Assembly (NCBI RefSeq): GCF_003073135.1
Contig: NZ_PGDQ01000006.1
Coordinates: 310,001-374,000 of the forward strand
Length of the DNA: 64,000 nucleotides
DNA from: Euzebya rosea
Lineage (GTDB): Bacteria > Actinomycetota > Nitriliruptoria > Euzebyales > Euzebyaceae
Reading direction: 5' to 3'
Both the position numbers and the translations under genes were made by a program. Within the stretch, counting starts at the first letter, position 1, and every line of letters starts with the position of its first letter. Shown one piece after another: positions 1 through 64,000 of this stretch. The notes below the pieces were generated by a model, which saw nothing but the letters and a program-made list of their open reading frames with translations, was not told where the DNA came from and did not search any database.

Positions 1-444
1 CTCACCGATGGCCAGCAGCGGGATCCACATCGCGTACTCGCTCTTGAGGTCGACCGGGCCGTCGGCGGTGGCGACCTCCTCGGCCACCCGGCGGGCGGTG
101 TCGGCGACGAAGGCGTCGAAGGACTCCACGGCCTTGGGGCTGCGCAGCCGGCGGGCGACGATGCCGCCCTTCTTCTGGTGCTCGCGGCCCTGCCACTGGA
201 GGATCGACGGCCCGTACACCGGCGCGCCCGGTCCCTCCCGCAGGGTGGCGTAGCGCTCCTCGTCGGCCAGTACGCCCTTGACGTCGTCGTAGCGCGAGAG
301 CACCCAGGCGTCCAGCCGCTGGCTGAAGAACAGCGGCGCGTCGTGGCGGCAACGGCGGAACAGGTCGTGGCGGTCGACGGTCGGATCGTCGGCGGCGAAG
401 CGTTCGAAGTCCTCCATCGCGGGTGGGGTGGCGACGCTCGTCAT
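1..444 (-). CDS. Cytochrome P450, N-terminal part (cut by window edge)
   Basis: The 148 visible codons begin at an ATG with a GAGGAG ribosome site 7 bases upstream and run off the left edge. The N-terminal half of a bacterial soluble P450 is recognisable: the beta-1 region ending in AWVLSRYDDVKGVLADEERY (residues 46-65) and the helix C region around GREHQKKGGIVARRL (residues 86-100), where P450s contact heme propionates through a His/Arg pair. The heme Cys loop and the I-helix Thr lie outside the window, so substrate class cannot be judged. It is divergent from a short-chain dehydrogenase, so the two may act in one oxidation pathway. That link is inference. Confidence 0.85.
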   Translation of the reverse strand, partial: MTSVATPPAMEDFERFAADDPTVDRHDLFRRCRHDAPLFFSQRLDAWVLSRYDDVKGVLADEERYATLREGPGAPVYGPSILQWQGREHQKKGGIVARRLRSPKAVESFDAFVADTARRVAEEVATADGPVDLKSEYAMWIPLLAIGE

Positions 445-527
445 GGTTCGGCTCCTCGTGAAGGCGCGGCTGCGTGACCCCCTTTGCGGGGTATTGATGA
501 ACCTAGACCCGAGACGGTGGTAGGTTC

Positions 528-542
528 AACCGAATGTTTGGT
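528..542. promoter_or_regulatory. Possible operator between P450 and SDR
   Basis: The 154-base spacer between the divergent P450 and SDR genes holds an imperfect 15-bp inverted repeat, AACCGAATGTTTGGT (arms ACCGAA and TTTGGT, one mismatch). Such short dyads in divergent spacers are often TetR-type operators, but no regulator gene is adjacent. Sequence-only suggestion. Confidence 0.25.
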
Positions 543-598
543 AAGTGGCGTCGACGTGGCGCTGCTCGACGACATCCATCACCCCGGAGGGCAGACAG

Positions 599-1387
599 AT
601 GACACAACGACTCGCAGGCAAGGTGGCCGTGGTGACCGGCGCCGGATCGGGCATCGGCGCCGCATCCGCTCGACGGTTCGCCGAGGAGGGCGCGAAGGTC
701 GTCCTCGTCGACCTCAACGCCGACGGCATCGAGGCCGAGACCCAGAAGATCCTCGACGCCGGCGGTACGGCCATGGCCATCCCGACCGACGTCACGTCGC
801 TGGAGGCGTGCGACGCGATGGCGGCCGCCGCAGCCGAGGCCTACGGCCCCGTCGACGTGCTGTACGCCAACGCCGGCATCGCCGGGACCGGCAACGTCGT
901 CGACTGCACCCCGGAGATGTGGGACAAGGTCATCGCCGTCATGCTGACCGGCGTCTGGTACTCCCAGCGCGCCATCGCCAAGCAGATGGTGGACAACGGT
1001 GGCGGGTCGATCATCAACCAGGCCAGCATCGGCGGGATCATCGGCGTGAAGGGCATCTTCCCCTACGCCGCCGCCAAGGCCGGCGTCATCGGCATGACCA
1101 AGCAGTCGGCCGTCGAGATGGGGCAGTACGGCATCCGCTTCAACGCCATCGCACCCGGCACCGCACCGACGCCGCTGGTCACCGCCACCTACGAGCAGAA
1201 GGGTGGCTCCGGCGGCGACTACACGTCGGTGGAGGAGGGGTTGGCCAACGCCACCGCCAAGTACCCGATCGGTCGCCTCGGAACGGTCGACGACATCGCC
1301 AACCTGGCGCTGTTCCTCGCCAGCGACGAAGCCGCCTGGATCACCGGGTCGGTCTACATCATCGACGGGGGCATGACCGCCGGCTGA
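599..1387 (+). CDS. Short-chain dehydrogenase/reductase (classical SDR)
   Basis: A 262-residue classical SDR that would oxidise or reduce an alcohol/carbonyl with a nicotinamide cofactor. It has the Rossmann motif TGAGSGIG (13-20), Asp38 at the end of beta-2, which favours NAD over NADP, the NAG motif (91-93), catalytic Ser143, and YAAAK giving Tyr156 and Lys160. The ATG chosen has GGAGG 8 bases upstream; an upstream in-frame ATG at 545 lacks one and adds an unrelated extension. The C-terminal glycine-rich IDGGMTAG is typical of the FabG-like group. Its substrate is unknown. The divergent P450 suggests hydroxylation followed by alcohol oxidation, which is inference. Confidence 0.93.
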   Translation: MTQRLAGKVAVVTGAGSGIGAASARRFAEEGAKVVLVDLNADGIEAETQKILDAGGTAMAIPTDVTSLEACDAMAAAAAEAYGPVDVLYANAGIAGTGNVVDCTPEMWDKVIAVMLTGVWYSQRAIAKQMVDNGGGSIINQASIGGIIGVKGIFPYAAAKAGVIGMTKQSAVEMGQYGIRFNAIAPGTAPTPLVTATYEQKGGSGGDYTSVEEGLANATAKYPIGRLGTVDDIANLALFLASDEAAWITGSVYIIDGGMTAG

Positions 1388-1501
1388 TCGCCGCCCGGCG
1401 CGGTCGGTCCGGGCATCCTCGGTGACCACATCGAGAGGGTTCGTTCCGAGACGATCGGTGAAGGCTCGTGGCACCCAGACCCGCCGATGACAGGGGACCC
1501 C

Positions 1502-2953
1502 GTGACCGACCAGCGCCCGCCCACGACCACCGACGCCGGCATCCCCGTGGCCAGCGACGAGTACTCCCTGACCGTCGGGTCCGACGGTCCCATCCTGCTG
1601 CAGGACCACTACCTGATCGAGCAGATGGCGCAGTTCAACCGGGAACGCATCCCGGAACGGCAGCCGCACGCCAAGGGCTCGGGGGCCTTCGGCCACTTCG
1701 AGGTGACCGGCGACGTGTCGGCCTGGACCAAGGCCGATGTGTTCCAGCCCGGTCGTGCGACCGATGTCGCGGCCCGGTTCTCCACCGTGGCCGGCGAGCG
1801 GGGCAGCCCCGACACGTGGCGTGACCCCCGTGGCTTCGCGCTGAAGTTCTACACCGAGCAGGGCAACTACGACATGGTGGGCAACAACACCCCCGTGTTC
1901 TTCGTCCGCGACCCGATGAAGTTCCAGCACTTCATCCGCTCCCAGAAGCGGCGGGCCGACTCGGGACTTCGCGACCACGACATGCAGTGGGACTTCTGGA
2001 CCCTCTCGCCGGAGTCGTCCCACCAGGTCACGTGGCTGATGGGTGACCGGGGCATCCCCAGGTCCTACCGGCACATGAACGGCTACTCCAGCCACACCTA
2101 CATGTGGGTCAACGAGGCCGGCGAGCGGTTCTGGGTCAAGTACCACTTCCACACCGACCAGGGCATCGAGTTCCTGACCCAGGAGGAGGCGGACACGCTG
2201 GCCGGTCAGGACGCCGACGTGCACCGTCGGGACCTGTTCGACGCCATCGACGGTGGCGAGCACCCGTCGTGGACGATGAAGGTGCAGGTCATGCCGTTCG
2301 AGGAGGGGGCCACTTACCGGTTCAACCCCTTCGACCTGACCAAGGTGTGGCCCCACGGCGACTACCCGCTGCACGAGGTCGGCACGCTGACCCTGACGCG
2401 CAACCCCACCGACTTCCACACCGAGATCGAGCAGGCGGCGTTCGAACCGAACAACCTGGTCCCCGGCATCGGTCCGTCACCGGACAAGATGTTGCTCGCG
2501 CGGTTGTTCTCCTACGCCGATGCGCACCGTCACCGCCTCGGCGTCAACTACAAGCAGATCCCCGTCAACCAGCCGGTGGTGCCCGTCCACAGCTACAGCA
2601 AGGACGGCGCGATGCGGGTGCAGAAGGTCGCCGATCCCGTGTACGCGCCCAACTCCTACGGTGGCCCGGCCGCCGACGGTGAGCGGTACCCGCACACGGA
2701 GGTGTGGTCGGCGAGCGGCGAGTTCGTGCACGCCGCCTACACCCCCCGCGAGGACGACGACGACGTCGTGCAGGCCAACGCCCTGATCAACCAGGTCATG
2801 GACGACGCAGCCCGTGACCGGCTGGTCGCCAACATCGCCGGCCACCTCAGCGACGGCGTCTCGGACAAGGTGCTCGAGCGCGCGTTCGACTACTGGCGGG
2901 CGATCGACAAGACCATCGGCGACCGCGTGGCCGCCGAGGTCAACGACAGCTAG
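1502..2953 (+). CDS. katA: Heme catalase (small-subunit type)
   Basis: Converts hydrogen peroxide to water and oxygen. At about 483 residues it matches clade 3 small-subunit catalases. Counting from an ATG at 1487, the distal His is His61 ([18 protein letters not shown]), the distal Asn is Asn134 ([10 protein letters not shown]), and the proximal heme Tyr lies in [14 protein letters not shown]. The GTG at 1502 has an AGGGGAC ribosome site 5-6 bases upstream, whereas the ATG at 1487 has none clear, so I chose the GTG. The gene ends convergently with the next gene and the stop codons overlap. No OxyR/Fur regulator is adjacent. The symbol reflects the family, not a tested orthology. Confidence 0.93.
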
Positions 2954-3519
2954 TCACCGGGGCCTCGACGCGGACCGACGACGCGGTACCGGGCGACGAC
3001 GAACGCCCGGTTCCGGTCGAGCTCGATCAGCTCGAGGTCGAAGGGCTGGGGGAGAAGGGGGCGGCCCGAGCCGAGGGTGACCGGCGCGATCGCCAGCGAG
3101 ATCTCGTCGAGCAGCCCGAGACGGGCGAAGTCCGCGGCCAGGCCACCACCCCCGACCACCCAGACGTCCTTGTCCCCTGCGGCCTCGACCATCTGGGCGT
3201 GGACGGCGCGCACGGCCGCGTCGTCGTCGGCCGCCGCGAACCGGATGTCGGCGCCGTCGGGGACGTCGAAGTCCCGGTGGGTCAGCACCCACGTCGGCTG
3301 CTCGTAGGGCCAGTCGTCCTCCCCCTCCGCCATGTGGGTCATCACCCACTCGTAGGTGGTCGCGCCCATGACGAGGGAGCCGACGGTCGCCATGAAGTCC
3401 GCGACGTTCCCGGGGCCCTCCTCGTCGATGTCCTGCACGAACAGCCAGTCGAGGCTGTCGTGGTCGTCGGCCAGGTAGCCGTCCAGCGTGGTGGCGGTGA
3501 AGTAGGTGGTGCGGGTCAA
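2950..3519 (-). CDS. Dihydrofolate reductase-fold protein (RibD C-terminal family)
   Basis: A small reductase of the RibD C-terminal/DHFR fold, about 189 residues. Landmarks are the N-terminal [11 protein letters not shown], the dinucleotide-loop segment [12 protein letters not shown], the glycine-rich [20 protein letters not shown], and a C-terminal ARYRV strand. Members of this family are mostly uncharacterised NADPH-dependent reductases, and a true folate or riboflavin role is not implied. The start is uncertain: TTG at 3519 has GAGGGA 4 bases upstream, while ATG at 3549 adds ten residues without a good ribosome site. It converges on and slightly overlaps the catalase end. Confidence 0.82.
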
Positions 3520-3642
3520 CGGTCCCTCCCCGGGGTTGTGCGTGGGCATGGCGTGCGGCGTGGTTCGCCTCGCATGATCAAACACCCCGGGTGTGACATC
3601 CGCGTCCGACCGCCCGTCGTCGGACCCACCGGCTTACCCGGG

Positions 3643-5154
3643 TCAGCCGGTCGCCGCGCCCTCCAGCACCGCCGCGGGCTCGGCCTCGGCACGCGAGAAC
3701 CGCAGCCCCTCGCTGGTCACCGGGCCGTCGCGCAGGACCTCGACGTCGACCTTGTAGTCCGAGGCGACCTGCCACTCCTTGCCCTCGCCTGCGCGTGGCA
3801 GCAGGTGCATCGACCGCTTGACGTACCCGGCCTGGAAGTCCAGCAGCGGGGTCAGCGCCATGTCCTGGCCCTCGGGCAGCTCGGGGCAGGCGATGGTGTC
3901 TCCGCGGCGGTCCATGTGGGACAGGATCCGCATCAGGTGGTCGCACACCAGGTCGACCTTCAGCGTCCACGACGAGTTCGTGTAGCCGATCGCGAACGCC
4001 ATGTTCGGGACGCCCGACAGCATCATCCCGCGGAACGCCACCTGCTGTGAGACGTCGATCGGCGTCCCGTCGACGGTCAGCTCGATGCCGCCGAAGACCT
4101 CCAGCTGCAGGCCGGTGGCGGTGACGATGATGTCGGCCGGCAGCTCCTCCCCCGACTTCAGGCGGATGCCGTCGGTGGTGAACGTGTCGATGTGGTCGGT
4201 GACGACCGACGCCGTCCCCTTGCGGATGGCCTTGAACAGGTCGCCGTCGGGGACGGCGCACAGCCGCTGGTCCCAGGGGTCGTACTCGGGGTTGAAGTGG
4301 GTGTCGACGTCGAAGTCGTCGGGCAGCAGCGCGGCGTTGATCCGACGGATGACCCAGCGGGCCATGCCGGGCTGGGCCCGGCAGAACCGGTAGACCAGCC
4401 GCTGCTGGGCGATGTTGCGTCGCCGGGTCAGGTCGTAGGCCAGCCGGTCGGGCAGCACCCGCGTCATGACGTTGGCGATCGGGTCCTGCTTGGGGACCGG
4501 CATCACGTAGGACGGCGAGCGCTGCAGCATCGTCACGTGCTCGGCGTCGTCGGCCATCGAGGGCACCAGCGTCACCGCCGTCGCACCGCTGCCGATCACG
4601 ACGACCCGCTTGCCCGCGTAGTCGAGGTCCTCCGGCCACTCCTGGGGGTGGACGATGGTGCCTGCGAAGTCCTCCTCGCCGGGGAAGTCCGGTCGGTACC
4701 CCCTGTCGTAGCGGTAGTAGCCGGCGGCGCTGAACAGCCACCCGGCGGTCATCGTCGTCGTCTCGCCGGTGGCGGTGTCCTCGACGGTGACCGTCCAGCG
4801 GGCGTCGGTGGAGTCCCACTCGGCGGCCAGGACCTTGCGGCCGTAGCGGATGTGCTGGTCGATGCCGGCGTCGGCGGCGGTCTCGCGGAGGTAGGCCAGG
4901 ATCGCATCGGCGTCGGCGATGGCGTCCTCGCTGGTCCATGGCTTGAAGGCGTAGCCGAAGGTGTGCAGGTCGGAGTCCGACCGGATGCCCGGGTAGCGGA
5001 ACAGGTCCCACGTGCCGCCCGACGCGTCGCGCATCTCGAGGATGGCGTAGGTCCGCTCGGGGTGGCGGTCCTGCAGGTACCAGGCGGTGCCGATGCCGGA
5101 GATGCCGGCACCCACGATCAGGACGTCGACGTGGTCGGCTGGGGCGGGTGACAT
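3643..5154 (-). CDS. Flavin monooxygenase, Baeyer-Villiger type
   Basis: A 503-residue FAD/NADPH monooxygenase. It shows an N-terminal FAD Rossmann motif (VGAGISGIG), the Baeyer-Villiger fingerprint FAGTIVHPQEWP matching F-x-G-x3-H-x3-W-P, and a second Rossmann motif for NADPH (VIGSGATAVT). Enzymes of this family insert oxygen next to a ketone or oxidise heteroatoms; EthA and CzcO-like proteins are relatives. The ATG chosen has GGAGG 5 bases upstream. A much longer open frame upstream is an artefact of high GC. It is divergent from a PucR-type regulator, which probably controls it. The substrate is unknown. Confidence 0.92.
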   Translation of the reverse strand: MSPAPADHVDVLIVGAGISGIGTAWYLQDRHPERTYAILEMRDASGGTWDLFRYPGIRSDSDLHTFGYAFKPWTSEDAIADADAILAYLRETAADAGIDQHIRYGRKVLAAEWDSTDARWTVTVEDTATGETTTMTAGWLFSAAGYYRYDRGYRPDFPGEEDFAGTIVHPQEWPEDLDYAGKRVVVIGSGATAVTLVPSMADDAEHVTMLQRSPSYVMPVPKQDPIANVMTRVLPDRLAYDLTRRRNIAQQRLVYRFCRAQPGMARWVIRRINAALLPDDFDVDTHFNPEYDPWDQRLCAVPDGDLFKAIRKGTASVVTDHIDTFTTDGIRLKSGEELPADIIVTATGLQLEVFGGIELTVDGTPIDVSQQVAFRGMMLSGVPNMAFAIGYTNSSWTLKVDLVCDHLMRILSHMDRRGDTIACPELPEGQDMALTPLLDFQAGYVKRSMHLLPRAGEGKEWQVASDYKVDVEVLRDGPVTSEGLRFSRAEAEPAAVLEGAATG

Positions 5155-5284
5155 GGGACCTCCGGGTGATGATCGGCGCATCGTTGCCTCCACTCTCGGG
5201 GAATCGCCCACCGCCAGCCATGTACGATCTGCACAGTTCTGATCGGTTGGGGTGGACGTATTTCCGTCGTGGAGGTGTGGTCGG

Positions 5285-6484
5285 GTGTACGAGAACGAGC
5301 CGTGGCCCGAGCTGTCGGCCGAGGCGGCGGGGCTGCTGCGGCAGGCGTGCCAGGTGATGCTGGCCGCCCCCGACGCGCTGGTCGAGCTGGTCGACGGCGC
5401 CGTGGAGTCCGCCGCCGGTCCGGAGCTGACCGCCGACCCGTCGTTGATGGAGCTGGTCCGTGAGTCCAACCGCTCCAACCTGCTGCACTGGGCCCGCGCC
5501 AACCTCGACCGGCCGGGTGAGCGGGTGCCCGCCAACGTCGGCCCGGTCACCCTCGACATCGCGCGGGACGTGGTTCGTCGTGGGCTGGACGAGGCCGGCC
5601 TGCAGACCTACCAAGAGGGCCAGGCCGTCGCGTGGCGCTACTTCATGCAGATGGCCTTCGCGCTGACCGACGACCTCGGCGTCCTGCACGAGCTGCTGGA
5701 CGTGGGCAGCCGGTCGATCTTCGCATTCGTCGACGACACCGTGAAGGGCATCCAGCGTCAGGTCGAGCAGGAGCGGCGTGACCTCGTCAGCGGTGCCGGC
5801 CCCCAGCGGCTGGCGGCGGTCCGCCTGCTGCTGGAGGGCGCGCCGATCAGCGCTACCGACGCCGAGCGGCGGCTGCGCTACGACCTGGCGGGCCCGCACA
5901 CGGCGGCCATCGTCTGGTCGACCGAACCGACGGCGGGGCTCGAACGGGTGGTCACGTCGGTGGCCCGTGCGGCCGGTGTCGTGGGGCCGCTGGTGGTGGA
6001 GTCGACGGTGCGGTCGATCTGGGCCTGGTTCCCGGTGGCGGCCGATCGGCTGGAGGGGGCGTGGGACCTGCCGGCCACGGTTCGGGCCGCGGTCGGGGTG
6101 ACCCGTGAGGGGGTCGAGGGCTTCCGCCAGAGCCACCTGGACGCCGTGGCCACCCGCGAGCTGATGGGTCCGGACGACCAGCTCGTGGCGTTCGAGCAGG
6201 TGCAGGCGGCCGCGCTGGCCGGCGTCGACGGTGACCGGGCGGGGGACTTCGTCGCCCGGGTGCTGGGGTCGCTGGCGGAGGCGCCGGAGGAGCTGCGCCG
6301 GACCGTGCGGACGTGGCTGGCCCAGGACTGCAACGTCGCCGCGACCGCCCGCGCCCTCCACGTCCACCGCAACACCGCGGTCAACCGCCTGGACCAGGCC
6401 TCGGCGATGGTGCCCGGCGGACTGTCCGGCCGAGCCGTCGACATCGGCCTGGCCCTCGAGCTCCTCCGCTGGCCAGCGGGCTAG
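5285..6484 (+). CDS. PucR-family transcriptional regulator
   Basis: A 399-residue regulator whose C-terminus carries the PucR/CdaR-type helix-turn-helix: LAQDCNVAATARALHVHRNT followed by AVNRLDQA. The N-terminal 250 residues are helical with a GGDEF-like regulatory middle region and no recognisable ligand domain. The GTG start has GGAGGT 8 bases upstream. The gene is divergent from the Baeyer-Villiger-type monooxygenase with a 130-base spacer, the usual layout for a local regulator and its target. Family members often activate catabolic genes in response to a substrate. The ligand here is unknown. Confidence 0.88.
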   Translation: MYENEPWPELSAEAAGLLRQACQVMLAAPDALVELVDGAVESAAGPELTADPSLMELVRESNRSNLLHWARANLDRPGERVPANVGPVTLDIARDVVRRGLDEAGLQTYQEGQAVAWRYFMQMAFALTDDLGVLHELLDVGSRSIFAFVDDTVKGIQRQVEQERRDLVSGAGPQRLAAVRLLLEGAPISATDAERRLRYDLAGPHTAAIVWSTEPTAGLERVVTSVARAAGVVGPLVVESTVRSIWAWFPVAADRLEGAWDLPATVRAAVGVTREGVEGFRQSHLDAVATRELMGPDDQLVAFEQVQAAALAGVDGDRAGDFVARVLGSLAEAPEELRRTVRTWLAQDCNVAATARALHVHRNTAVNRLDQASAMVPGGLSGRAVDIGLALELLRWPAG

Positions 6485-6922
6485 GACCGGCGGCCCGACT
6501 CCCGTCGCGGTGGCCGTCTCGACGACGCGGCAGGCCGCCGCGTGTGCGATGGCCCGCGCCCTTGGTCGGGCATGCCGAACATGGCGGCCGTCTCGACGAC
6601 GCAGCGGGCCGCCTGGACGACGCGGCAGGCCACCGCGTGTGCGATGGCCCGCGCCCTCGGTCGGGCATGCCCCACGGGGTCGGGGCGTGTGTGGGACGAG
6701 CGCCTGTGGAGGGTGGGGATCGCACACGACGTGGGTGGGCGTGTGGGATGCACGCCCGAGGAGGTGGGGGAACGCACACGCTGGGGGTGGGTGGCCGGTC
6801 GGCGGCCGTAGCGGGCGGCCGCGACAAGCGGCCGGAGTGCATGGCCGGGTCAGCTGAACAAGTGGGGCGGGCCGGGGCCGAGCCGGCCGGGTCAGGCGGT
6901 CGGTCAGCGGGGTGGTGGGTCC
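6485..6922. repeat. Repeat-rich spacer between convergent genes
   Basis: This 438-base gap between two convergent gene ends holds no convincing gene. Two 56-nt direct repeats lie at 6521-6576 and 6616-6671, differing at only two bases; each contains CGTGTGCGATGGCCCGCGCC. After them, two looser units at about 6685-6738 and 6739-6792 each start GCGTGTG and end CGCACACG, so the unit ends are inverted relative to each other. ATCGCACACG at 6719-6728 is the exact reverse complement of CGTGTGCGAT inside the 56-nt repeats. The RNA could fold into alternative hairpins and act as a bidirectional terminator. That role is inference. Confidence 0.6.
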
Positions 6923-7720
6923 TCAGATGTCGAGGACGAGGGGGCGGTGGTCGCTGACCTCGGGCTCGGCCAGGATCTCGAACGCCTCCACCGCCGCGGG
7001 GTCGGAGACCAGCAGGTAGTCGGCGTGGCGGACGGGCTTTGGGTAGGCCGACGTGCGGGTGTCGGCCGTGCCGACGAGGTCGGTCAGCCCGGCCCGGCCG
7101 AGGATCTCGAACGTGACGCTGTCGGGCAGGACGTTGAGGTCGCCGCAGACCACCAGCAGGTCGCCGGGCTGGGCGGCCTGCTGGACCAGCTCCGCCAGCT
7201 GCTCGGCCTGGGCCACCCGCGCCGGGGTGTCGCCCTTGCCCGCCGGATCCCGCAGCCCATGGGTGTGGGCGACCACGACGAAACGGCCGGTAGCGCGGTC
7301 GAGGACCCGCACGGCCTGCGCGAGCCTGGGCCGGCCACCGGTGGGCCAGTCGTCGTGGTCGGTGTGGCTGACGTGGACGAACGCGGTGTGCTGGCCGACG
7401 AGCGTGACGTCCTTCCGCACGAACGTCGAGATGCCGAAGTCCTGCCGGTACCGACCCTCCCCCCGGTCGTCGCTGATCGGACCGCTGTCGGAGGTCAGGA
7501 ACGTCCCCTGATGGTGGGGAAGCAGGGCCGCGACGTCGTCGAACAGGTTGGCCCGCTGCGGGAGCGACCGGTCGGCGTCGACGAACCGCGTCCACCCCTC
7601 CACCCCGGGGGTCATCGTCATCTCCTGCAGGCACACCACGTCGGCGTCGACGGTGGGCAACCACGACTCCAACGCGTCGTACATGGCCCCACCCCACGCG
7701 TTGAGCGAGACGATCCGCAT
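6923..7720 (-). CDS. Endonuclease/exonuclease/phosphatase-family hydrolase
   Basis: A 265-residue protein of the metal-dependent EEP fold (DNase I, exonuclease III, sphingomyelinase and inositol phosphatase relatives). Visible motifs are the N-terminal SLNAWGG, the metal-binding Glu in CLQEM, the HTHG segment, GDLNVLPDS, and the C-terminal catalytic SDHRPLV. There is no signal peptide, so it is probably cytoplasmic. The start is the ATG of MRIVSLNAWGG; six further upstream codons are possible but add nothing conserved. Whether it cuts nucleic acid or a phosphoester metabolite cannot be told. It is convergent with the PucR gene across a repeat-rich spacer. Confidence 0.87.
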   Translation of the reverse strand: MRIVSLNAWGGAMYDALESWLPTVDADVVCLQEMTMTPGVEGWTRFVDADRSLPQRANLFDDVAALLPHHQGTFLTSDSGPISDDRGEGRYRQDFGISTFVRKDVTLVGQHTAFVHVSHTDHDDWPTGGRPRLAQAVRVLDRATGRFVVVAHTHGLRDPAGKGDTPARVAQAEQLAELVQQAAQPGDLLVVCGDLNVLPDSVTFEILGRAGLTDLVGTADTRTSAYPKPVRHADYLLVSDPAAVEAFEILAEPEVSDHRPLVLDI

Positions 7721-7744
7721 GCCGAGCACCCTAACCACCCCCGG

Positions 7745-8206
7745 ATGGATTCGCCTCCTGAACGGGCCCCAGCTGGGCGGCGCGGAGTCGAAGCCATCCG
7801 CTCGGCCCCACGGATCCAGCCTTCAGCGTCGGCCGGTCCGGCGATTCCAGCCGCCGGTGGAGTCGATTCCATCCGCCCGGGCGACGCAGCCATCCGCCCG
7901 GGCGTCTGGACCTGGGCCGAGGGGGAGGGGACGACCGACCCGGCGGAGGGGTGCGCGGCGGTGCGTGCGACCGACGGGCTGCTCGAGCAGCTCCCCTGCG
8001 CCGACGCCGAGGCCCTGCCCGAGCTGTGCCGCAGCATCGCGGGAACGCTGACGGTGGTGCCGAGCTGTGGGCCCGACACCACCATCGACGTGCCGCGCAA
8101 CGGCTACGAGGCGCAGCGCGCCGCCGAGCTGCTGCATGCCGTGGGGGAGGGTCGGGCGGCCGTGTCACTGCAGCTCGTGGCTGGCCGCTGGGTCCCGACA
8201 ACTTGA
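7745..8206 (+). CDS. Hypothetical protein, weakly supported
   Basis: An open frame of about 153 codons fills the space between the divergent EEP gene and the end of the copper operon. Only the last 80 residues look protein-like, with alternating hydrophobic segments and two Cys (LPCADAEALPELCRSI, then VPSCGPDTTIDV). The first 70 residues are encoded by a DNA stretch with repeated ATCCGCCCGGGCG and GATTCCAGCC motifs and may be non-coding. A GTG at 7961 preceded by GGAGGGG could be the true start, giving about 81 residues. I recognise no family. Confidence 0.35.
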   Translation: MDSPPERAPAGRRGVEAIRSAPRIQPSASAGPAIPAAGGVDSIRPGDAAIRPGVWTWAEGEGTTDPAEGCAAVRATDGLLEQLPCADAEALPELCRSIAGTLTVVPSCGPDTTIDVPRNGYEAQRAAELLHAVGEGRAAVSLQLVAGRWVPTT

Positions 8207-8249
8207 CCCGACCGGGCGCGACCACGACGGCCGCGCCCGCCCCAGGCGG

Positions 8250-8744
8250 TCAGCCGGAGGCGACCTGCATGACCATCCCCGCCTCGTAGTGGCCGGGCTG
8301 GTGGCACCCGATCAGCAGCTCGCCGGACGCGGTCCCGGTCACCAGCAGCTCGCCGGTCTCGCCGGGGTCCACCGTGACCGCGTCACCGGCGTCGTCGCCG
8401 TCCGTTCCGTGGCCGCCGTGGCCGCCATGCCCGCCCCCCGCCTCGGCCATCTCGGCGCCGTGGGCGTCCTGCGCCGCGGCGTCCCCCACGAAGGCATCGT
8501 GGGGCAGCTCGCCGTCGTTGGTGAAGCGCACGCGCACGGTCTCGCCGTCGGCCACCGTGATGCTCGCGGGGGAGAACGCCAGGTCGGTCATCGTGACCTC
8601 GACCGTGCGCCCGGGCGCCGCCGTGGCCCCGCTGTCGGACGCGGGATCGGACCCCGCGTCCGGAGCCGCGCAGGCCATGGCCGTGATCGCAACCAGGGCA
8701 AGGGTCAGGGGCCAGCGGCGTCGTGTCGTCGTCATCGTGTTCAC
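8250..8744 (-). CDS. Cupredoxin-domain copper lipoprotein
   Basis: A 164-residue exported protein. A signal peptide ends in the lipobox-like AMACA, so it is probably a lipoprotein. The cupredoxin fold has type 1 copper ligands in the usual order: His in ELPHDAF, then Cys-His-Met in GCHQPGHYEAGM. A His/Gly-rich insertion (GGGHGGHGGHG) may bind extra metal. It follows the copper P-type ATPase with a GTGA start/stop overlap, so it is the third gene of a coupled copper operon and likely binds or oxidises copper outside the membrane. A second start at 8735 (MTTTRRR) is also plausible. Confidence 0.88.
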   Translation of the reverse strand: MNTMTTTRRRWPLTLALVAITAMACAAPDAGSDPASDSGATAAPGRTVEVTMTDLAFSPASITVADGETVRVRFTNDGELPHDAFVGDAAAQDAHGAEMAEAGGGHGGHGGHGTDGDDAGDAVTVDPGETGELLVTGTASGELLIGCHQPGHYEAGMVMQVASG

Positions 8745-10987
8745 CGTCCGTGGAACGTCTTGAGGCGCAGGGAGTTCCCCACGACGAAGACGCTCGAGAA
8801 GGCCATCGCCGCGCTGGCGATGAGCGGGTTGAGGTACCCCAGCGCGGCCAACGGAATCGCGGCCACGTTGTAGGCGAACGCCCAGAAGAGGTTGCCCTTG
8901 ATGGTACGCAGCGTTCGACGCGACAGCCGGATCGCCGTCGCCGCCGTTCGCAGGTCATCGCGCACCAGCGTGAGGTCGCTGGCCTCGATCGCCACGTCGG
9001 TCCCGGCGCCCATCGCCAGGCCCAGGTCGGCCTGGGCCAGCGCGGCCGCATCGTTGACGCCGTCGCCGACCATGGCCACGACGCGTCCCTCTGACTGCAG
9101 GCGCGCAACGACGGCCAGCTTGTCCTCGGGCAGCACCTCGGCGATGACCTCGTCGATCCCGACGGCCCGCGCCACGTGCTGGGCCGCCGCGGCGTTGTCA
9201 CCGGTCAGCAGGACCGGGGTCAGGCCGAGCGACCGGAGCTCGGTGATCGCGTCCGCAGACGTCGGCCGGACGGTGTCGGCCACGACGAGCAGGCCGTGCA
9301 CCTCACCATCCCAGCCGACCAGGACGGCCGTCTGGCCCCGTGCCTCCGCAGCCTCCTTGGCCGCGGACAGCTCGGCGTCCGGGTGCAGCGCCCAGTCTTC
9401 GAGGAACTGCTGGCGGCCGGCGACGACGGCGTGCCCGTCGACGACCCCCTGGACGCCCAGCCCCTGGGTGGACTGGAACGACTCCACGGCCGGCAGGGGG
9501 CCGAGCCGGTCGACACCGGCTGCCGCGATGGCCCTGGCGATGGGGTGCTCGGAGGCGTCCTCCAGCGCCGCGGCGATGCGCAGTAGCTCGTCGGGGTCGG
9601 TGCCGTCGGTGGCGACGACGTCCACCAGCGACATCCGCCCGGTGGTGATCGTGCCGGTCTTGTCCAGCACGACGGTGTCGACCCGTCGTGTCGACTCGAG
9701 GACCTCGGGGCCCTTGATGAGGATCCCGAGCTGGGCGCCGCGTCCGGTCCCGACCAGCAGGGCTGTCGGGGTGGCCAGGCCGAGCGCGCAGGGGCAGGCG
9801 ATGATCAGCACGGCAACTGCCGCGGTGAAGGCCAGGTTCGCCCCCGCGCCGAGGGCGAGCCACACGCCGAGGGTGAGCACGGCCAGCACCAGCACGATCG
9901 GCACGAAGACCGCGGAGATCCGGTCGGCCAGGCGCTGGATGGGCGCCTTGCCCGTCTGGGCGTCGGTGACCAGCCGGGCGATCCGGGACAGCTGGGTGTC
10001 GGCCCCGACGCGGGTTGCGCGAACGACCAAGCGGCCGCCGGCGTTGACGGTGGCGCCGGTCACCGTGTCGTCGGGCCCCACCTCCACGGGCACGCTCTCG
10101 CCGGTCAGCAGGGAGGTGTCGATGGCGGAGGTGCCCTCCACCACGACGCCGTCGGTGGCGACCTTCTCACCGGGCCGCACGACGAAGACGTCGCCGACGA
10201 CGAGCTGGTCGATGGGGACCCGGACCTCGATCCCGTCACGGAGCACCGCGGCGTCCTTCGCGCCGAGCTCCAGCAACGCCTTGAGCGCCGCGCCGGAGGA
10301 TCGCTTGGCGCGCGCTTCTGCGTACCGCCCGGCCAGCACGAACACCGTGACGGCAGCGGCGACCTCGAGGTAGATCTCGTGGGCACCGTTGCCGCGGCTG
10401 CCGGTCAGCTCCATCGACATGGTCATGCCGGGCATGCCGGCCCCACCGAAGAACAGCGCGTAGACCGACCACGCCATGGCAGCGATGGTGCCGATCGAGA
10501 TGAGCGTGTCCATGGTCGCGGCGCCGTGCCGGGCGTTCGTCCAGGCCGCCCGGTGGAACGGTGCGGCACCCCAGACCACCACCGGCGCGGCGAGGGTCAG
10601 GGCCAGCCACTGCCAGTTGGTGAACTGCAGCGCCGGCACCATCGACAGGAGGACGACGGGAAGGGACAGCGCAGCCGACACCACCAGGCGGTGGCGCAAC
10701 GCGGCGGTGGGATCCTCCGCTGGTGCTGCTTCGGCAGGGCCCACGGGGGCCGATCCCACCGCGGGCACGACGGTCGCGCGGTAGCCGACGGACTCGACGG
10801 CCTCCACCAGCGTGGCCGGGTCGACACCCGGAGCGGTGATCGTGGCCTGCTCCGTGGCGTAGTTGACGGTCGCCTCGACGCCGTCGAGGTCGTTCAGCCG
10901 CCGTTCGATCCGTCCTGCGCACGACGCGCAGGTCATCCCCTCTATGGCGAGGTCGACGGTGGCGGGTCTGGTGGCGAGCGTGGTCAC
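8741..10987 (-). CDS. copA: Copper-translocating P1B-type ATPase
   Basis: A 748-residue heavy-metal pump of the plasma membrane that exports Cu(I) using ATP. Domains in order: an N-terminal metal-binding HMA domain with GMTCASC (Cys20, Cys23), transmembrane segments, an actuator domain with TGES, the transport-site motif Cys398-Pro-Cys400, phosphorylation Asp442 in DKTGT, the HP motif in SEHPIA, and GDGVND. The CPC motif and the chaperone partner support copper specificity. Its ATG overlaps the stop of the upstream chaperone gene (ATGA), and its own stop overlaps the downstream cupredoxin start. Control probably comes from the CsoR-like sites upstream of the operon. Confidence 0.95.
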   Translation of the reverse strand: MTTLATRPATVDLAIEGMTCASCAGRIERRLNDLDGVEATVNYATEQATITAPGVDPATLVEAVESVGYRATVVPAVGSAPVGPAEAAPAEDPTAALRHRLVVSAALSLPVVLLSMVPALQFTNWQWLALTLAAPVVVWGAAPFHRAAWTNARHGAATMDTLISIGTIAAMAWSVYALFFGGAGMPGMTMSMELTGSRGNGAHEIYLEVAAAVTVFVLAGRYAEARAKRSSGAALKALLELGAKDAAVLRDGIEVRVPIDQLVVGDVFVVRPGEKVATDGVVVEGTSAIDTSLLTGESVPVEVGPDDTVTGATVNAGGRLVVRATRVGADTQLSRIARLVTDAQTGKAPIQRLADRISAVFVPIVLVLAVLTLGVWLALGAGANLAFTAAVAVLIIACPCALGLATPTALLVGTGRGAQLGILIKGPEVLESTRRVDTVVLDKTGTITTGRMSLVDVVATDGTDPDELLRIAAALEDASEHPIARAIAAAGVDRLGPLPAVESFQSTQGLGVQGVVDGHAVVAGRQQFLEDWALHPDAELSAAKEAAEARGQTAVLVGWDGEVHGLLVVADTVRPTSADAITELRSLGLTPVLLTGDNAAAAQHVARAVGIDEVIAEVLPEDKLAVVARLQSEGRVVAMVGDGVNDAAALAQADLGLAMGAGTDVAIEASDLTLVRDDLRTAATAIRLSRRTLRTIKGNLFWAFAYNVAAIPLAALGYLNPLIASAAMAFSSVFVVGNSLRLKTFHGR

Positions 10988-11202
10988 GACGTCACCTCGT
11001 ATCCGGCGTCGCGTACCGCGGCGGTGATCGCCTCCAGGTCGGCCGGCCCGTCGGTGCGCACCGTCATGGCACGGGAGCGGACGCTGACGTCGACGTTCGT
11101 GACGCCGGCCAGGGGGCTGACGGCATCCCGGATCGTCGCGGCGCAGTGGCCGCAGGTCATCCCGTCGATCGTGACGGTCGTGGTGGTGGGCTGGGTCGTC
11201 AT
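10984..11202 (-). CDS. copZ: Copper chaperone, heavy-metal-associated domain
   Basis: A 72-residue single HMA domain with the metal-binding motif GMTCGHC near the N-terminus and a ferredoxin-like alternation ending in RDAGYEVTS. Such proteins carry Cu(I) to the N-terminal domain of CopA. The ATG has AAGGAG 6 bases upstream. It is the first gene of the operon, directly behind two CsoR-like dyads, and overlaps copA by four bases. The family also includes mercury-binding MerP, but the gene order supports copper. Confidence 0.93.
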   Translation of the reverse strand: MTTQPTTTTVTIDGMTCGHCAATIRDAVSPLAGVTNVDVSVRSRAMTVRTDGPADLEAITAAVRDAGYEVTS

Positions 11203-11222
11203 GGCTGCTCCTTCTGGACGTG

Positions 11223-11276
11223 TATACCCCCGGTGGGTATATGGGATGCGAGGGAATATACCCCTAGGGGGTATAT
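11223..11276. promoter_or_regulatory. Two CsoR-like copper operators
   Basis: Two inverted repeats lie between copZ and the divergent deacylase gene. Site 1 (11223-11241) has perfect 7-bp arms TATACCC and GGGTATA around CCGGT. Site 2 (11256-11276) has perfect 9-bp arms ATATACCCC and GGGGTATAT around TAG. This AT-flanked C-tract/G-tract dyad is the known CsoR operator type. Site centres are about 34 bp apart, near three helical turns. No csoR gene lies in the window, so the repressor must be encoded elsewhere. Confidence 0.8.
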
Positions 11277-11320
11277 GTGCCAACAACAATCTCGACCGGC
11301 TCGTGCGAGGATCGGTGGCC

Positions 11321-11794
11321 ATGGACGCCCCACCCGCTGTTGCCGGCGCTGCCGCCCTCGGCCTGGACGTCGAGCTCAGCGACGTCGGCCCCTCCCGATC
11401 GATGGAGGAGCACGAGGCCAAGCTCGGCGTCGCGCCCGGCAGCCTCTGCAAGACCCTGCTGGTCCGCCGGGACGAGGACGACTACGTCTTCGTCGTCGTC
11501 TCCGGCGGCCGGAGGATGGAATGGAAGAAGCTCCGCGAGGCCCTCGGCGTCGACCGGGCGAGCATGGCCACCCGTGAGCAGCTGCTGGACGTCACCGGCT
11601 TTCTGCCCGGCACCGTCACCGTCCTCGGGGCGGCCCGCACCCTCCCCGTGATCATCGACGCCGTCGCCGCAGGGTTCGACCGGATCGCCGTCGGGTCCGG
11701 TGCCAGCGGCGTCTCGGCGCTGGTCGACACGCAGGCCTTCGTTGCCGCAACGAAGGCCACCGTCGAGGACGTGACCGTCCCCGATGGCCGCTGA
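11321..11794 (+). CDS. YbaK/EbsC-family aminoacyl-tRNA deacylase
   Basis: A 157-residue protein of the YbaK/ProX editing-domain family, which hydrolyses mischarged tRNAs such as Cys-tRNA(Pro). Typical features are the Lys in GSLCKTLLVRRD, the segment FVVVSGGRRMEWKKLREALG, and the C-terminal SGASGVSALVDTQAF region. The ATG start gives the usual family length; open frame continues upstream only as high-GC noise. It overlaps the next gene by 11 bases, so the two are probably co-transcribed, although the functions look unrelated. It is divergent from the copper operon. Confidence 0.87.
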   Translation: MDAPPAVAGAAALGLDVELSDVGPSRSMEEHEAKLGVAPGSLCKTLLVRRDEDDYVFVVVSGGRRMEWKKLREALGVDRASMATREQLLDVTGFLPGTVTVLGAARTLPVIIDAVAAGFDRIAVGSGASGVSALVDTQAFVAATKATVEDVTVPDGR

Positions 11795-13538
11795 CGCGCC
11801 AGAGGCGACCACCGTCGGGCAGCGCCCACCGAGGGTGCTGACCGGGATCGGCGTGGGCCGTGGCGTGGCCGTCGCCCCCCTCGTCGTCCTGGCCCCGCCG
11901 CCCCGCGCACCGGCCGACGAACCCTCCGCGGTTGACCCCGCCACGGCGCTGGAACGCATAGAGGCGGCCTTCCAGGCGGTCGGTTCCAGCCTCGCCGCGC
12001 GCGCCGCCGCGACCGACGGCGCGCTGGCCGACATCCTCGACGCGACCGCCTCCATGGCCCACGACCCCGCCATGCTGACCGCGGTCCGACGACACCTCGA
12101 CGAAGGGCACGGACCAGCCACCGCCGTCACCAACGCAGCCGCCGGGTTCGCCGACGCCCTGCGCGCCGCCGGTGGTCGGGTCGCCGACCGCGTGACCGAC
12201 CTCAACAGCGTCCGTGATCGGGTCGTCGCCAGGCTGCTCGGGGCCGACACCCCCGCGCTGCACGACATCGACGGCCAGTTCGTGGTGGCGGCCGTCGACC
12301 TAGCCCCGGCCGACGCCGCTGCGCTGGACCCCTCGCGGGTCGTGGCGATCGTCACCGAGCAGGGTGGCCCGCTCGGCCACACCGCGATCGTCGCCGGTCA
12401 GCTCGGCCTGCCCTGTGTCGTGCAGGTCGCCGGCATCACCGCCGTCGACGCGGGCACCCTCGTCGCCGTCGACGCGTCGGCTGGGACCGTCACCACCGAC
12501 CCCCCTCCCGAGCAGGTCGTCGCCACCACCGCCAGACGGGACGAGGTCGCCCGGACACTCGCACTGGACACCGCCCCCGGCGCCACGGCCGACGGGATCG
12601 GGGTCGCGTTGCTGGCCAACGTTGGCACCGTCGACGACACCCGCCGGGCGGTCGACGTGACCGCCGAGGGCATCGGGCTGCTGCGGACCGAGCTGCTGTT
12701 CACCGGCCGGCAGACCGCCCCCACGGTGGAGGAGCAGGCCGAGGCGTACCGAGGGGTCCTCGACCCCATGGCGGGGAAGCGGGTCGTCGTGCGGACCCTC
12801 GACGTCGGCGCCGACAAGCCGCTGCCGTTCCTCGACCGCCCGTCCGAGCCCAACCCGGCGCTCGGCGTGCGCGGCGTCCGGCTGGACCGCACCCACCCGC
12901 AGCTGGAGGCCGACCAGCTGACCGCGCTCGGCGCGCTGGTCGCCGGCATGCCCGAGGCCGATCGGGACGACGTGTGGGTCATGGCGCCGATGGTGGCCAC
13001 CACGGGGGAAGCCGCCCGCTTCGCCGACGAGGCCCGCGCCCACGGCATCCGCACGGTCGGGGCGATGGTCGAGGTGCCCGCCGCCGCGCTGCGGGCCCAC
13101 GCCCTGCTGGCCGAGCTCGACTTCGTCTCCGTCGGCACCAACGACCTGGCGCAGTACACGATGGCGGCCGACCGGATGGCCGGCGACCTGTCGGACCTGC
13201 TGGACCTGTGGCAGCCGGCCGTGCTGGACCTGGTCGCCCGCACGATCCGTGCGGGGGTCGACCTCGGCAAGCCGGTCGGGGTGTGCGGCGAGTCCGCCGG
13301 TGACCCGCTGATGGCGCTGGTGCTGGTCGGCCTGGGCGCGAGCAGCCTGTCGATGTCCCCGGCCGCGATGCCGGCCGTCCGCCTCGCGGTACGGGCCCAC
13401 ACGATGGAACGGTGTCGGGAGGTCGCCGCCGTCGTCCTGGACGCCGACGACGCCGGGACCGCCCGGGCCCGTGCGCTGGGCCTGGCCGACCCCGACGTGG
13501 TGGGGCTGCTCGGACTGGGGCGCTGGGGCCCCGAGTGA
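11784..13538 (+). CDS. ptsI: Phosphoenolpyruvate-protein phosphotransferase (PTS enzyme I)
   Basis: Enzyme I passes phosphate from phosphoenolpyruvate to HPr, the first step of the sugar phosphotransferase system. The 584-residue protein has the N-terminal swivelling domain with phospho-accepting His199 (GGPLGHTAIVAG), then the PEP-binding barrel with RTLDVGADKPLPFL, NPALGVRG, MVEVPAA, GTNDLAQYTMAADR and the catalytic Cys of VGVCGESAGDP. All key residues are present. No HPr or enzyme II gene is adjacent, so its partners lie elsewhere or it has a regulatory role. It overlaps the deacylase gene by 11 bases. Confidence 0.93.
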   Translation: MAADAPEATTVGQRPPRVLTGIGVGRGVAVAPLVVLAPPPRAPADEPSAVDPATALERIEAAFQAVGSSLAARAAATDGALADILDATASMAHDPAMLTAVRRHLDEGHGPATAVTNAAAGFADALRAAGGRVADRVTDLNSVRDRVVARLLGADTPALHDIDGQFVVAAVDLAPADAAALDPSRVVAIVTEQGGPLGHTAIVAGQLGLPCVVQVAGITAVDAGTLVAVDASAGTVTTDPPPEQVVATTARRDEVARTLALDTAPGATADGIGVALLANVGTVDDTRRAVDVTAEGIGLLRTELLFTGRQTAPTVEEQAEAYRGVLDPMAGKRVVVRTLDVGADKPLPFLDRPSEPNPALGVRGVRLDRTHPQLEADQLTALGALVAGMPEADRDDVWVMAPMVATTGEAARFADEARAHGIRTVGAMVEVPAAALRAHALLAELDFVSVGTNDLAQYTMAADRMAGDLSDLLDLWQPAVLDLVARTIRAGVDLGKPVGVCGESAGDPLMALVLVGLGASSLSMSPAAMPAVRLAVRAHTMERCREVAAVVLDADDAGTARARALGLADPDVVGLLGLGRWGPE

Positions 13539-13560
13539 GGCCGCCCGGGTCGAGCCGACC

Positions 13561-13588
13561 GGGTCAGGTCGCCCGGGTCAGGTCGCCC
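13561..13588. repeat. 14-bp tandem duplication over a stop codon
   Basis: GGGTCAGGTCGCCC occurs twice head to tail, with a degenerate third copy to the left. The second unit contains the stop codon (13578-13580, minus strand) of the DUF4178-type gene. The ptsI gene converges from the other side. Confidence 0.8.
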
Positions 13589-14186
13589 GGGTCGAGTTCG
13601 AGACGTCGCGACCGGCAGCGACCTCCCAGCCGGACCACTCGCCGTGGTCGACCGTCGGGGTGGATCCGCAGCTCGAGCAGCGGTTCAGCTGGTCCAGCAC
13701 CAGCGGCGCGCCGCAGTTGGGGCACGACCCGGCCGACACGGTGCGGCGGCCGGTCCTGGAGTCACCGAACCGCTCGAAGGACACCCGCTGCCCGTCGGGG
13801 CCGGTGAAGTCGACGTAGTCGATCGAGCCGTGGTCCGGCAGGTCCACCGACCCGCCCGTGCGGAACCGCGCCGTCCCGTCCTCGGACCGCTTGTAGGAGC
13901 GGCCCTTGTAGGAGACCGTTCGCTCACCCGGTCCACCGTTGACGCTCAGCGGCGGCACGCTCTCCCACAGGGTGGCGAGGGTCTCGTCGAAGTTCTCCAC
14001 CGACACCCAGAACCGCTTGCCGTCGGCCCCGACGATCAGGTGCTCCACCCAGGTGTCGCCGTCCTCGTCGAACAGCACCGTCCCCTGGATGTGGCCGCGG
14101 CGGCCGTCGACCTCCACCGACGACCCCACGGGTGCGTTGGCGAACTGCTCCAGCGTCCTCACCCGCTTGTTCCCGAAGATCCCCAC
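13578..14186 (-). CDS. DUF4178-type protein with C-terminal zinc ribbon
   Basis: A 202-residue soluble protein. The first 150 residues resemble the DUF4178 fold, a beta-rich domain with WVEHLIVGADGKRFWVSVE and the SYKGRSYKRSEDGTARF strand pair. The C-terminus has a CPNC...CSSC zinc ribbon (SCPNCGAPLVLDQLNRCSSC). GTG at 14186 has GGAGGA 8 bases upstream and opens with GIFGNKR. The domain's biochemical role is not established. Such proteins often neighbour surface or membrane-remodelling genes, which is not obvious here. Confidence 0.75.
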   Translation of the reverse strand: MGIFGNKRVRTLEQFANAPVGSSVEVDGRRGHIQGTVLFDEDGDTWVEHLIVGADGKRFWVSVENFDETLATLWESVPPLSVNGGPGERTVSYKGRSYKRSEDGTARFRTGGSVDLPDHGSIDYVDFTGPDGQRVSFERFGDSRTGRRTVSAGSCPNCGAPLVLDQLNRCSSCGSTPTVDHGEWSGWEVAAGRDVSNSTRAT

Positions 14187-14457
14187 GGTCAGTGTCCTCC
14201 CTCGTGTCCTGCTTCCCTCCGGCCGGCAGCGTAGACCGCGCCGGCCTGCCACCCCTCCCCTCGACGGATTCTGACCCACATCTGCAAGGTTCGGGGGCAA
14301 GGTGGGTCGACATCCGTCAGCAGCAGGCCGTGTTCCGGCCCCATCGGGGACTCGCCCGGGTCGTGTTCCGTCAGCCGGTGGGTCAGGATCCGCCGGGGGA
14401 GGGTCGGCTGTCGGGGCCGCCAGAGGGCCGTGGACGGACTCCAGTAGGGTCTCGGCC
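14187..14457. other. Divergent spacer, 271 bases
   Basis: Spacer between the DUF4178-type gene and the divergent serine hydrolase. I see no gene. GACCCAC (from 14274) and GTGGGTC about 20 bases later form a 7-bp inverted repeat that could be an operator or hairpin. Promoters for both genes must lie here, but none is clear by eye. Confidence 0.4.
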
Positions 14458-15573
14458 GTGAGCCCTCGCCCCGTCCGTGCCGCCGCCCTGTCCATCGCAC
14501 GGTCCATCGCACTGTCGATCGCCGTCTGCCTCACCCTCGTGGGGTGCACCGCTGCAGGGGAGGAGGAGGGCACGGGCGAGATGTCAGCTGACGCGCTCGA
14601 GGACGTGCTGGCCGGCATCGACCCCGACGGCCCCGGGTGCGTCGCCGGAGCCCGGACGCCCGACGGGCAGCAGCTCGCCACGGCCGGCCTGGCCGACGTC
14701 GAGGACGGCGAACCGCTCGCCGAGGACACGATCTTCGACATCGCCTCGGTGTCCAAGCAGATGACCGCCGGGGCGATCGCGCTGCTCGTCGTCGACGGCC
14801 GTCTCTCCCTCGACACCCCCGTCGAGGAGCTGCTGGACCTGCCGCTGGACACCGACGGCATCACCGTCGCCGACCTGCTGCACCACACCTCCGGCCTGCC
14901 CGACTACACCGAGCTGCTGGACGCCGAGCTCGAGGAGGTCACCACCGACGACGATGCCGTCGCGGTGCTGGAGGGCGAGGAGCTCGTCTTCGAACCACGC
15001 ACCGACTTCGAGTACTCCAACACCAACTACCAGCTGCTCGGGCAGGTCGTGGGCGAGGTCACCGGCGAGGACCTCGTGACCTTCTCCACCGGGGAGCTGT
15101 TCGGACCGCTCGGCATGGACGACACCACCGTCCGGGACGACCAGGGTGACCTGCTGCCCGGGCAGGCGCAGGGGTACGAGGACGTCGGCGACGGCTGGAC
15201 CCCCGTCGGCTCGTCCTGGCAGCAGACCGGCGACGGTGCCGTCCACTCCACCGTCCCCGACCTGCTGCGCTGGGCCGGCCTGTTCCTCGACGAGCCGACC
15301 GAGGAGGGGCTGGGATCCGCGGCGTGGCTGGACGTCATGACCACACCCGGCCCGGTGCTCGACGACGGGGTCGGCTACGGCGGCGGGCTGAGCATCGACG
15401 AGGTCGACGACGGGCAGCTGCTGTCCCACGCCGGCTCGTGGATCGGCGTGGCGTCCTCGCTGCAGATTCTCCCCGAGGACGGCGTGGCCGTCGCCGTGCT
15501 GTGCAACGGCGACGACATCGACGCCGACGGCCTGGCCACCGAGCTGCTCGACACGCTCGCCGAGGGCCGCTGA
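14458..15573 (+). CDS. Serine hydrolase lipoprotein, beta-lactamase/D-Ala-D-Ala carboxypeptidase family
   Basis: A 371-residue exported serine hydrolase of the class C beta-lactamase-like family. The signal peptide ends in a lipobox (LTLVGCTA), so it is probably membrane-anchored outside the cell. The catalytic triad motifs are the SVSK tetrad (Ser and Lys), the YSN motif (YSNTNYQ) and HAG in place of the KTG box (LSHAGSWIG). Family members act as carboxypeptidases, esterases or amidases; true beta-lactam resistance is unlikely to be inferable. The GTG start is at the beginning of the signal peptide. Confidence 0.9.
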   Translation: MSPRPVRAAALSIARSIALSIAVCLTLVGCTAAGEEEGTGEMSADALEDVLAGIDPDGPGCVAGARTPDGQQLATAGLADVEDGEPLAEDTIFDIASVSKQMTAGAIALLVVDGRLSLDTPVEELLDLPLDTDGITVADLLHHTSGLPDYTELLDAELEEVTTDDDAVAVLEGEELVFEPRTDFEYSNTNYQLLGQVVGEVTGEDLVTFSTGELFGPLGMDDTTVRDDQGDLLPGQAQGYEDVGDGWTPVGSSWQQTGDGAVHSTVPDLLRWAGLFLDEPTEEGLGSAAWLDVMTTPGPVLDDGVGYGGGLSIDEVDDGQLLSHAGSWIGVASSLQILPEDGVAVAVLCNGDDIDADGLATELLDTLAEGR

Positions 15574-15641
15574 CGGCTCGACCGGTACCGACGTTCGTTC
15601 ACCGGGCGTGCACCCCGGGGTGATGTGCAAGGCTGCTCGGC

Positions 15642-16415
15642 ATGCCGTTCACGACCACGCCGTCCGGGATCCGCATCGACCACGAGGTGGTGGGTGAGGG
15701 CGACGACCTCGTCCTCGTCCACGGCATCACCGAGTCCAAGCAGACGTGGGACCCCGTCCTGCCGCACCTCGCGGAGGGGCACCGCCTGATCCTCCTCGAC
15801 CTGCGCGGCCACGGCCAGTCCGACGTCGCCGACGTGCACGACCTGGAGTCCATGGCCGACGACGTCAAGGCGGTCCTCGACGACGTCGGGTCCGACAACC
15901 CTGTGGTCGTGGGGCATTCCCTCGGGGGGATGGTCGTCTCGGTCCTGGCGGCGATCACGCCGGTCCGGGCCGTCGTCAACGTCGACCAGCCGCTGGCGCT
16001 CGCCGGGTTCAAGGACGCGCTGACGCCCCTGGAGCCGATGCTGCGCGGCGACGCGTTCGCCCAGGTCATGGCCGGCATGTTCGACGGCTACGCCGGACCG
16101 CTGCCGGAGGAGGAGAAGGCCCGCGTCGCGGCGCTGCGCACCCCCGACCAGCAGGTCGTGCTGGACATCTGGAGCCCGGTCTTCGACCAGACCGTTGAGG
16201 AGCTGGACGCGCTGGTCCGCGACATGCTCGACGGGATCGACGCGCCCTACCTCGCGCTGCACGGCGACGACCCCGGCCCCGACTACCGGGCGTGGCTGAC
16301 CGACGTCATCCCCCAGGCCCAGCTGGAGGTGTGGGACGGCATGGCCCACTACCCCCACCTGATGGAACCCGCCCGGTTCGCCGAGCGGGTCCGCAGCTTC
16401 GTCAACGACGGCTGA
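15642..16415 (+). CDS. Alpha/beta hydrolase
   Basis: A 257-residue alpha/beta-hydrolase-fold enzyme with the oxyanion segment LVHGITESKQTW, the strand and turn LLDLRGHGQSD, nucleophile elbow GHSLGG, and a C-terminal catalytic His in GMAHYPHL. There is no signal peptide. Esterases, lactonases and dehalogenases share this layout. The position of the acid residue and the lid do not reveal a substrate. It follows the serine hydrolase by 68 bases on the same strand. Confidence 0.88.
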   Translation: MPFTTTPSGIRIDHEVVGEGDDLVLVHGITESKQTWDPVLPHLAEGHRLILLDLRGHGQSDVADVHDLESMADDVKAVLDDVGSDNPVVVGHSLGGMVVSVLAAITPVRAVVNVDQPLALAGFKDALTPLEPMLRGDAFAQVMAGMFDGYAGPLPEEEKARVAALRTPDQQVVLDIWSPVFDQTVEELDALVRDMLDGIDAPYLALHGDDPGPDYRAWLTDVIPQAQLEVWDGMAHYPHLMEPARFAERVRSFVNDG

Positions 16416-16462
16416 AGCCCCGTTGACGGTGGCTCAGGTGATGTCGGTCAGGGGAGGGACGG

Positions 16463-16768
16463 TCAGTTGATCGTGACGTTGACGTCGCCGGCTTCGGCGT
16501 CGACGACGGTCACGACCGCCGGCAGCTCGGTGCCGTCGCTGGCGATGGCGATGCACTCGTAGGTGTCGCCGTCCTCGGCGTCGGCGAAGTCGACGCCGGA
16601 GCAGTCGGCCTCCCACGGCGACCCCTCGGGCAGCTGCTCGTCACCGATGGCGACGATGCCCTCGACGACCCTGTCGCTGTCGATGCCGCCGCCGATGGAG
16701 GCCTCGAACGAGCAGGCTGTCAGCAGGAGCGTGCAGGCAAGCGCGGCAAGCAGAAGAACGTGACGCAC
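16463..16768 (-). CDS. Small lipoprotein, DUF4333-like
   Basis: A 101-residue secreted protein. The signal peptide ends in the lipobox LLTACS, and the mature part has two Cys (EADCSGVDF and TYECIAIA) that could pair. The spacing and the ending strand AVVTVVDAEAGDVNVTIN resemble DUF4333 domains of actinobacterial lipoproteins. The GTG start has GAAGGGACG upstream. It lies downstream of the pseudokinase-FHA gene on the same strand with a 121-base gap. Function unknown. Confidence 0.75.
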   Translation of the reverse strand: MRHVLLLAALACTLLLTACSFEASIGGGIDSDRVVEGIVAIGDEQLPEGSPWEADCSGVDFADAEDGDTYECIAIASDGTELPAVVTVVDAEAGDVNVTIN

Positions 16769-16889
16769 GGGGCGTCCCTTCGTGTAGGTGCCAGCCCGAC
16801 GGACCAGCAGAAGCCGCAGACGGTACTGCCGTCGGGAAGGGACGCCAAACACCGTCTCCTGCCATGCAGGGTGTGCAGGTGCCGGGCGG

Positions 16890-18851
16890 TCAGCTGACGA
16901 GCCACGAGCTTCCCCCGGGGGAGATCGGAAGGCCACGGACGCGGTACAGGAGATCGGCGTGCTCGACGTCGTCCGCGGGCCCGTCGACCGGTTCGCCCAG
17001 TCGACTCCGCAGCTCGTTGGTGTGCTCGTCGCGGGCGGTGCGCCACGCCCCGGGCGCTGTGGCTCGCCAGATCCGGGCGATGGCGGCGAGGAACGTCTCG
17101 CCGCTCGACCACACGGCCATGGACGGCGACCACGTGATCGTCCCGGACTGATTCTCCACGGTGAACCGCCGCTGGTTCGCCCCCCAGGTCTCGCTGCGCA
17201 GGCGCACCACCTGATGCCACGGGACCGGCCGGCCGTCCCCCAGCGGACACAGCAGTCCGTCGGGGCCCGCGGCGACGACGACGGCCCGTTCGACGGGCAG
17301 GTCCTGGAGCACGACGCCGGCCTGCTCGATCCACGGGATGGGCTCGGCGTCTGCGGGGTTGGCGACACCGATGTCCGCGGCCACGACGGACGGCGGGCAA
17401 CGACCGGCGGCTGCCAGCCACGCCCCGATGAGCGGCTCGGTGTAGAGGCCGTCGCGAGCGGCAGCGGCGAGCAGCGGATGGGACGGCGGGGGCGGGATGA
17501 CCTCCTGATCGCGGAACCGCCGCCAGCGGAGCTCGACGGGTCCGAGGTGGATGATGTCGCCGTCCTCGAGGAACGTCGTGGAGAACTGCTGAACCTCCCG
17601 CGGTGGATGTCCCCCGGAGGAGATCCGTGTCCGACCGGCATGGTCCTCCAGCACCACACCCGTTCCAGCCGGCCGGATGCATGCATGGTCGGGCGCCAGC
17701 CCGTCGAGGCGCAGGTGGGCTCGGGGCGGGGCACCGCGCACGGCGTCGAGGTCGGCCCCGATCCACGTCTCGTGTCCGACCGGCAGGTACGTACCCGTTC
17801 GGGTGACCAACCATCCCAGCAGCTGGGGGCGCCGTCGCACTCGTGGGCCGGGTAGTGCCGGCTTCGGGCGGGGCGGCACAGGCGGAATCGGGGACGGCGA
17901 GGGCGGCGCAGCTGGGGTCTCGCGGATCCGCGTCGAGCCCGCCGGCGGGGTCCATCGGGGAGCGGACGAGACCGGCAGTCCGAGCTCGGACTGGACGCCC
18001 TGGATAATCGCGACGACCTCTGTCGACTGCGGACGGCTGCCCGGGTCGAGACTCATCAGCTGTCGCACGAGCGCTGCGGCTGGCTCGTCGACACCCTCGG
18101 CCGCCAGGTCGGCCAGCTGTCCCGCACACACGCGACAGAGCAGCGGGACGATCGACGACTCCTCGACGTCGGCTTGGCTGAGCGGGCGCCCGCGAAGCGC
18201 ATGGCCCAGCACCGCGCCGAGCCCGTAGACGTCCGAGGTCGTCGAGGCCGGCGAGCCCTGCAGCAGCTCCGGCGCCGCGTGTGCCATCGGAGCTGCCACC
18301 CGGTCGTTGCCGCCCAGGATGCGGTCCACGCCGATGGAACACCACACCGGCCGATCGACGTCGTCCCGTCGCACCGCGTCCGGCGCCACCCAGCCGAGCA
18401 GCCCGCCGACCTCGTGGACCGCCGCCATGCCCGAGGCCAGCAGCACCCCCAGGGACAGCACCTCCTCCACTGGCATCGGGGCGCGGCACAGGGTCGAGCG
18501 CAGGCTGCCGCCCGGGAGGACCGGCTCCGCCAGGTAGGCATCCCCTGTCGGCGTGACACCGGCCATCAGCACCGGCGCGACGTGGGGATGCGCGTGCCGG
18601 TCGGTCATTCGCCCAACGGTGTCCAGCAGCTCCTCGAGGCGTGCCGGGTCCCCGTCGAACCCCCGTTGCACCCTGACCGCGAGCTCCGCCCCCGTGGAGT
18701 GACGGGCACGGTGGACGGCGCCCCGTGAGACCTCGCCGACGAGCAGGGCCGGTCCGATGTCGGGGATGCGGAGGTCGACCATCCCCCCGCCCTTCCTGTC
18801 GCTGTCCTGCACGGCTGGACTGTCTACCGCAGCAGCGGGCCAGCTGTCCAT
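16890..18851 (-). CDS. Pseudokinase-FHA domain protein
   Basis: A 653-residue protein that joins a degenerate Ser/Thr kinase-like domain (about 30-270), a Pro-rich linker (about 285-325), an FHA domain (about 345-445) and an unassigned C-terminal region. The kinase part keeps APE (AAPELLQG) and SDVYGLG, but the ATP-anchoring Lys is Arg60 (LAVRV), the HRD triad is LGW (152-154), and DFG is SIG. It should therefore not be catalytic. The FHA part keeps the phosphothreonine-fold pattern with DGDIIHLG near its end. It may be a phospho-dependent scaffold. ATG at 18851 has GGAGGA 8 bases upstream; ATG at 18782 is an alternative. Confidence 0.8.
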   Translation of the reverse strand: MDSWPAAAVDSPAVQDSDRKGGGMVDLRIPDIGPALLVGEVSRGAVHRARHSTGAELAVRVQRGFDGDPARLEELLDTVGRMTDRHAHPHVAPVLMAGVTPTGDAYLAEPVLPGGSLRSTLCRAPMPVEEVLSLGVLLASGMAAVHEVGGLLGWVAPDAVRRDDVDRPVWCSIGVDRILGGNDRVAAPMAHAAPELLQGSPASTTSDVYGLGAVLGHALRGRPLSQADVEESSIVPLLCRVCAGQLADLAAEGVDEPAAALVRQLMSLDPGSRPQSTEVVAIIQGVQSELGLPVSSAPRWTPPAGSTRIRETPAAPPSPSPIPPVPPRPKPALPGPRVRRRPQLLGWLVTRTGTYLPVGHETWIGADLDAVRGAPPRAHLRLDGLAPDHACIRPAGTGVVLEDHAGRTRISSGGHPPREVQQFSTTFLEDGDIIHLGPVELRWRRFRDQEVIPPPPSHPLLAAAARDGLYTEPLIGAWLAAAGRCPPSVVAADIGVANPADAEPIPWIEQAGVVLQDLPVERAVVVAAGPDGLLCPLGDGRPVPWHQVVRLRSETWGANQRRFTVENQSGTITWSPSMAVWSSGETFLAAIARIWRATAPGAWRTARDEHTNELRSRLGEPVDGPADDVEHADLLYRVRGLPISPGGSSWLVS

Positions 18852-18889
18852 CGGATGGGTCCTCCGATCGCCCCGGCGGTCCGCAGGTG

Positions 18890-19588
18890 TCAGCCCGCGT
18901 CGGTGTGGCCCACCAGGCTGCTGAGGGCAGCGGCACCCTCCACGACCGCGGCCCGCGCACCCTCGAGTGCCTCGCCGTGCATCCGGAAGGTCGGCCCGAG
19001 CACGCTGACGGCCGCGACGACCTGCCCGTGGGCGTCGCGGACCGGGGCGCTGATGCCGGTCACGCCCTCCTCGACGGTGTCGCTGCCGACCGCCGCCTCG
19101 CTGTCGGGCAGCTCGCCGGCCAGGGCCCGGCCGACCGCCGTGCCCGACCGTGGCACGTCACGACCGCGCCACCCGGCGACCCGAAGGGTCATCGTGCCCT
19201 CCGCCGCCGCGAGGTAGATCGCGGTGTCCTCGTCGTGGGCGACCGCCAGGTAGCAGGTCTCGCGGGTCTCGGCGGCCACCCGGTCGAGGATGGGCTGGGC
19301 CAGCCGGGGGAGGGGGTGGCCGCCGACCACCCGGTGGGCCAGCCGCACCATGCGTGGCCCGGCGACGTAGCCCGAGGCGGTCCGGGCGACCAGCCCCGCG
19401 GCCTCCAGCGACGCCAGCTGGCGGGTGGCCGTCGACGGGGCCAGGCCCACCGCGTCCGACAGCTGCGTCAACGTCAGCCCGCCCTCGCCGGCGACACCGA
19501 TGCCCTCCACGACCGCCACCAGCAGGGTGAGGACGCGGTCGGAGGACCGGGCGGTCGGTCGGCTGCTGGGGTCTGGGCTGGGCGTCAC
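18890..19588 (-). CDS. IclR-family transcriptional regulator of the hut operon
   Basis: A 232-residue regulator with an N-terminal winged helix (LTLTQLSDAVGLAPSTATRQ then LASLEAAGLV) and a C-terminal IclR effector domain with a GAF-like fold (RAVGRALAG-like SGTAVGRALAGELP, GVTGISAPVRDAHGQVVAAVSV). GTG at 19588 has AGAGGA upstream. It is divergent from hutH with only 44 bases between the starts, which contain two matching TTCC-N7-GGAA sites, so it very likely controls the hut genes. The inducer could be urocanate or histidine, by analogy with hut repressors of other families. Confidence 0.9.
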   Translation of the reverse strand: MTPSPDPSSRPTARSSDRVLTLLVAVVEGIGVAGEGGLTLTQLSDAVGLAPSTATRQLASLEAAGLVARTASGYVAGPRMVRLAHRVVGGHPLPRLAQPILDRVAAETRETCYLAVAHDEDTAIYLAAAEGTMTLRVAGWRGRDVPRSGTAVGRALAGELPDSEAAVGSDTVEEGVTGISAPVRDAHGQVVAAVSVLGPTFRMHGEALEGARAAVVEGAAALSSLVGHTDAG

Positions 19589-19603
19589 ATCGTCCTCTTG
19601 ACA

Positions 19604-19638
19604 TTCCGTTTGATGGAAGTAGATTCCGCCACATGGAA
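19604..19638. promoter_or_regulatory. Tandem IclR-type operators at hutH
   Basis: Two 15-bp dyads of the form TTCC-N7-GGAA lie at 19604-19618 (TTCCGTTTGATGGAA) and 19624-19638 (TTCCGCCACATGGAA). Their starts are exactly 20 bp apart, about two helical turns, so two dimers could bind one face. The second covers the hutH start codon at 19633, so occupancy would block hutH transcription or translation start. Binding by the adjacent IclR protein is inference. Confidence 0.65.
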
Positions 19639-21189
19639 GCATCTGTCGTCGTCGGACGCAACGGGGTCGCCCCGCAGGACGTGGTCGAGGTCGCCCGCCG
19701 GGGCGCACGGGTCGTGCTGGGTGATGACGCCCGCGAGGCCCTGGCCCGCGGCGCCGAGGTCGTCGCCGGGCTGCTGGACAAGCCCGAACCCGTCTACGGC
19801 GTCTCCACCGGGTTCGGTGCCCTCGCCGACACCGTGATCCCCGCCGAGCGGTCCGCCGAGCTGCAGCAGGCGCTGGTCCGCTCCCACGCCGCAGGCATGG
19901 GGCCGGAGCTCGAGCAGGAGGTCATCCGCGCGATGATGATGCTGCGCGCCCGGTCGCTGGCCATGGGCTACAGCGGCGCCCGCCCCCACGTCGCCGAACG
20001 GATCTGCGAGGTGCTGAACGCCGGCATCGTCCCGGTCGTCCGCGAGCACGGCTCCGTCGGCGCCTCCGGCGACCTGGCCCCCCTCGCCGCCGCTGCCCTC
20101 ACCCTCACCGGAGAGGGCATCGTCGACACCCCGACCGGACGCAAGCCCGCCGCCGAGGCGCTCGCCGACGCGGGCCTCGACCCCCTCCACCTGAGCGCCA
20201 AGGAGGGGCTGGCGCTGATCAACGGCACCGACGGCATGCTCGGCATGCTGGTCATGGCGCTGCACGACCTCCGCGACCTGTACCTGATCGCCGACGTCGC
20301 CGCCGCCATGACCGTCGAGGCGCTGCTCGGCACCGACCAGGCCTACGCCGCCGACCTGGTCGCCATGCGCCCCCAGCCCGGCCAGCAGGCGTCGGCCGCC
20401 AACCTGCGCAACCTGCTCGCCGGCTCGCCGACCGTCGCCAGCCACCGCCACGGCGACACCCGCGTGCAGGACGCCTACTCGCTGCGCTGCACCCCGCAGG
20501 TGCACGGCGCCGGCCGCGACGTCATCGACTTCGCCGCCACCGTCGCCGATCACGAGCTGCGCAGCTTCATCGACAACCCTGTCGTCCTCGACGACGGCCG
20601 GGTCGCGTCCTGCGGCAACTTCCACGGCGCCCCCGTCGCCTACGCCGCCGACCTGCTGCGCATCCCCGTCGCCGACCTGTCGGCCCTGTCCGAGCGACGC
20701 ACCGACCGGATGCTGGACCCCGCCCGCTCCCACGGGCTGCCGCCGTTCCTCACCACCGACGCCGGCGTGAACTCCGGGCTGATGATCGCCCAGTACACCC
20801 AGGCGGCGATGGTCACCACCAACCGTCGGCTGGCCGCCCCCGCCAGCGTGGACACCCTGTCGACCTCCGCCGGGCAGGAGGACCACGTCTCGATGGGCTG
20901 GGGGGCCTGCCGTGCCCTCCGCGAGGTCGTCGCCAACCTGCGGCGCATCCTCGCCGTCGAGGTCCTTGCCGCCACCCACGCCCAGGCGCTCCGTGGCACC
21001 GGCCTTCCGCCGAGCGGGCAGCCCCTGCAGCCCGGTGCCGCCACCGGTGCGGTCGCCGAGGTCGTGCTCGACGCCGCCGGTGGGCCCGGCCCCGACCAAC
21101 ACCTCGAGCCCCGCCTCGCCGCCGTCGAACGGCTGCTCGAGGACGGCTCCGTGCTGGCCGCCGCCCGCGCCCACGCCGACCTGACCTGA
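19633..21189 (+). CDS. hutH: Histidine ammonia-lyase
   Basis: First enzyme of histidine breakdown: removes ammonia from L-histidine to give urocanate. The 518-residue length is normal for the family. The self-formed MIO electrophile comes from Ala144-Ser145-Gly146 within GSVGASGDLAPLA, and the catalytic Tyr lies in VYGVSTGFG. Other family motifs are INGTDGML, QDAYSLRCTPQVHGA and STSAGQEDHVSMG. It opens the operon; its start codon sits inside the second putative IclR operator. Confidence 0.96.
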   Translation: MEASVVVGRNGVAPQDVVEVARRGARVVLGDDAREALARGAEVVAGLLDKPEPVYGVSTGFGALADTVIPAERSAELQQALVRSHAAGMGPELEQEVIRAMMMLRARSLAMGYSGARPHVAERICEVLNAGIVPVVREHGSVGASGDLAPLAAAALTLTGEGIVDTPTGRKPAAEALADAGLDPLHLSAKEGLALINGTDGMLGMLVMALHDLRDLYLIADVAAAMTVEALLGTDQAYAADLVAMRPQPGQQASAANLRNLLAGSPTVASHRHGDTRVQDAYSLRCTPQVHGAGRDVIDFAATVADHELRSFIDNPVVLDDGRVASCGNFHGAPVAYAADLLRIPVADLSALSERRTDRMLDPARSHGLPPFLTTDAGVNSGLMIAQYTQAAMVTTNRRLAAPASVDTLSTSAGQEDHVSMGWGACRALREVVANLRRILAVEVLAATHAQALRGTGLPPSGQPLQPGAATGAVAEVVLDAAGGPGPDQHLEPRLAAVERLLEDGSVLAAARAHADLT

Positions 21190-21215
21190 ACCTCGCCCAC
21201 ACCGTCGACCCCGCC

Positions 21216-21232
21216 TGACCCCGATGGGGTCA
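21216..21232 (+). promoter_or_regulatory. Hairpin in the hutH-hutU gap
   Basis: A perfect 7-bp inverted repeat (TGACCCC, loop GAT, GGGGTCA) lies in the 96-base gap between hutH and hutU, the only real gap in the operon. There is no U tract. It could stabilise the 3' end of a processed hutH message or weakly attenuate. Role not shown. Confidence 0.4.
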
Positions 21233-21285
21233 CCGACGACGCCCACCACGCCCACGAAGCCGATCACCACAGAGAGGACATCGCC

Positions 21286-22941
21286 ATGAGTGGTCCCCGT
21301 CCCGTCCGCGCCGCCCGCGGTACCGAGCTGACCGCCCGGTCGTGGCAGACCGAGGCACCCCTGCGGATGCTGATGAACAACCTCGACCCCGAGGTGGCCG
21401 AGGAACCCGACAAGCTGGTCGTCTACGGCGGCACCGGCCGGGCCGCCCGGTCGTGGGAGGCCTTCGACGGCATCGTCGCCGCGCTCACCGACCTGGCCGA
21501 CGACGAGACGCTGCTCGTGCAGTCCGGCAAGCCGGTCGGCGTCATCCGCACCAACCCGTGGGCACCCCGCGTGCTCATCGCCAACTCCAACCTCGTCCCC
21601 GACTGGGCGAACTGGGAGGAGTTCCGCCGGATGGAGGCCGAGGGCCTGACCATGTACGGCCAGATGACCGCCGGGTCGTGGATCTACATCGGCACCCAGG
21701 GGATCCTGCAGGGCACCTACGAGTGCTTCGCCGAGATCGCCCGCCGACGCTTCGACGGCAGCCTGGCCGGCACCATCACCCTGACCGCGGGCCTGGGCGG
21801 CATGGGCGGCGCCCAGCCGCTGGCCGTCACCATGAACGACGGCGTCGCCCTGTGCATCGAGGTCGTCCGCTGGCGTGCCGAACGCCGCGTGGAGCACCGC
21901 TACCTCGACGTCATCGCCGAGGACATCGACGACGCCATCGCCAGGTGCATCGAAGCACGCGACGCCAGGCAGCCGCTCAGCGTCGGGCTGATCGGCAACG
22001 CCGCCGAGCTGGTCCCGCAGCTGCTCGAGCGCGGCTTCCCCGCCGACATCGTGACCGACCAGACCTCGGCCCACGACCCCCTCAGCTACGTGCCCGTCGA
22101 CGTCAGCCCCGAGGCCGCCGCGAAGATGGCGGCCGAGCAGCCCGAGGAGATGACCCGCCGCGCCCGCGAGGCCATGGCCGCCCACTGCCGGGCGATGGTC
22201 GGCTTCCAGGACGCCGGCGCCGAGGTCTTCGACTACGGCAACAGCCTGCGCGCAGAGGCCAGGCTCGGCGGGTTCGACCGGGCCTTCGACTACCCCGGCT
22301 TCGTGCCCGCCTACGTCCGGCCGCTGTTCTGCGAGGGCAAGGGCCCGTTCCGCTGGGTGGCCCTGTCCGGCGACCCCGCCGACATCGCCGTCACCGACCA
22401 GGCCGTCCTCGACACCTTCCCCGACGACGAGCCCCTCCACCGCTGGATCAAGAAGGCCTCCGAGCAGGTGGCCTTCCAGGGCCTGCCCGCGAGGATCTGC
22501 TGGCTGGGCTACGGCGAGCGGGCCAAGCTCGGCAAGGTGTTCAACGACCTCGTCCGCGACGGCAAGGTGTCGGCGCCCATCGTCATCGGCCGTGACCACC
22601 TCGACTCGGGCTCCGTCGCCTCGCCCTACCGCGAGACCGAGGGCATGATCGACGGGTCCGACGCGATCGCCGACTGGCCGCTGCTCAACGCCCTGTCGAC
22701 CACCGCCTCCGGCGCCACCTGGGTCAGCATCCACCACGGCGGCGGGGTCGGCATCGGCCGGTCCATCCACGCCGGCATGGTCTGCCTGGCCGACGGCACG
22801 GAGCTTGCCGAGCAGAAGCTGGAGCGGGTGCTGACCACCGACCCCGGCCTGGGAGTCATGCGCCACGCCGACGCCGGCTACGACATCGCCAAGGACGTCG
22901 CCCGCGAGCGCGGCGTGAAGATCCCCCTGCTGGAGGGCTGA
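21286..22941 (+). CDS. hutU: Urocanate hydratase
   Basis: Second enzyme of histidine breakdown: adds water to urocanate to make imidazolonepropionate using tightly bound NAD as an electrophile. The 551-residue length and the motifs [46 protein letters not shown] and the C-terminal [13 protein letters not shown] are characteristic. The ATG has AGAGGA 7 bases upstream. It is followed after three bases by the PhyH-type dioxygenase gene. Confidence 0.96.
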
Positions 22942-22944
22942 GCC

Positions 22945-23799
22945 ATGACCGCACGTACCGACGCCATCGAGATCGACGCCGAGACGATCGAGGCCTACCA
23001 GCGCGACGGCGTGGTCGTCGTCCGCGGGGCCTTCTCGCCAGAGGACGTCGAGCTGGCCCGCCGGGCCGTCGACGCCAACCTCGCCGACCTCTCGCCCAGG
23101 GCCAAGCGGGCTTCTGCCGACGACGACGGCGCGTTCATCGAGGACTTCTGCAACTGGCAGCGGATCCCCGAGATCGAACGGTTCGTCCGCGAGTCCCCGG
23201 CCGCCCGGATCGCCGCCCAGCTGATGGGCAGCCGGACGGTGCGGCTGTACCACGACCACATGCTGACCAAGGAGCCCGGCACCCGTCAGCGCACCCCGTG
23301 GCACCAGGACCAGCCCTACTACAACGTCGAGGGCACTCAGAACACCTCGATGTGGTTCCCCGTCGACCCCGTGGACCGCGAGTCGACGCTCGAGTTCGTG
23401 GCCGGCTCGCACTCCGGTGAGTGGTACATGCCCCGCACGTTCCAGGACGCGCAGGCCAAGTGGTTCCCCGAGGGGACGCTGTCGGACCTGCCAGACATCG
23501 AGGGCGACCCCGACCGCTGGCCCGTCGTCGGCTGGGCGCTCGAGCCCGGCGATGCGGTCTTCTTCAACATGCTCACGCTGCACGCGGCCGGCGGGTCGAC
23601 CCGTCGTCGTCGGGTCATCTCCATCCGGATGCTGGGCGACGACATGGTGCACGCGCCGCGGCAGTGGACGACGTCCCCGCCGTTCGACGGGCTGGCAGAC
23701 GAGCTGCCCGCCGGGGCGCCGATGGACCACCCGCTGTTCCCGGTCCTGTGGCCCGTGGGCGAGGCGGATGCCGTGGACGCATCGGGAGCCGCGGGCTGA
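22945..23799 (+). CDS. Phytanoyl-CoA dioxygenase (PhyH)-family Fe(II)/2-oxoglutarate oxygenase
   Basis: A 284-residue non-heme iron dioxygenase of the PhyH family. The iron ligands fit His120-x-Asp122 (TPWHQDQPYYN) and His213 (LTLHAAGGSTRRRR), with the following Arg cluster for 2-oxoglutarate binding. PhyH enzymes hydroxylate small molecules such as acyl-CoAs, ectoine or amino acids. The gene starts three bases after hutU and its stop overlaps the next start (TGATG), so it is firmly inside the hut operon, where no oxygenase is needed for the known pathway. It may process a histidine derivative. Function unknown. Confidence 0.85.
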   Translation: MTARTDAIEIDAETIEAYQRDGVVVVRGAFSPEDVELARRAVDANLADLSPRAKRASADDDGAFIEDFCNWQRIPEIERFVRESPAARIAAQLMGSRTVRLYHDHMLTKEPGTRQRTPWHQDQPYYNVEGTQNTSMWFPVDPVDRESTLEFVAGSHSGEWYMPRTFQDAQAKWFPEGTLSDLPDIEGDPDRWPVVGWALEPGDAVFFNMLTLHAAGGSTRRRRVISIRMLGDDMVHAPRQWTTSPPFDGLADELPAGAPMDHPLFPVLWPVGEADAVDASGAAG

Positions 23800-24383
23800 T
23801 GGCGGTTCGTCCGCTGGTCCACGTCGGCGATCCGGTCCTGCGCACGCCGACCACCCCGATCGCCGTGGAGGACCTGGGCTCGGCGGCGGTGCAGGGGCTG
23901 ATCGACGACCTGATCGACACCATGCACGACGCCGGTGGGGCGGGGATCGCCGCCACCCAGATCGGTGCGTCGCTGCGGGTGGCGATCGCCGAGGTCGGTC
24001 CGCACACCCGGGAGCGGTACCCCTACAAGCCGCTGATCCCGCTGACGGTGCTGGTCAACCCGACCCTCGAACCCATCGAGGAGGAGGGGACCGAGCCGAT
24101 CATCGAGGGCTGCCTGTCGGTGCCGGCCATCCGCGGCGAGCTGCCCCGGTGGACGGCGGTGCGGGTCCGCTGGCTGGACCGCGCCGGCGGCGAGCACGAC
24201 GAGGTGGTCCGCGGGGTGACCGCCGGCACGTTCCAGCACGAGGTCGACCACCTGGACGGCATGGTCTTCCTCGACCGGGTCGCCGACCCGCGGACGTTCA
24301 CGACGTGGGAGAACTACGACCGGTTCCACCGCGAGGCCTTCGAGGCACGCATCAGCGAGTACGTGGCACGGGTCGGCTCGTGA
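23799..24383 (+). CDS. Peptide-deformylase-family metallohydrolase in the hut operon
   Basis: A 194-residue protein with all three peptide deformylase motifs: GAGIAATQ (about 47-54), EGCLS with metal-ligand Cys105, and QHEVDH with His147, catalytic Glu148 and His151. It should be an active Fe/Zn deformylase. Ordinary deformylases remove formyl groups from nascent proteins. This one is translationally coupled between the PhyH gene and hutF (GTGA overlap), and HutF makes N-formylglutamate. With no hutG visible, it may be the N-formylglutamate deformylase. That function is inference; a housekeeping role is the alternative. Confidence 0.88.
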   Translation: MAVRPLVHVGDPVLRTPTTPIAVEDLGSAAVQGLIDDLIDTMHDAGGAGIAATQIGASLRVAIAEVGPHTRERYPYKPLIPLTVLVNPTLEPIEEEGTEPIIEGCLSVPAIRGELPRWTAVRVRWLDRAGGEHDEVVRGVTAGTFQHEVDHLDGMVFLDRVADPRTFTTWENYDRFHREAFEARISEYVARVGS

Positions 24384-25807
24384 CCGTCGACTGGTACGCC
24401 TGTGACCAAGCGCTGGTCGGGGCACCGTCCCACGGCGTCGTCGCCGACCGGGTGGTGCTGGGTGTCGCCGACGGGCGCCTGGCCACCGTCGAGGTCGACA
24501 GCGCGCGGTTCGACGAGGTGGCGGCGGCGGGGACCCACCTGCGGGGGCTGACCCTGCCGGGGTTGGTCAACGCCCACTCCCACGCCTTCCACCGGGCGCT
24601 GCGCGGTCGCACCCACGGGGTGGCGGGGGCCGGCGAGCCGGGATCGTTCTGGACGTGGCGCGAGGTCATGTACGGGGTCGCTGGCCGGCTGGATCCCGAC
24701 CGCTACCACGCGCTGGCCCGAGGGGTGTTCGGCGAGATGGCGCTGGCCGGCATCACCGCCGTCGGCGAGTTCCACTACCTGCACCACGACGTCGACGGCC
24801 GCCCGTACGCCGACGCCAACGTGATGGGGGAGGCGATGCTGGCGGCCGCCGCCGAGGCCGGCATCCGCATCACCCTGCTGGACACCCTCTACCTGACCGC
24901 CGGCGTCGGCGACACGGTGGCGGCGCCGGGCCTTTCGTCGGTGCAGCAACGCTTCTCCGACGGGTCGGTGGAATCGTGGCTGTCCCGCCTAGCCGACCTC
25001 GCTGGGCGTGTCGGGGGAGCAGAGGGAGCTGTTGGAGCGGGGGCCCGCGTCGGGGCGGCGCTGCACTCGGTCCGTGCGGTACCGGCGTCGGTCCTTGGCG
25101 ACGCCGTCGCAGGGGTGGCCGAGGTGCTGGGCGACGTGTCCGTCCTGCATGCCCATGTGTCGGAGCAGCCGGCGGAGGTGTCGGCCTGTGTCGAGGCGCT
25201 CGGGGTGTCGCCCGTGGTCCTGCTGGACCGGGCCGGAGCGCTGGCCCAGCGTTTTACCGCCGTGCACGGGGTGTGGCTGGACGAGGGCGACATCGGCCTG
25301 CTCGGCTCGACCGGTTCGACGGTGTGCGCCTGCCCCACGACCGAGCGGGACCTGGCCGACGGCGTCGTCCCGGCGGTGGCGTTGCGGGACGCCGGCGCGG
25401 ACCTGGCGCTCGGGTCGGACCAGCACGTCGTGATCGACCTGCTGGAGGAGGCCCGGGCCGTCGAGGCCGACCTCCGGCTGGTCGCCCAGCAACGTGGCCT
25501 GCTGTCCCCGGCGTCGCTCGTCGCGGCGGCCACGGCCGGTGGGGCCCGGTCACTGGGGTGGGCCGACGCCGGTCGGATCGAGGAGGGGGCGCTGGCCGAC
25601 CTGTGCGTCGTCGGCCTCGACTCGGTGCGCCTCGCAGGGGTGTCGGACCTGCTGGCCGGGGTCGTGCACGCCGGGACCGCGGCGGACGTCACCCACACCA
25701 TCGTCGGCGGCCGCGTCGTTGTGGCCGGCGGGCAACACCTCGGCATGGACGTGGCCGAGGCCCTGCGATCCTCCATCTCCTCCCTTGCATCGGAGCGTCG
25801 ACCGTGA
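24380..25807 (+). CDS. hutF: Formimidoylglutamate deiminase
   Basis: Deiminates N-formimidoyl-L-glutamate to N-formyl-L-glutamate and ammonia. The 475-residue amidohydrolase has the metal motif HSHAFHRAL (His66, His68), then FHYLHHD, HAHVSEQ, a His in VHGVWL, and the metal Asp in GSDQHV. The combination HAFHRALRG and SEQPAEV is typical of HutF. GTG at 24380 overlaps the deformylase-like gene stop, and its stop overlaps hutI. HutF implies the five-step route that ends with N-formylglutamate hydrolysis. Confidence 0.92.
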
Positions 25808-27030
25808 CCACCACTGCATTCACCGACATCGGCTGGCTGACCACCCACGACCCCGCCCACGACCTGCCCGTCGGCGTCGACGCCTCCACGTCGGGCGCGG
25901 GCCGGCACGGCGAGGAGGTCGGCCGCGGACTCGCCGACGCGTGGCTGGTCGTCGAGGGCGGGCGTGTCGCGGCCGTCGGGACCGGGGCGGCTCCGTCGGC
26001 GGACCAGCGGGTGTCGGTGGGTGGCCGGTCGGTCCTGCCGGGCTTCGTGGACAGCCACACCCACATGGTCTTCGCCGGGGACCGGTCGGCGGAGTTCACC
26101 GCACGCATGGCCGGTCAGCCCTACGCGGCAGGCGGCATCGCCACGACGATCGGGGCGACGAGGTCGGCGACGGACGAGGCGCTGCGGGCGGCCCTGTCGT
26201 CGCGGGTGGCCGAGGCCCGGGCGGCTGGTATCACCACGTTGGAGGTCAAGTCGGGCTACGCGGCGACGCCGGAGGGCGAGGCCCGCCTGCTGCGGCTGGC
26301 CCGCGAGGTCACGCCGCACACCACGTACCTGGGCGCCCATGTCGTGCCTCCGGAGCACGCCGACGACCCGGCGGGCTACGTGTCGCTGGTGACCGGAGAG
26401 ATGCTGGAGGCGTGCGCGCCGCTGGCCGGGTCGGTGGACGTGTTCTGCGAGGAGGGGGCCTTCGACGCCGACCAGTCGCGGGAGGTGCTGCTCGCCGGGA
26501 TGGCGGCGGGGCTTGCCGGCCGGGTGCACGCCAACCAGCTGGGGGAGGGGCCGGGGGTGCGGCTGGCCGTCGAGCTCGGCTGCGCGTCGGCCGACCACTG
26601 CACGTACCTGTCGGGTGAGGATGTCGAGGCGTTGGCGGGCTCCTCGACGGTGGCGACGTTGCTGCCGGCGACGGACTTCTCCACCCGGCAGTCCTATCCG
26701 GACGGACGCCGCCTGGTCGACGCCGGAGCCACCGTCGCGCTGGCCACCAACTGCAACCCGGGCTCGAGCTACACCACGTCGATGTCGTTCGTCATCGCGC
26801 TGGCCGTGCGGGACTGCCGCCTGACCCTGCCCGAGGCGGTCTGGTCCGCCACGGCCGGCGGCGCCCGGTCGTTGCGGGTGGACGACGTCGGCCACCTGCG
26901 GGTTGGGGCGAGGGCGGACATGGTCGTCCTGGACGCCCCGTCCCCCGACCACCTGGCCTACCGCCCCGGCGTCCCCCTCGTCGCCGCGACGGTCCTGGCC
27001 GGCGACATCGTGGCCGGCTCCCTCGGCTGA
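25804..27030 (+). CDS. hutI: Imidazolonepropionase
   Basis: Third enzyme of histidine breakdown: opens the imidazolone ring to give N-formimidoylglutamate. The 408-residue amidohydrolase has the metal motif [13 protein letters not shown] (His85, His87), the substrate region [30 protein letters not shown] and the C-terminal [17 protein letters not shown] at 25804 overlaps the hutF stop. The last codons and stop are part of an 18-bp tandem duplication. It is the last gene of the hut operon seen here. Confidence 0.95.
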
Positions 27031-27049
27031 CCCGGCTCCCTCGGCTGAC
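27014..27049. repeat. 18-bp tandem duplication over the hutI stop codon
   Basis: CCGGCTCCCTCGGCTGAC occurs twice, perfectly, head to tail. The first unit encodes the last residues (GSLG) and TGA stop of hutI; the second repeats the same codons and an in-frame TGA behind the gene. The in-frame period makes the second stop a backup. Confidence 0.85.
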
Positions 27050-27226
27050 CGGCCCGCCAGTCGGCGAGATCGGGGCCTGCGTCGTCCATGCGCGATGACC
27101 GGCACGATCCGGGCCGTCGGGTCGGCTCGGCCGTCCCGGTGGGTGGCGGCGCGATCGGGGCCTGACCCACGTATGGGTGGGTAGCGGCACGATCCTGGAA
27201 GAGGGGGAGGGGGTTGGACACAGGAA

Positions 27227-27254
27227 ACGGCCCGGGCGGGGATGCCCGGGCCGT
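27227..27254. terminator. Strong GC hairpin, hutI/PRC-barrel terminator
   Basis: Perfect 11-bp inverted repeat ACGGCCCGGGC, loop GGGGAT, GCCCGGGCCGT, in the 238-base spacer between convergent hutI and the PRC-barrel gene. It lies 15 bases from the PRC-barrel stop. There is no clear U tract, as is common in actinobacterial terminators. The rest of the spacer carries the hutI duplication and two copies of CGGCACGATCC (about 27101 and 27185) with no gene. Confidence 0.8.
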
Positions 27255-27268
27255 CCTCAGGACGAGAC

Positions 27269-27610
27269 CTAGCGGATGTAGAAGGTCCGCAGGGTGTCGG
27301 CGAACTGCGGGTCGGCGAAGTTCGGCCAGTTGTCCTTGTCGAAGCCGGGAGCCTTCTCGAGCTGCTCCTTGCTGGCGTCGAGGATGAACGCGTGGTGCTC
27401 GGGGTCCACGGTGAGGGCCTCGAAGGGCACGGCGAACAGCTTGTCGCCCATACCGAGGAAGCCGCCGTAGGACACCACGGCGTAGGATACCGATCCGTCG
27501 GCGAGGTCGATCATCAGGTCCTTGACCTTGCCGAGGTCCTCGCCCTGGCGGTTGCGGATGTCGTTGCCATCGATGCTGGTGGCGCTCAGTACGGCTGGGG
27601 TGGTGTTCAT
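27269..27610 (-). CDS. PRC-barrel domain protein
   Basis: A 113-residue PRC-barrel protein with the family pattern DIRNRQGEDLGKVKDLMIDLADGSVSYAVVSYGGF and then LFAVPFEALTVD. PRC barrels occur in RimM and in photosynthetic reaction centre H subunits, and as stress-linked single-domain proteins in bacteria; this is the last type. The ATG has GGAGGA 5 bases upstream. It stands alone, convergent with hutI across a strong hairpin. Confidence 0.85.
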   Translation of the reverse strand: MNTTPAVLSATSIDGNDIRNRQGEDLGKVKDLMIDLADGSVSYAVVSYGGFLGMGDKLFAVPFEALTVDPEHHAFILDASKEQLEKAPGFDKDNWPNFADPQFADTLRTFYIR

Positions 27611-27653
27611 GTGTTCCTCCGATGTGTCGGTGGGCGTTCGTGCGTCACCCATT

Positions 27654-27673
27654 GACCTCCCCGATAGGAGGTC
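27654..27673. promoter_or_regulatory. Inverted repeat upstream of the PRC-barrel gene
   Basis: A perfect 7-bp dyad (GACCTCC, spacer CCGATA, GGAGGTC) lies 44-63 bases upstream of the PRC-barrel start, within the divergent 269-base spacer shared with the DUF222/HNH gene. It may be an operator or promoter-associated hairpin. I see nothing else clear in the spacer. Confidence 0.35.
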
Positions 27674-27879
27674 TGCGAAACGAGCGCGCACCCTTTCACC
27701 GGGACACAGGTGACAGTCGCCGAGTCGGCCCGCGATGATGTGGTCGTGGACGATCCCGACGAGGGGCTGGACGCCGATGGCCTGGTGGTCACCGGGGCGA
27801 GGCTCGACCGCCGGACTCCCCGGACCTGACAACCTCCGGCCCAAGGGTGGATGTCACACCCTCGGGGTTGAATACGGGT

Positions 27880-29220
27880 ATGACGGATCAGGTGGTGGAG
27901 GAGCGGGTGGAGGCGTTGGGCTGGTTGCAGCCCGATGACATCCACACCCCCGGTCCGCACCCGGCCGGACCGGACGCCACCCCGGTGGTTCGCCACGACG
28001 TGTCGACGGTCGGCAGGCTGGTGGCGCTGCTGGGCGAGGCCGACCGGATCATCGCGGAGGTCATCGGGCTGATCCGCCACCACCGCCACCACGCCCGCGA
28101 CCGACAGGACACCGGCGGGCTTCGGCTGGACCGGTTCCTCGCCCTGGCCACCGGACGAACCGGCACCGATATCGGTCGGCTGATGCGCGCCGAACGCACC
28201 CTCACCCGGATGCCCGCCGTCGACGCGGCGTTCGCCGACGGCCGGCTGTCGTGGTCACAGGTCCACCAGATCGTCGGGGCCACCCGTGACCTGACCGCCG
28301 CCCAGACCACCGAGCTCGACGACGACCTCGCCGGCCCGCTGGCCACCACCGACCCCACCGCAGACCCCGACGCCATCGTGCGGACCGCCCGCGACTGGGC
28401 CACCCAGATCCTCCACTCAGTCGACGCCGAACGGTTCGACCCGGCCGACCGGGCGTTCCTCCGCGTCGAACCCGATCTCTTCGGTGGTGCCGCGTTCTCC
28501 GGCTACGACCGCATCGAGGCGGTCATGACCATCCTGGAGGCCGCCGAGGCCGCCGCCGACCGCCCCAGCCCACCGGGTGAGGTTCGCACCGACGCCGACG
28601 GCCAGGAGGTGCCCGCCGAGCTGCTGCCCGCCACCGCCCGACAGGCCCAGCTCGCCGAAGGCCTCCGACGCATCGCCGCAAGCTACCTCGCCGGCGCCAC
28701 CCCCGGCACCACGACCGACACCACGACCGGCACCGACGCACTGCCGCCCCGGCCGGCGCGGCCATCGGTCAGCGTCGTCATCGACACCACCGACCCCCAC
28801 GGGCCCATCGGGCGGCTGCTCGCTCGCTGGCACGGCGGCCCCATCCCCCTCACTCGGCTGACCACCGAACGGATGCTGTGCGACCCGGCCCTGTCCACCG
28901 TCATCGTCGACGACGGCAGGCCCGTGGCGATCAGCGACCACACCGGCCCCATCACCGCCCGCCACTACCGGACCCTGCGCGCCGTCGACCGGGGCTGCCG
29001 CATGCCCGGCTGCCACGCCCCGGCCCAGCACACCGACGCCCACCACATCATCCCCCGCGAACAGGGCGGCCCCACCAGCACCGACAACATGCTGCTGCTG
29101 TGCAGGTCCTGCCACACCACCCTCCACGACCACCACATCGGCCTGGAGATGCACCGACATACCAGGGCCGTCACCATCACCCTCCACGACGGCCGCACCT
29201 TCACCTCCACACCCACCTGA
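27880..29220 (+). CDS. DUF222/HNH endonuclease (13E12 repeat family)
   Basis: A 446-residue protein of the actinobacterial 13E12 family. The N-terminal DUF222 region is Ala/Asp-rich and helical (TDIGRLMRAERTLTRMPAVD). The C-terminus is an HNH nuclease with two zinc Cys pairs (GCRMPGCHAP and CRSCH) and HHIIPREQGG...N...H. These proteins usually occur in many near-identical copies per genome and may be mobile, though transposition is unproven. No terminal repeats or target duplication are visible. The ATG chosen opens MTDQVVEERVEALG; an upstream ATG at 27847 is less likely. Confidence 0.88.
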   Translation: MTDQVVEERVEALGWLQPDDIHTPGPHPAGPDATPVVRHDVSTVGRLVALLGEADRIIAEVIGLIRHHRHHARDRQDTGGLRLDRFLALATGRTGTDIGRLMRAERTLTRMPAVDAAFADGRLSWSQVHQIVGATRDLTAAQTTELDDDLAGPLATTDPTADPDAIVRTARDWATQILHSVDAERFDPADRAFLRVEPDLFGGAAFSGYDRIEAVMTILEAAEAAADRPSPPGEVRTDADGQEVPAELLPATARQAQLAEGLRRIAASYLAGATPGTTTDTTTGTDALPPRPARPSVSVVIDTTDPHGPIGRLLARWHGGPIPLTRLTTERMLCDPALSTVIVDDGRPVAISDHTGPITARHYRTLRAVDRGCRMPGCHAPAQHTDAHHIIPREQGGPTSTDNMLLLCRSCHTTLHDHHIGLEMHRHTRAVTITLHDGRTFTSTPT

Positions 29221-29295
29221 TCGGGCCGCCACAGCCCGCCGGTCGCCCGCGTCCGGCAACCACCCGGGTCCGGAATGCTCATGGGACCACGGCGG

Positions 29296-29310
29296 TTCGT
29301 AAAGTACGAA
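29296..29310. promoter_or_regulatory. Palindrome upstream of FAD oxidoreductase
   Basis: A perfect dyad TTCGTA-AAG-TACGAA lies 27 bases before the FAD oxidoreductase start, in an AT-richer patch of the spacer. The position overlaps where a promoter -10 region would be. It looks like a TetR/MarR-type operator; no such regulator is adjacent. Confidence 0.45.
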
Positions 29311-29336
29311 TCCAAACAAACGTGGAGTGGTGCTCG

Positions 29337-30404
29337 ATGGACGTCGATGTCGTGGTGATCGGTGCTGGACAGGCTGGGCTGTCGGCTGCGTACTTCCTGT
29401 CCCAGCGGGGCTTCCGTCCCCACACCGACTTCGTTGTCCTCGATGGCAACGACGGGCCCGGCGGGGCATGGCGGCATCGGTGGCCGTCGCTGACCCTCGG
29501 CGGGGCCCACGGCATCCACCCGCTGCCCGGCCTCGGCCTGGACCCTGCGCCGACCGACTCGACCCGACCCTCCAGCGCGGTCGTGGCGGAGTACTTCTCC
29601 AGCTACGAGGACACCTTCGACCTCCCGATCATCCGGCCGGCCGCGGTGCACGCGGTCCGCGAGGCCGGGGACGGGCGCCTGCTGGTGGACAGCGACGAGG
29701 GAACCTGGCGCACCCGGACGCTGGTCAACGCCACCGGCACCTGGACCCGGCCGTTCTGGCCGCGGTATCCCGGCATGGCCGACTTCACGGGCCGCCAGCT
29801 GCACACGGCCGACTACCGGTCCGCCGAGGACTTCGCCGGACAGCACGTGGTCGTCGTCGGTGGGGGCCACTCGGCGGTGCAACACCTGCTCGAGATCGCC
29901 CGGGTCACCAGCACGACATGGGTCACTCGCCGCCCGCCGGCCTGGCGGTCAGGCCCCTTCGACCAGCAGGCCGGCCGAGACGCCGTGCAGCGTGTTGCGG
30001 ACCGGGTCGCGGTCGGGGAACGGCCCGAGTCGGTGGTCAGCGTCACCGGTCTGGCAATGACGCCGTCCGTCGAGGCGGCACGCGCCAGCGGCGTGCTGGA
30101 GCGGCTGCCGATGTTCGACCGCGTGACCGCCGATGGGGTGGCGTGGGATGACGGCCGGACCGTCAGGGCCGACGTCATCCTGTGGGCCACCGGATTCCGC
30201 CACGCCCTCGATCACCTTGCCCCCATGCAGCTGCGGAACGCGCGGGGCGGCATCACGATGGACGGCACCATGGTGGCTGACGATCCGCGGATCCACCTGC
30301 TGGGCTACGGTCCGTCCGCCAGCACGATCGGCGCCACCCGCGCCGCCCGCACGGCGGTCCGGGACCTGCGCGAGTACCTCGGGCGGCCAGCCGCCCTCAG
30401 CTGA
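29337..30404 (+). CDS. FAD-dependent NAD(P)H oxidoreductase (CzcO/flavin monooxygenase-like)
   Basis: A 355-residue flavoprotein. It has an N-terminal FAD Rossmann motif (VIGAGQAGLSAAYFL), the segment GPGGAWRHRWPSL, a central NAD(P) Rossmann motif (VVVGGGHSAVQHL), the ATG-type motif in NATGTWTRPF and the late ILWATGFR. This matches CzcO/YwlC-like single-component monooxygenase-related proteins. The ATG has a GTGGAG site 10 bases upstream. Its 3' end overlaps the convergent DapB-like gene by eight bases. A perfect dyad upstream suggests specific regulation. Substrate unknown. Confidence 0.87.
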   Translation: MDVDVVVIGAGQAGLSAAYFLSQRGFRPHTDFVVLDGNDGPGGAWRHRWPSLTLGGAHGIHPLPGLGLDPAPTDSTRPSSAVVAEYFSSYEDTFDLPIIRPAAVHAVREAGDGRLLVDSDEGTWRTRTLVNATGTWTRPFWPRYPGMADFTGRQLHTADYRSAEDFAGQHVVVVGGGHSAVQHLLEIARVTSTTWVTRRPPAWRSGPFDQQAGRDAVQRVADRVAVGERPESVVSVTGLAMTPSVEAARASGVLERLPMFDRVTADGVAWDDGRTVRADVILWATGFRHALDHLAPMQLRNARGGITMDGTMVADDPRIHLLGYGPSASTIGATRAARTAVRDLREYLGRPAALS

Positions 30405-31197
30405 GCAGCAGCGTGTCCAGTCCACGGACCACCCCGATGACGCCGTCCACGCGACGGACGGCCAGAAGCGTGCCGGCGACATACGGTGCGGCGGAGCCGC
30501 CGGCGTCGTGACGGATGCTCAGCCGTTCGTCGGGCAGGGCGAAGACCACCTCCGTCGACACGGTGAAGCTTGGCAGCCGCAGCGAGTGCACCTGCGTACC
30601 GGCCACCGATGCGCCCCTCGCCTCCACCATCCCTCCGGTCCTCTCGACGGGCCGTGCGAGCTCGGCCGCCCTGACCGCCCCCAGCCGTTCGGCAAGCTCA
30701 CGGGCGGTCCCGCTCGGCGAATCGGCCTTGGTCGCCGAGGCGTAGTCGATGACCTCGCGATGCGGCAGGTACGGAGCCACCAGCAGCGCTGCGGCCTGCA
30801 TCATCGCCGCGGTCAGCGAGAAGTTGCCCGCGGCGATCACCCCGACCCCAGCCTCCCGTGCCATCCCGTCGGTGACCTCGAACTCCTCGCCGGTCAGCCC
30901 CGAGGTCCCCACGACCACGCCGACACCGGCTTCGACCGCGGTCCGGATGTTGTCGGCCACGACCTCGTGGGAGGTGTAGTCGACCAGCACGTCGACGTCG
31001 AGGGCGAGCGCCTCCTCCACCGACGCCACTGTCGGCACGCCCATCTCCTCCCCGCCCCAGGCCACTCCAAGGTCCCGGCCGGCCGCCGACCGGCTGGTCC
31101 CGGCGACCAGCACCATGTCGTCGGCGGCGACCACCCCCTCCGCAACCGCTCGGCCCGTCCACCCGGTCGCCCCTGCCACACACACCCGCAACGTCAT
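30397..31197 (-). CDS. DapB-like dihydrodipicolinate reductase homolog
   Basis: A 266-residue protein with the N-terminal dinucleotide motif VAGATGWTGRAVAEG and the DapB segments VDYTSHEVVADN, VVVGTSGLTGEEF and GNFSLTAAMM. DapB reduces hydroxy-tetrahydrodipicolinate in lysine synthesis. The signature that normally holds two adjacent His (E-x-H-H then K-x-DAPSGTA) reads DYASATKADSPSGTA here: Lys and SGTA remain, but the HH pair is absent. It may be a diverged paralog with another substrate. It is coupled by a four-base overlap to the upstream VOC gene. Confidence 0.8.
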   Translation of the reverse strand: MTLRVCVAGATGWTGRAVAEGVVAADDMVLVAGTSRSAAGRDLGVAWGGEEMGVPTVASVEEALALDVDVLVDYTSHEVVADNIRTAVEAGVGVVVGTSGLTGEEFEVTDGMAREAGVGVIAAGNFSLTAAMMQAAALLVAPYLPHREVIDYASATKADSPSGTARELAERLGAVRAAELARPVERTGGMVEARGASVAGTQVHSLRLPSFTVSTEVVFALPDERLSIRHDAGGSAAPYVAGTLLAVRRVDGVIGVVRGLDTLLLS

Positions 31198-31679
31198 GGC
31201 CGTGTTGTAGCGCCCGCGCCCGGGTCCGCGCCCGCCCCCGCTCCCGTTACCGACGACCAGTCGTGGTCCGGACCGACGTATCCCTCCCGAGGCGAGAGGA
31301 ACTCCAGCCGATTGCCGAACGGGTCGTCGACGTAGAACCGCCGGAACCACGGGAACGCCTCGTCCCAGCGCGGCTCGATCCCGCGGTCCGACAGGTGAGC
31401 GGCCAGGCCGTCCAGGTCACCGACCAGGATCCCCGGGTGCGCTTTCCGTGCCGGGACGAAGGGGTCCTCGACCCCCATGTGGATCTCGACGCGTTCGGCC
31501 CTGACCCACAGGCCGCCCCGCGCGGACAGCACGGGCGGCTTGGCGACTTCCACCATCCCGAGCAGGTCGACCCAGAACGCCCGGGCCACGTCCTCCGCCC
31601 CCACCGGCATCGCCAGCTGCGTGTGGTGCAGGCCGAACCTCCACGGCGACGTCGCTCCCGGCGTGTCGTAGGCCTCCAT
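31194..31679 (-). CDS. VOC-family (glyoxalase/dioxygenase fold) protein
   Basis: A 161-residue vicinal-oxygen-chelate protein. Metal-ligand candidates are His in FGLHHTQLAMP, His or Glu in RVEIHMGVE, and Glu in FYVDDPFGNRLEFLSP, the usual VOC ending. The family includes glyoxalase I, extradiol dioxygenases and fosfomycin-resistance enzymes; none can be singled out. The ATG (MEAYDTPG) has GGGGAG upstream. Its stop overlaps the DapB-like start, so the two form a coupled pair. Confidence 0.83.
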   Translation of the reverse strand: MEAYDTPGATSPWRFGLHHTQLAMPVGAEDVARAFWVDLLGMVEVAKPPVLSARGGLWVRAERVEIHMGVEDPFVPARKAHPGILVGDLDGLAAHLSDRGIEPRWDEAFPWFRRFYVDDPFGNRLEFLSPREGYVGPDHDWSSVTGAGAGADPGAGATTRP

Positions 31680-31802
31680 GACGCTCCCCTCGCTTCTGAC
31701 AGAACCCTTTCGGTCCGTCCGTACGGCAATCCTCGCACCGCCGTCGCGGTTCACCCCGACATCCGATTCGTCGCCCTGGACCGCACGAGAGGAACACCCG
31801 TC

Positions 31803-32117
31803 ATGATCGTCTTCGGCTGGAGGACACGGTTCGCAATCCTGTGGGAAGGCATGTTCGCCTGCCCCTACGAACGCCAGCACCGCCTGGCCCGCCTCCGTGA
31901 GGCCCGCCGCTGGTTCACCCTCTTCTGGATCCCCGTCATCCCGCTCGCACGCCTCGGCCGCGCGGTGGAGTGCAGCGGCTGTGGCCTGTCGTTCAAGGAG
32001 CAGGTCCTGGCACCCGCCGCGCCGGCGCAGACCCTGCAGCTGGCCCCCACCGCTCCCATCGCACCGGCACCGAACGTGTATCCGCCCGTCCCCACCCCCG
32101 GCATACCCGTCTCCTGA
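31803..32117 (+). CDS. Small zinc-ribbon protein
   Basis: A 104-residue protein with MIVFGWRTRF, a hydrophobic core RRWFTLFWIPVIPLARLG that resembles one membrane-associated segment, and a Cys pair in VECSGCGLSF together with an earlier Cys in FACPYERQH. This looks like a zinc-ribbon family member, followed by an Ala/Pro-rich tail. The ATG has AGAGGA 9 bases upstream. Divergent from the VOC-DapB pair. Function unknown. Confidence 0.7.
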   Translation: MIVFGWRTRFAILWEGMFACPYERQHRLARLREARRWFTLFWIPVIPLARLGRAVECSGCGLSFKEQVLAPAAPAQTLQLAPTAPIAPAPNVYPPVPTPGIPVS

Positions 32118-32141
32118 CGGCCAGCCCGTACCATCCCTCGG

Positions 32142-32732
32142 GTGAACGGCGGACCGGCCCGGATGGTGGGCACACTCCTCGCCGCTGCGGTCCTGGCCAC
32201 GGCGTGCGGTGGCGGCAGCGATCCCGCCGACACGTCAGCGGCTGACACTGCAGCTGACACGGCAGCCGAGTCGGGCGCTGGCACGGCGAGCGACAGCCCG
32301 TTCGTCCTCACCGACCAGACCAACGAGCTGTACGAGGGCTTCATCGACTGCGAGCCGCTGCCCGACGGGATCGACGAGACCCCACCCGCTGACATGGTGC
32401 TGCCCGACGGCATGGTCATCACCGAGCTGTCGGAGGTCGGTCCGCTGGTCAGCGCCACCGGCTTCATCGACGCCACCCCGATCGACCTCCGCGACGCGTT
32501 CGTGCAACGTGACGACGTCGAGGTCGTGCACCTCGAGGACGAGGGGTTCGAGGCCGAGATCCTGATCGACGGCGGCAGCTCGCGCACCTACATCAAGGCG
32601 TCGATCCGATGCCGGACGGGCAGCGTGGTGCAGGTCCTGCTCGGCCCCGACGACGAGGCCCAGGCCCTGCCGGTCCCCGGCCAGGCCGCCGGCGGCACGG
32701 CCCCCGACGCGCCGGTCGCTCCCGCCGACTGA
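32142..32732 (+). CDS. Putative lipoprotein of unknown function
   Basis: A 196-residue exported protein with a short signal peptide ending in the lipobox LATACGGG, a Ser/Thr/Asp/Ala-rich spacer, and a compact acidic domain with two Cys (FIDCEPLP and SIRCRTGS) that may form a disulphide. I recognise no domain. The GTG start opens MNGGPARMVG; ATG at 32163 is a shorter alternative. It is on the same strand as the zinc-ribbon gene with 24 bases between. Confidence 0.72.
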   Translation: MNGGPARMVGTLLAAAVLATACGGGSDPADTSAADTAADTAAESGAGTASDSPFVLTDQTNELYEGFIDCEPLPDGIDETPPADMVLPDGMVITELSEVGPLVSATGFIDATPIDLRDAFVQRDDVEVVHLEDEGFEAEILIDGGSSRTYIKASIRCRTGSVVQVLLGPDDEAQALPVPGQAAGGTAPDAPVAPAD

Positions 32733-32784
32733 TCCCGGCGAGCGTCGCCCGTCGAGCACCCTCGCCCCTTCGTATCCTCCACCG

Positions 32785-33733
32785 ATGCGCATCGCAGCCG
32801 CCCAGGCCCGCCCCGCGTGGGGAGACTCCGCCCGCACGACCACCATCGTCACCGACTGGATCCAGCGGGCGGCCACCACCGACGTCGACCTGGTGGCGTT
32901 CGGCGAGACGTTCCTGTCCGGCTACCCGTTCTGGGTCAGCCCCGACCGACGGTGGCCGCTTCGACGACCCCGACCAGGCGGCCGCCTACGCCTACTACCT
33001 GGACGCGGCCGTCGAGCTCGACGGGCCCGAGGTCGACGCCATCGCAGAGTGCGTGGCCGACACGGGCGTGTTCACCTACCTGGGCATCACCGAACGTGGC
33101 GGCGGGTCCGGGCGCGGCACCGTCTGGTGCACCCTGCTTGCCATCTCCCCGCATGCCGGTGTCGTCAGCGCCCACCGCAAGCTGCGTCCCACGTTCGAGG
33201 AACGGCTGGTCTGGGGCGCCGGCGACGGCCACGGCCTGCGGGTCCACGACACGGGCCACGGCATCCGGGTGGGCGGGCTGAACTGCTGGGAGAACTGGAT
33301 GCCGCAGGCCCGCCATGCGCTGTACGCCTCGGGGGAGGACCTGCACGTCTCGGTGTGGCCCGGCGGCGACCACAACACCCACGACATCCCGCGGTTCATC
33401 GCCAAGGAGGGGAGGGTCGTGTCACTGGCCGCGTCGGCGGTGCTCGACCTCGACGACGTCCCCGAGGACTTCCCGCTGCTCGACCGGCTGGAGCCCGACG
33501 ACGTCGCCTTCAACGGGGGCAGCGCCATCGCTGGTCCCGACGGTCGCTGGCTGGCCGAGCCGCTCGTCGGCCGCGAGGGTTTCGTCGTGGCCGACATCGA
33601 CCCCGCGACCATCCGTGCGGCGCGACACACCTTCGACGCCACCGGCCACTACAGCCGGCCCGACGTGTTCTCCGTCACCGTCGACCGTCGCCGGCAGACG
33701 GCAGCAACGTTCCTCGACGACCCTCGCCGCTGA
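32785..33733 (+). pseudogene. Nitrilase-family amidohydrolase, frameshifted
   Basis: The sequence encodes a carbon-nitrogen hydrolase in two frames. Frame 1 from ATG 32785 gives MRIAAAQARPAWGD through GYPFWVSP; the homologous sequence resumes one base later as TDGGRFDDPDQAAAYAYYLD and runs to the stop at 33733. A single extra base near 32941-32947 (CCCGACC) explains it. The corrected protein is about 315 residues with the complete triad: Glu41 (FGETFLSG), Lys132 (HRKLRPT) and Cys167 (GLNCWENW). This is a recent disruption, a sequencing error, or a +1 recoding site. The stop codon lies in the first unit of a 17-bp tandem array. Confidence 0.85.
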
Positions 33734-34127
33734 CGCGCCCTCGCCGCTGACGCGCCCTCGCCGCTGACGCGCCCTCGCCGCTGACGCGCCCTCGCCGCTG
33801 ACGCGCCCTCGCCGCTGACGCGCCCTCGCCGCTGACGCGCCCTCGCCGCTGACGCGCCCTCGCCGCTGACGCGCCCTCGCCGCTGACGCGCCCTCGCCGC
33901 TGACGCGCCCTCGCCGCTGACGCGCCCTCGCCGCTGACGCGCCCTCGCCGCTGACGCGCCCTCGCCGCTGACGCGCCCTCGCCGCTGACGCGCCCTCGCC
34001 GCTGACGCGCCCTCGTCGCTGACGCGCCCTCGTCGCTGACGCGCCCTCGTCGCTGACGCGCCCTCGTCGCTGACGCGCCCTCGCCGCTGACGCGCCCTCG
34101 CCGCTGACGCGCCCTCGCCGCTGAGGC
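33721..34127. repeat. 17-bp tandem repeat array, about 23 units
   Basis: CTGACGCGCCCTCGCCG is repeated head to tail with a strict 17-base step from 33730 to 34104 (23 occurrences of CTGACG), preceded by a partial unit inside the nitrilase end and followed by a decayed unit (CTGAGG at 34121). Four consecutive units near 34011-34080 carry CGTCG instead of CGCCG; the others are identical by eye. The period is not a multiple of three, so it is not a peptide repeat. There are no spacers, so it is not CRISPR. It is a minisatellite-like locus, probably variable in copy number. Confidence 0.95.
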
Positions 34128-34171
34128 ACGCCCGCCGTTGAGACCGAGGGGCGGAGACCCGAGAACGGCGA

Positions 34172-34199
34172 ACGGGCCGACCGTCGCCGGCCGGCCCGT
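34172..34199. terminator. Hairpin downstream of BNR-repeat gene
   Basis: An 8-bp perfect inverted repeat (ACGGGCCG and CGGCCCGT, 12-base loop) lies 27 bases beyond the stop of the minus-strand BNR-repeat gene and between it and the 17-bp array. Probable intrinsic terminator without a U tract. Confidence 0.6.
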
Positions 34200-34225
34200 G
34201 TGATCGCGGGGAGGAGAGCCCGCGC

Positions 34226-35800
34226 TCACTCCGCCGGGGTGAACCCCAGCTCGTCCAGGTGGGCCTGCAGCAGCGCCTCGTGGCGTGCCGCGCCCAGGAC
34301 GTCGCGAGCCTCGTGGCCGATGTGCTCCGACGCCGGCAGCATCGCGCCGAGCAGCGGGGACTGGCCGCCCTCGGCCGGCGTGAAGTGGTGGCAGGTCGTC
34401 GCGCACAGGTCGAAGTCGGCGACGGCGATCATGCCCTTGCCGCGGTCGGTGACGTTGTTCGACGCCGTGCCGTCGATGCAGGCCGCGCTGTCGCACCCAT
34501 CGGAGAACGCCGCGACCGGGGTGCCGTCCGGCGTCACGACGACGTCGATGAAGTCCACGAGGTACAGGCAGCGCGAGTTGCAGGAGGTGCCGCGCTGGAT
34601 CGGGTCGTCGCCGGTGGTGTTGACGATGTCGAACGTGGGGGTCTGACCGGGGATCGCCGTGTCGGTGACCGCGATGTAGGCGCCCCAGGAGACGTCCCTG
34701 GCGGCGACGTTGGTCTGGTAGCCATTCGGCAGGTCACGGGTGCCGGCGAAGGCGATGGCGACGCGACCGGCGTCACCGGCGACCAGCGCGGGCAGCTCGG
34801 CGTGGACGCCGGTGGAGGTGACGCGGACCGGCTCGCTGAACGTCTCGGCCCGGTCGGTGGAGGAGGCGTACCAGAGGTGGTTGGACGTGTCGATCCAGGT
34901 GACGTGCAGCACACCGTCGGCGTCCAGGTCGATCGCCGGGTCGGAGAACGGGATGTCCATGTCGGTGATCTCGCGCTCGGTCCAGGTCAGGCCCGAGTCG
35001 GAGGAGACGTAGATGCTCGCCTGGTTGCCACCGTTGGGGGAGGGCAAGTAGATCGTGCCGTCCGGGCCGGCGGCGAGGTGGCCGGTCTGCGTGCCGGCGC
35101 CGGTCAGCGACGGGTTGGGGTACGCCGGGTACCCCGCACCCCAGGTCAGGCCGCCGTCGAGGGACCGCGCGCACATCTCGGCGTAGACGGAGTTGACGCA
35201 CTGGATCAGCACGTTGGGGTAGTCGCCCAGCATCACGGTGCCGGGGGTGGGCGGTGCGGCCACCATCGTCTGGTGGTCCCAGGCGCCCGAGGGGCCACAG
35301 CCGACCGGCGGGGTCGTCCAGGTCTCGCCGCCGTCGTCGGAGAAGCTCAGGATCGAGCAGAGCAGGATCGGGCTCATGTGGAAGCTGAAGATCCGGCCGG
35401 TCGAGGGATCGACGTAGGCGTACGGGTCGTTGGTCTCCGGCGGGTTGGAGTACCCGGCGATCGTCGGCTGCACGTCGGTCCAGCTGGACGTGAACGCCGC
35501 GTCCAGCGACTCGGCCTTCGCCACACCGGCGCGCCACCCGACGGCCACACCACGACCGGGGGTCGTCGCCATGTACAGGCCACCCTCCGGCGTCACGCCC
35601 ATCGTCGGTTCGAAGTTGTTGTGACCGATCTGGGTCCAGCGGCCATCGACGTCGCAGACGCTCGACGCACCGGCCGCCGGGTCGTAGGTCTCGCAGGTCG
35701 GGTCCGCCGGGTCGGCACTGACCGACTGGGCGGCGACCAGCAGCGACAGCAGCAGGCCGAGGACGAGCAGGGCGGACACGGACGCGCGAGTGGTGTTCAT
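34226..35800 (-). CDS. Secreted BNR-repeat (sialidase-like beta-propeller) protein
   Basis: A 524-residue exported protein. The N-terminal signal peptide (ALLVLGLLLSLLVAAQSVSA) is followed by a beta-propeller with several Asp-box motifs: SFSDDGGETWTT, RSLDGGLTWG, VSSDSGLTWTE and a weaker SSTDRAETF. Asp boxes occur in sialidases, but the catalytic Tyr/Glu pair and Arg triad of sialidases cannot be identified, so activity is uncertain. Several Cys pairs suggest disulphides outside the cell. The ATG begins the signal peptide. It is divergent from a membrane-protein gene. Confidence 0.85.
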   Translation of the reverse strand: MNTTRASVSALLVLGLLLSLLVAAQSVSADPADPTCETYDPAAGASSVCDVDGRWTQIGHNNFEPTMGVTPEGGLYMATTPGRGVAVGWRAGVAKAESLDAAFTSSWTDVQPTIAGYSNPPETNDPYAYVDPSTGRIFSFHMSPILLCSILSFSDDGGETWTTPPVGCGPSGAWDHQTMVAAPPTPGTVMLGDYPNVLIQCVNSVYAEMCARSLDGGLTWGAGYPAYPNPSLTGAGTQTGHLAAGPDGTIYLPSPNGGNQASIYVSSDSGLTWTEREITDMDIPFSDPAIDLDADGVLHVTWIDTSNHLWYASSTDRAETFSEPVRVTSTGVHAELPALVAGDAGRVAIAFAGTRDLPNGYQTNVAARDVSWGAYIAVTDTAIPGQTPTFDIVNTTGDDPIQRGTSCNSRCLYLVDFIDVVVTPDGTPVAAFSDGCDSAACIDGTASNNVTDRGKGMIAVADFDLCATTCHHFTPAEGGQSPLLGAMLPASEHIGHEARDVLGAARHEALLQAHLDELGFTPAE

Positions 35801-35959
35801 CTGCCCGGGGGTTCGCCGTCGACCCCCGCGATTCCTCCTCCGATCGCCCGATTGCGTCGGTGTTGCAGGGACGCTGCACGGCCGAACCGGGACGAGGGGA
35901 AGGAGATGCGCCTGCCTACGGTCCTGCCAGAACGGGTCGCGATCCACAGGACCGCCCAC

Positions 35960-35992
35960 ACCCGCCAGCCACCCGCCAGCCACCCGCCAGCC
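35960..35992. repeat. 11-bp triple repeat in divergent spacer
   Basis: ACCCGCCAGCC occurs three times in tandem just upstream of the membrane-protein gene start, in the 213-base spacer divergent from the BNR gene. It may space the promoter from the gene or mark slippage. Nothing else is clear in the spacer. Confidence 0.7.
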
Positions 35993-36013
35993 CCTCAGCC
36001 ACAGGAGAACGCC

Positions 36014-36733
36014 ATGGCCACCGTCGCCCCCGCCTTCGAGACCGCTCCGTCCACCATCGTCCCCCGCCGCGTCACCTCCACGATCTGGTTGGCGGTCGGC
36101 GTCGCCGTCCTCGGCACCGCCGGCACCATCGCCGGCCCGCCGTTCATCACCGACCCGGGCGTGTTCGCCGATGGCCCGGAGGCCGTCTTCGCCGAGCTGA
36201 CCGGCGGGCACATCCCCTCCCAGGTCGGCGCAGCACTGCTGTACGCGACGGCGGTGTGCCTGCTCCTGCTCCGCCCACGCCTCGTGGAGATGCTGCGCCG
36301 GGCTGCACCCGCCGCCGAGGAGCTGGTCGACCGGATCGGCACCACCCTGGACGTGGCCGTGGCCACCGTCACGATCGGGGCGGTGTTCAAGTCCATCCTG
36401 ACCAGCGGCCTGCCCGGCGCGGTCGACGCCGACTTCTACACCCAGGTCGACGTGGCCGTCCTCTTCACCGTCTCCGGGCAGCTGCAGTACGGCGTGTTCG
36501 TCCCGCTCGTCGCCACGATGGCGCTGACCGCGGTCCTGGTGTTCCGCCACGGAGGGCTGCCCCGCTGGGTCGGTGCCCTCTCGGCCCTCCTCGCCTTCGC
36601 GGTCTGTGCCGTGACCATGGCGCTCAACCTGCCGTGGTCGGCCGGGCTGGTCACCCCCGTCTGGATGATCGCGATGGCTTTCACCGCATGGCGTGGCGGC
36701 CGTCAGGAGCTCGTCGTCCCCGACGCCCGCTGA
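36014..36733 (+). CDS. Integral membrane protein of unknown family
   Basis: A 239-residue protein with about six hydrophobic segments, for example IWLAVGVAVLGTAGTIAG, QVGAALLYATAVCLLLL, VAVATVTIGAVF, VFVPLVATMALTAVLVF, LSALLAFAVCAVTMAL and LVTPVWMIAMAFTAW. The layout is like small DUF4386-type membrane proteins, but I cannot confirm a family. The ATG has AGGAG 6 bases upstream. Monocistronic by appearance. Function unknown. Confidence 0.78.
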   Translation: MATVAPAFETAPSTIVPRRVTSTIWLAVGVAVLGTAGTIAGPPFITDPGVFADGPEAVFAELTGGHIPSQVGAALLYATAVCLLLLRPRLVEMLRRAAPAAEELVDRIGTTLDVAVATVTIGAVFKSILTSGLPGAVDADFYTQVDVAVLFTVSGQLQYGVFVPLVATMALTAVLVFRHGGLPRWVGALSALLAFAVCAVTMALNLPWSAGLVTPVWMIAMAFTAWRGGRQELVVPDAR

Positions 36734-36764
36734 CCGAGTCCGACCGCGAGGCCCGACCCCCGGG

Positions 36765-37808
36765 TCAGCCAGTCCCCAGCAGGAGCTGCGCGGCGGCCAG
36801 GCCCGACAGCGCCGCACCCTCGACCTTCGGTCCCCCGAACGCGTCGCCAGCCACCACGAGGCCGCCGGCCGAGCCCATGTTCGCGCCCTCGACGATGCGG
36901 ACGGCTCGGTCGGCGTGCGGCGTGGTCGGGGTTGCGTAGCGCCACCGCTTCAGCTGGCTGGCCACGACCGCACCGGCCAGCCACGGTCGGACCATCGCGC
37001 GCAGCTCCTCCTCCACGGCGACATCGTCGTCGCCCCAGCGCTCGGCGCTGGCCGGACCGGTCAGGTGGAGGGTGATCGTCGGCCGCCGTGACACCCCCTT
37101 GCTGACGTTGTCGGCCAGGTGGTTGGCCGGCCCCTCCGCGAACTGCACCGCGCCCGTCCCGGGCAGTCCCGACGGGCCGTCGAGCACCGCCATCAGGCAC
37201 AGGCACGGGTCGTAGGACAGCCCGGCAACGTCGTCGGGCAGCGGCGCGTCAAGCAGCGCGGCGACCTGCGGAACGGGCGGCGTCAGCAGCACCCCGTCGG
37301 CCGCACACACGGTGCCGTCCACGGCGACCACACCCCAACCCCCGTGGCTCCACGGGCCGCCCTCGTGCACCCGTCCGACCCGGACGCCGGTGCGCACGTC
37401 CAGTCCCCGAGCCAGATGACGCGCGATCCGGTTCATCCCGTCCGGCGCGCAGTACCGCGGATGGCCGTCGCCCCCCTCCTCCACCGTGGTGGGATCGTCG
37501 GTGATCGACCGTGCCGTCGCCGCTCCGTGGTGCCACACCTCCACCGGCCAGTCCGCGATCAGCTCGGCGAACGCGTCGGAGCGGACGGTGAAGAACTGGG
37601 CGCCGTGGTCGGCCACCGCCTCGCCGGCGTCGTCCAACCTGCGCGTCGCCAGCCGTCCGCCGGGCGAGCGGCCCTTGTCCAGCACGACCACCCGCAGGCC
37701 GGCGTCGACGAGGCGCCGCGCGGCCACCAGCCCCGACAGCCCCGCCCCCACCACGACCACATCGGCACGGTCGGCGGTGGATCCGGGGGCAGCGGGGGAG
37801 GACGGCAC
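36765..37808 (-). CDS. Renalase-like FAD-dependent oxidoreductase
   Basis: A 347-residue flavoprotein with FAD motif VVVVGAGLSGLVAARRL, the second dinucleotide-contact region VLDKGRSPGGRLATRR, the bacterial-renalase-like ADHGAQFFTVR, and a C-terminal FAD-contact GDAFGGPKVEGAALSG. Bacterial renalases oxidise isomeric dihydronicotinamides, and amine oxidase-like relatives act on other substrates. The first 15 residues are poorly conserved and the start may be later. Divergent from the surface-protein cluster across a 293-base repeat-bearing spacer. Confidence 0.85.
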   Translation of the reverse strand: MPSSPAAPGSTADRADVVVVGAGLSGLVAARRLVDAGLRVVVLDKGRSPGGRLATRRLDDAGEAVADHGAQFFTVRSDAFAELIADWPVEVWHHGAATARSITDDPTTVEEGGDGHPRYCAPDGMNRIARHLARGLDVRTGVRVGRVHEGGPWSHGGWGVVAVDGTVCAADGVLLTPPVPQVAALLDAPLPDDVAGLSYDPCLCLMAVLDGPSGLPGTGAVQFAEGPANHLADNVSKGVSRRPTITLHLTGPASAERWGDDDVAVEEELRAMVRPWLAGAVVASQLKRWRYATPTTPHADRAVRIVEGANMGSAGGLVVAGDAFGGPKVEGAALSGLAAAQLLLGTG

Positions 37809-37824
37809 GTCGGCACCCTACCCA

Positions 37825-37948
37825 CGACGTGTGTCGCCCAACGACGACATGTGGCCGGTTCGACGACACACCCGGGTGGTGGGGTGGGTCCGACCCCGAC
37901 GTGTGTCGCCCAGCGGCGACGTGTGGCCGGTTCGACGACACACCCGGG
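37825..37948. repeat. Two 52-nt direct repeats with internal dyads
   Basis: Near-identical 52-nt units at 37825-37876 and 37897-37948 lie 72 bp apart in the spacer between the divergent renalase-like and cupredoxin-like genes. They differ at three A/G positions. Each unit begins with GTGTGTCG and ends with CGACACAC, an 8-bp dyad with a 27-base interior containing TGTGGCCGGTTCGACGA. They could be paired operators or mobile intergenic repeats. The remaining 150 bases to the next gene hold no gene that I can see. Confidence 0.8.
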
Positions 37949-38101
37949 GTGTTGCAGGGGGATTGCAGGGCGGCTGCACCCCGAGGTGAGGTGGCTCGTG
38001 GGGTCGTCGACGTTCCTACGGTCGCCGTGGCTCGAGCGACTCCGCTCGCCATCCCGCCGACCGGTCCGCCGACCGGTCACCGACCAACAGGAACCACTCT
38101 C

Positions 38102-38680
38102 GTGCACCCCCTCACCACCTCCCGACCTCGCGCCGCCGCCATCGCGGCCACCGCGCTCCTGATCCTGGCCACCGGCTGCTCCAGCGCCGTCACCAGCGCC
38201 GAGCAGACCGAGTTCTCCGACCCGCAGTCGGTGAACCCGGCCGCCACGTCCGACCCCGTCGACGGCGACCGCGTGGGCGCCGACGCCATCATCACCGGCC
38301 GCGACTACGTCTTCGAGGGCATCCCCGACGTCGTGAACGCCGGCGACAGCATCGCCTTCGTCAACGCCTCGCTGGAGGAAGCGCACGAGCTGGTCGTCTT
38401 CCCCATCGACGAGGACGAGACCCGCCCAGCCGAGGAGCTGTGGCAGGCGCTGGACCCCACCGCCGAGCCCGTGCTCGTCTCCGTGGCCGGCCCCAGCGCC
38501 GACGGCCAGCTCTACGTGGGCGACGGGACCATCACCGAACCGGGTCGCTACCTCGCCGTCTGCTTCCTGCCCGTCGGCGGTGACCCCGACCTGATCTTCG
38601 AGCAGGACGGCCCCGTCGAGGGCGACGAGCCGCCCCACGCGTCGGTCGGCATGGTCGCCGAGATCGTGGTCGAGGCATGA
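38102..38680 (+). CDS. Cupredoxin-like lipoprotein
   Basis: A 192-residue exported protein with lipobox LILATGCSS. The mature domain has cupredoxin-type spacing: AGDSIAFVNASLEEAHELVV (His), PGRYLAVCFLPVG (Cys), and PPHASVGMVAEI (His and Met). These could form a type 1 copper site, but electron-transfer function is unproven. GTG at 38102 has AGGA upstream. Its stop overlaps a potential start of the next CWB2 gene, so they are likely co-transcribed. Located about 27 kb from the copper operon. Confidence 0.75.
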   Translation: MHPLTTSRPRAAAIAATALLILATGCSSAVTSAEQTEFSDPQSVNPAATSDPVDGDRVGADAIITGRDYVFEGIPDVVNAGDSIAFVNASLEEAHELVVFPIDEDETRPAEELWQALDPTAEPVLVSVAGPSADGQLYVGDGTITEPGRYLAVCFLPVGGDPDLIFEQDGPVEGDEPPHASVGMVAEIVVEA

Positions 38681-38769
38681 CCTCCGCGACCCGCGCGACT
38701 CAGTCCACCCCACGGACGCCCCAACCGTCCAGCACACCGAGCACCACAGGAACAAGGAACACCACCGCC

Positions 38770-40734
38770 ATGCGCATCCGCAATGCCCTGGCCCTCACCG
38801 CCCTGGTGATGGCCCTCGTCCCCCTCGCCCCGGCGGCCGCCCAGGCCCTGCCCGGCACGATCGTCTACGTGCAGGACGGCAACGTCATCGCGTCGACCCC
38901 CGACGGATCGGCAAGCCACGTCGTCGCCGACGGCGGCAACTGGGAGGCCCCGTCCATGGCCGACGACGGCACCATCGTCGCCGTCCAGGGCACCGAGACG
39001 ATCGTCCGCATGACCCAGTCGGGTGAGGTGCTGTCCTCCTTCGTTCCCGACGACGTCTTCGCGGGTGGCATCTACGACATGGAGGTCAGCGCCGACGGCG
39101 AGCTCGTCGCCTACGCCTCCATCATGTTGTGCAACCGCCCCAACGGCGAGATCGACTCCTGCCGCAACACCGAGATCGTGTACGCCGACGGACGGCAGAC
39201 CGCACCCCTCGGCGGGGCCGTCCAGACCCACGGCCTGACCTTCGTGCCCGGCCAGGCCACCGTCGTGGTCAACGGCCTGGAGACCGTCCGGCCCGGCGAC
39301 ACCGAGACAACGCCGTGGTTCGACCGCGGCCTGGTCGACGTCACCGACCTCGACATCTCCCCCGACGGGTCGCTGCTCGCCGTCGCCGGCTGCGATCACT
39401 CCGTGGACCCCGGCTTCGGGTGTGCCCCCGTGATCGAGATGCACCGCATGAACGGGGCACCTCCGGCCGTCCCCACGGCCCTGCCCTGCTTCGTGGTCAA
39501 CGAGGAGGCGGTCGTGAGCTTCGACGACGTCTCCATCGCCCCCGGCAACGGCGGACTGGTCTACACCGAGCGGCTCGCCGACGAGCAGTTCGAGGACGCC
39601 GAGGTCAAGGTCCTGACCGGCTTCTCCGCCGACCCCTGCGGCGCCGACGAGGAGATCGTCATCGCCGAGGGTGCCACCGACCCCTTCTGGGGTGCCGCTC
39701 CCTACGACCCCGACGGCGGTCCGGTCGACCCCGGCCCCGGCCCGGGGCCCGGTCCCGGTCCCGGTCCGGGTGAGGTGTTCCGCATCGACGGGGGCGGCGC
39801 CGCCGACCCCATCGGACAGGCCATCGCCACCTCCGGGTCGTTGTTCGAGGACGGTGCCGCGGACCGCGTGGTCCTCGCGACCGCCGACCGGTTCCCCGAC
39901 GCGCTCGCCGGCGCCGCGCTGGCGGGCACCCGTGGACCGATCCTGCTGACCCCCTCCGGCGCGGACCTCGACCCGCGGGTGGAGGCCGAGATCGCTCGCG
40001 TCACCGGCGGCGACGGCATCGTCCTGACCCTCGGCGGCGACGCCGCGGTCAGCGAGCTCGCCGCCACCACGGCACGGGCGGCTGCGGGCGGCCGGTCGTG
40101 CGAGGCCCCGCTTCCCACCACCTGCCGGTTCGCCGGTTCCGGACGCGAGGACACCGCGGCGCGCATCGCCGAGGTCGTCCTGGCCGAGCACCCCGGCAGC
40201 CGGGTCCTGCTGGCCCGCGGCGATGCCTTCGCCGACGCCATCACCGGCGGTGCCTACGCCGCCCGGGCCGGTGTGCCGATCCTGCTGACCCCCTCCACCC
40301 AGCTCAACCAGGCGACCGCTGCCTTCCTGACCGCCCACACGGGCGTCGACGAGGTCGTCGTGCTCGGCGGCGAGGCGGCGGTGGCCCAGTCGGTCGCCGA
40401 CCAGCTGCCGGTCCAGGACGTGCGTCGCGTGTCGGGTGCCGATCGCACCGCGACGTCCGCGGCGATCGCCACGGAGCTGTGGCACGCGGAGGGCCTCGAC
40501 GGCGGGGGAGTGGTGGTCGTCAACGTCCGCCACGACCAGGGCTGGCAGACGGCGCTGACGGCCGCAGTCGTCTCGGCCGCTGCCGGTGCCCCACAGCTCG
40601 GCGTGGAGAACCCCCCGGCCGACGCATCCCCGGCCGTCCTCGCGGCCGCCCGTACGGTCGGGACCGACCAGGTGATCACCTTCGGCGGTGCCGATCTGGT
40701 GACCGACGCACAGCTGGCGTCGATCGCGGGGTGA
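38770..40734 (+). CDS. Secreted beta-propeller protein with CWB2 repeats
   Basis: A 654-residue surface protein. Signal peptide (NALALTALVMALVPLAPAAAQA), a TolB/WD-like propeller (about 25-330, with strands such as YVQDGNVIASTPDGS and LDISPDGSLLAVAG), a Pro-Gly linker (PGPGPGPGPGPG), then about three cell-wall-binding repeat 2 units. Repeat hallmarks are DRFPDALAGAALAG, GDAFADAITGGAYAA, VVVLGGEAAV and ITFGGADLVTD. CWB2 units bind cell-wall polymers in Gram-positive bacteria. ATG at 38770 starts the signal peptide; ATG at 38677 would add a 31-residue low-complexity tail. Confidence 0.88.
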   Translation: MRIRNALALTALVMALVPLAPAAAQALPGTIVYVQDGNVIASTPDGSASHVVADGGNWEAPSMADDGTIVAVQGTETIVRMTQSGEVLSSFVPDDVFAGGIYDMEVSADGELVAYASIMLCNRPNGEIDSCRNTEIVYADGRQTAPLGGAVQTHGLTFVPGQATVVVNGLETVRPGDTETTPWFDRGLVDVTDLDISPDGSLLAVAGCDHSVDPGFGCAPVIEMHRMNGAPPAVPTALPCFVVNEEAVVSFDDVSIAPGNGGLVYTERLADEQFEDAEVKVLTGFSADPCGADEEIVIAEGATDPFWGAAPYDPDGGPVDPGPGPGPGPGPGPGEVFRIDGGGAADPIGQAIATSGSLFEDGAADRVVLATADRFPDALAGAALAGTRGPILLTPSGADLDPRVEAEIARVTGGDGIVLTLGGDAAVSELAATTARAAAGGRSCEAPLPTTCRFAGSGREDTAARIAEVVLAEHPGSRVLLARGDAFADAITGGAYAARAGVPILLTPSTQLNQATAAFLTAHTGVDEVVVLGGEAAVAQSVADQLPVQDVRRVSGADRTATSAAIATELWHAEGLDGGGVVVVNVRHDQGWQTALTAAVVSAAAGAPQLGVENPPADASPAVLAAARTVGTDQVITFGGADLVTDAQLASIAG

Positions 40735-40764
40735 GCTGACTCCGACCCCCTGACCACGCACCCG

Positions 40765-40791
40765 ACGGCCCGGACCACGTGTCCGGGCCGT
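40765..40791 (+). terminator. Intrinsic terminator after CWB2 gene
   Basis: Perfect 11-bp stem ACGGCCCGGAC and GTCCGGGCCGT with a five-base loop (CACGT), followed by TTTGG. It lies 31 bases after the CWB2 stop and before the znuA promoter region. Confidence 0.88.
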
Positions 40792-40828
40792 TTGGTGTGC
40801 GGCACGTCGACGAACTGGCTAACGTTAA

Positions 40829-40843
40829 TGACACCGATTCTCA
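40829..40843. promoter_or_regulatory. Possible Zur/Fur box upstream of znuA
   Basis: TGACACCGATTCTCA is an imperfect dyad (arms TGACA and TCTCA, reverse complement TGAGAATC at the other end) in an AT-richer patch 33 bases before the ZnuA start. It partly fits the actinobacterial Zur pattern TGA-N-AAT...TCA. The next gene but none between encodes a Fur/Zur protein, which supports the reading. Confidence 0.5.
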
Positions 40844-40875
40844 GAAGCAGTTTCGCCGACCGTCCAGGACCCGCC

Positions 40876-41964
40876 ATGTCACACCGCCCGACCATCGCCG
40901 TACTCGTCCTCGTGCTGGCCCTCGCCGCTGCTGCCTGCGGGGGTGGCGCCGACGCCACCAGCGTGTCGACCGCGGACGGCCAGTCCAGCGGCCAGGCAGC
41001 GGACGGGACGCCTGACGAGGCCAGCGGACCCGTCATCATCGCCACCACCAACATCCTGGCCGACCTGACCAGCCGGCTGGTCGGGGACGCGGCCACGGTC
41101 GTCGCGCTGATGCCGACGGGCGCCGACCCGCACAGCTTCCAGCTGTCCTCCGCCCAGGGGCAGACCCTCCGCGACGCCGACCTCGTCGTCGCCAACGGCC
41201 TGGGCCTGGAGGAGGGCATGCTCGATGCCCTCGAGGCGGCCGCGGACGACGGGGTGGAGGTCGTCTCGCTCGCGGAGACCGTCGAGCCGTTGGCCGGCAG
41301 CGACGACGCCGATGGTCATGACGAGGATCACGCCGACGAGGAGCATGTCGACGAGGAGCACGCCGACGAGGAGCATGCCGACGAGGACGAGTCGGAGGAG
41401 GGGCACGTGCACGAGCACGACCACGCCGACGGCGACCCGCACTTCTGGCTGGACCCCGAGCGTGTCGCCGAGGCCATGGCCGACCTCGCCCACCACATCG
41501 CCGAGGTCGACGACACGCTGACCGCCGAGGAGTGGGCCGCTCGGGCCGACGACCTGGCGACCGAGCTCGACGCACTCGACGACGAGCTCGAGGAGATCCT
41601 CTCGGTGGTGCCCGAGGACCGACGTGTCCTCGTCACCAACCACGACAGCTACGACTACTTCGCCGACGCCTACGACTTCGAGGTCCTCGGCACCGTCATC
41701 CCCGGCGGCGCCACGCTTGCCGAGCCGAGCGCGGCGGACCTCGAGGCCCTCGTCGAGGCGATCCGCGACGCGGGCGTCCCGGCGATCTTCGCCGAGACCA
41801 CCGACCCGTCCCGCCTGTCCGACGTCGTCGCCGAGGAGGTCGGCCGGGAGGTCGCCGTGGTCGAGCTGTACGGCGGCTCGCTCAGCGACGCGGACGGGCC
41901 CGCGGCCACCTACGCCGACTACATGCGGCACAACGCCACGCTGATCGCCGACGCCCTGGGGTGA
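40876..41964 (+). CDS. znuA: Zinc ABC transporter substrate-binding lipoprotein (ZnuA-type)
   Basis: A 362-residue exported metal-binding protein. The lipobox ends at Cys21 (ALAAAACGGG). Metal-ligand His are His86 (GADPHSFQL), His189 (GDPHFWLDP) and one in TNHDSYDYF, with a final Asp/Glu in ETTDPSRLSD. Between them, residues 148-189 form a His/Asp/Glu-rich loop (HADEEHVDEEHADEEH), the zinc-scavenging loop typical of ZnuA and AdcA. It is followed by a Fur/Zur gene, but no znuB permease or znuC ATPase is adjacent. It probably works with components encoded elsewhere. Confidence 0.9.
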   Translation: MSHRPTIAVLVLVLALAAAACGGGADATSVSTADGQSSGQAADGTPDEASGPVIIATTNILADLTSRLVGDAATVVALMPTGADPHSFQLSSAQGQTLRDADLVVANGLGLEEGMLDALEAAADDGVEVVSLAETVEPLAGSDDADGHDEDHADEEHVDEEHADEEHADEDESEEGHVHEHDHADGDPHFWLDPERVAEAMADLAHHIAEVDDTLTAEEWAARADDLATELDALDDELEEILSVVPEDRRVLVTNHDSYDYFADAYDFEVLGTVIPGGATLAEPSAADLEALVEAIRDAGVPAIFAETTDPSRLSDVVAEEVGREVAVVELYGGSLSDADGPAATYADYMRHNATLIADALG

Positions 41965-42035
41965 CGTCGGCCCCTCGCATCTCCTCGCTATCATCGAGGT
42001 CCAGCCGACGACATCTCACCCCGGGGATCGATGCC

Positions 42036-42437
42036 ATGGAAACGGCGCTCCGCGAAGCGGGACTGCGCGTCACCCGCCAACGGCTTGCCGTGCTCGAGGC
42101 GCTCAAGGAACGGACCGACGCCCTCAGCGCGCAGGACGTCTGGGCCGAGTTCCGCGAACGCGGTGAGACCATCGGCCTGTCCACGGTCTACCGGACGCTG
42201 GAATCCCTCCAGGACGTCGGCCTGCTGGACTCCTTCGACCGCGACGGCGAGCAGGCCTATCGCTTCTGCTCCACCAGCCACCACCACCACCTCGTCTGCC
42301 TGTCCTGCAACGAGGTGGAGGAGCTCCGCGCCGAGATCGTGGAGGAGTGGGTCGGACGGGTCTCGGAGGCACACGGCTTCGAGGTGACCGCCCACCGGGC
42401 CGACATCTACGGACACTGCGCCGGCTGCTCGGGGTGA
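42036..42437 (+). CDS. zur: Fur-family metal regulator (probably Zur)
   Basis: A 133-residue Fur-family repressor. The N-terminal winged helix is LRVTRQRLAVLEALKE through GLSTVYRTLESLQDVGLL. The metal sites are the HHHHLVCLSCNEVEE motif with the first CxxC, the H of EAHGFEVTAHRADIYG and the C-terminal CAGC. Clustering with a znuA-type gene argues for zinc (Zur) rather than iron, but the ligand set alone does not decide. Start ATG 42036 gives the usual family N-terminus (METALREAG). The stop overlaps the next GTG start. Confidence 0.86.
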   Translation: METALREAGLRVTRQRLAVLEALKERTDALSAQDVWAEFRERGETIGLSTVYRTLESLQDVGLLDSFDRDGEQAYRFCSTSHHHHLVCLSCNEVEELRAEIVEEWVGRVSEAHGFEVTAHRADIYGHCAGCSG

Positions 42438-43582
42438 CTCCACCCGGCACCGCGGACAACGGTCCGCTCAGCGGCCTGGTGGTCGCCGACTTCTCCCGCA
42501 TCCTCGCCGGGCCCTACGCCACGATGATGCTCGCCGACCTCGGGGCCGACGTCATCAAGGTCGAGGGGCCGGGCGGCGACGACACCCGCACGTGGACGCC
42601 CCCGACCCGGGACGGTGAGTCGACGTACTACCTGGGCGTCAACCGCAACAAGCGCTCGATCGCACTCGACCTGGCCGACCCCGGGGACCGAGCCGTCGCG
42701 CAGCGGCTGGCGGCCCGGGCCGACGTCATGGTGCAGAACTTCCGCCACGGCGGGCTCGAACGGTTCGGGCTGGACCACGAGGCGGTGCGGACGGCCAACC
42801 CGGGGGTCGTCTACGCCTCCATCACCGGGTTCGGCAGCGGCGACGGTGCCGGACTGCCCGGCTACGACCTCATGGTCCAGGGGATCAGCGGCCTCATGAG
42901 CCTGACCGGCGATGCCGACGGACCACCGATGCGCGCCGGGGTGGCGGTGTGCGACGTCATCACCGGGCTGCATGCCGCCGTCGGCATCCTCGCGGCCCTC
43001 CAGCGGCGCGCTGTGACGGGACTCGGCGAGCACGTCGAGGTCGACCTGCTCAGCTCGACCCTCTCCGGCTTGGTCAACCAGTCCAGCGCCGTCGTGGCCG
43101 GCGGTGTCGTGCCCTCCCGGATGGGCAACGCCCATCCCAGCATCTTCCCCTACAACCCCCTGCCCACCGCCGACGGGCACATCATCGTGATCGCGGCCAA
43201 CGACGGGCAGTTCGCCACCCTCGCCGAGGTCCTTGGCCGACCCGGGCTCGCCACTGACCCGCGCTTCGCGACCAACGCCGATCGAACCGCGAACCGCGAC
43301 GAGCTGGAGCCGCACCTCGTCGACGTGCTGCGCACCCGGACCACGGCGGAGTGGTTCGAGGCGTTCCGCGCGGCCGGTCTGCCGGGCGGCCCGGTCCACA
43401 CCGTCGCCGAGGGCGTGGCGTTCGCGGAATCGCTCGGGCTGTCACCGGTCGTGGACGTCGGCGGCGTGCCCTCGATCCGCAACCCCATCGGCTTGGACAC
43501 GGCTGCTGCCAGCTACCGGCACGGGCCGCCGTCCATCGGCCAGCACGACGCCGAGATCCGGGCCTGGCTGGCGGACGGCTGA
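42434..43582 (+). CDS. Class III CoA-transferase (CaiB/BaiF family)
   Basis: A 382-residue family III CoA-transferase that moves CoA between carboxylic acids. It has the N-terminal VADFSRILAGPYATMMLADLGADVIKVE, the nucleophilic Asp in LPGYDLMVQG, and GNAHPSIFPYNPLPTADG. The partner acids cannot be deduced; relatives act on carnitine, bile acids, oxalate, succinate and aromatic acids. GTG at 42434 overlaps the Fur/Zur stop (GTGA), so it is translationally coupled to a regulator with no obvious functional link. Confidence 0.9.
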   Translation: MTPPGTADNGPLSGLVVADFSRILAGPYATMMLADLGADVIKVEGPGGDDTRTWTPPTRDGESTYYLGVNRNKRSIALDLADPGDRAVAQRLAARADVMVQNFRHGGLERFGLDHEAVRTANPGVVYASITGFGSGDGAGLPGYDLMVQGISGLMSLTGDADGPPMRAGVAVCDVITGLHAAVGILAALQRRAVTGLGEHVEVDLLSSTLSGLVNQSSAVVAGGVVPSRMGNAHPSIFPYNPLPTADGHIIVIAANDGQFATLAEVLGRPGLATDPRFATNADRTANRDELEPHLVDVLRTRTTAEWFEAFRAAGLPGGPVHTVAEGVAFAESLGLSPVVDVGGVPSIRNPIGLDTAAASYRHGPPSIGQHDAEIRAWLADG

Positions 43583-43649
43583 CCGGCCGACGCGACGAAT
43601 CCTCCATCGGTGCTGTCGCTCGGGGCGCCGATGAGCGATCCTGCTCTCC

Positions 43650-45014
43650 GTGCGGTTCTCACTACTGATCGTCATCGTCCTCCTCTCCTCGTTCGTCCCG
43701 GTGACGGCCAGCGCACAGGGGCTGCTTGCCACGGCGGACGTGGCCGTCGACCTGCGCCGCAGCTACGACGACGACGTGCTCGTGGACGTCACCAACCGGG
43801 GCCCGTCGGAGGTTCGGGCGACGGCGGAGGTCTCGCTGGACCGTGACCTGATGGCCGTCGACCTGCCGGCCCGCTGCTCGGCCCACGGACCGCGGATGGT
43901 CCGGTGCACCACGCCGGTGCTGCGGCCGGGGTCGCGCACGACCTTCCCCCTCGGTGTCGTCCAGACCGACCGCGGACCCCAGCAGGTCAGCGTGATCGTC
44001 ACCAGCACCGCCACCGACCCGCTGACGGCCAACGACCGTGCCACCCTGAGCATCCAGGCCCTGCCGTCCCCACCCGTCGGCACCGATGCCGTCGACTCCG
44101 CCGTCGTCGTCTCCCGCATGCGGTTCCGCGGTGCCGCCGTCGGCGTGCCACACGTGGTCCTGGCCCGCAGTGACGACTTCGCCGACGCGCTCGTCGGCAC
44201 CGCCCTCACCGGCAACGCCCCGCTGCTGTTCACCGCCCGGGACGCCCTCGATGCCCGGACGGCAACGGAGATCGACCGCGTCATGCCGCAGGGCGGCACG
44301 GTGCTGGTCCTCGGCGGGACCGGTGCCATCGCCGAACCCGTCCTGCAGTCCCTGCGAGCACGCGGACACGAGGCCGTTCGGCTGTCCGGGGGGTCGCGCA
44401 TCGAGACGGCCCTCGCGGTGGCCGACCGGCTCGTGGCGTCGGGCGCCGACCCCTCCACCGTGGTCGTGGCCAGGGCCTTCGGCGACGCTGCCGCCGCATG
44501 GGCCGACGCGATCGCGTTCGGCGCCTTCGCCGGCCAGACGTCCACCCCCATCCTGCTGACCGACCCCGTGGCCGGATCCGGCGAGGTGGCCCGATGGGCG
44601 GCCGGCCACGGCACCACCCGCACCCTCGTCGCCGGTGGAGTGGGTGCGGTTCCCGACGCCGCGCTCGGCGGCCTGCCGGGCGTCGAGCGGATCGCCGGTG
44701 TGGACCGGGCGGGGACCGCCGTCGCGGCGGGTGCGCTCCTGCCCACCCGACGGACGTCAGCGGCAACCGCCGTCCACCTGGTCAACGGCTACGTGGACGA
44801 CGGCTGGGTCCACGGTCTCCTCGCCGCCGGCCTTGCCGTCGACGAGGGCGCTCCCGTGTTGTTCGTCACGCGCACGGATGCCCCCGATGCGACCCGCACG
44901 GCGCTGACGTCCTGCCGCGACGCGCCCGTCGCCATCGCCGTCGTCGGCGGTCCCGATGTCGTCGACCCGTCGTTGCGCACCGAGCTCGACCAGCTGGACG
45001 GATCGCGCTGCTGA
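43650..45014 (+). CDS. Secreted CWB2-repeat protein, tandem copy 1
   Basis: A 454-residue exported protein. Signal peptide (SLLIVIVLLSSFVPVTASAQG), an N-terminal beta-sandwich domain of the DUF11-like type (VLVDVTNRGPSEVRATAEVS with a Cys pair ARCS...VRCTT), then CWB2 repeats (RSDDFADALVGTALTG, VLVLGGTGAIAEP, TRTLVAGGVGAVPD, AIAVVGGPDVVDPS). It ends in a Cys. The next gene encodes a close paralog in the same order. The GTG start has no strong ribosome site. Confidence 0.87.
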   Translation: MRFSLLIVIVLLSSFVPVTASAQGLLATADVAVDLRRSYDDDVLVDVTNRGPSEVRATAEVSLDRDLMAVDLPARCSAHGPRMVRCTTPVLRPGSRTTFPLGVVQTDRGPQQVSVIVTSTATDPLTANDRATLSIQALPSPPVGTDAVDSAVVVSRMRFRGAAVGVPHVVLARSDDFADALVGTALTGNAPLLFTARDALDARTATEIDRVMPQGGTVLVLGGTGAIAEPVLQSLRARGHEAVRLSGGSRIETALAVADRLVASGADPSTVVVARAFGDAAAAWADAIAFGAFAGQTSTPILLTDPVAGSGEVARWAAGHGTTRTLVAGGVGAVPDAALGGLPGVERIAGVDRAGTAVAAGALLPTRRTSAATAVHLVNGYVDDGWVHGLLAAGLAVDEGAPVLFVTRTDAPDATRTALTSCRDAPVAIAVVGGPDVVDPSLRTELDQLDGSRC

Positions 45015-45094
45015 CGGATGGCGCTGGGGATGCCGTTGGTTACCAGGAGTGAAATAGATGACCGCGATGGTTGCGCTGGGCAACCGTGCCCTGC

Positions 45095-46462
45095 GTGCGA
45101 TCACCACTTCTCGCCGTTGCAGTCACCATCCTCTTCCTCTTCGCACCCGCCGCCGCGGGGGCGCAGGGCCTCTTCGCCTCCGCCGACGTCTCCGCGTTGC
45201 TGCGGACCAGCTACGACGACGACCTGCTGATCCAGGTCGCCAACGACGGCCCCTCCGACGCCACCGGGGTTGCGGTCGTCACCCTGCCGTCCGGTCTGCT
45301 CGCCGTCGACCTGCCGGCCGGCTGCGTCGCGGAGGGACCGGACACCCTCCGGTGCACCACCCCGGAGCTGATGCCCGGATCGCGCACCACCTTCCCGGTC
45401 GAGATCGTCCAGACCGACCGGGGGGCCCAGCAGGTCACCGCCTCGGTGCAGGGCAGCGCCGCCGACCCACGGTCGGCCAACGATCGCGCAACGATCACCA
45501 TCGACACCCTGCCCACACCGGTCGTCGGCAACGATCCGGTCGTGGACGCGGTCGTGGTCTCCCGCATGCGGTTCCGAGGCGCTGCCGCGGACGTCCCGCA
45601 CGTGGTCCTGGCACGATCCGACGACTTCGCCGACGCCCTGGCAGGCACTGCGCTGACCGGCCGCGGTCCGCTCCTGTACACCCTGCCCGACGCGTTGGCC
45701 CCGGCCACGGCCGACGAGATCGACCGAGTGCTGCCGCGGGGCGGGACCGTCCTGGTGCTCGGTGGACCGGGGGCCATCAGCGAGCAGGTCGTCGACGCGC
45801 TGCGTGTCCGGGGGCACCAGCCGGTCCGGCTGGCCGGGACGTCGCGGATCGGGACGGCGCTGGCGGTTGCCGATCGGCTGATCGCGTCGGGGACCGACCC
45901 CTCGACCGTCGTGCTGGCCCGGGCCTTCGGGCAGGGTGCAGCGGCGTGGGCGGACTCGGTGGCCTTCGGCGCCCACGCGGCCAGCACGGCCACGCCGGTG
46001 CTGCTGACCGACGGCGACATCGGCTCGCCGGCGGTCGCGGGCTGGCTGGCAGACCACGGCACCACCCGGACGATCGTCGCCGGGGGTGTCGCCGCCGTCA
46101 GCGACACCGCCCTGGCCGGCATACCGGGCGTGGACCGGGTGGCTGGCCCCGACCGTGCCGGGACGGCGGTCGCGGCGGCACGCCTGGTGCCTGCCGCCCA
46201 CGGCGCTGCCGTCGCGGCGCACCACCTGGTCAACGGCTACCTCGACGGCGCCTGGGCACATGGCCTCCTCGCCGCCGGCCTCGCCGCCGACGAGCAGGCG
46301 CCGATCCTCTTCGTCGACACCCACGAGGCGCCGGAGGCCACCCGGGCTGCGCTGACCTCCTGCCGTGACGCACCCATCGTCATCGCGGTCGTCGGTGGCC
46401 CGGAGGTGGTCGACCCATCGGTACGGGCCGACCTCGACGAGCTCGACGCCGAGGCCTGCTGA
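45095..46462 (+). CDS. Secreted CWB2-repeat protein, tandem copy 2
   Basis: A paralog of the preceding gene, about 455 residues, with the same signal peptide type (LLAVAVTILFLFAPAAAGAQ), beta-sandwich domain (LLIQVANDGPSDATGVAVV) and CWB2 repeats. Long blocks are nearly identical to copy 1 (AVVVSRMRFRGAA, VPHVVLARSDDFADAL). GTG at 45095 matches the copy 1 start and gives nearly equal length; an in-frame stop at 45059 limits the start, with TTG 45071 and GTG 45086 as alternatives. A good AGGAG site precedes an ATG at 45058 in another frame, which may allow a short leader peptide. Confidence 0.86.
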   Translation: MRSPLLAVAVTILFLFAPAAAGAQGLFASADVSALLRTSYDDDLLIQVANDGPSDATGVAVVTLPSGLLAVDLPAGCVAEGPDTLRCTTPELMPGSRTTFPVEIVQTDRGAQQVTASVQGSAADPRSANDRATITIDTLPTPVVGNDPVVDAVVVSRMRFRGAAADVPHVVLARSDDFADALAGTALTGRGPLLYTLPDALAPATADEIDRVLPRGGTVLVLGGPGAISEQVVDALRVRGHQPVRLAGTSRIGTALAVADRLIASGTDPSTVVLARAFGQGAAAWADSVAFGAHAASTATPVLLTDGDIGSPAVAGWLADHGTTRTIVAGGVAAVSDTALAGIPGVDRVAGPDRAGTAVAAARLVPAAHGAAVAAHHLVNGYLDGAWAHGLLAAGLAADEQAPILFVDTHEAPEATRAALTSCRDAPIVIAVVGGPEVVDPSVRADLDELDAEAC

Positions 46463-46514
46463 CCCGGTCGACGTCCGCGTCCGGCCCGGGGAACGTGCAC
46501 CGCAGATGCACGAA

Positions 46515-46542
46515 GGGCCGCCGACCGTGTGGTCGGCGGCCC
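46515..46542. terminator. Bidirectional terminator between convergent CWB2 genes
   Basis: Perfect 12-bp stem GGGCCGCCGACC and GGTCGGCGGCCC with loop GTGT, midway in the 127-base spacer between the convergent CWB2 genes. Its length and symmetry fit a terminator for both directions. Confidence 0.88.
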
Positions 46543-46589
46543 CTCGCGTCGGGGGTTGTTCGGCCCTCGGGAGGGGCCGGGGTTCGGTG

Positions 46590-48539
46590 CTAGCTGGTCA
46601 GCCGGTTGATGGCGTTGGCCAGGCGCTGGGCCTCGGGGCCGTAGGTGGAGACCAGGTCCCGCTCGACCTCGTGGAAGCCAGCGGAGGTGGACAGGAAGCC
46701 ACCGACCACGCTGGTCAGCTCCTCCACGACCGGCAGGGTGTCGGTGCCGAGCTCCTCGACCAGCGAACCGAGGGCGACGACGTCGGCCAGGTCGGCGGTC
46801 AGCAGCTCCACACCCTCCAGCAGGCTGGTCAGCTCGCCCAGCGGGATGTTGCCGGAGCGGTCGCCCACGACGGCGTTGATGGACTCGATCACGTCGACCA
46901 GCGCGGCGGCCTGCGCCGGGTTGGAGGTGTCGACCGGGCCACCGAGGGCGGCGGACAGGTCGGACAGGATGCGGATCAGGACGCCCTGCTCGGACGGGGA
47001 GACGCGGTTGCCCTCGGCGCCCATCATCTCGGTGAAGGCGGTACGGACCTCGACGGGCTGGTCGGCCATGGCGGCCGCGAACCGGGCGTCAGCGGACTCC
47101 TCCGACGCACCCTCGCACTCGTCGGCCTCGTCGATCTCGCCGTCCTCGTCGTTGTCGACGCCGTCGCCGCACAGGTCGGACTCGGGCTCCTCCTCGGTGC
47201 CACCGACACCGATGAGGCCGAGGATCTGGCCGACCAGGCCGGGGCTGGTGCCGTCGGGGCCGGGCAGGATGCCGTCGAGGGCCTCGACCAGGGGCTCGAG
47301 CACCGGCCCGAGCACGCTGCCGATGGCGCCACCGGCCAGCTCGTTGGCGGCGTCGAGGGTGCCCAGCATCATCAGGGCGACGGTCTCGCAGGCCAGGAAG
47401 TCGACGAAGCTGTTGCAGATGACCGGTTCGTTGTTGACCCGCAGGGCGTTGGCGATCAGGCCGTCGCCGATGAAGGAGATGGTCTCGGGCGGCAGCAGGG
47501 GACCATCGACGAGCAGGACCGGCGACTGGTAGACCGCACCGTGGGCGGCAGCGGCGAAGCCAGCAGCCCACAGCGGCTCGGCGACGGCGCCGCCCTCGCT
47601 GAGGATGACGCGGTTGGCGTCGGAGACGTCCAGCATGCCCATCGCGTTGGCGATGCGGACCGAGGTGTCCCAGCGGTTGTCGCCGGCGACGCGGGTGACG
47701 GTGACGCCCATGTCCAGGAGGGTGTTCTCGACCTCGGGGGAGATCGCGGCCTCGCCGCCGATCAGGGTGACCTGCTCGACGCCGGCCGAGCGCAGGTAGG
47801 CCTCGGTCGCGTCGTGGAGGTAGTCGGTGGTGGTCAGCAGGGAGGGCAGCTCCAGGTTGGAGGCCAGCGGGCCGGCGGACAACGCGTCGGCGTAGGCCTG
47901 CGACTGGTCGGCACCCTCGGAGGGGTAGGCGCGCATCATGACGACGTGCGCGGCCTGCGGGGCGATGACACCCGCCAGGTCCGCCGCGGTCTCGATGCGG
48001 GAGGGGCCACCGACGCGGGTGACGTTGTCGGCGCCGTAGATGCCGACCAGCTCGTCCTCGACGGCGGTGGAGATGGCCTGCTCGGCGCCGAGGATGACGA
48101 TCTCGGTCACGCCGAGGCGGGTCAGCTCGTCGGTGGTGCGGGGGTCGATGGTGTCGGTCTGCGTCAGCAGCAGCGGTGCCCCGGCGATGCCCTGGCCTGC
48201 GACGGAGGAGAGGGTGTCGGCGAACACGTCGTCGCGGCCGACGAAGGCGATCTGGCTCTCGGGGAAGGTGATGCGCGACAGGGCGACGGCGGCCTCGACC
48301 GCGTCGGTGCCGGTCAGGGTGACGGCGTTGTCCAGCGGGACGTCGCCGAGGGCGTCGCCGAGCGGGCCGGTGATCTCGCCGATCAGGTCCTCCAGCGGCG
48401 AGAGGATCTCGCCGACGGCGCCAGACGGGGCGGTCGGAAGGTCTGGCAGGCCCTGTGCGGCGGCAGGGCCGGCGGCGGTCAGTGCCAGCGCGGCGGCGGT
48501 GAAGCCGGCGGTGGCGATGCGGGTGATGCGGGTCCTCAT
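46590..48539 (-). CDS. Large secreted CWB2 protein with calcium-motif insertion
   Basis: A 649-residue exported protein. Signal peptide (GFTAAALALTAAGPAAAQG), about three CWB2 repeats in the first 330 residues (GRDDVFADTLSSVAGQGIAG, VILGAEQAI, QVTLIGGEAAISPEV, GDNRWDTSVRIANAMG), then a hydrophobic helical stretch. An insertion LCGDGVDNDEDGEIDEADEC (about 440-460) resembles Asp-rich calcium-binding motifs bounded by two Cys. The remaining 190 residues are helical. It could be a calcium-stabilised cell-wall protein. It has a long structured leader upstream. Confidence 0.85.
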   Translation of the reverse strand: MRTRITRIATAGFTAAALALTAAGPAAAQGLPDLPTAPSGAVGEILSPLEDLIGEITGPLGDALGDVPLDNAVTLTGTDAVEAAVALSRITFPESQIAFVGRDDVFADTLSSVAGQGIAGAPLLLTQTDTIDPRTTDELTRLGVTEIVILGAEQAISTAVEDELVGIYGADNVTRVGGPSRIETAADLAGVIAPQAAHVVMMRAYPSEGADQSQAYADALSAGPLASNLELPSLLTTTDYLHDATEAYLRSAGVEQVTLIGGEAAISPEVENTLLDMGVTVTRVAGDNRWDTSVRIANAMGMLDVSDANRVILSEGGAVAEPLWAAGFAAAAHGAVYQSPVLLVDGPLLPPETISFIGDGLIANALRVNNEPVICNSFVDFLACETVALMMLGTLDAANELAGGAIGSVLGPVLEPLVEALDGILPGPDGTSPGLVGQILGLIGVGGTEEEPESDLCGDGVDNDEDGEIDEADECEGASEESADARFAAAMADQPVEVRTAFTEMMGAEGNRVSPSEQGVLIRILSDLSAALGGPVDTSNPAQAAALVDVIESINAVVGDRSGNIPLGELTSLLEGVELLTADLADVVALGSLVEELGTDTLPVVEELTSVVGGFLSTSAGFHEVERDLVSTYGPEAQRLANAINRLTS

Positions 48540-48551
48540 GCGTGGTCTCCT

Positions 48552-48624
48552 GGCTGGTGGGCGACGACAGCACCGCGGCGGCGGTGCTCCCCTGTCGGTT
48601 CGTACGCGGCGACGCCCACCAACC
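48552..48624 (-). promoter_or_regulatory. Structured 5' leader before the CWB2 gene
   Basis: On the minus strand, GGTTGGTGGGCG (48613-48624) can pair with CGCCCACCAGCC (48552-48563) as a 12-bp stem with one wobble. Inside lies a perfect 8-bp hairpin, AGCACCGC and GCGGTGCT (48569-48588). The ribosome site (AGGAG) follows the outer stem directly, so folding could control translation. An interior segment ACGAACCGACAGG recalls c-di-AMP riboswitch sequence, but the match is too short to name it. Confidence 0.5.
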
Positions 48625-48639
48625 GATCCGGAGGGTCCG

Positions 48640-48760
48640 GACCGTCCCCGGCGGGGCCGTCGACCAGTGCATCGGTACGTACGCCCATGACCTGAAGTAT
48701 CTAGTCATTACTGACTGCATATTTTTCCCGCGGTACGTAACTTGGGCGGGCTGGGTCAGC
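48640..48760. promoter_or_regulatory. AT-rich divergent promoter region
   Basis: The spacer between the CWB2 gene and a small plus-strand gene is unusually AT-rich for this window around 48690-48730 (TATCTAGTCATTACT, CATATTTTTCCC). It has a GTCA-TTAC-TGAC dyad and two copies of CGGTACGTA (about 48673 and 48732). Promoters for one or both directions probably lie here. Confidence 0.5.
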
Positions 48761-48781
48761 CTCCGGGCGGGCCTGCCGACG

Positions 48782-48991
48782 ATGCAGGTGATGAACACCG
48801 CGCTGTCGGCCCAGGCCCACCTGAAGCTCGCGATCGCCACCCTGCTGTGCATCCTGTCGGTGGCCGTGAGCCACGATCCACAGGTCGGCGTCGTCCGAGG
48901 AGGGGCCAGCTTCCTGCTCGCCTTCGGCTACGGCGGCTGGGTGCTCGTGGACGCCGTCATGGCTGCTCGTCGGACCGAACGCGTTCGTTGA
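48782..48991 (+). CDS. Small two-segment membrane protein, hypothetical
   Basis: A possible 69-residue protein with two hydrophobic stretches (LKLAIATLLCILSVAVSH and ASFLLAFGYGGWVLVDAVMAA) and a basic end (RRTERVR). No family recognised. ATG 48782 or 48791 could start it, neither with a strong ribosome site. Its end overlaps the convergent membrane-protein gene by 35 bases. Plausible but unproven. Confidence 0.45.
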   Translation: MQVMNTALSAQAHLKLAIATLLCILSVAVSHDPQVGVVRGGASFLLAFGYGGWVLVDAVMAARRTERVR

Positions 48992-49703
48992 CCGCGTCCT
49001 CGCGGTCCCCCGGGTCCGCGGTCGACGGCTGCTGGGACTCCGCCCAACCGGCCCGCGCCTGATCGAACCCCCAGCGGAGGACGTCCATCGGTGACGCACC
49101 GTCGGGCGGCATGGGCGACGGTGCGGGCTCGTCGGGTCCCGTCGTCATCGGTGGCGGCGGGTGCGGCCGTTCGTCCGGTTCCCCGAGCGCGTCCTCGTCG
49201 CGAAGGACCCCGGCCCGGTACAGCAGCCAGATGCCGAGCAGGAGCGCGATCATGCCGGCACCGATCAGCGCGCCGAGGGTCCGCTGGACCCACGGGTGGA
49301 TGCGGAACACGAGCAGCTGCACGGAGTCGTCGGGTGTCGGTCCGGTCCAGCGACAGTCGACGGTGACCGAGGCGCTCGTCGCCTCGAACGTGGCGATGCG
49401 GACCAACCCGCCGGAGTCCGCCACGACCGTCCGGTCGAGCGCGTCCTCGCGCTCGCCCTGGACCAGCGTGCAGTCCGGCCGTCGCTGCTCGCCCGGTGTG
49501 GGGCCGAACACCCGGTCCAGGCCTCGGTCGTCGAGGCCAACGCCGTAGGTGGCACCCGGTTCGGCCTCGAACGTGACCGCGCCGGGCATGCGTCGTTCGG
49601 CGACCGCGGTGAACCGGCTGAGCGCCTGGCCCAGCGACAGGCCGATCGCGCCCACGGCGATCAGCAGGATGGCGATGCCGATCGCCTCGAGCCCCCTCCT
49701 CAT
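48957..49703 (-). CDS. Membrane protein with large extracytoplasmic domain, unknown
   Basis: A 248-residue protein with an N-terminal hydrophobic segment (AIGIAILLIAVGAIGLSLG), a roughly 110-residue domain with two Cys (DCTLVQG and VDCRWTG), a second hydrophobic segment (TLGALIGAGMIALLLGIWLLY) and a Pro/Asp-rich cytoplasmic tail. The two-helix topology places the Cys domain outside. The ATG has GAGGA 6 bases upstream. No family recognised. Downstream, it overlaps the small convergent gene. Confidence 0.75.
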   Translation of the reverse strand: MRRGLEAIGIAILLIAVGAIGLSLGQALSRFTAVAERRMPGAVTFEAEPGATYGVGLDDRGLDRVFGPTPGEQRRPDCTLVQGEREDALDRTVVADSGGLVRIATFEATSASVTVDCRWTGPTPDDSVQLLVFRIHPWVQRTLGALIGAGMIALLLGIWLLYRAGVLRDEDALGEPDERPHPPPPMTTGPDEPAPSPMPPDGASPMDVLRWGFDQARAGWAESQQPSTADPGDREDAVNERVRSDEQP

Positions 49704-49825
49704 CTGCGTTCCTCGGTCCACGGCCCCGGGGGGCGGTCCTGCCGGCACCGCCGGATCAGGGAGTCGTAGCACCGATTCTCGTCGGGGAACAGGGGCTCGG
49801 ACCAACCGTCACCGACCTGTCGGGA

Positions 49826-50920
49826 TCACGAGGGGTCGGGCACCTCGGGCACGGGGGTGGGCGGTGCAGCGGGACCGGGCGGTTCGTCACCGGGCGTCCC
49901 GCCGCCGGTCGGGGTGGGCTCCGGCGGGGTCGTCGGTTCGGCGGGCGGCGCCGTCGTGGGCTGCGGTTCGGCCGGCTGCGTCGGCTCCGGTGCCGGTGCC
50001 GGTTCGGTTGCGCCGGGGGTGGGCTCGGGGGTCTGGATGCCGTCCGGCGGCGTGGTGTCGGGGGTGTCACCGGCCGGTTCGGCGGTGCCGGCGCTCTCGC
50101 CCCGGCGCGGGTCGAAGGCGTTGCGGTCGCCGTGCAGCACGATCGGCATGCCGACGCCCACCCGCTCGAACAACCACTTGGCGTCGGTGCGGGTCACGCG
50201 CACGCAGCCGTGGGACGCCGGGTAGGCCGGGACGCTGTTGGACCCGTGGATGGCCCAGCCCCGGTAGAAGTACATGGGGTCGTACAGCGTGCCGAGGGGC
50301 GCGTGGCGCTCACCGGAGATGCGCCGCTCGACGGTGTAGGTGCCGACCGGGGTGACCGACTCGGCCGTGCCGCCGCCTGCGGTGGCGTAGGTGTCACCCG
50401 AGCCGCTGGAGATCGGCAGGATCCGCGTGACGGTCCCACCCTCAACGAGCACGAGCACCTGGGTGTCGAGGTCGACCTCGACACGGGTCGGGGGCCCGCC
50501 GACGAGGGTCGGCTGGGCCGGGTCGGCCATCGCGGCGACGGTGTTGGGGCCGATGACCCCGTCCGCCGACAGCCCGTTGACCTTCTGGAAGGCCTGCACG
50601 GCGCTGGCGGTGGCCGGACCGGCCTTCCCGTCGATCGCGCCGACGTAGTAGCCGAGGTCGGTGAGGGCCTGCTGCACCGACGCCACCTCGGCCTCGCCCT
50701 CGCGGTCGGTGGGCGTCGGCGTGGGCGTGGGTGTGCTGATCGGCGCGGCCGTCGCGGTCGGGACGGGCTCGGCGGTCGTGGTGTCCGACGGGGTGGGCAC
50801 CGGGACGACGGTGGGGGCCGGTGGCACGTCGATGACCGGGTCCCCGCCCAGCTGTGACGTGGCGAGCGCGGCGCCGGCGACCACGAGCGCCGAGACGAAG
50901 AAGAGGAGCGTTCTGCGCAT
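49826..50920 (-). CDS. L,D-transpeptidase with peptidoglycan-binding domain
   Basis: A 364-residue exported enzyme that forms L,D-crosslinks or links proteins in peptidoglycan. Order: signal/anchor helix (LLFFVSALVVAGAALATS), a Thr/Pro-rich spacer, a PG-binding-1 domain (VQQALTDLGYYVGAIDGKAG), the YkuD catalytic domain with HGSNSVPAYPASHGCVRV holding the catalytic His and Cys, and a Pro/Thr-rich C-terminal tail of about 90 residues. The tail is unusual and may span the wall. It lies next to the CWB2 surface-protein cluster. Confidence 0.92.
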   Translation of the reverse strand: MRRTLLFFVSALVVAGAALATSQLGGDPVIDVPPAPTVVPVPTPSDTTTAEPVPTATAAPISTPTPTPTPTDREGEAEVASVQQALTDLGYYVGAIDGKAGPATASAVQAFQKVNGLSADGVIGPNTVAAMADPAQPTLVGGPPTRVEVDLDTQVLVLVEGGTVTRILPISSGSGDTYATAGGGTAESVTPVGTYTVERRISGERHAPLGTLYDPMYFYRGWAIHGSNSVPAYPASHGCVRVTRTDAKWLFERVGVGMPIVLHGDRNAFDPRRGESAGTAEPAGDTPDTTPPDGIQTPEPTPGATEPAPAPEPTQPAEPQPTTAPPAEPTTPPEPTPTGGGTPGDEPPGPAAPPTPVPEVPDPS

Positions 50921-51000
50921 GTGTCGCCAACGTACGCGCGGGGTGCGACACGCACCACGATCCGATGACGTCCCGATGCCTGTGGGGTCGGACCGGGGTC

Positions 51001-51030
51001 GGTTCAGCCGGGGCCGGTTCAGCCGGGGCC
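51001..51030. repeat. 15-bp tandem duplication over a stop codon
   Basis: GGTTCAGCCGGGGCC occurs twice head to tail. The stop codon of the RsbW-like gene (51019-51021, minus strand) lies in one copy, and the other copy repeats an in-frame stop behind it. Confidence 0.8.
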
Positions 51031-51447
51031 GTCGAGCAGGGACCCCTCGGTCGCCTGGACGTGGCGCACCATCTCCACCAACGTCCCCCCCTCACCCGAG
51101 GTGGTGAAGCGGGCCTCGTCGCAGAGGTGGCGCATGATCTGCAGGCCGCGACCGGACTCCGACAGGGGGTCGGCAGCCTGCTGCTCGAGGTCGAGGAACG
51201 GCGTGTTCTCGTTGACGACCTCGATGCGGGCGGTGTGCCCGCGGAGGCGGAACCGCACCTCGAAGGTGTCGTCGAGGTCGGCGTGCAGGATGATGTTGTT
51301 GCAGGCCTCCGACGTCGCCAGCACGAGGGCATCGACATCGTCGGTTGCAACGCCCATCTCGACGCACAACGAACGGACCGTGCGGCGCAGGTGGCCGACG
51401 GCCCTGAGCTGGCGGGGTAGCTGGACATCCAGGGCGATGTCGATCAC
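51019..51447 (-). CDS. RsbW/SpoIIAB-like ATP-binding protein (anti-sigma kinase family)
   Basis: A 142-residue GHKL ATPase-fold protein. The N-box is SEACNNIILHA, followed by VNENTPFLD and the ATP lid SESGRGLQIM with RGL. This size and pattern match anti-sigma factor serine kinases that bind sigma factors and phosphorylate an antagonist. No sigma factor, STAS antagonist or phosphatase gene is adjacent, so it is an orphan. Its 3' end carries a 15-bp tandem duplication including the stop. The neighbouring chemoreceptor and transpeptidase suggest envelope or stress signalling. Confidence 0.82.
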   Translation of the reverse strand: MIDIALDVQLPRQLRAVGHLRRTVRSLCVEMGVATDDVDALVLATSEACNNIILHADLDDTFEVRFRLRGHTARIEVVNENTPFLDLEQQAADPLSESGRGLQIMRHLCDEARFTTSGEGGTLVEMVRHVQATEGSLLDGPG

Positions 51448-51547
51448 GGGGGCGGCTCCTCGGCGCTGGGTGCGGGCGACGGGTCATTGGATGCCCGCGA
51501 CTGCCCCGCCCTACACCTGCCTGTCCGGACGGGGCACGGTCCGGAGG

Positions 51548-53464
51548 TCAGGCGGGTACCGACTCCGGCGACGTCGCTGGCGGCGTCACCGTCGGGTGTG
51601 CGTCCGCCGACCGCAGCCCGGCGTCCTGCGCAGGTCGGCCGCCGATGGCGTCCATCGAGGCCCTCCGTGTCCGCGCACCGTCCACGACGGCGCGCAGCTG
51701 GGCCTGGGCGGCGTCGACGACGGTGGCGGCCTCGCCAGCCCTGTCGGCAGCCACCAGCGACTGCTGGACGATGGCGGAGACCTCCAGCACCCCCCGGGTG
51801 ACCTGATCGGCACGATCGGACATCCCGTCGAGGCTGCTGCTGATGCCGTTGCTGGCCGCGACCTGCTGCTCGACGGCGGTCGCGATGGCCTGCTGGCTGT
51901 CGCGAACCGCCGACATGGTCGCCGTGACGTCCTCGGACAACGTCGACATCCCCTGCACGGCCTCGCGGATGCGTCCCACCCGTTCGTCGATGAGCCCGGT
52001 GGCGTCGGCCGTCTCGGTCGCCAGCGCCTGCACCTCGCTGGCGACGACGGCGAACCCTCGCCCGGCATCGCCCGCCCGTGCCGCTTCGATCGTGGCGTTC
52101 AGGGCCAGCAGCTTGGTCTGCTCGGTGATCCGGCCGATCATCTCGGAGATCGAGGCGACCTGGGCGGCGGACTCCACCAGCGCCTCGACCGACGCTGACG
52201 TCGCCGTCGCGGCCCGCGTGGCCTCGGCAGCACGCTGCTCGGCCGTACGGGAGTTCAGGGCGATGTCCTCGACCGCCGCAGACAGCCCCGCCGTGGCGGC
52301 GACGACGCCGTCGACGCTGCTGGCGGTGTGGCCGACGAGGGCCGACACGGTGGAGACCTCGGCGGACACCCGCTCGGCGGCGCTGCGGACGTGGGTCGTG
52401 ACGGGGCCCAGCGCACCGGCGGCACGGTCCAGCGCATCGGCGGTGCGGGTCATCTGGCGGGTCACGCGACGGACCACCAGGGCGCACCAGCCGATCGTCA
52501 GCGCGAACAGCACGACGGCGGTGGCCACCGCGACGGCGAACGCCCTGTCGGCGGCCTCACCGGCGGCGACGGCGTCGGCCAGCAACCCGGCGGCCAGCGC
52601 CTGCTCGGCTGACCGGAGGACATCGATCCGTTCGGTCGTTGCGGCGAACCAGTCCGCGGCATCGACGCCGAACTCGCCGGTACGGGCGTGGCGGAAGGCG
52701 GCGTCCTCCATCTCCGCGACCCGGGCGAAGGAGGGGTGGGCGACGGCGTCGTCCAGGATGGCGCGCGCCCGCGGCGATGCGGCCCGCCGGGAGTCCTCGA
52801 GGTGGGTTTCCTGCGCGGCGATCGCCGCGGCGATGGTTCGGCTCTGACCTGCCGCGAACCGGCCGAGGGAGAAGACGTTGGCCAGCTCGGCACGTTCGAG
52901 GTCGGCCTCTTCCTTGGCCTCCAGCAGCGCCACGTGGGCGAGTATCTCGCGGCTGAGTGCGGCATCCGCGGTGGCCGAGGCGGCGCCGACCAACGAGGCC
53001 AGCAGCTGCGTGGTCGGTTCGCCATAGCCATCCACCACGTCGGTCGAACCGATCAGGCCACGGTCGATGCCCTCCCTGAGCGTCGGGAGCTCGGCGAGGG
53101 CCGCCTCGGGGGTGGCCTCGGGGTCGCGACCGGCGTCGATGCCGCGAGGCGAGGTCCGGAAGGCGGTCCACTCGTCCAGGGCGACATCGGTGACGGCCCG
53201 CTGGTCGGCCAGCGCCGTGAGGTTCTCGGGGGTCGACTTGGCGAGCAGCATCGACGTCAGGCCGCGCTCGAGCTGCAGCTCGTGGATCACCGTCCCGGTC
53301 ACGGTGGCCAGCTCGACGAGGTTGCCCGTGTGCTCGGCATCAGCCGCCCGCTGGCGCTGCTCCAGGGCACTGCCGCCGACGAACACCAGCATGCCGACCA
53401 GCGGCAGCGCGACGAGGGACAGCAGCTTGGACCGGAAGCGGAGGCGATCGAAGGCAGTGGGCAT
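51548..53464 (-). CDS. Methyl-accepting chemotaxis protein with NIT domain
   Basis: A 638-residue membrane receptor. N-terminal helix ([18 protein letters not shown]), an extracytoplasmic NIT (nitrate/nitrite-sensing) domain with [18 protein letters not shown], a second membrane helix ([20 protein letters not shown]), then a coiled signalling domain with the conserved hairpin [20 protein letters not shown] and [18 protein letters not shown] 53464 has GAGAGGA upstream. No che or flagellar genes are in the window, so its output could be a distant array or another pathway. The ligand may be nitrate/nitrite by family analogy. Confidence 0.9.
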
Positions 53465-53559
53465 CGTCCTCTCCATCGGCGCTGCGGGCGTGTCCATGAG
53501 GACACCCGTGATCCAGTGACGGCGGTGTCGACCGCCGTGCACGGGGGTACCGCTGCGGC

Positions 53560-54069
53560 ATGGATCCTCGACACGATGCCGAAGCGCTCGCGGGCGTCCT
53601 CGGTCCGGAGCTCCAGGCTCGGACCCGTCGGCTGCTGAACCATCTGAGCGGACGCGGGCGCACGCTCGCGACGGCCGAGAGCTGCACGGGCGGCCTGCTC
53701 GCCTCGTTGTTCACCGACATCCCCGGGGCGGGCCACGTGCTGGACCGCGGCCTGGTGGTGTACTCCCTGCGCGCCAAGCAGGACGTGCTCGGCATCCCCG
53801 CGGAGATGCTGGAGGCCCACGGCGCGGTCAGCAGGCCGGTCGCCGTCGCCATGGCCGAGGCCCTGGTGGGACCCGACGGGGCCGACATCGGGGTGTCGGT
53901 GACGGGGTACGCCGACGTGGGGCCCGAGCCGGGCCTCGTGCACATGGCGGTCGCACGGACCGATGGCGACACCGTGCACCGTGTTCGGCGTTTCGGGACG
54001 GTCGGGCGCGGAGCCGTCCGGCTGCATACCCTCAGCGCGGCGCTCGACCTGCTGGAGGAGACCCTGTGA
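53560..54069 (+). CDS. pncC: Nicotinamide-nucleotide amidase (CinA C-terminal domain)
   Basis: A 169-residue stand-alone CinA C-terminal domain that deamidates nicotinamide mononucleotide to nicotinate mononucleotide, recycling NAD. Typical motifs: [21 protein letters not shown] with the catalytic Ser, [31 protein letters not shown], and [19 protein letters not shown]. Its stop overlaps the NAD synthetase start (GTGA), a pathway-consistent pair: the amidase feeds the branch that NAD synthetase completes. Confidence 0.9.
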
Positions 54070-56135
54070 GCCCGACCGCGTTCCGATCCATCCACACCCA
54101 CGGCTTCGTGCGTGTCGGTGCGGCCACCCCGAGGGCGACCGTGGGCGACCCCGCACGCAACGCCGAGATCACGGTGGAGATCGCCGAACGAGCCCACGAC
54201 GAGGACGTCGACCTCGTCGTCTTCCCGGAGCTCAACCTCTCCTCCTACGCCATCGACGACCTGCACCTGCAGGGCGGCATGCACCACGCCGTGGACCGGG
54301 CGATCGCCACCGTCGTCGACGCCAGCGCGGCCCTGCACCCGGTGCTGCTCGTCGGGGCGCCGGTGCCCTCCGGCAGCACGCTGTACAACTGCGCCCTGGC
54401 GATCCACCGTGGCCGGATCCTCGGCGTGGTGCCCAAGAGCTTCCTGCCCAACTACCGCGAGTACTACGAGAAGCGCTGGTTCACGCCCGGTGCCGGTGTC
54501 GTGGGAGGACGGATCACCGTGGCGGGGCAGACCGTGCCGTTCGGGACCGACCTGCTGTTCGCCGCCACCGACGTCCCCGACTTCGTGCTCGGCATGGAGA
54601 TCTGCGAGGACTTCTGGGCCGCCACCCCGCCGTCGACCCGTGCGGCGCTGGCCGGCGCCGTGGTCCTGGCCAACCTGTCGGCGTCCAACGTGACCATCGG
54701 CAAGGCCCGCGACCGGGCGCTGCTGTGTGCGTCGCAGTCGCTGCGAACCCTGTCGGCCTACGTCTTCTCCGCGTCGGGGCCGGGGGAGAGCACCACCGAG
54801 GTGGCATGGGACGGCCAGAGCCTGATCCACGAGAACGGCAGGCTGCTGGCCGCATCGGCCCGCTTCGACGACTCCGAGGCGCTTGTCGTCGCCGACGTGG
54901 ACCTCGGCGGACTCGTGTCGGAACGCATGCGCACCCCCACGTTCGCCGACGCGGCCGTGGCGGCCGGCCGCCCCGACACGACCGTCCGGCGCATCGACTT
55001 CGAGCTGGGCCGCACCGACGGGGACATCGGCCTGCGGCGCACCATCGAGCGCTTCCCGTTCGTCCCGAGCGACCGGGCGCGGCTGGACGAGGACTGCTAC
55101 GAGGCGTTCAACATCCAGGTCGACGGCCTGATCCGTCGCCTGACCGCAACGGGCAGCCGGACGCTGGTCGTGGGGGTCTCCGGTGGCATCGACTCCACCC
55201 ATGCGCTGATCGTCGCGGCGAAGGCCATGGACCGGCTCGACCGGCCCCGCACCGACATCATCGGCGTGACGATGCCCGGGTTCGCCACCAGCGAGGGGAC
55301 GAAGTCCAACGCGTGGCGCCTGATGCGGGCGCTCGGGATCACCGCCGAGGAGATCGACATCCGTCCGGCAGCCGAGCAGATGCTGGCCGACCTCGACCAC
55401 CCCTACGCGAAGGGGGAGCGGGACCGGTCGGTCTACGACACGACCTTCGAGAACGTGCAGGCGGGCCTCCGGACGGACTACCTGTTCCGCCTGGCCAACC
55501 ACCGACACGGCTTCGTGCTCGGTACCGGCGACCTGTCGGAGATGGCGCTCGGCTGGTGCACCTACGGCGTCGGTGACCAGATGAGCCACTACGCGGTGAA
55601 CACCGGAGTGCCCAAGACGCTGATCCAGTACCTGATCCGCTGGGCCGTGGCCACCGACCAGTACGACGGGGCCACCGACGAGGTCTTGGTCGACATCCTC
55701 GACACAGAGATCTCCCCGGAGCTGATCCCCGCCGAGGAAGGCGAGGAGATCCAGTCCACCGAGGCGTCGATCGGGCCCTACGAGCTGCACGACTTCTTCC
55801 TGCACCACATCGCCCGGCGGGGCCGTGCACCCTCGACGGTGGCGTTCCTGGCGTGGCACGCATGGCGGGACGCGGCGGTCGGCGAGTGGCCGGCGGACTT
55901 CCCCGAGGAGGCCAGGCGGGCCCACGACCCGGCGACGATCCGCCGGTGGCTGGAGGTGTTCCTGCGGCGCTTCTTCGGCTTCAGCCAGTTCAAGCGGTCG
56001 GCCATGCCCAACGGCCCGAAGGTCAGCGGCGCCGGTGCGCTGTCGCCCCGCGGGGACTGGCGGGCACCCTCCGACGGCACCGCGGCGCCCTTCCTCGCAG
56101 AGCTTGCCGCCAACGTGCCGGCCGACTTCAGCTGA
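54066..56135 (+). CDS. nadE: Glutamine-dependent NAD+ synthetase
   Basis: A 689-residue two-domain enzyme that converts nicotinate adenine dinucleotide to NAD+ with glutamine as ammonia source. The N-terminal nitrilase-fold glutaminase has Glu in [13 protein letters not shown], Lys in [10 protein letters not shown] and Cys in GMEICEDFW. The C-terminal synthetase has the PP-loop [10 protein letters not shown] and the late [16 protein letters not shown]. Length fits the long actinobacterial form. The start overlaps pncC. Its 3' end overlaps the convergent phosphatase gene by eight bases. Confidence 0.95.
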
Positions 56136-56898
56136 CCGCGAGCGCCAGGTCCTCGGCCACGGTCGGGGCCGCAGCCAGCAGCATCGCCGACGGCTCGCCG
56201 GGCAATCGCACGGACGCCCCCGCCTCCTCGGCGATCAGGGCCCCCGCGGCGTAGTCCCAGCGGTTGGCGTGTGACTGGTAGAAGCCGTCGAGACGACCAC
56301 AGGCGACCCAGGCCAGGTGCAGCGCCGTCGAGCCGAAGCCGCGGATGTCGGCTACGCGGCCGATCAGGCCCGCGAGCACCTGTCCCTGTGCGGCCCGGAC
56401 ATCGGCGTCGTAGGCGTAGCCGGTGGCGACCAGCGCACGGTCCAGCGACGGCGGGCAGGCGACCCTGATCGGGTGGCCGTCCCTGCGGGCACCGAAGCCG
56501 GCAGCGGCGCCGAACACCTCGTCGCGGTGCACGTCGACGACCACGCCCGCCACGACGTGGCCCTCGACGGTGGCGGCGATGCTGACCGACACGAACGGGA
56601 GCCCGTGCAGGTAGTTGACCGTCCCGTCGATGGGATCGACGATCCACCCGAACGCCGTGTCGCCAGCGGTGTCGGGGTGCTCCTCCCCGATGATGGCCGC
56701 CCCAGGCGTGGCGGCCAGCAGGCGGTCGCGGATCAGCGTCTCGACGGCGAGGTCGGCGGCGGTGACGACATCGGTCGGGGATGACTTGGTGTCCAGGGCG
56801 GTCACGTCGGCGGCTGCCGCGCGGACGGCCGATGCAGCGGCCCGGCCAACCTCCGCGGCGATCGCCTCGAGCTCGTGGGGCGCTGGCGCAGCGGTCAC
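56128..56898 (-). CDS. Inositol monophosphatase-family phosphatase
   Basis: A 256-residue Mg-dependent phosphatase of the IMPase/FBPase superfamily. Metal-ligand motifs are the Glu-Glu of IIGEEHPDTAG, WIVDPIDGTVNYLHG and WDYAAGALIAEEAGA. Family members act on inositol phosphate, histidinol phosphate or sugar/polyol phosphates. GTG at 56898 overlaps the stop of the DeoR regulator (GTGA), so it belongs to the polyol operon. It may dephosphorylate a polyol phosphate. The exact substrate is not evident. Confidence 0.88.
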   Translation of the reverse strand: MTAAPAPHELEAIAAEVGRAAASAVRAAAADVTALDTKSSPTDVVTAADLAVETLIRDRLLAATPGAAIIGEEHPDTAGDTAFGWIVDPIDGTVNYLHGLPFVSVSIAATVEGHVVAGVVVDVHRDEVFGAAAGFGARRDGHPIRVACPPSLDRALVATGYAYDADVRAAQGQVLAGLIGRVADIRGFGSTALHLAWVACGRLDGFYQSHANRWDYAAGALIAEEAGASVRLPGEPSAMLLAAAPTVAEDLALAVS

Positions 56899-57689
56899 AC
56901 GCGCACCACGTGCAGGCCGCCGGCCTCCAGCGCCGCGACATCCGCGTCGCTGGCGCCCGTGTCGGTGATGAGGGTGTCGATGTCGGTCAGGTCGGCGAAC
57001 CGCACGAAGTGGTCGTTGCCGAACTTGGTGGAGTCCACCAGGGCGATCACCCGGCGAGCGGACGCGATCATCGCCTGCTTGACGGCGGCCTCGTCGGTGA
57101 ACGGGGTCGTGAACCCTCGTTCGGGGGTCAGCCCGTCGGTGCCCATGAACAGCACGTCGACCGACATGCGCCGCACCGTCTCGACGGTGTCGTGGTCGAC
57201 CATCGAGGCGGTCTGCGGACGAACGGTGCCCCCGAGGACGATGACCCGCAGGCTGTCGTGCTCCGCGAGCATCGGGGCGATCAGCAACGAGTTGGTGACC
57301 ACCCGAAGCTGCAGGTCGGGCGGGAAGTAGCCGGCGAACAACGAGGTCGTCGACCCCGCGTCCATCATGATCGTGCCCTCGGGAGGCAGCTCGTCGAGGG
57401 CGGCGGTGACGATCCGGCGCTTCTCCTCCACCTGCTGGGAGTGGCGCGCGCTGATGCTGGGTTCGTAGCGGACGGCCTGCCACGGCTCGGCGGCACCATG
57501 GACCCGTCGCAGCAGCTTGCGCTTCTGCATGCCCGACAGGTCCCGACGGATCGTCTCGGTCGTCACGTCGAACTGCTCGGCGAGCGTGGTGACCTCCACA
57601 CGTCCGCGTTCACGGACGAGGCGCAGGATCTCGTCCTGTCGCTGGCTCTGCAGCTCGGCGCGGCTCGGGGGGCCGGTGGTGGTCGTCAT
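56895..57689 (-). CDS. DeoR-family transcriptional regulator
   Basis: A 264-residue sugar-responsive repressor. The N-terminal helix-turn-helix is EVTTLAEQFDVTTETIRRDL followed by LLRRVHGAA. The C-terminal sensor (DeoRC) has MMDAGSTTSLFAGYF, VVTNSLLIAPML, VLGGTVRPQT and DVLFMGTDGL. Such proteins usually sense phosphorylated sugars. It lies between the polyol dehydrogenase and the phosphatase in one operon and likely controls both divergent transcripts of the locus, including the ABC transporter. Confidence 0.9.
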   Translation of the reverse strand: MTTTTGPPSRAELQSQRQDEILRLVRERGRVEVTTLAEQFDVTTETIRRDLSGMQKRKLLRRVHGAAEPWQAVRYEPSISARHSQQVEEKRRIVTAALDELPPEGTIMMDAGSTTSLFAGYFPPDLQLRVVTNSLLIAPMLAEHDSLRVIVLGGTVRPQTASMVDHDTVETVRRMSVDVLFMGTDGLTPERGFTTPFTDEAAVKQAMIASARRVIALVDSTKFGNDHFVRFADLTDIDTLITDTGASDADVAALEAGGLHVVRV

Positions 57690-57713
57690 GGAGGGGGGTG
57701 CGGGGTGGGCCGG

Positions 57714-59180
<1,467 letters not shown>

Positions 59181-59206
59181 GTCCAGTTCCTTGGTCCAGT
59201 ACGGAA

Positions 59207-59264
59207 CATCAACACTGTTGATGCGTCAATAGCCAAGAGACCAAAGTTTTCTGTGTGGTTTTCT
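59207..59264. promoter_or_regulatory. Operator candidates between divergent polyol operons
   Basis: The 185-base spacer is the AT-richest in this part of the window. It holds a perfect 17-bp palindrome CATCAACACTGTTGATG (59207-59223) and a direct repeat of GTTTTCT at 59246-59252 and 59258-59264, 12 bases apart. DeoR-family proteins often bind direct repeats, and the palindrome could serve a second regulator. Both divergent transcripts could be controlled from here. Confidence 0.6.
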
Positions 59265-59365
59265 CTTGCGTTCCCACATTGAGTGGCGTAGACCTGATCG
59301 GTGTCGGAGGTGCAAGGGCGCAGCGCCGACGAGCCGTGACCACCCCCTGACTGGGAGCTTTCGTG

Positions 59366-60778
59366 ATGAGTCGAGACGTCTTTCTGCTGAACCGGACCTG
59401 GCGAGCCGTCGCCCTGTTCGCCGTGCTCGTGCTGCTGGCTGCCGCGTGCAGCGGCACCGACGACACTGATTCGGGCGGCGGTGACGGCACCACGACGGAC
59501 GACGGCGGTGACAGCACCGCAGACGGCGGTTCGCTGAACGTCGCCATCGTCGGCAACCCGCAGATGGAGGACATCGCCTCCCTGACCCCGGAGCACTTCA
59601 CCGCCGACACCGGCATCGAGGTCAACTACACGATCCTGGAGGAGCAGACCCTCCGCGAGATCGTGACGCGCGAGACCGGTGCCGGGGGTGAGTCCTTCGA
59701 CGTCATCATGATCGGCCTGTACGAGACCCCGCAGTTCGCGGAGAACGGCTGGCTGGTCAGCCTCGAGGACTACGCCCAGGGCGACGCCGACTACGAGGTC
59801 GACGACCTGATCGGCGCGGTCCGCACCGGCCTGTCCTACGAGGACGAGCTGTACGCCGCACCCTTCTACGCGGAGTCGTCGTTCCTGATGTACCGCGAGG
59901 ACCTCGTCGAGGCCGCCGGCATGGAGATGCCCGACGCCCCCACGTGGACCGAGGTGGCGGAGATCGCCGCAGCCCTCGACAGCGAGGACACCGCCGGTAT
60001 CTGCCTGCGCGGAAAGCCCGGCTGGGGTGACCTCGGTGCGGCGTTCACCACCGTCCTCAACACCTTCGGTGGCACCTGGTGGGCCGCCAACGACGACGGC
60101 TCGATCGGTGAGGCGCAGGTCGACACCCCCGAGTTCCGCGAGGCCCTGCAGTTCTACGTCGACCTGGTCACCAGCGTCGGCGAGGACGACGCGGCGAACT
60201 CCAGCTTCAACGAGTGCCTGACCCAGTACCAGAACGGCCAGGTCGCCATGTGGTACGACGCCACCGTTGCCGCCGGACTGCTCGAGGCCGACGACAGCCC
60301 CGTCCAGGGCCAGAACAACTTCGCGCAGGCGCCGGTCATGGAGACCGACAACGCCGGCTGGCTGTGGGCCTGGTCGCTGGCCATCCCCCAGAACGCCGCA
60401 AACCCCGACCTGGCATGGGAGTACATCTCCTGGGCCACCGGACCGGACTACCTGCGCACCGCCGGTGAGAACCTGCCGGGCGGCTGGGCGGCGGTCCCGC
60501 CGGGAACCCGCGGGTCGCTGTACGAGACCCCCGAGTACCAGGAGGCGGCCGCTGCCTTCGCCGAGCAGACCCTGACCGCCATCGAGAACGCACCGATCGA
60601 CATGCCGGGCACGACTCCCCGGCCGGGCCTGCCCGCGGTCCAGTTCGTCGGTGTCCCCGAGTTCCAGGACGTGGGCACCCGGTGCACCGAGCAGTTCTCG
60701 GCGGTGATCGCCGGCAGCGTCGACTTCGACACCGCCATCGAGGCCTGCCAGGAGATCGCGGCGTCGGCGTCCAGCTGA
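59366..60778 (+). CDS. Sugar/polyol ABC transporter substrate-binding lipoprotein
   Basis: A 470-residue periplasmic-type binding protein anchored by a lipobox (LLAAACSG) after a typical signal peptide, then a Gly/Thr/Asp-rich spacer and an SBP family 1 (MalE-type) domain starting SLNVAIVGNPQMEDIASL. Motifs include FDVIMIGLYETPQFAENGWL and GWLWAWSLAIPQNAANPDLA. It feeds the two permeases that follow. The ATG has GGGAG upstream. By similarity to SmoE/MtlE-type proteins and the neighbouring polyol dehydrogenase, it probably binds a hexitol or pentitol. Confidence 0.92.
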   Translation: MSRDVFLLNRTWRAVALFAVLVLLAAACSGTDDTDSGGGDGTTTDDGGDSTADGGSLNVAIVGNPQMEDIASLTPEHFTADTGIEVNYTILEEQTLREIVTRETGAGGESFDVIMIGLYETPQFAENGWLVSLEDYAQGDADYEVDDLIGAVRTGLSYEDELYAAPFYAESSFLMYREDLVEAAGMEMPDAPTWTEVAEIAAALDSEDTAGICLRGKPGWGDLGAAFTTVLNTFGGTWWAANDDGSIGEAQVDTPEFREALQFYVDLVTSVGEDDAANSSFNECLTQYQNGQVAMWYDATVAAGLLEADDSPVQGQNNFAQAPVMETDNAGWLWAWSLAIPQNAANPDLAWEYISWATGPDYLRTAGENLPGGWAAVPPGTRGSLYETPEYQEAAAAFAEQTLTAIENAPIDMPGTTPRPGLPAVQFVGVPEFQDVGTRCTEQFSAVIAGSVDFDTAIEACQEIAASASS

Positions 60779-60805
60779 TCAGGCCGACCCGACCTCGCTG
60801 ACGCC

Positions 60806-61762
60806 ATGTCCGCCACCATCTCGCCGACCCCCTCCCGCAGCACGCCGGAGGGGGCGGTCACCCACGCTGAAGAGGTTCGTCGGCTCAACCGGCGAGATGG
60901 GTGGCTGCGACGCCTGCCGTTGCTGCCAGCGCTCCTCTTCACCATCGTCGTCACGCAGGTCCCGTTCGTGCTGTCCCTCTGGTACAGCCTCACCGACTGG
61001 ACCATCACCCCGCCCACCGACCAGGAGTTCATCGGAGTCGGCAACTACACCGACCTGGTCAGCGACAGCTTCTTCGTCGACGCCGCCCGGACCAGCATCT
61101 TCATGACCGTCGCCGCAGTGCTGCTGTCGGTCGTGCTGGGCACGGCCATCGCGATGCTGCTGGACCGCAAGTTCTTCGGCCAGGGGTTCGTCAGGACCCT
61201 GCTGATCACCCCCTTCCTGATCATGCCGGTCGTCGCCGGCCTGGTCTGGAAGACCCAGATGTTCTCCTCGCTGTACGGCGTGCTGAACTGGGTCCTGGAG
61301 CGCATCGGGCTGGAGAGCATCGAGTTCGTCTCCCGGGCACCCACGTGGTCGGTCGTGATCGTCCTGGTCTGGCAGTGGACCCCCTTCATGATGCTGATCG
61401 CCCTCGCCGGCCTGCAGAGCCAGCCCGGTGAGGTACTGGAGGCCGCTCGAGTCGACGGCGCCAACGGCCGCGGCATCTTCTTCCAGATCACGCTGCCCCA
61501 CCTGCGCTCCTACATCGAGCTGAGCGTCCTGCTGGGGTCGATCTACCTGATCCAGGTCTTCGACCACATCGAGGTCATCACCGGCGGCGGGCCCGGCTCG
61601 ACCAACGTCCCCTACTTCGTCTACCAACGCTCCATCGGCGGCGGCTGGCGGTTCGGCTCGGCTTCGGCCTACGCCACGATCGTCGTCATCGTCACCATCA
61701 TCATCGCCAACCTGGGACTGCGCGTGCTGCGTGGCCTGCTCGAGGACGAGGAGACAGCATGA
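60806..61762 (+). CDS. Sugar ABC transporter permease (MalF type)
   Basis: A 318-residue inner-membrane permease with about six transmembrane segments. The EAA loop that contacts the ATPase is EAARVDGANGRGIFFQITLP. The N-terminus begins in the cytoplasm with a basic stretch (RRLNRRDGWLRRL). It starts 27 bases after the binding-protein gene and overlaps the second permease by four bases (ATGA), so the operon is coupled. Confidence 0.93.
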   Translation: MSATISPTPSRSTPEGAVTHAEEVRRLNRRDGWLRRLPLLPALLFTIVVTQVPFVLSLWYSLTDWTITPPTDQEFIGVGNYTDLVSDSFFVDAARTSIFMTVAAVLLSVVLGTAIAMLLDRKFFGQGFVRTLLITPFLIMPVVAGLVWKTQMFSSLYGVLNWVLERIGLESIEFVSRAPTWSVVIVLVWQWTPFMMLIALAGLQSQPGEVLEAARVDGANGRGIFFQITLPHLRSYIELSVLLGSIYLIQVFDHIEVITGGGPGSTNVPYFVYQRSIGGGWRFGSASAYATIVVIVTIIIANLGLRVLRGLLEDEETA

Positions 61763-62616
61763 GCGGCGACAGCACCAGCGTCATCGTCGGTGAGAAGAAG
61801 TGGCACAACGTGGTCCTCGGCATCATCGCCTGGATCGTCGGCATCCTCTTCTTCTTCCCGGTGGCCTGGATGTTCATGAACGGCTTCAAGACCGAGGCGG
61901 TCGCCAACAGCGACCCCCAGCTGTTCTTCGAACCAACCACCGAGCAGTACACCGCGGTGACCCAGCAGACCACGGGGCTCCTCGGCTTCACCGAAGCGTT
62001 CGCCAACTCCGCCTGGATCGTCGGGATCTCCACGATCCTCGTCATGGTCCTCGCCATCCCCGCCGCCTACGCGCTGGCGGTCCGGCCGGTCAAGAAGTGG
62101 CGCGACGTCCTCTTCTTCTTCATCTCCACCAAGTTCCTGCCCATCGTGGCGGCGATCCTGCCGCTGTGGATCATCGCGAGAGAGCTCGGGATCCTGAACA
62201 GCCGCGTGGTCTTGATCATCCTCTACACCGCGATGAACCTGCCGCTCGCGGTCTGGATGCTCCGGTCGTTCTTCCGCGAGGTGCCCAAGTCGCTGATCGA
62301 GGCGGCTGATGTCGACGGGGCCAGCCTGTGGGCACAGCTGACCTCCGTCGTCCTGCCCATCGTGGCCCCGGGTGTGGCCGCCACCGCGCTGCTGTGCCTG
62401 ATCTTCGCCTGGAACGAGTTCTTCCTGGCCGTGCAGCTCAACACCGTGGACGGACAGACCGTCCCGATCTGGGTGACGTCGTTCGTCTCCACCCGAGGCA
62501 ACTTCATCGCCAAGCTGTCCGCCGCCTCGACGCTGGCCTCGGTGCCGGTGGTCATCGCGGGATGGATCGCGCAGAAGCGGATGATCCGTGGACTCGCCAT
62601 GGGAGCGATCAAGTGA
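61759..62616 (+). CDS. Sugar ABC transporter permease (MalG type)
   Basis: A 285-residue second permease subunit with about six membrane segments (for example VVLGIIAWIVGILFFFPVAW). The EAA loop is EAADVDGASLWAQLTSVVLP. It pairs with the upstream permease to form the channel for the polyol taken up by the binding protein. Its ATG overlaps the preceding stop codon. Confidence 0.93.
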   Translation: MSGDSTSVIVGEKKWHNVVLGIIAWIVGILFFFPVAWMFMNGFKTEAVANSDPQLFFEPTTEQYTAVTQQTTGLLGFTEAFANSAWIVGISTILVMVLAIPAAYALAVRPVKKWRDVLFFFISTKFLPIVAAILPLWIIARELGILNSRVVLIILYTAMNLPLAVWMLRSFFREVPKSLIEAADVDGASLWAQLTSVVLPIVAPGVAATALLCLIFAWNEFFLAVQLNTVDGQTVPIWVTSFVSTRGNFIAKLSAASTLASVPVVIAGWIAQKRMIRGLAMGAIK

Positions 62617-62670
62617 TGGTCCCGTCGCACACCTGCCCACCAGCAACCACGTTCGTCAAGGGAGAAGGCA

Positions 62671-63764
<1,094 letters not shown>

Positions 63765-63768
<4 letters not shown>

Positions 63769-64000
63769 CCGTCACCCACGATTTCGGTGGCCGGGTTGCC
63801 CTGGTCACCGGAGCCGGCGGCGACATCGGCCGTGCCGTTGCGGTCCGCCTGGCGCGCTCGGGCGCGACGGTCGTGCTGGCCGACCTGGCCAGCCGGTCGG
63901 ATGCCGTCGAGGACACAGCCCGTCGATGCCGCGAGGACCGGACCTCGGCTCGGGTCCACGTCGTCGCCTTCGACGTGACCTCGGCCGGCGCGGTGGACGC
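63765..64000 (+). CDS. Short-chain dehydrogenase, N-terminal part (cut by window edge)
   Basis: The first 78 codons of an SDR. The Rossmann motif is VALVTGAGGDIGRAVA, followed by the beta-2 end VVLADLAS with an Asp that favours NAD, and the beta-3 segment VHVVAFDVTSAG. The ATG overlaps the ATPase stop (ATGA), so it is operon-linked. In the Rhodobacter smo operon a sorbitol dehydrogenase of this class (SmoS) follows the ATPase; the same position here supports a polyol dehydrogenase. Catalytic residues lie beyond the window. Confidence 0.88.

Follow-up and report, generated by a model that had tools for sequence, protein, structure and literature searches.

To our knowledge, bacterial pseudokinases are largely unstudied. 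In the T7SSb, the pseudokinase YukC does not bind ATP and contacts the FHA region of YukB, apparently without phosphorylation, and the FHA domains of YukB are without phosphothreonine (pThr) contact residues (PMC9600267). In the MviN/FhaA pair of Mycobacterium tuberculosis, a canonical FHA domain binds the phosphorylated tail (PMC12599244, PMC6180346). The GLW pseudokinases have G-L-W in place of HRD, a bulky residue at the b3 Lys and a transmembrane region, and come mostly from proteobacteria (PMC12599244). Here we describe a gene from a stretch of 64,000 nucleotides of the Euzebya rosea genome, called the window throughout, whose product (the window protein) has features of each of these systems.

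The window protein resembles YukC/EssB and YukB/EssC in its degraded kinase motifs, its shortened activation loop and an FHA domain without pThr residues, and we propose that the likeness may extend to a contact that is apparently independent of phosphorylation. Unlike the T7SSb, whose secretion machine carries the two folds on two different membrane proteins, the window protein is a single chain, apparently soluble, that ends in a new C-terminal domain. EssB and YukC are marked by a transmembrane part, an extracellular domain and a place in a T7SSb locus, a combination that is absent here, and there are no secretion genes near the window gene. A role as a T7SS component was rejected, since the genome has its WXG100 locus on a different contig and the window protein has no membrane part.

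With MviN/MurJ (of the ActPs3 group) and FhaA, the window protein shares the combination of an actinobacterial pseudokinase with an FHA domain and the loss of all three catalytic motifs, and with MviN/MurJ also a bulky aromatic residue in the active-site region and a shortened activation segment. This segment is 24 residues long where the closest active kinases have 28, so that the ActPs3 deletion is present. The motifs themselves differ, reading VALT, LSIDHPSR and Y-- in MviN and AVRV, LGWVAPDA and SIG in the window protein, so that the ActPs3 pattern (VALT, LSIDHPxR and a degraded DFG, as given by the three ActPs3 examples in Table 1 of PMC12599244) is not seen. Moreover, MviN is a flippase fusion that goes with a canonical FHA domain, whereas the window protein has no membrane part, such as the transmembrane region of many ActPs3 members, and its own FHA domain is degenerate. 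The MurJ ORF of this genome, at 578 aa, is too short for a fused pseudokinase of ~230 residues. A place among pseudokinases of the MviN kind, which had been raised in a preliminary description of the locus, was therefore given up. The Lys to Arg replacement is as in ActPs2, but the Asp of HRD is Trp and not Asn, and the loop is shortened where ActPs2 has an insertion of about 250 residues. The Trp within the replaced HRD motif recalls the GLW pseudokinases, but the order is L-G-W, the b3 residue is Arg, and the protein appears soluble and is actinobacterial by its relatives. Judged by the features stated in PMC12599244, the predicted protein does not belong to ActPs2, ActPs3 or the GLW family. 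It appears to be a variant of the pseudokinase scaffold, a kind of protein already known, in which kinase and FHA domains are both degenerate.

Kinase and FHA domains are encoded together elsewhere in the same genome too (L042:5756-8055), where a kinase with HRE, DLG and intact Lys and Asn is followed by a canonical FHA protein. Unlike the window protein, these are separate genes, the kinase keeping K, N and DxG and the FHA domain keeping GR, SRxH and NG. In a tree, the pseudokinase clade is placed beside this kinase with a support of 0.59 and on a long branch, hence as a lead only, and it is possible that the pair is a modern relative of an ancestral kinase-FHA pair.

Gene and domains of the window protein

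The open reading frame is uninterrupted over 653 codons and, with its strong coding bias (GC3 0.86 vs GC2 0.56), is a genuine gene. Two ATG codons are candidate starts, one at 18851 with GGAGG upstream, and one at 18782. The paralogues become similar from the second of these onwards, and are 51% identical to the window protein from M24 on, over the full length. The order of parts is pseudokinase, Pro-rich linker (about residues 290-343), degenerate FHA domain and an orphan C-terminal domain (Table 1). The protein has no clear transmembrane stretch, the best 19-residue Kyte-Doolittle mean being 1.57, within the kinase fold.

Table 1. Positions in the window of the pseudokinase-FHA gene and its parts
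Feature	Position	Strand	Basis and remarks
Whole gene	16890..18851	minus	653 aa from ATG 18851; 630 aa if the start is ATG 18782
Kinase-like domain without K72, HRD, N171 and DFG Asp	17970..18782	minus	Pfam, AF2 fold, VIA-align, residue table
Former catalytic loop, LGWVAPDA in place of HRDxKxxN	18372..18398	minus	Alignment, residue table
Shortened activation segment SIG...APE	18267..18338	minus	24 residues, zero Ser/Thr
Pro-rich linker	17820..17983	minus	Sequence; disordered in model, pLDDT 34-40 across most
FHA-fold domain without pThr-contact residues	17510..17822	minus	Fold model, residue alignment, sub-threshold Pfam
C-terminal domain, about 197 aa	16893..17483	minus	Conserved in 5/5 family members; beta-rich core then helices predicted, low confidence

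The preliminary description had noted a kinase-like domain with Arg at the ATP-lysine, without HRD and DFG and with APE and SDVYGLG kept, and both Pfam and an alignment with 21 further kinases encoded in this genome bear this out. When the domain was scanned alone, its C-lobe matched Pfam Pkinase at 33.5 bits, above the cut-off of 31.7. A fold prediction without a kinase-like domain had been named as what would refute the assignment, and a kinase-like fold was found: in the AF2 model the first ~270 residues form a kinase (pLDDT mostly 80-98), and the closest structure is PknA (VIA-align Z 28.8, rmsd 2.8 over 260 residues). Active kinases were present in the input alignment of this model and the fold was thus expected, but the sequence evidence is independent. 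Comparing residues, K72 is replaced by R60, H/R/D by L152/G153/W154, K168 by A156, N171 by A159, and D184 and F185 of DFG by S172 and I173; G186, the PE of APE, SDVYGLG, D220 and the C-lobe Arg R280 are kept. The 21 comparators are nearly uniform at these sites, with K in 20, H in 21, D166 in 20, N in 21 and D184 in 21. The closest active kinases have 4-8 Ser/Thr in the activation segment and the window copy has none. At these sites the other two family pseudokinases read R, I-G-W, A, S and G-V-G, and the same kinds of loss in all three indicate that the motifs were lost before the duplication. That the window protein is non-catalytic is well supported by the residues, as every nucleotide, metal and catalytic position is replaced, likewise in all three pseudokinase copies, and we infer that the domain retains its bilobal fold and does not use ATP. 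Thus, of the non-catalytic scaffold first suggested, the loss of catalysis stands, and the scaffold is a reasonable reading of it.

An FHA domain had been placed after the Pro-rich linker, and its fold was recovered by Foldseek, VIA-align and hhalign, although the sequence is sub-threshold in Pfam (E 0.048, 14.5 bits vs a cut-off of 20.7). The model was built from the five family members only, with a mean pLDDT of about 69, rising to 81-89 over most of the later strands of the FHA fold. It matched solved FHA structures in Foldseek with a prob of 1.00 (best E 5.5e-5), its best VIA-align match was EmbR (Z 14.0, rmsd 1.6 A over 88 residues), and hhalign of the window FHA with four canonical FHA sequences gave about 94%. 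What the preliminary description had passed over is that the pThr contacts are gone: GR is GA (A366), SxxH is APDH with A386 for the Ser, and the Asn-Gly turn is absent, which leaves the His of SxxH (H389) as the sole residue of the pThr motif. Both FHA-only paralogues are also without the Arg, the Ser and the Asn-Gly turn, and in the other two pseudokinase copies the whole b3-b4 segment of the FHA domain is missing. By alignment and model, then, the window FHA appears as degenerate as its kinase domain, with a clearly predicted beta-sandwich whose pThr pocket is gone, and it would not bind phosphothreonine. This removes the basis for the earlier view that the protein reads the output of an active kinase, a role that would need a non-canonical pocket.

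The further conserved domain at residues ~457-653 had likewise escaped earlier notice. Its identity to the paralogues is 42-52%. It has no Pfam match up to E 10 and no credible PDB sequence match, and in a fold search of the model that includes it the matches were filled by FHA structures. From its strand pattern, a PH-like domain would be a guess only.

Family, distribution and history

The family is very narrow, with two species so far. Its five known members are the window gene, a tandem pair in the same genome and a tandem pair in the nearest species (G003), and the reading frames are intact in all five. The same-genome pair is at an unlinked locus on a separate contig (L033) and consists of a pseudokinase with a truncated FHA domain (9613-11463) and an FHA-only protein (8547-9584), the first without the b3-b4 part of the FHA domain and the second without the kinase domain. 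No other family members were found in the two other congeners (G001, G002) or in 66 genomes of the class, and a profile of the FHA and C-terminal domains detected no other full member among 396 evenly sampled genomes of the phylum or in viral contigs or plasmids. A wide family was rejected, as a search of genome contigs with the window protein returned only distant kinases in other phyla, and two weak profile matches were discarded, one (L036) being a canonical FHA gene that adjoins a kinase and the other (L037) a frame opposite a likely topoisomerase-type gene, which we took as chance.

In L033 the pair is followed by a third gene (7961-8518), and the same trio is present in the closest species (L034), in both cases between guaB and a cell-surface polysaccharide cluster. 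The third protein, of 185 aa, is 96% identical between the species (L033:7961-8518, L034:11391-11948), has no Pfam match and is absent from the window locus. Beside the trio, L033:1485-4697 and L034:15236-17698 encode a polysaccharide flippase-like protein, apparently fused to an APH-type phosphotransferase in which the HGDxxxxN and DxE residues are present.

At the window locus the nearest species has an empty site, where the flanking IclR and lipoprotein genes are present with only about 80 bases between the aligned blocks. Conserved neighbours in other genomes, proposed at the outset as something to look for, were thus not found, the nearest species keeping the flanks without the pseudokinase gene. 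The window copy was either lost in G003 or gained in the Euzebya rosea genome, and, as it differs strongly from the paralogues, loss in G003 or an older transfer is favoured. In the C-terminal domain, the pseudokinase and FHA-only paralogues are 58% identical to each other, and the window protein is 52% identical to the pseudokinase and 43% to the FHA-only protein, values that fit a split within the tandem locus after divergence from the window copy. The tandem pair probably derives from an ancestor built like the window protein, with one copy losing the kinase domain and the other part of the FHA domain. The orthologous pseudokinases of the two species have a dN/dS of 0.17 in the kinase part and 0.25 in the rest, against 0.02 for guaB, which indicates that the gene at the other locus is maintained, if less strictly than guaB. 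For the window copy against its paralogue (~51% identity), the kinase part gave a dN of 0.44 and a dS of 0.82 (NG86), and at such a high dS this is weak evidence of selection.

Directly downstream of the pseudokinase gene, the window encodes a DUF4333-type lipoprotein (16463-16789, sub-threshold Pfam), which is kept in G003. On the other side, at 18890-25807, an IclR-type regulator adjoins apparent histidine-utilisation genes that are unrelated to the pseudokinase; a tie to either was rejected, as the nearest species has those genes without the pseudokinase. An anti-phage role was also dismissed, since the PADLOC PD-T4-6 and mad6 kinase models match generically, through the kinase fold, and nothing nearby supports defence.

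Possible roles of the window protein

We incline, with moderate confidence, to the view that the window protein is a soluble non-enzymatic adaptor, blind to ATP and to phosphothreonine, that acts by protein-protein contact. The kinase domain would keep its bilobal fold without using ATP, its activation loop having no phosphorylatable residue, and the FHA domain would keep its beta-sandwich without the pThr pocket. Contacts independent of phosphorylation could then be made through the kinase fold, the FHA fold and the lineage-specific C-terminal domain, much as the YukC pseudokinase binds FHA domains that are blind to pThr in the T7SSb ATPase, but with both folds in one chain. We infer this adaptor role from the replacement of nucleotide, metal and catalytic residues in three pseudokinases, the window activation segment without Ser/Thr, the FHA domains of the window copy and the two FHA-only paralogues, which keep the fold but have no pThr contacts, the five intact frames, the purifying selection on the orthologous pair, the lack of a clear transmembrane stretch and the YukC precedent. 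Against it stand the lack of a conserved gene neighbour and the empty site in the nearest species, as well as the facts that some Lys-to-Arg pseudokinases bind nucleotide and that non-canonical pThr binding by an FHA domain is possible. A longer history can be put forth more tentatively, in which a kinase writer and an FHA reader were fused, both were switched off and kept as an adaptor, and the adaptor was later split into pseudokinase-rich and FHA-only partners that cooperate via the new C-terminal domain.

If the adaptor reading is right, the window protein offers, in compact form, an example of a phosphorylation circuit whose two halves have apparently lost their chemistry and kept their folds. 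The narrow range, with two species known, limits its general weight, but fused and split forms in one genus make a phosphorylation-independent kinase-FHA scaffold testable with soluble proteins, away from any membrane secretion machine.

The alternative that the pseudokinase serves as an anchor while the FHA domain reads phosphothreonine, using a non-canonical pocket to bind what an active kinase has phosphorylated, seems unlikely to us. The FHA fold is clear, its structural His (H389) is kept and about 20 Ser/Thr kinases of the genome appear to be active, but the Arg, Ser and Asn-Gly turn are gone from the window FHA and both FHA-only paralogues alike, and two copies have dispensed with the b3-b4 segment altogether. 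To the same low degree we would credit a docking platform like MviN, in which the window protein is phosphorylated outside the kinase fold, for example on a linker Thr, and recruits the canonical FhaA of the genome. FhaA is recruited in this way by the MviN pseudokinase, whose C-terminal tail is phosphorylated (PMC12599244; PMC6180346), a canonical FhaA-like protein (L049) is available in the genome and the linker contains Thr and Ser; nevertheless, most of the linker Thr residues have no counterpart in the paralogues, there is no link to MurJ and the activation loop offers no Ser/Thr. It is more doubtful still that the gene is a decaying duplicate, a non-functional remnant heading for loss as may have happened in the nearest species. 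The empty site in G003, the loss of catalytic and pThr residues and the restriction of the family to two species would fit such decay, but a 653-codon open frame with strong codon bias, 51% full-length identity to a paralogue, the retention of all three domains together and a dN/dS of about 0.2 for the orthologous pair at the other locus would not. Finally, residual nucleotide binding or a new chemistry in the altered pocket is very improbable, for although ATP or other ligands are bound by Lys-to-Arg pseudokinases such as KSR1 and EphB6 (PMC12599244), the metal ligands Asn171 and the DFG Asp are gone here, Trp occupies the position of the catalytic Asp, and MviN, with bulky residues in its pocket, binds neither ATP nor Mg (PMC12599244).

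Other phospho-signalling genes of the genome

The genome encodes canonical FhaA-like and FhaB-like proteins, with genes for a PP2C phosphatase and a RodA-like protein adjoining, and the FhaA-like protein has all the pThr-contact residues. The T7SS-like cluster on another contig (L100, L101; G000:C1:222001-250000) encodes WXG100 proteins, MinD-like ATPases, a von Willebrand-type protein and a PP2C. A long ORF there (search frame 1561 aa) encodes an FHA protein whose pThr residues are canonical, and FtsK/SpoIIIE-type ATPase sequence comes next. A further product of the cluster (L100:4144-7665) is kinase-like and has Ser at the ATP-binding Lys, HLD and DAG.

Follow-up and report, generated by a model that had tools for sequence, protein, structure and literature searches.

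The window analysed here is a 64,000-nucleotide stretch of a contig of Euzebya rosea. Around a 17-bp tandem array it contains the following features:

32785–33733, plus strand: nitrilase-superfamily gene (CN_hydrolase), with its stop in unit 1 of the array and a frame broken near 32944
33721–34128, plus strand: 17-bp tandem array, unit CCCTCGCCGCTGACGCG, 23 units and a diverged 24th (15/17), from TRF, pattern search and unit listing
34010–34077, plus strand: four adjacent variant units, CCCTCGTCGCTGACGCG, from pattern search and unit listing
34129–34145, plus strand: possible eroded 25th unit, from unit listing
34172–34199, no strand assigned: GC-rich hairpin between the array and the convergent gene, a possible terminator without a T-run
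34226–35800, minus strand: convergent BNR-repeat gene (sialidase-like fold; PF13088), whose stop bounds the spacer on the right; the start is that of a simple gene caller

A pattern search of the genome found 23 head-to-tail units at a strict 17-bp step, 19 of them exact and four, adjacent to one another, carrying a single C>T mismatch (CGTCG). TRF called the array at 33721–34124 with a period of 17, 23.8 copies, 99% matches and a score of 780, as against 77 for the top score and no more than 3.2 copies in 30 first-order-Markov simulations of the window. Both results bear out an earlier note on this DNA, which had reported 23 occurrences at this step, the nitrilase stop in the first unit and the four CGTCG variants, with coordinates that were right to within about a base. 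Listing the units over 33721–34111 showed that units 1–17 are identical, units 18–21 share the C>T exchange and units 22–23 are canonical; the TGA stop of the nitrilase gene (33731–33733) lies inside unit 1. Unit 24 (34112–34128) has two mismatches, and the bases directly after it match the unit at 11 of 17 positions in register, with the TGA kept. These bases are only probably an eroded 25th unit, because a match of at least 11/17 was also found at 0.67% of the 63,532 other positions of the window. Near-identical tandem units in head-to-tail order, of a length within ~10–100 bp, are what characterizes a minisatellite, and the array is a long example of this known kind and a candidate VNTR. 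The units abut without spacers, which rules out a CRISPR array.

The product of the nitrilase gene matches PF00795, reaches the cut-off of no NCBIfam nitrilase model and has Egibacteraceae, Euzebyaceae and other actinobacteria among its nearest named records. Compared with the intact 315-residue gene of G003, the nearest relative compared and a member of the same genus, the gene contains one extra base near 32944 (window 32940–32950) that breaks the frame; judged from the sequence, this could be either a real pseudogene or an assembly error. The stop of the BNR-repeat gene occupies 34226–34228, and the array thus lies between two 3' ends. It is separated from this stop by a unique tail of ~80–100 bp (to 34225) that holds GC-rich hairpins, and in a DNA search of four genomes for the origin of the tail, all matches were short, GC-rich and hairpin-like, the best non-self one having an E of 5.1e-4. 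Neither T-run terminators nor sigma-70-like promoters were found in 32700–35000.

G003 has the same gene order, with the two convergent stops 7 bp apart versus 492 bp here, and its nitrilase has an identical C-terminus (DDPRR-stop) that is followed by no array, so that ~23 units in one species face none in the other. Among the genomes compared (41 for the nitrilase, including its own, and 61 for the BNR protein), G003 was the only other one with both genes close together; the remaining two from the genus, G001 and G002, have no close nitrilase and no BNR gene. As far as these sequences go, the array is lineage-specific. All 23 matches to the unit with zero or one mismatch fall in the array, and the remaining hits in the genome have two mismatches and are scattered. 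The search for the same 17-mer elsewhere in the genome, which the earlier note had proposed, therefore gave nothing with fewer than two mismatches outside the array, ruling out a dispersed repeat of the MIRU type. No tandem copies of the unit occurred in 40 relatives, 12 of which have matches with up to three mismatches, none adjacent to another. Likewise, an exact search with almost two units of the repeat found no match in two public collections, of genomes and of viral contigs, from which records near the window's genome may be missing. Arrays at other nitrilase 3' ends were found at one of 86 loci (80 plus six, some being one place fetched twice, e.g. L011 and L199), and there only as a 2.1-copy 12-mer. 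This sole case belongs to a Colwellia relative of the nitrilase, in which the 12-bp repeat runs across the gene's own stop (L233 3779–3803).

Tandem arrays were surveyed with TRF in 2.44 Mb of the 5.51-Mb genome, against home-made gene calls from a simple codon-based caller. Merging of overlaps left 509 arrays, of which 333 satisfied the filter thresholds for copy number (2 or more), match (80%) and period (8 or more), and 98 were outside genes, that is, had at least 20% of their length outside called genes. Expected values were obtained from 500 random placements with the same lengths and the same filter. Thirty-three of the 98 outside-gene arrays contained a called stop versus 19.3 expected (no placement reached 33), and five contained a called start versus 22.7 expected (no placement was as low). 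With codon-sized periods excluded, stops were present in 24 of 58 arrays (expected 11.8) and starts in four (expected 13.7); among the 27 arrays with at least three copies, 11 contained stops (expected 5.9; 7 of 500 placements reach it) and two contained starts (expected 7.1; 6 of 500). The direction was the same in 400 kb of G003, with stops in 7 of 19 arrays (expected 3.6; 28 of 500) and starts in none of the 19 (expected 4.2; 7 of 500). The stop was located in the gene-nearest unit for 30 of 35 stops, a figure that is weaker than it looks because any frame that runs into an array with stops is bound to end soon. Periods divisible by 3 accounted for 40 of the 98 arrays outside genes versus 215 of 235 inside genes. 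The 98 outside-gene periods spread over ~14–21 bp with no peak at 17, and a special meaning of 17 bp was rejected. None of the others among the 98 comes near the 17-bp array in length, the next one having 6.5 copies. A second case, a 4.8-copy array of the 19-bp unit GTACTGACAGCGGTCGTCC (C6 239012–239103; L100 19012–19103), begins at the stop of a gene, and the matching gene end in G003 has no such array. The stop-bearing repeats at C6 206190 and 429849 were seen in both species, and therefore not every array is recent. Within the window, an 18-bp, 2.1-copy repeat, CCGGCTCCCTCGGCTGAC, holds the stop of a called gene (27014–27050); G003 has only one copy-like stretch there.

We consider it likely that the array is a neutral, lineage-specific minisatellite born at the 3' end of the nitrilase gene by slippage or unequal exchange. 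A 17-bp stretch comprising the last nitrilase codons, the TGA and 4 bp of spacer would have been duplicated, and the duplicated unit would then have expanded via replication slippage or unequal exchange. Such growth would have been tolerated, not selected, because the first stop ends the protein at any copy number behind it, and no promoter or ribosome-binding site would have been disturbed, since the neighbouring gene is convergent. Because G003 has the same DDPRR-stop and a 7-bp gap, the first unit corresponds to the old gene end, and the units after it are either extra here or lost in G003. This origin is supported by the synteny with a spacer of 7 versus 492 bp, by the block of four shared variants, which shows in-place copying of units, and by the possible edge decay in units 24–25. 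Further support comes from the lack of arrays at 85 of the 86 other nitrilase ends, from the surplus of stops and shortage of starts in the survey and from the second stop-anchored array on C6. The earlier note had likewise proposed growth from the gene's 3' end, expansion by unit duplication and a period free of protein selection. The first agrees with the shared last residues and stop in the array-free G003, the second with the variant block and the third with the survey periods; its suggestion of a structural DNA element found no support in folding. Several points count against this account. The unique tail is also missing in G003 and is not explained by simple unit duplication, and the sequence preceding unit 1 differs from the end of the unit, which leaves the first duplication without a traceable junction. 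The home-made gene calls and the arrays shared by both species weigh in the same direction. A gain here rather than a loss in G003, the mechanism and the neutrality are what we infer, a gain being favoured by the uniformity of the repeats. The finding of the locus in only one other species leaves room for an older array that was lost in G003 by deletion between the two stops, and one such deletion would also explain the absence of the tail there. We regard this as unlikely, however, as the 17 identical units indicate recent growth and a deletion ending 7 bp past a stop, with neither gene touched, would be fortuitous.

The position between convergent genes, the near-perfect identity of the units and the adjoining GC-rich hairpins are what would be expected of a functional 3' element (a terminator, an RNA stabiliser or a cluster of protein-binding sites) that insulates the two genes and is kept by selection. 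Such a role appears very unlikely: the element is missing in G003, where the genes are 7 bp apart, the unit is not found elsewhere in the genome and its identity is explained by recent copying. Moreover, neither strand of the array (z +3.20 for plus, z −0.79 for minus) nor the tail (z −0.88) folds better than shuffled sequences, and no Rfam family matched in the window, on which grounds a structured RNA or DNA element was rejected. With ordinary folds, no Rfam family, no promoter-like or T-run terminator-like site and no conservation, nothing in the sequence points to a function.

An artefact of assembly, affecting either the copy number or the whole array, is suggested by the draft state of the genome (40 contigs), by the possible indel error in the nitrilase gene and by a failure of the assembly at another 17-bp array, GCCCCTCGGAGGTCCTG, which forms both the end of contig C1 (L058 10809–10868) and the start of contig C2 (L069 1–60). 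C1 and C2 are probably neighbours joined by an array too long to assemble, because the matching stretches in G003 have the same orientation and lie ~6 kb apart. The count of 23 units may accordingly be in error; an artefact of either sort is nevertheless highly improbable, given that the array is interior to a 430-kb contig, that a variant block in fixed order is hard to produce falsely and that the shorter stop-anchored array on C6 has the same design. There is virtually no chance that a repetitive protein with a 17-residue period is encoded on the minus strand. ORFs 33422–34129 and 33675–34496 (minus strand) do span the array, but all three frames are automatically open when the repeated 17-mer has no stops on that strand. 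Moreover, the first of these ORFs has no Pfam match, the frames overlap other genes and were not chosen by the codon-based caller, and the array is absent in G003.

Beyond the likely neutral origin of this one array, the survey allows the tentative suggestion, which we think somewhat less likely to hold than to fail, that minisatellites in the genus arise preferentially at the 3' ends of genes and that arrays repeatedly seeded on a stop codon may form a recognisable, spacer-lengthening class. Stop-anchored seeding would be favoured because the protein stays the same whenever the duplicated stretch includes the stop. No report of such a class was found in a limited search of the open-licence literature.

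Plasmid iterons are direct repeats of 17–22 bp, and the array resembles them in unit length and direct orientation; unlike them, it lies inside a 430-kb contig and is seeded on a gene end, and no replication gene was present among the nearest proteins scanned. The ends of the MIRUs of Mycobacterium tuberculosis overlap stop and start codons. In contrast to these elements, which are described as 40–100 bp units scattered in 41 places (PMC2734929), the 17-mer occurs at a single place, and the comparison covered one genome per species. With bacterial minisatellite or VNTR loci such as the exact tandem repeats and MIRU-VNTR of M. tuberculosis, the array shares head-to-tail, near-identical intergenic units of non-codon size and unit duplication (PMC2734929). 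Bacterial tandem repeats upstream of a gene can change its expression (PMC2734929; PMC12817950), and promoter tandem repeats of M. tuberculosis change in copy number, a number that short reads resolve poorly (PMC12817950). The present array shares the latter difficulty, but differs from these upstream repeats in lying downstream of two convergent genes, with no promoter-like site found.

Taken by itself, the array is a candidate marker for strains, and it clearly illustrates how an intergenic gap may lengthen from a handful of bases to almost 500. More generally, the excess of stops and the scarcity of starts in outside-gene arrays provide a countable test of selection filtering tandem duplications in compact genomes.
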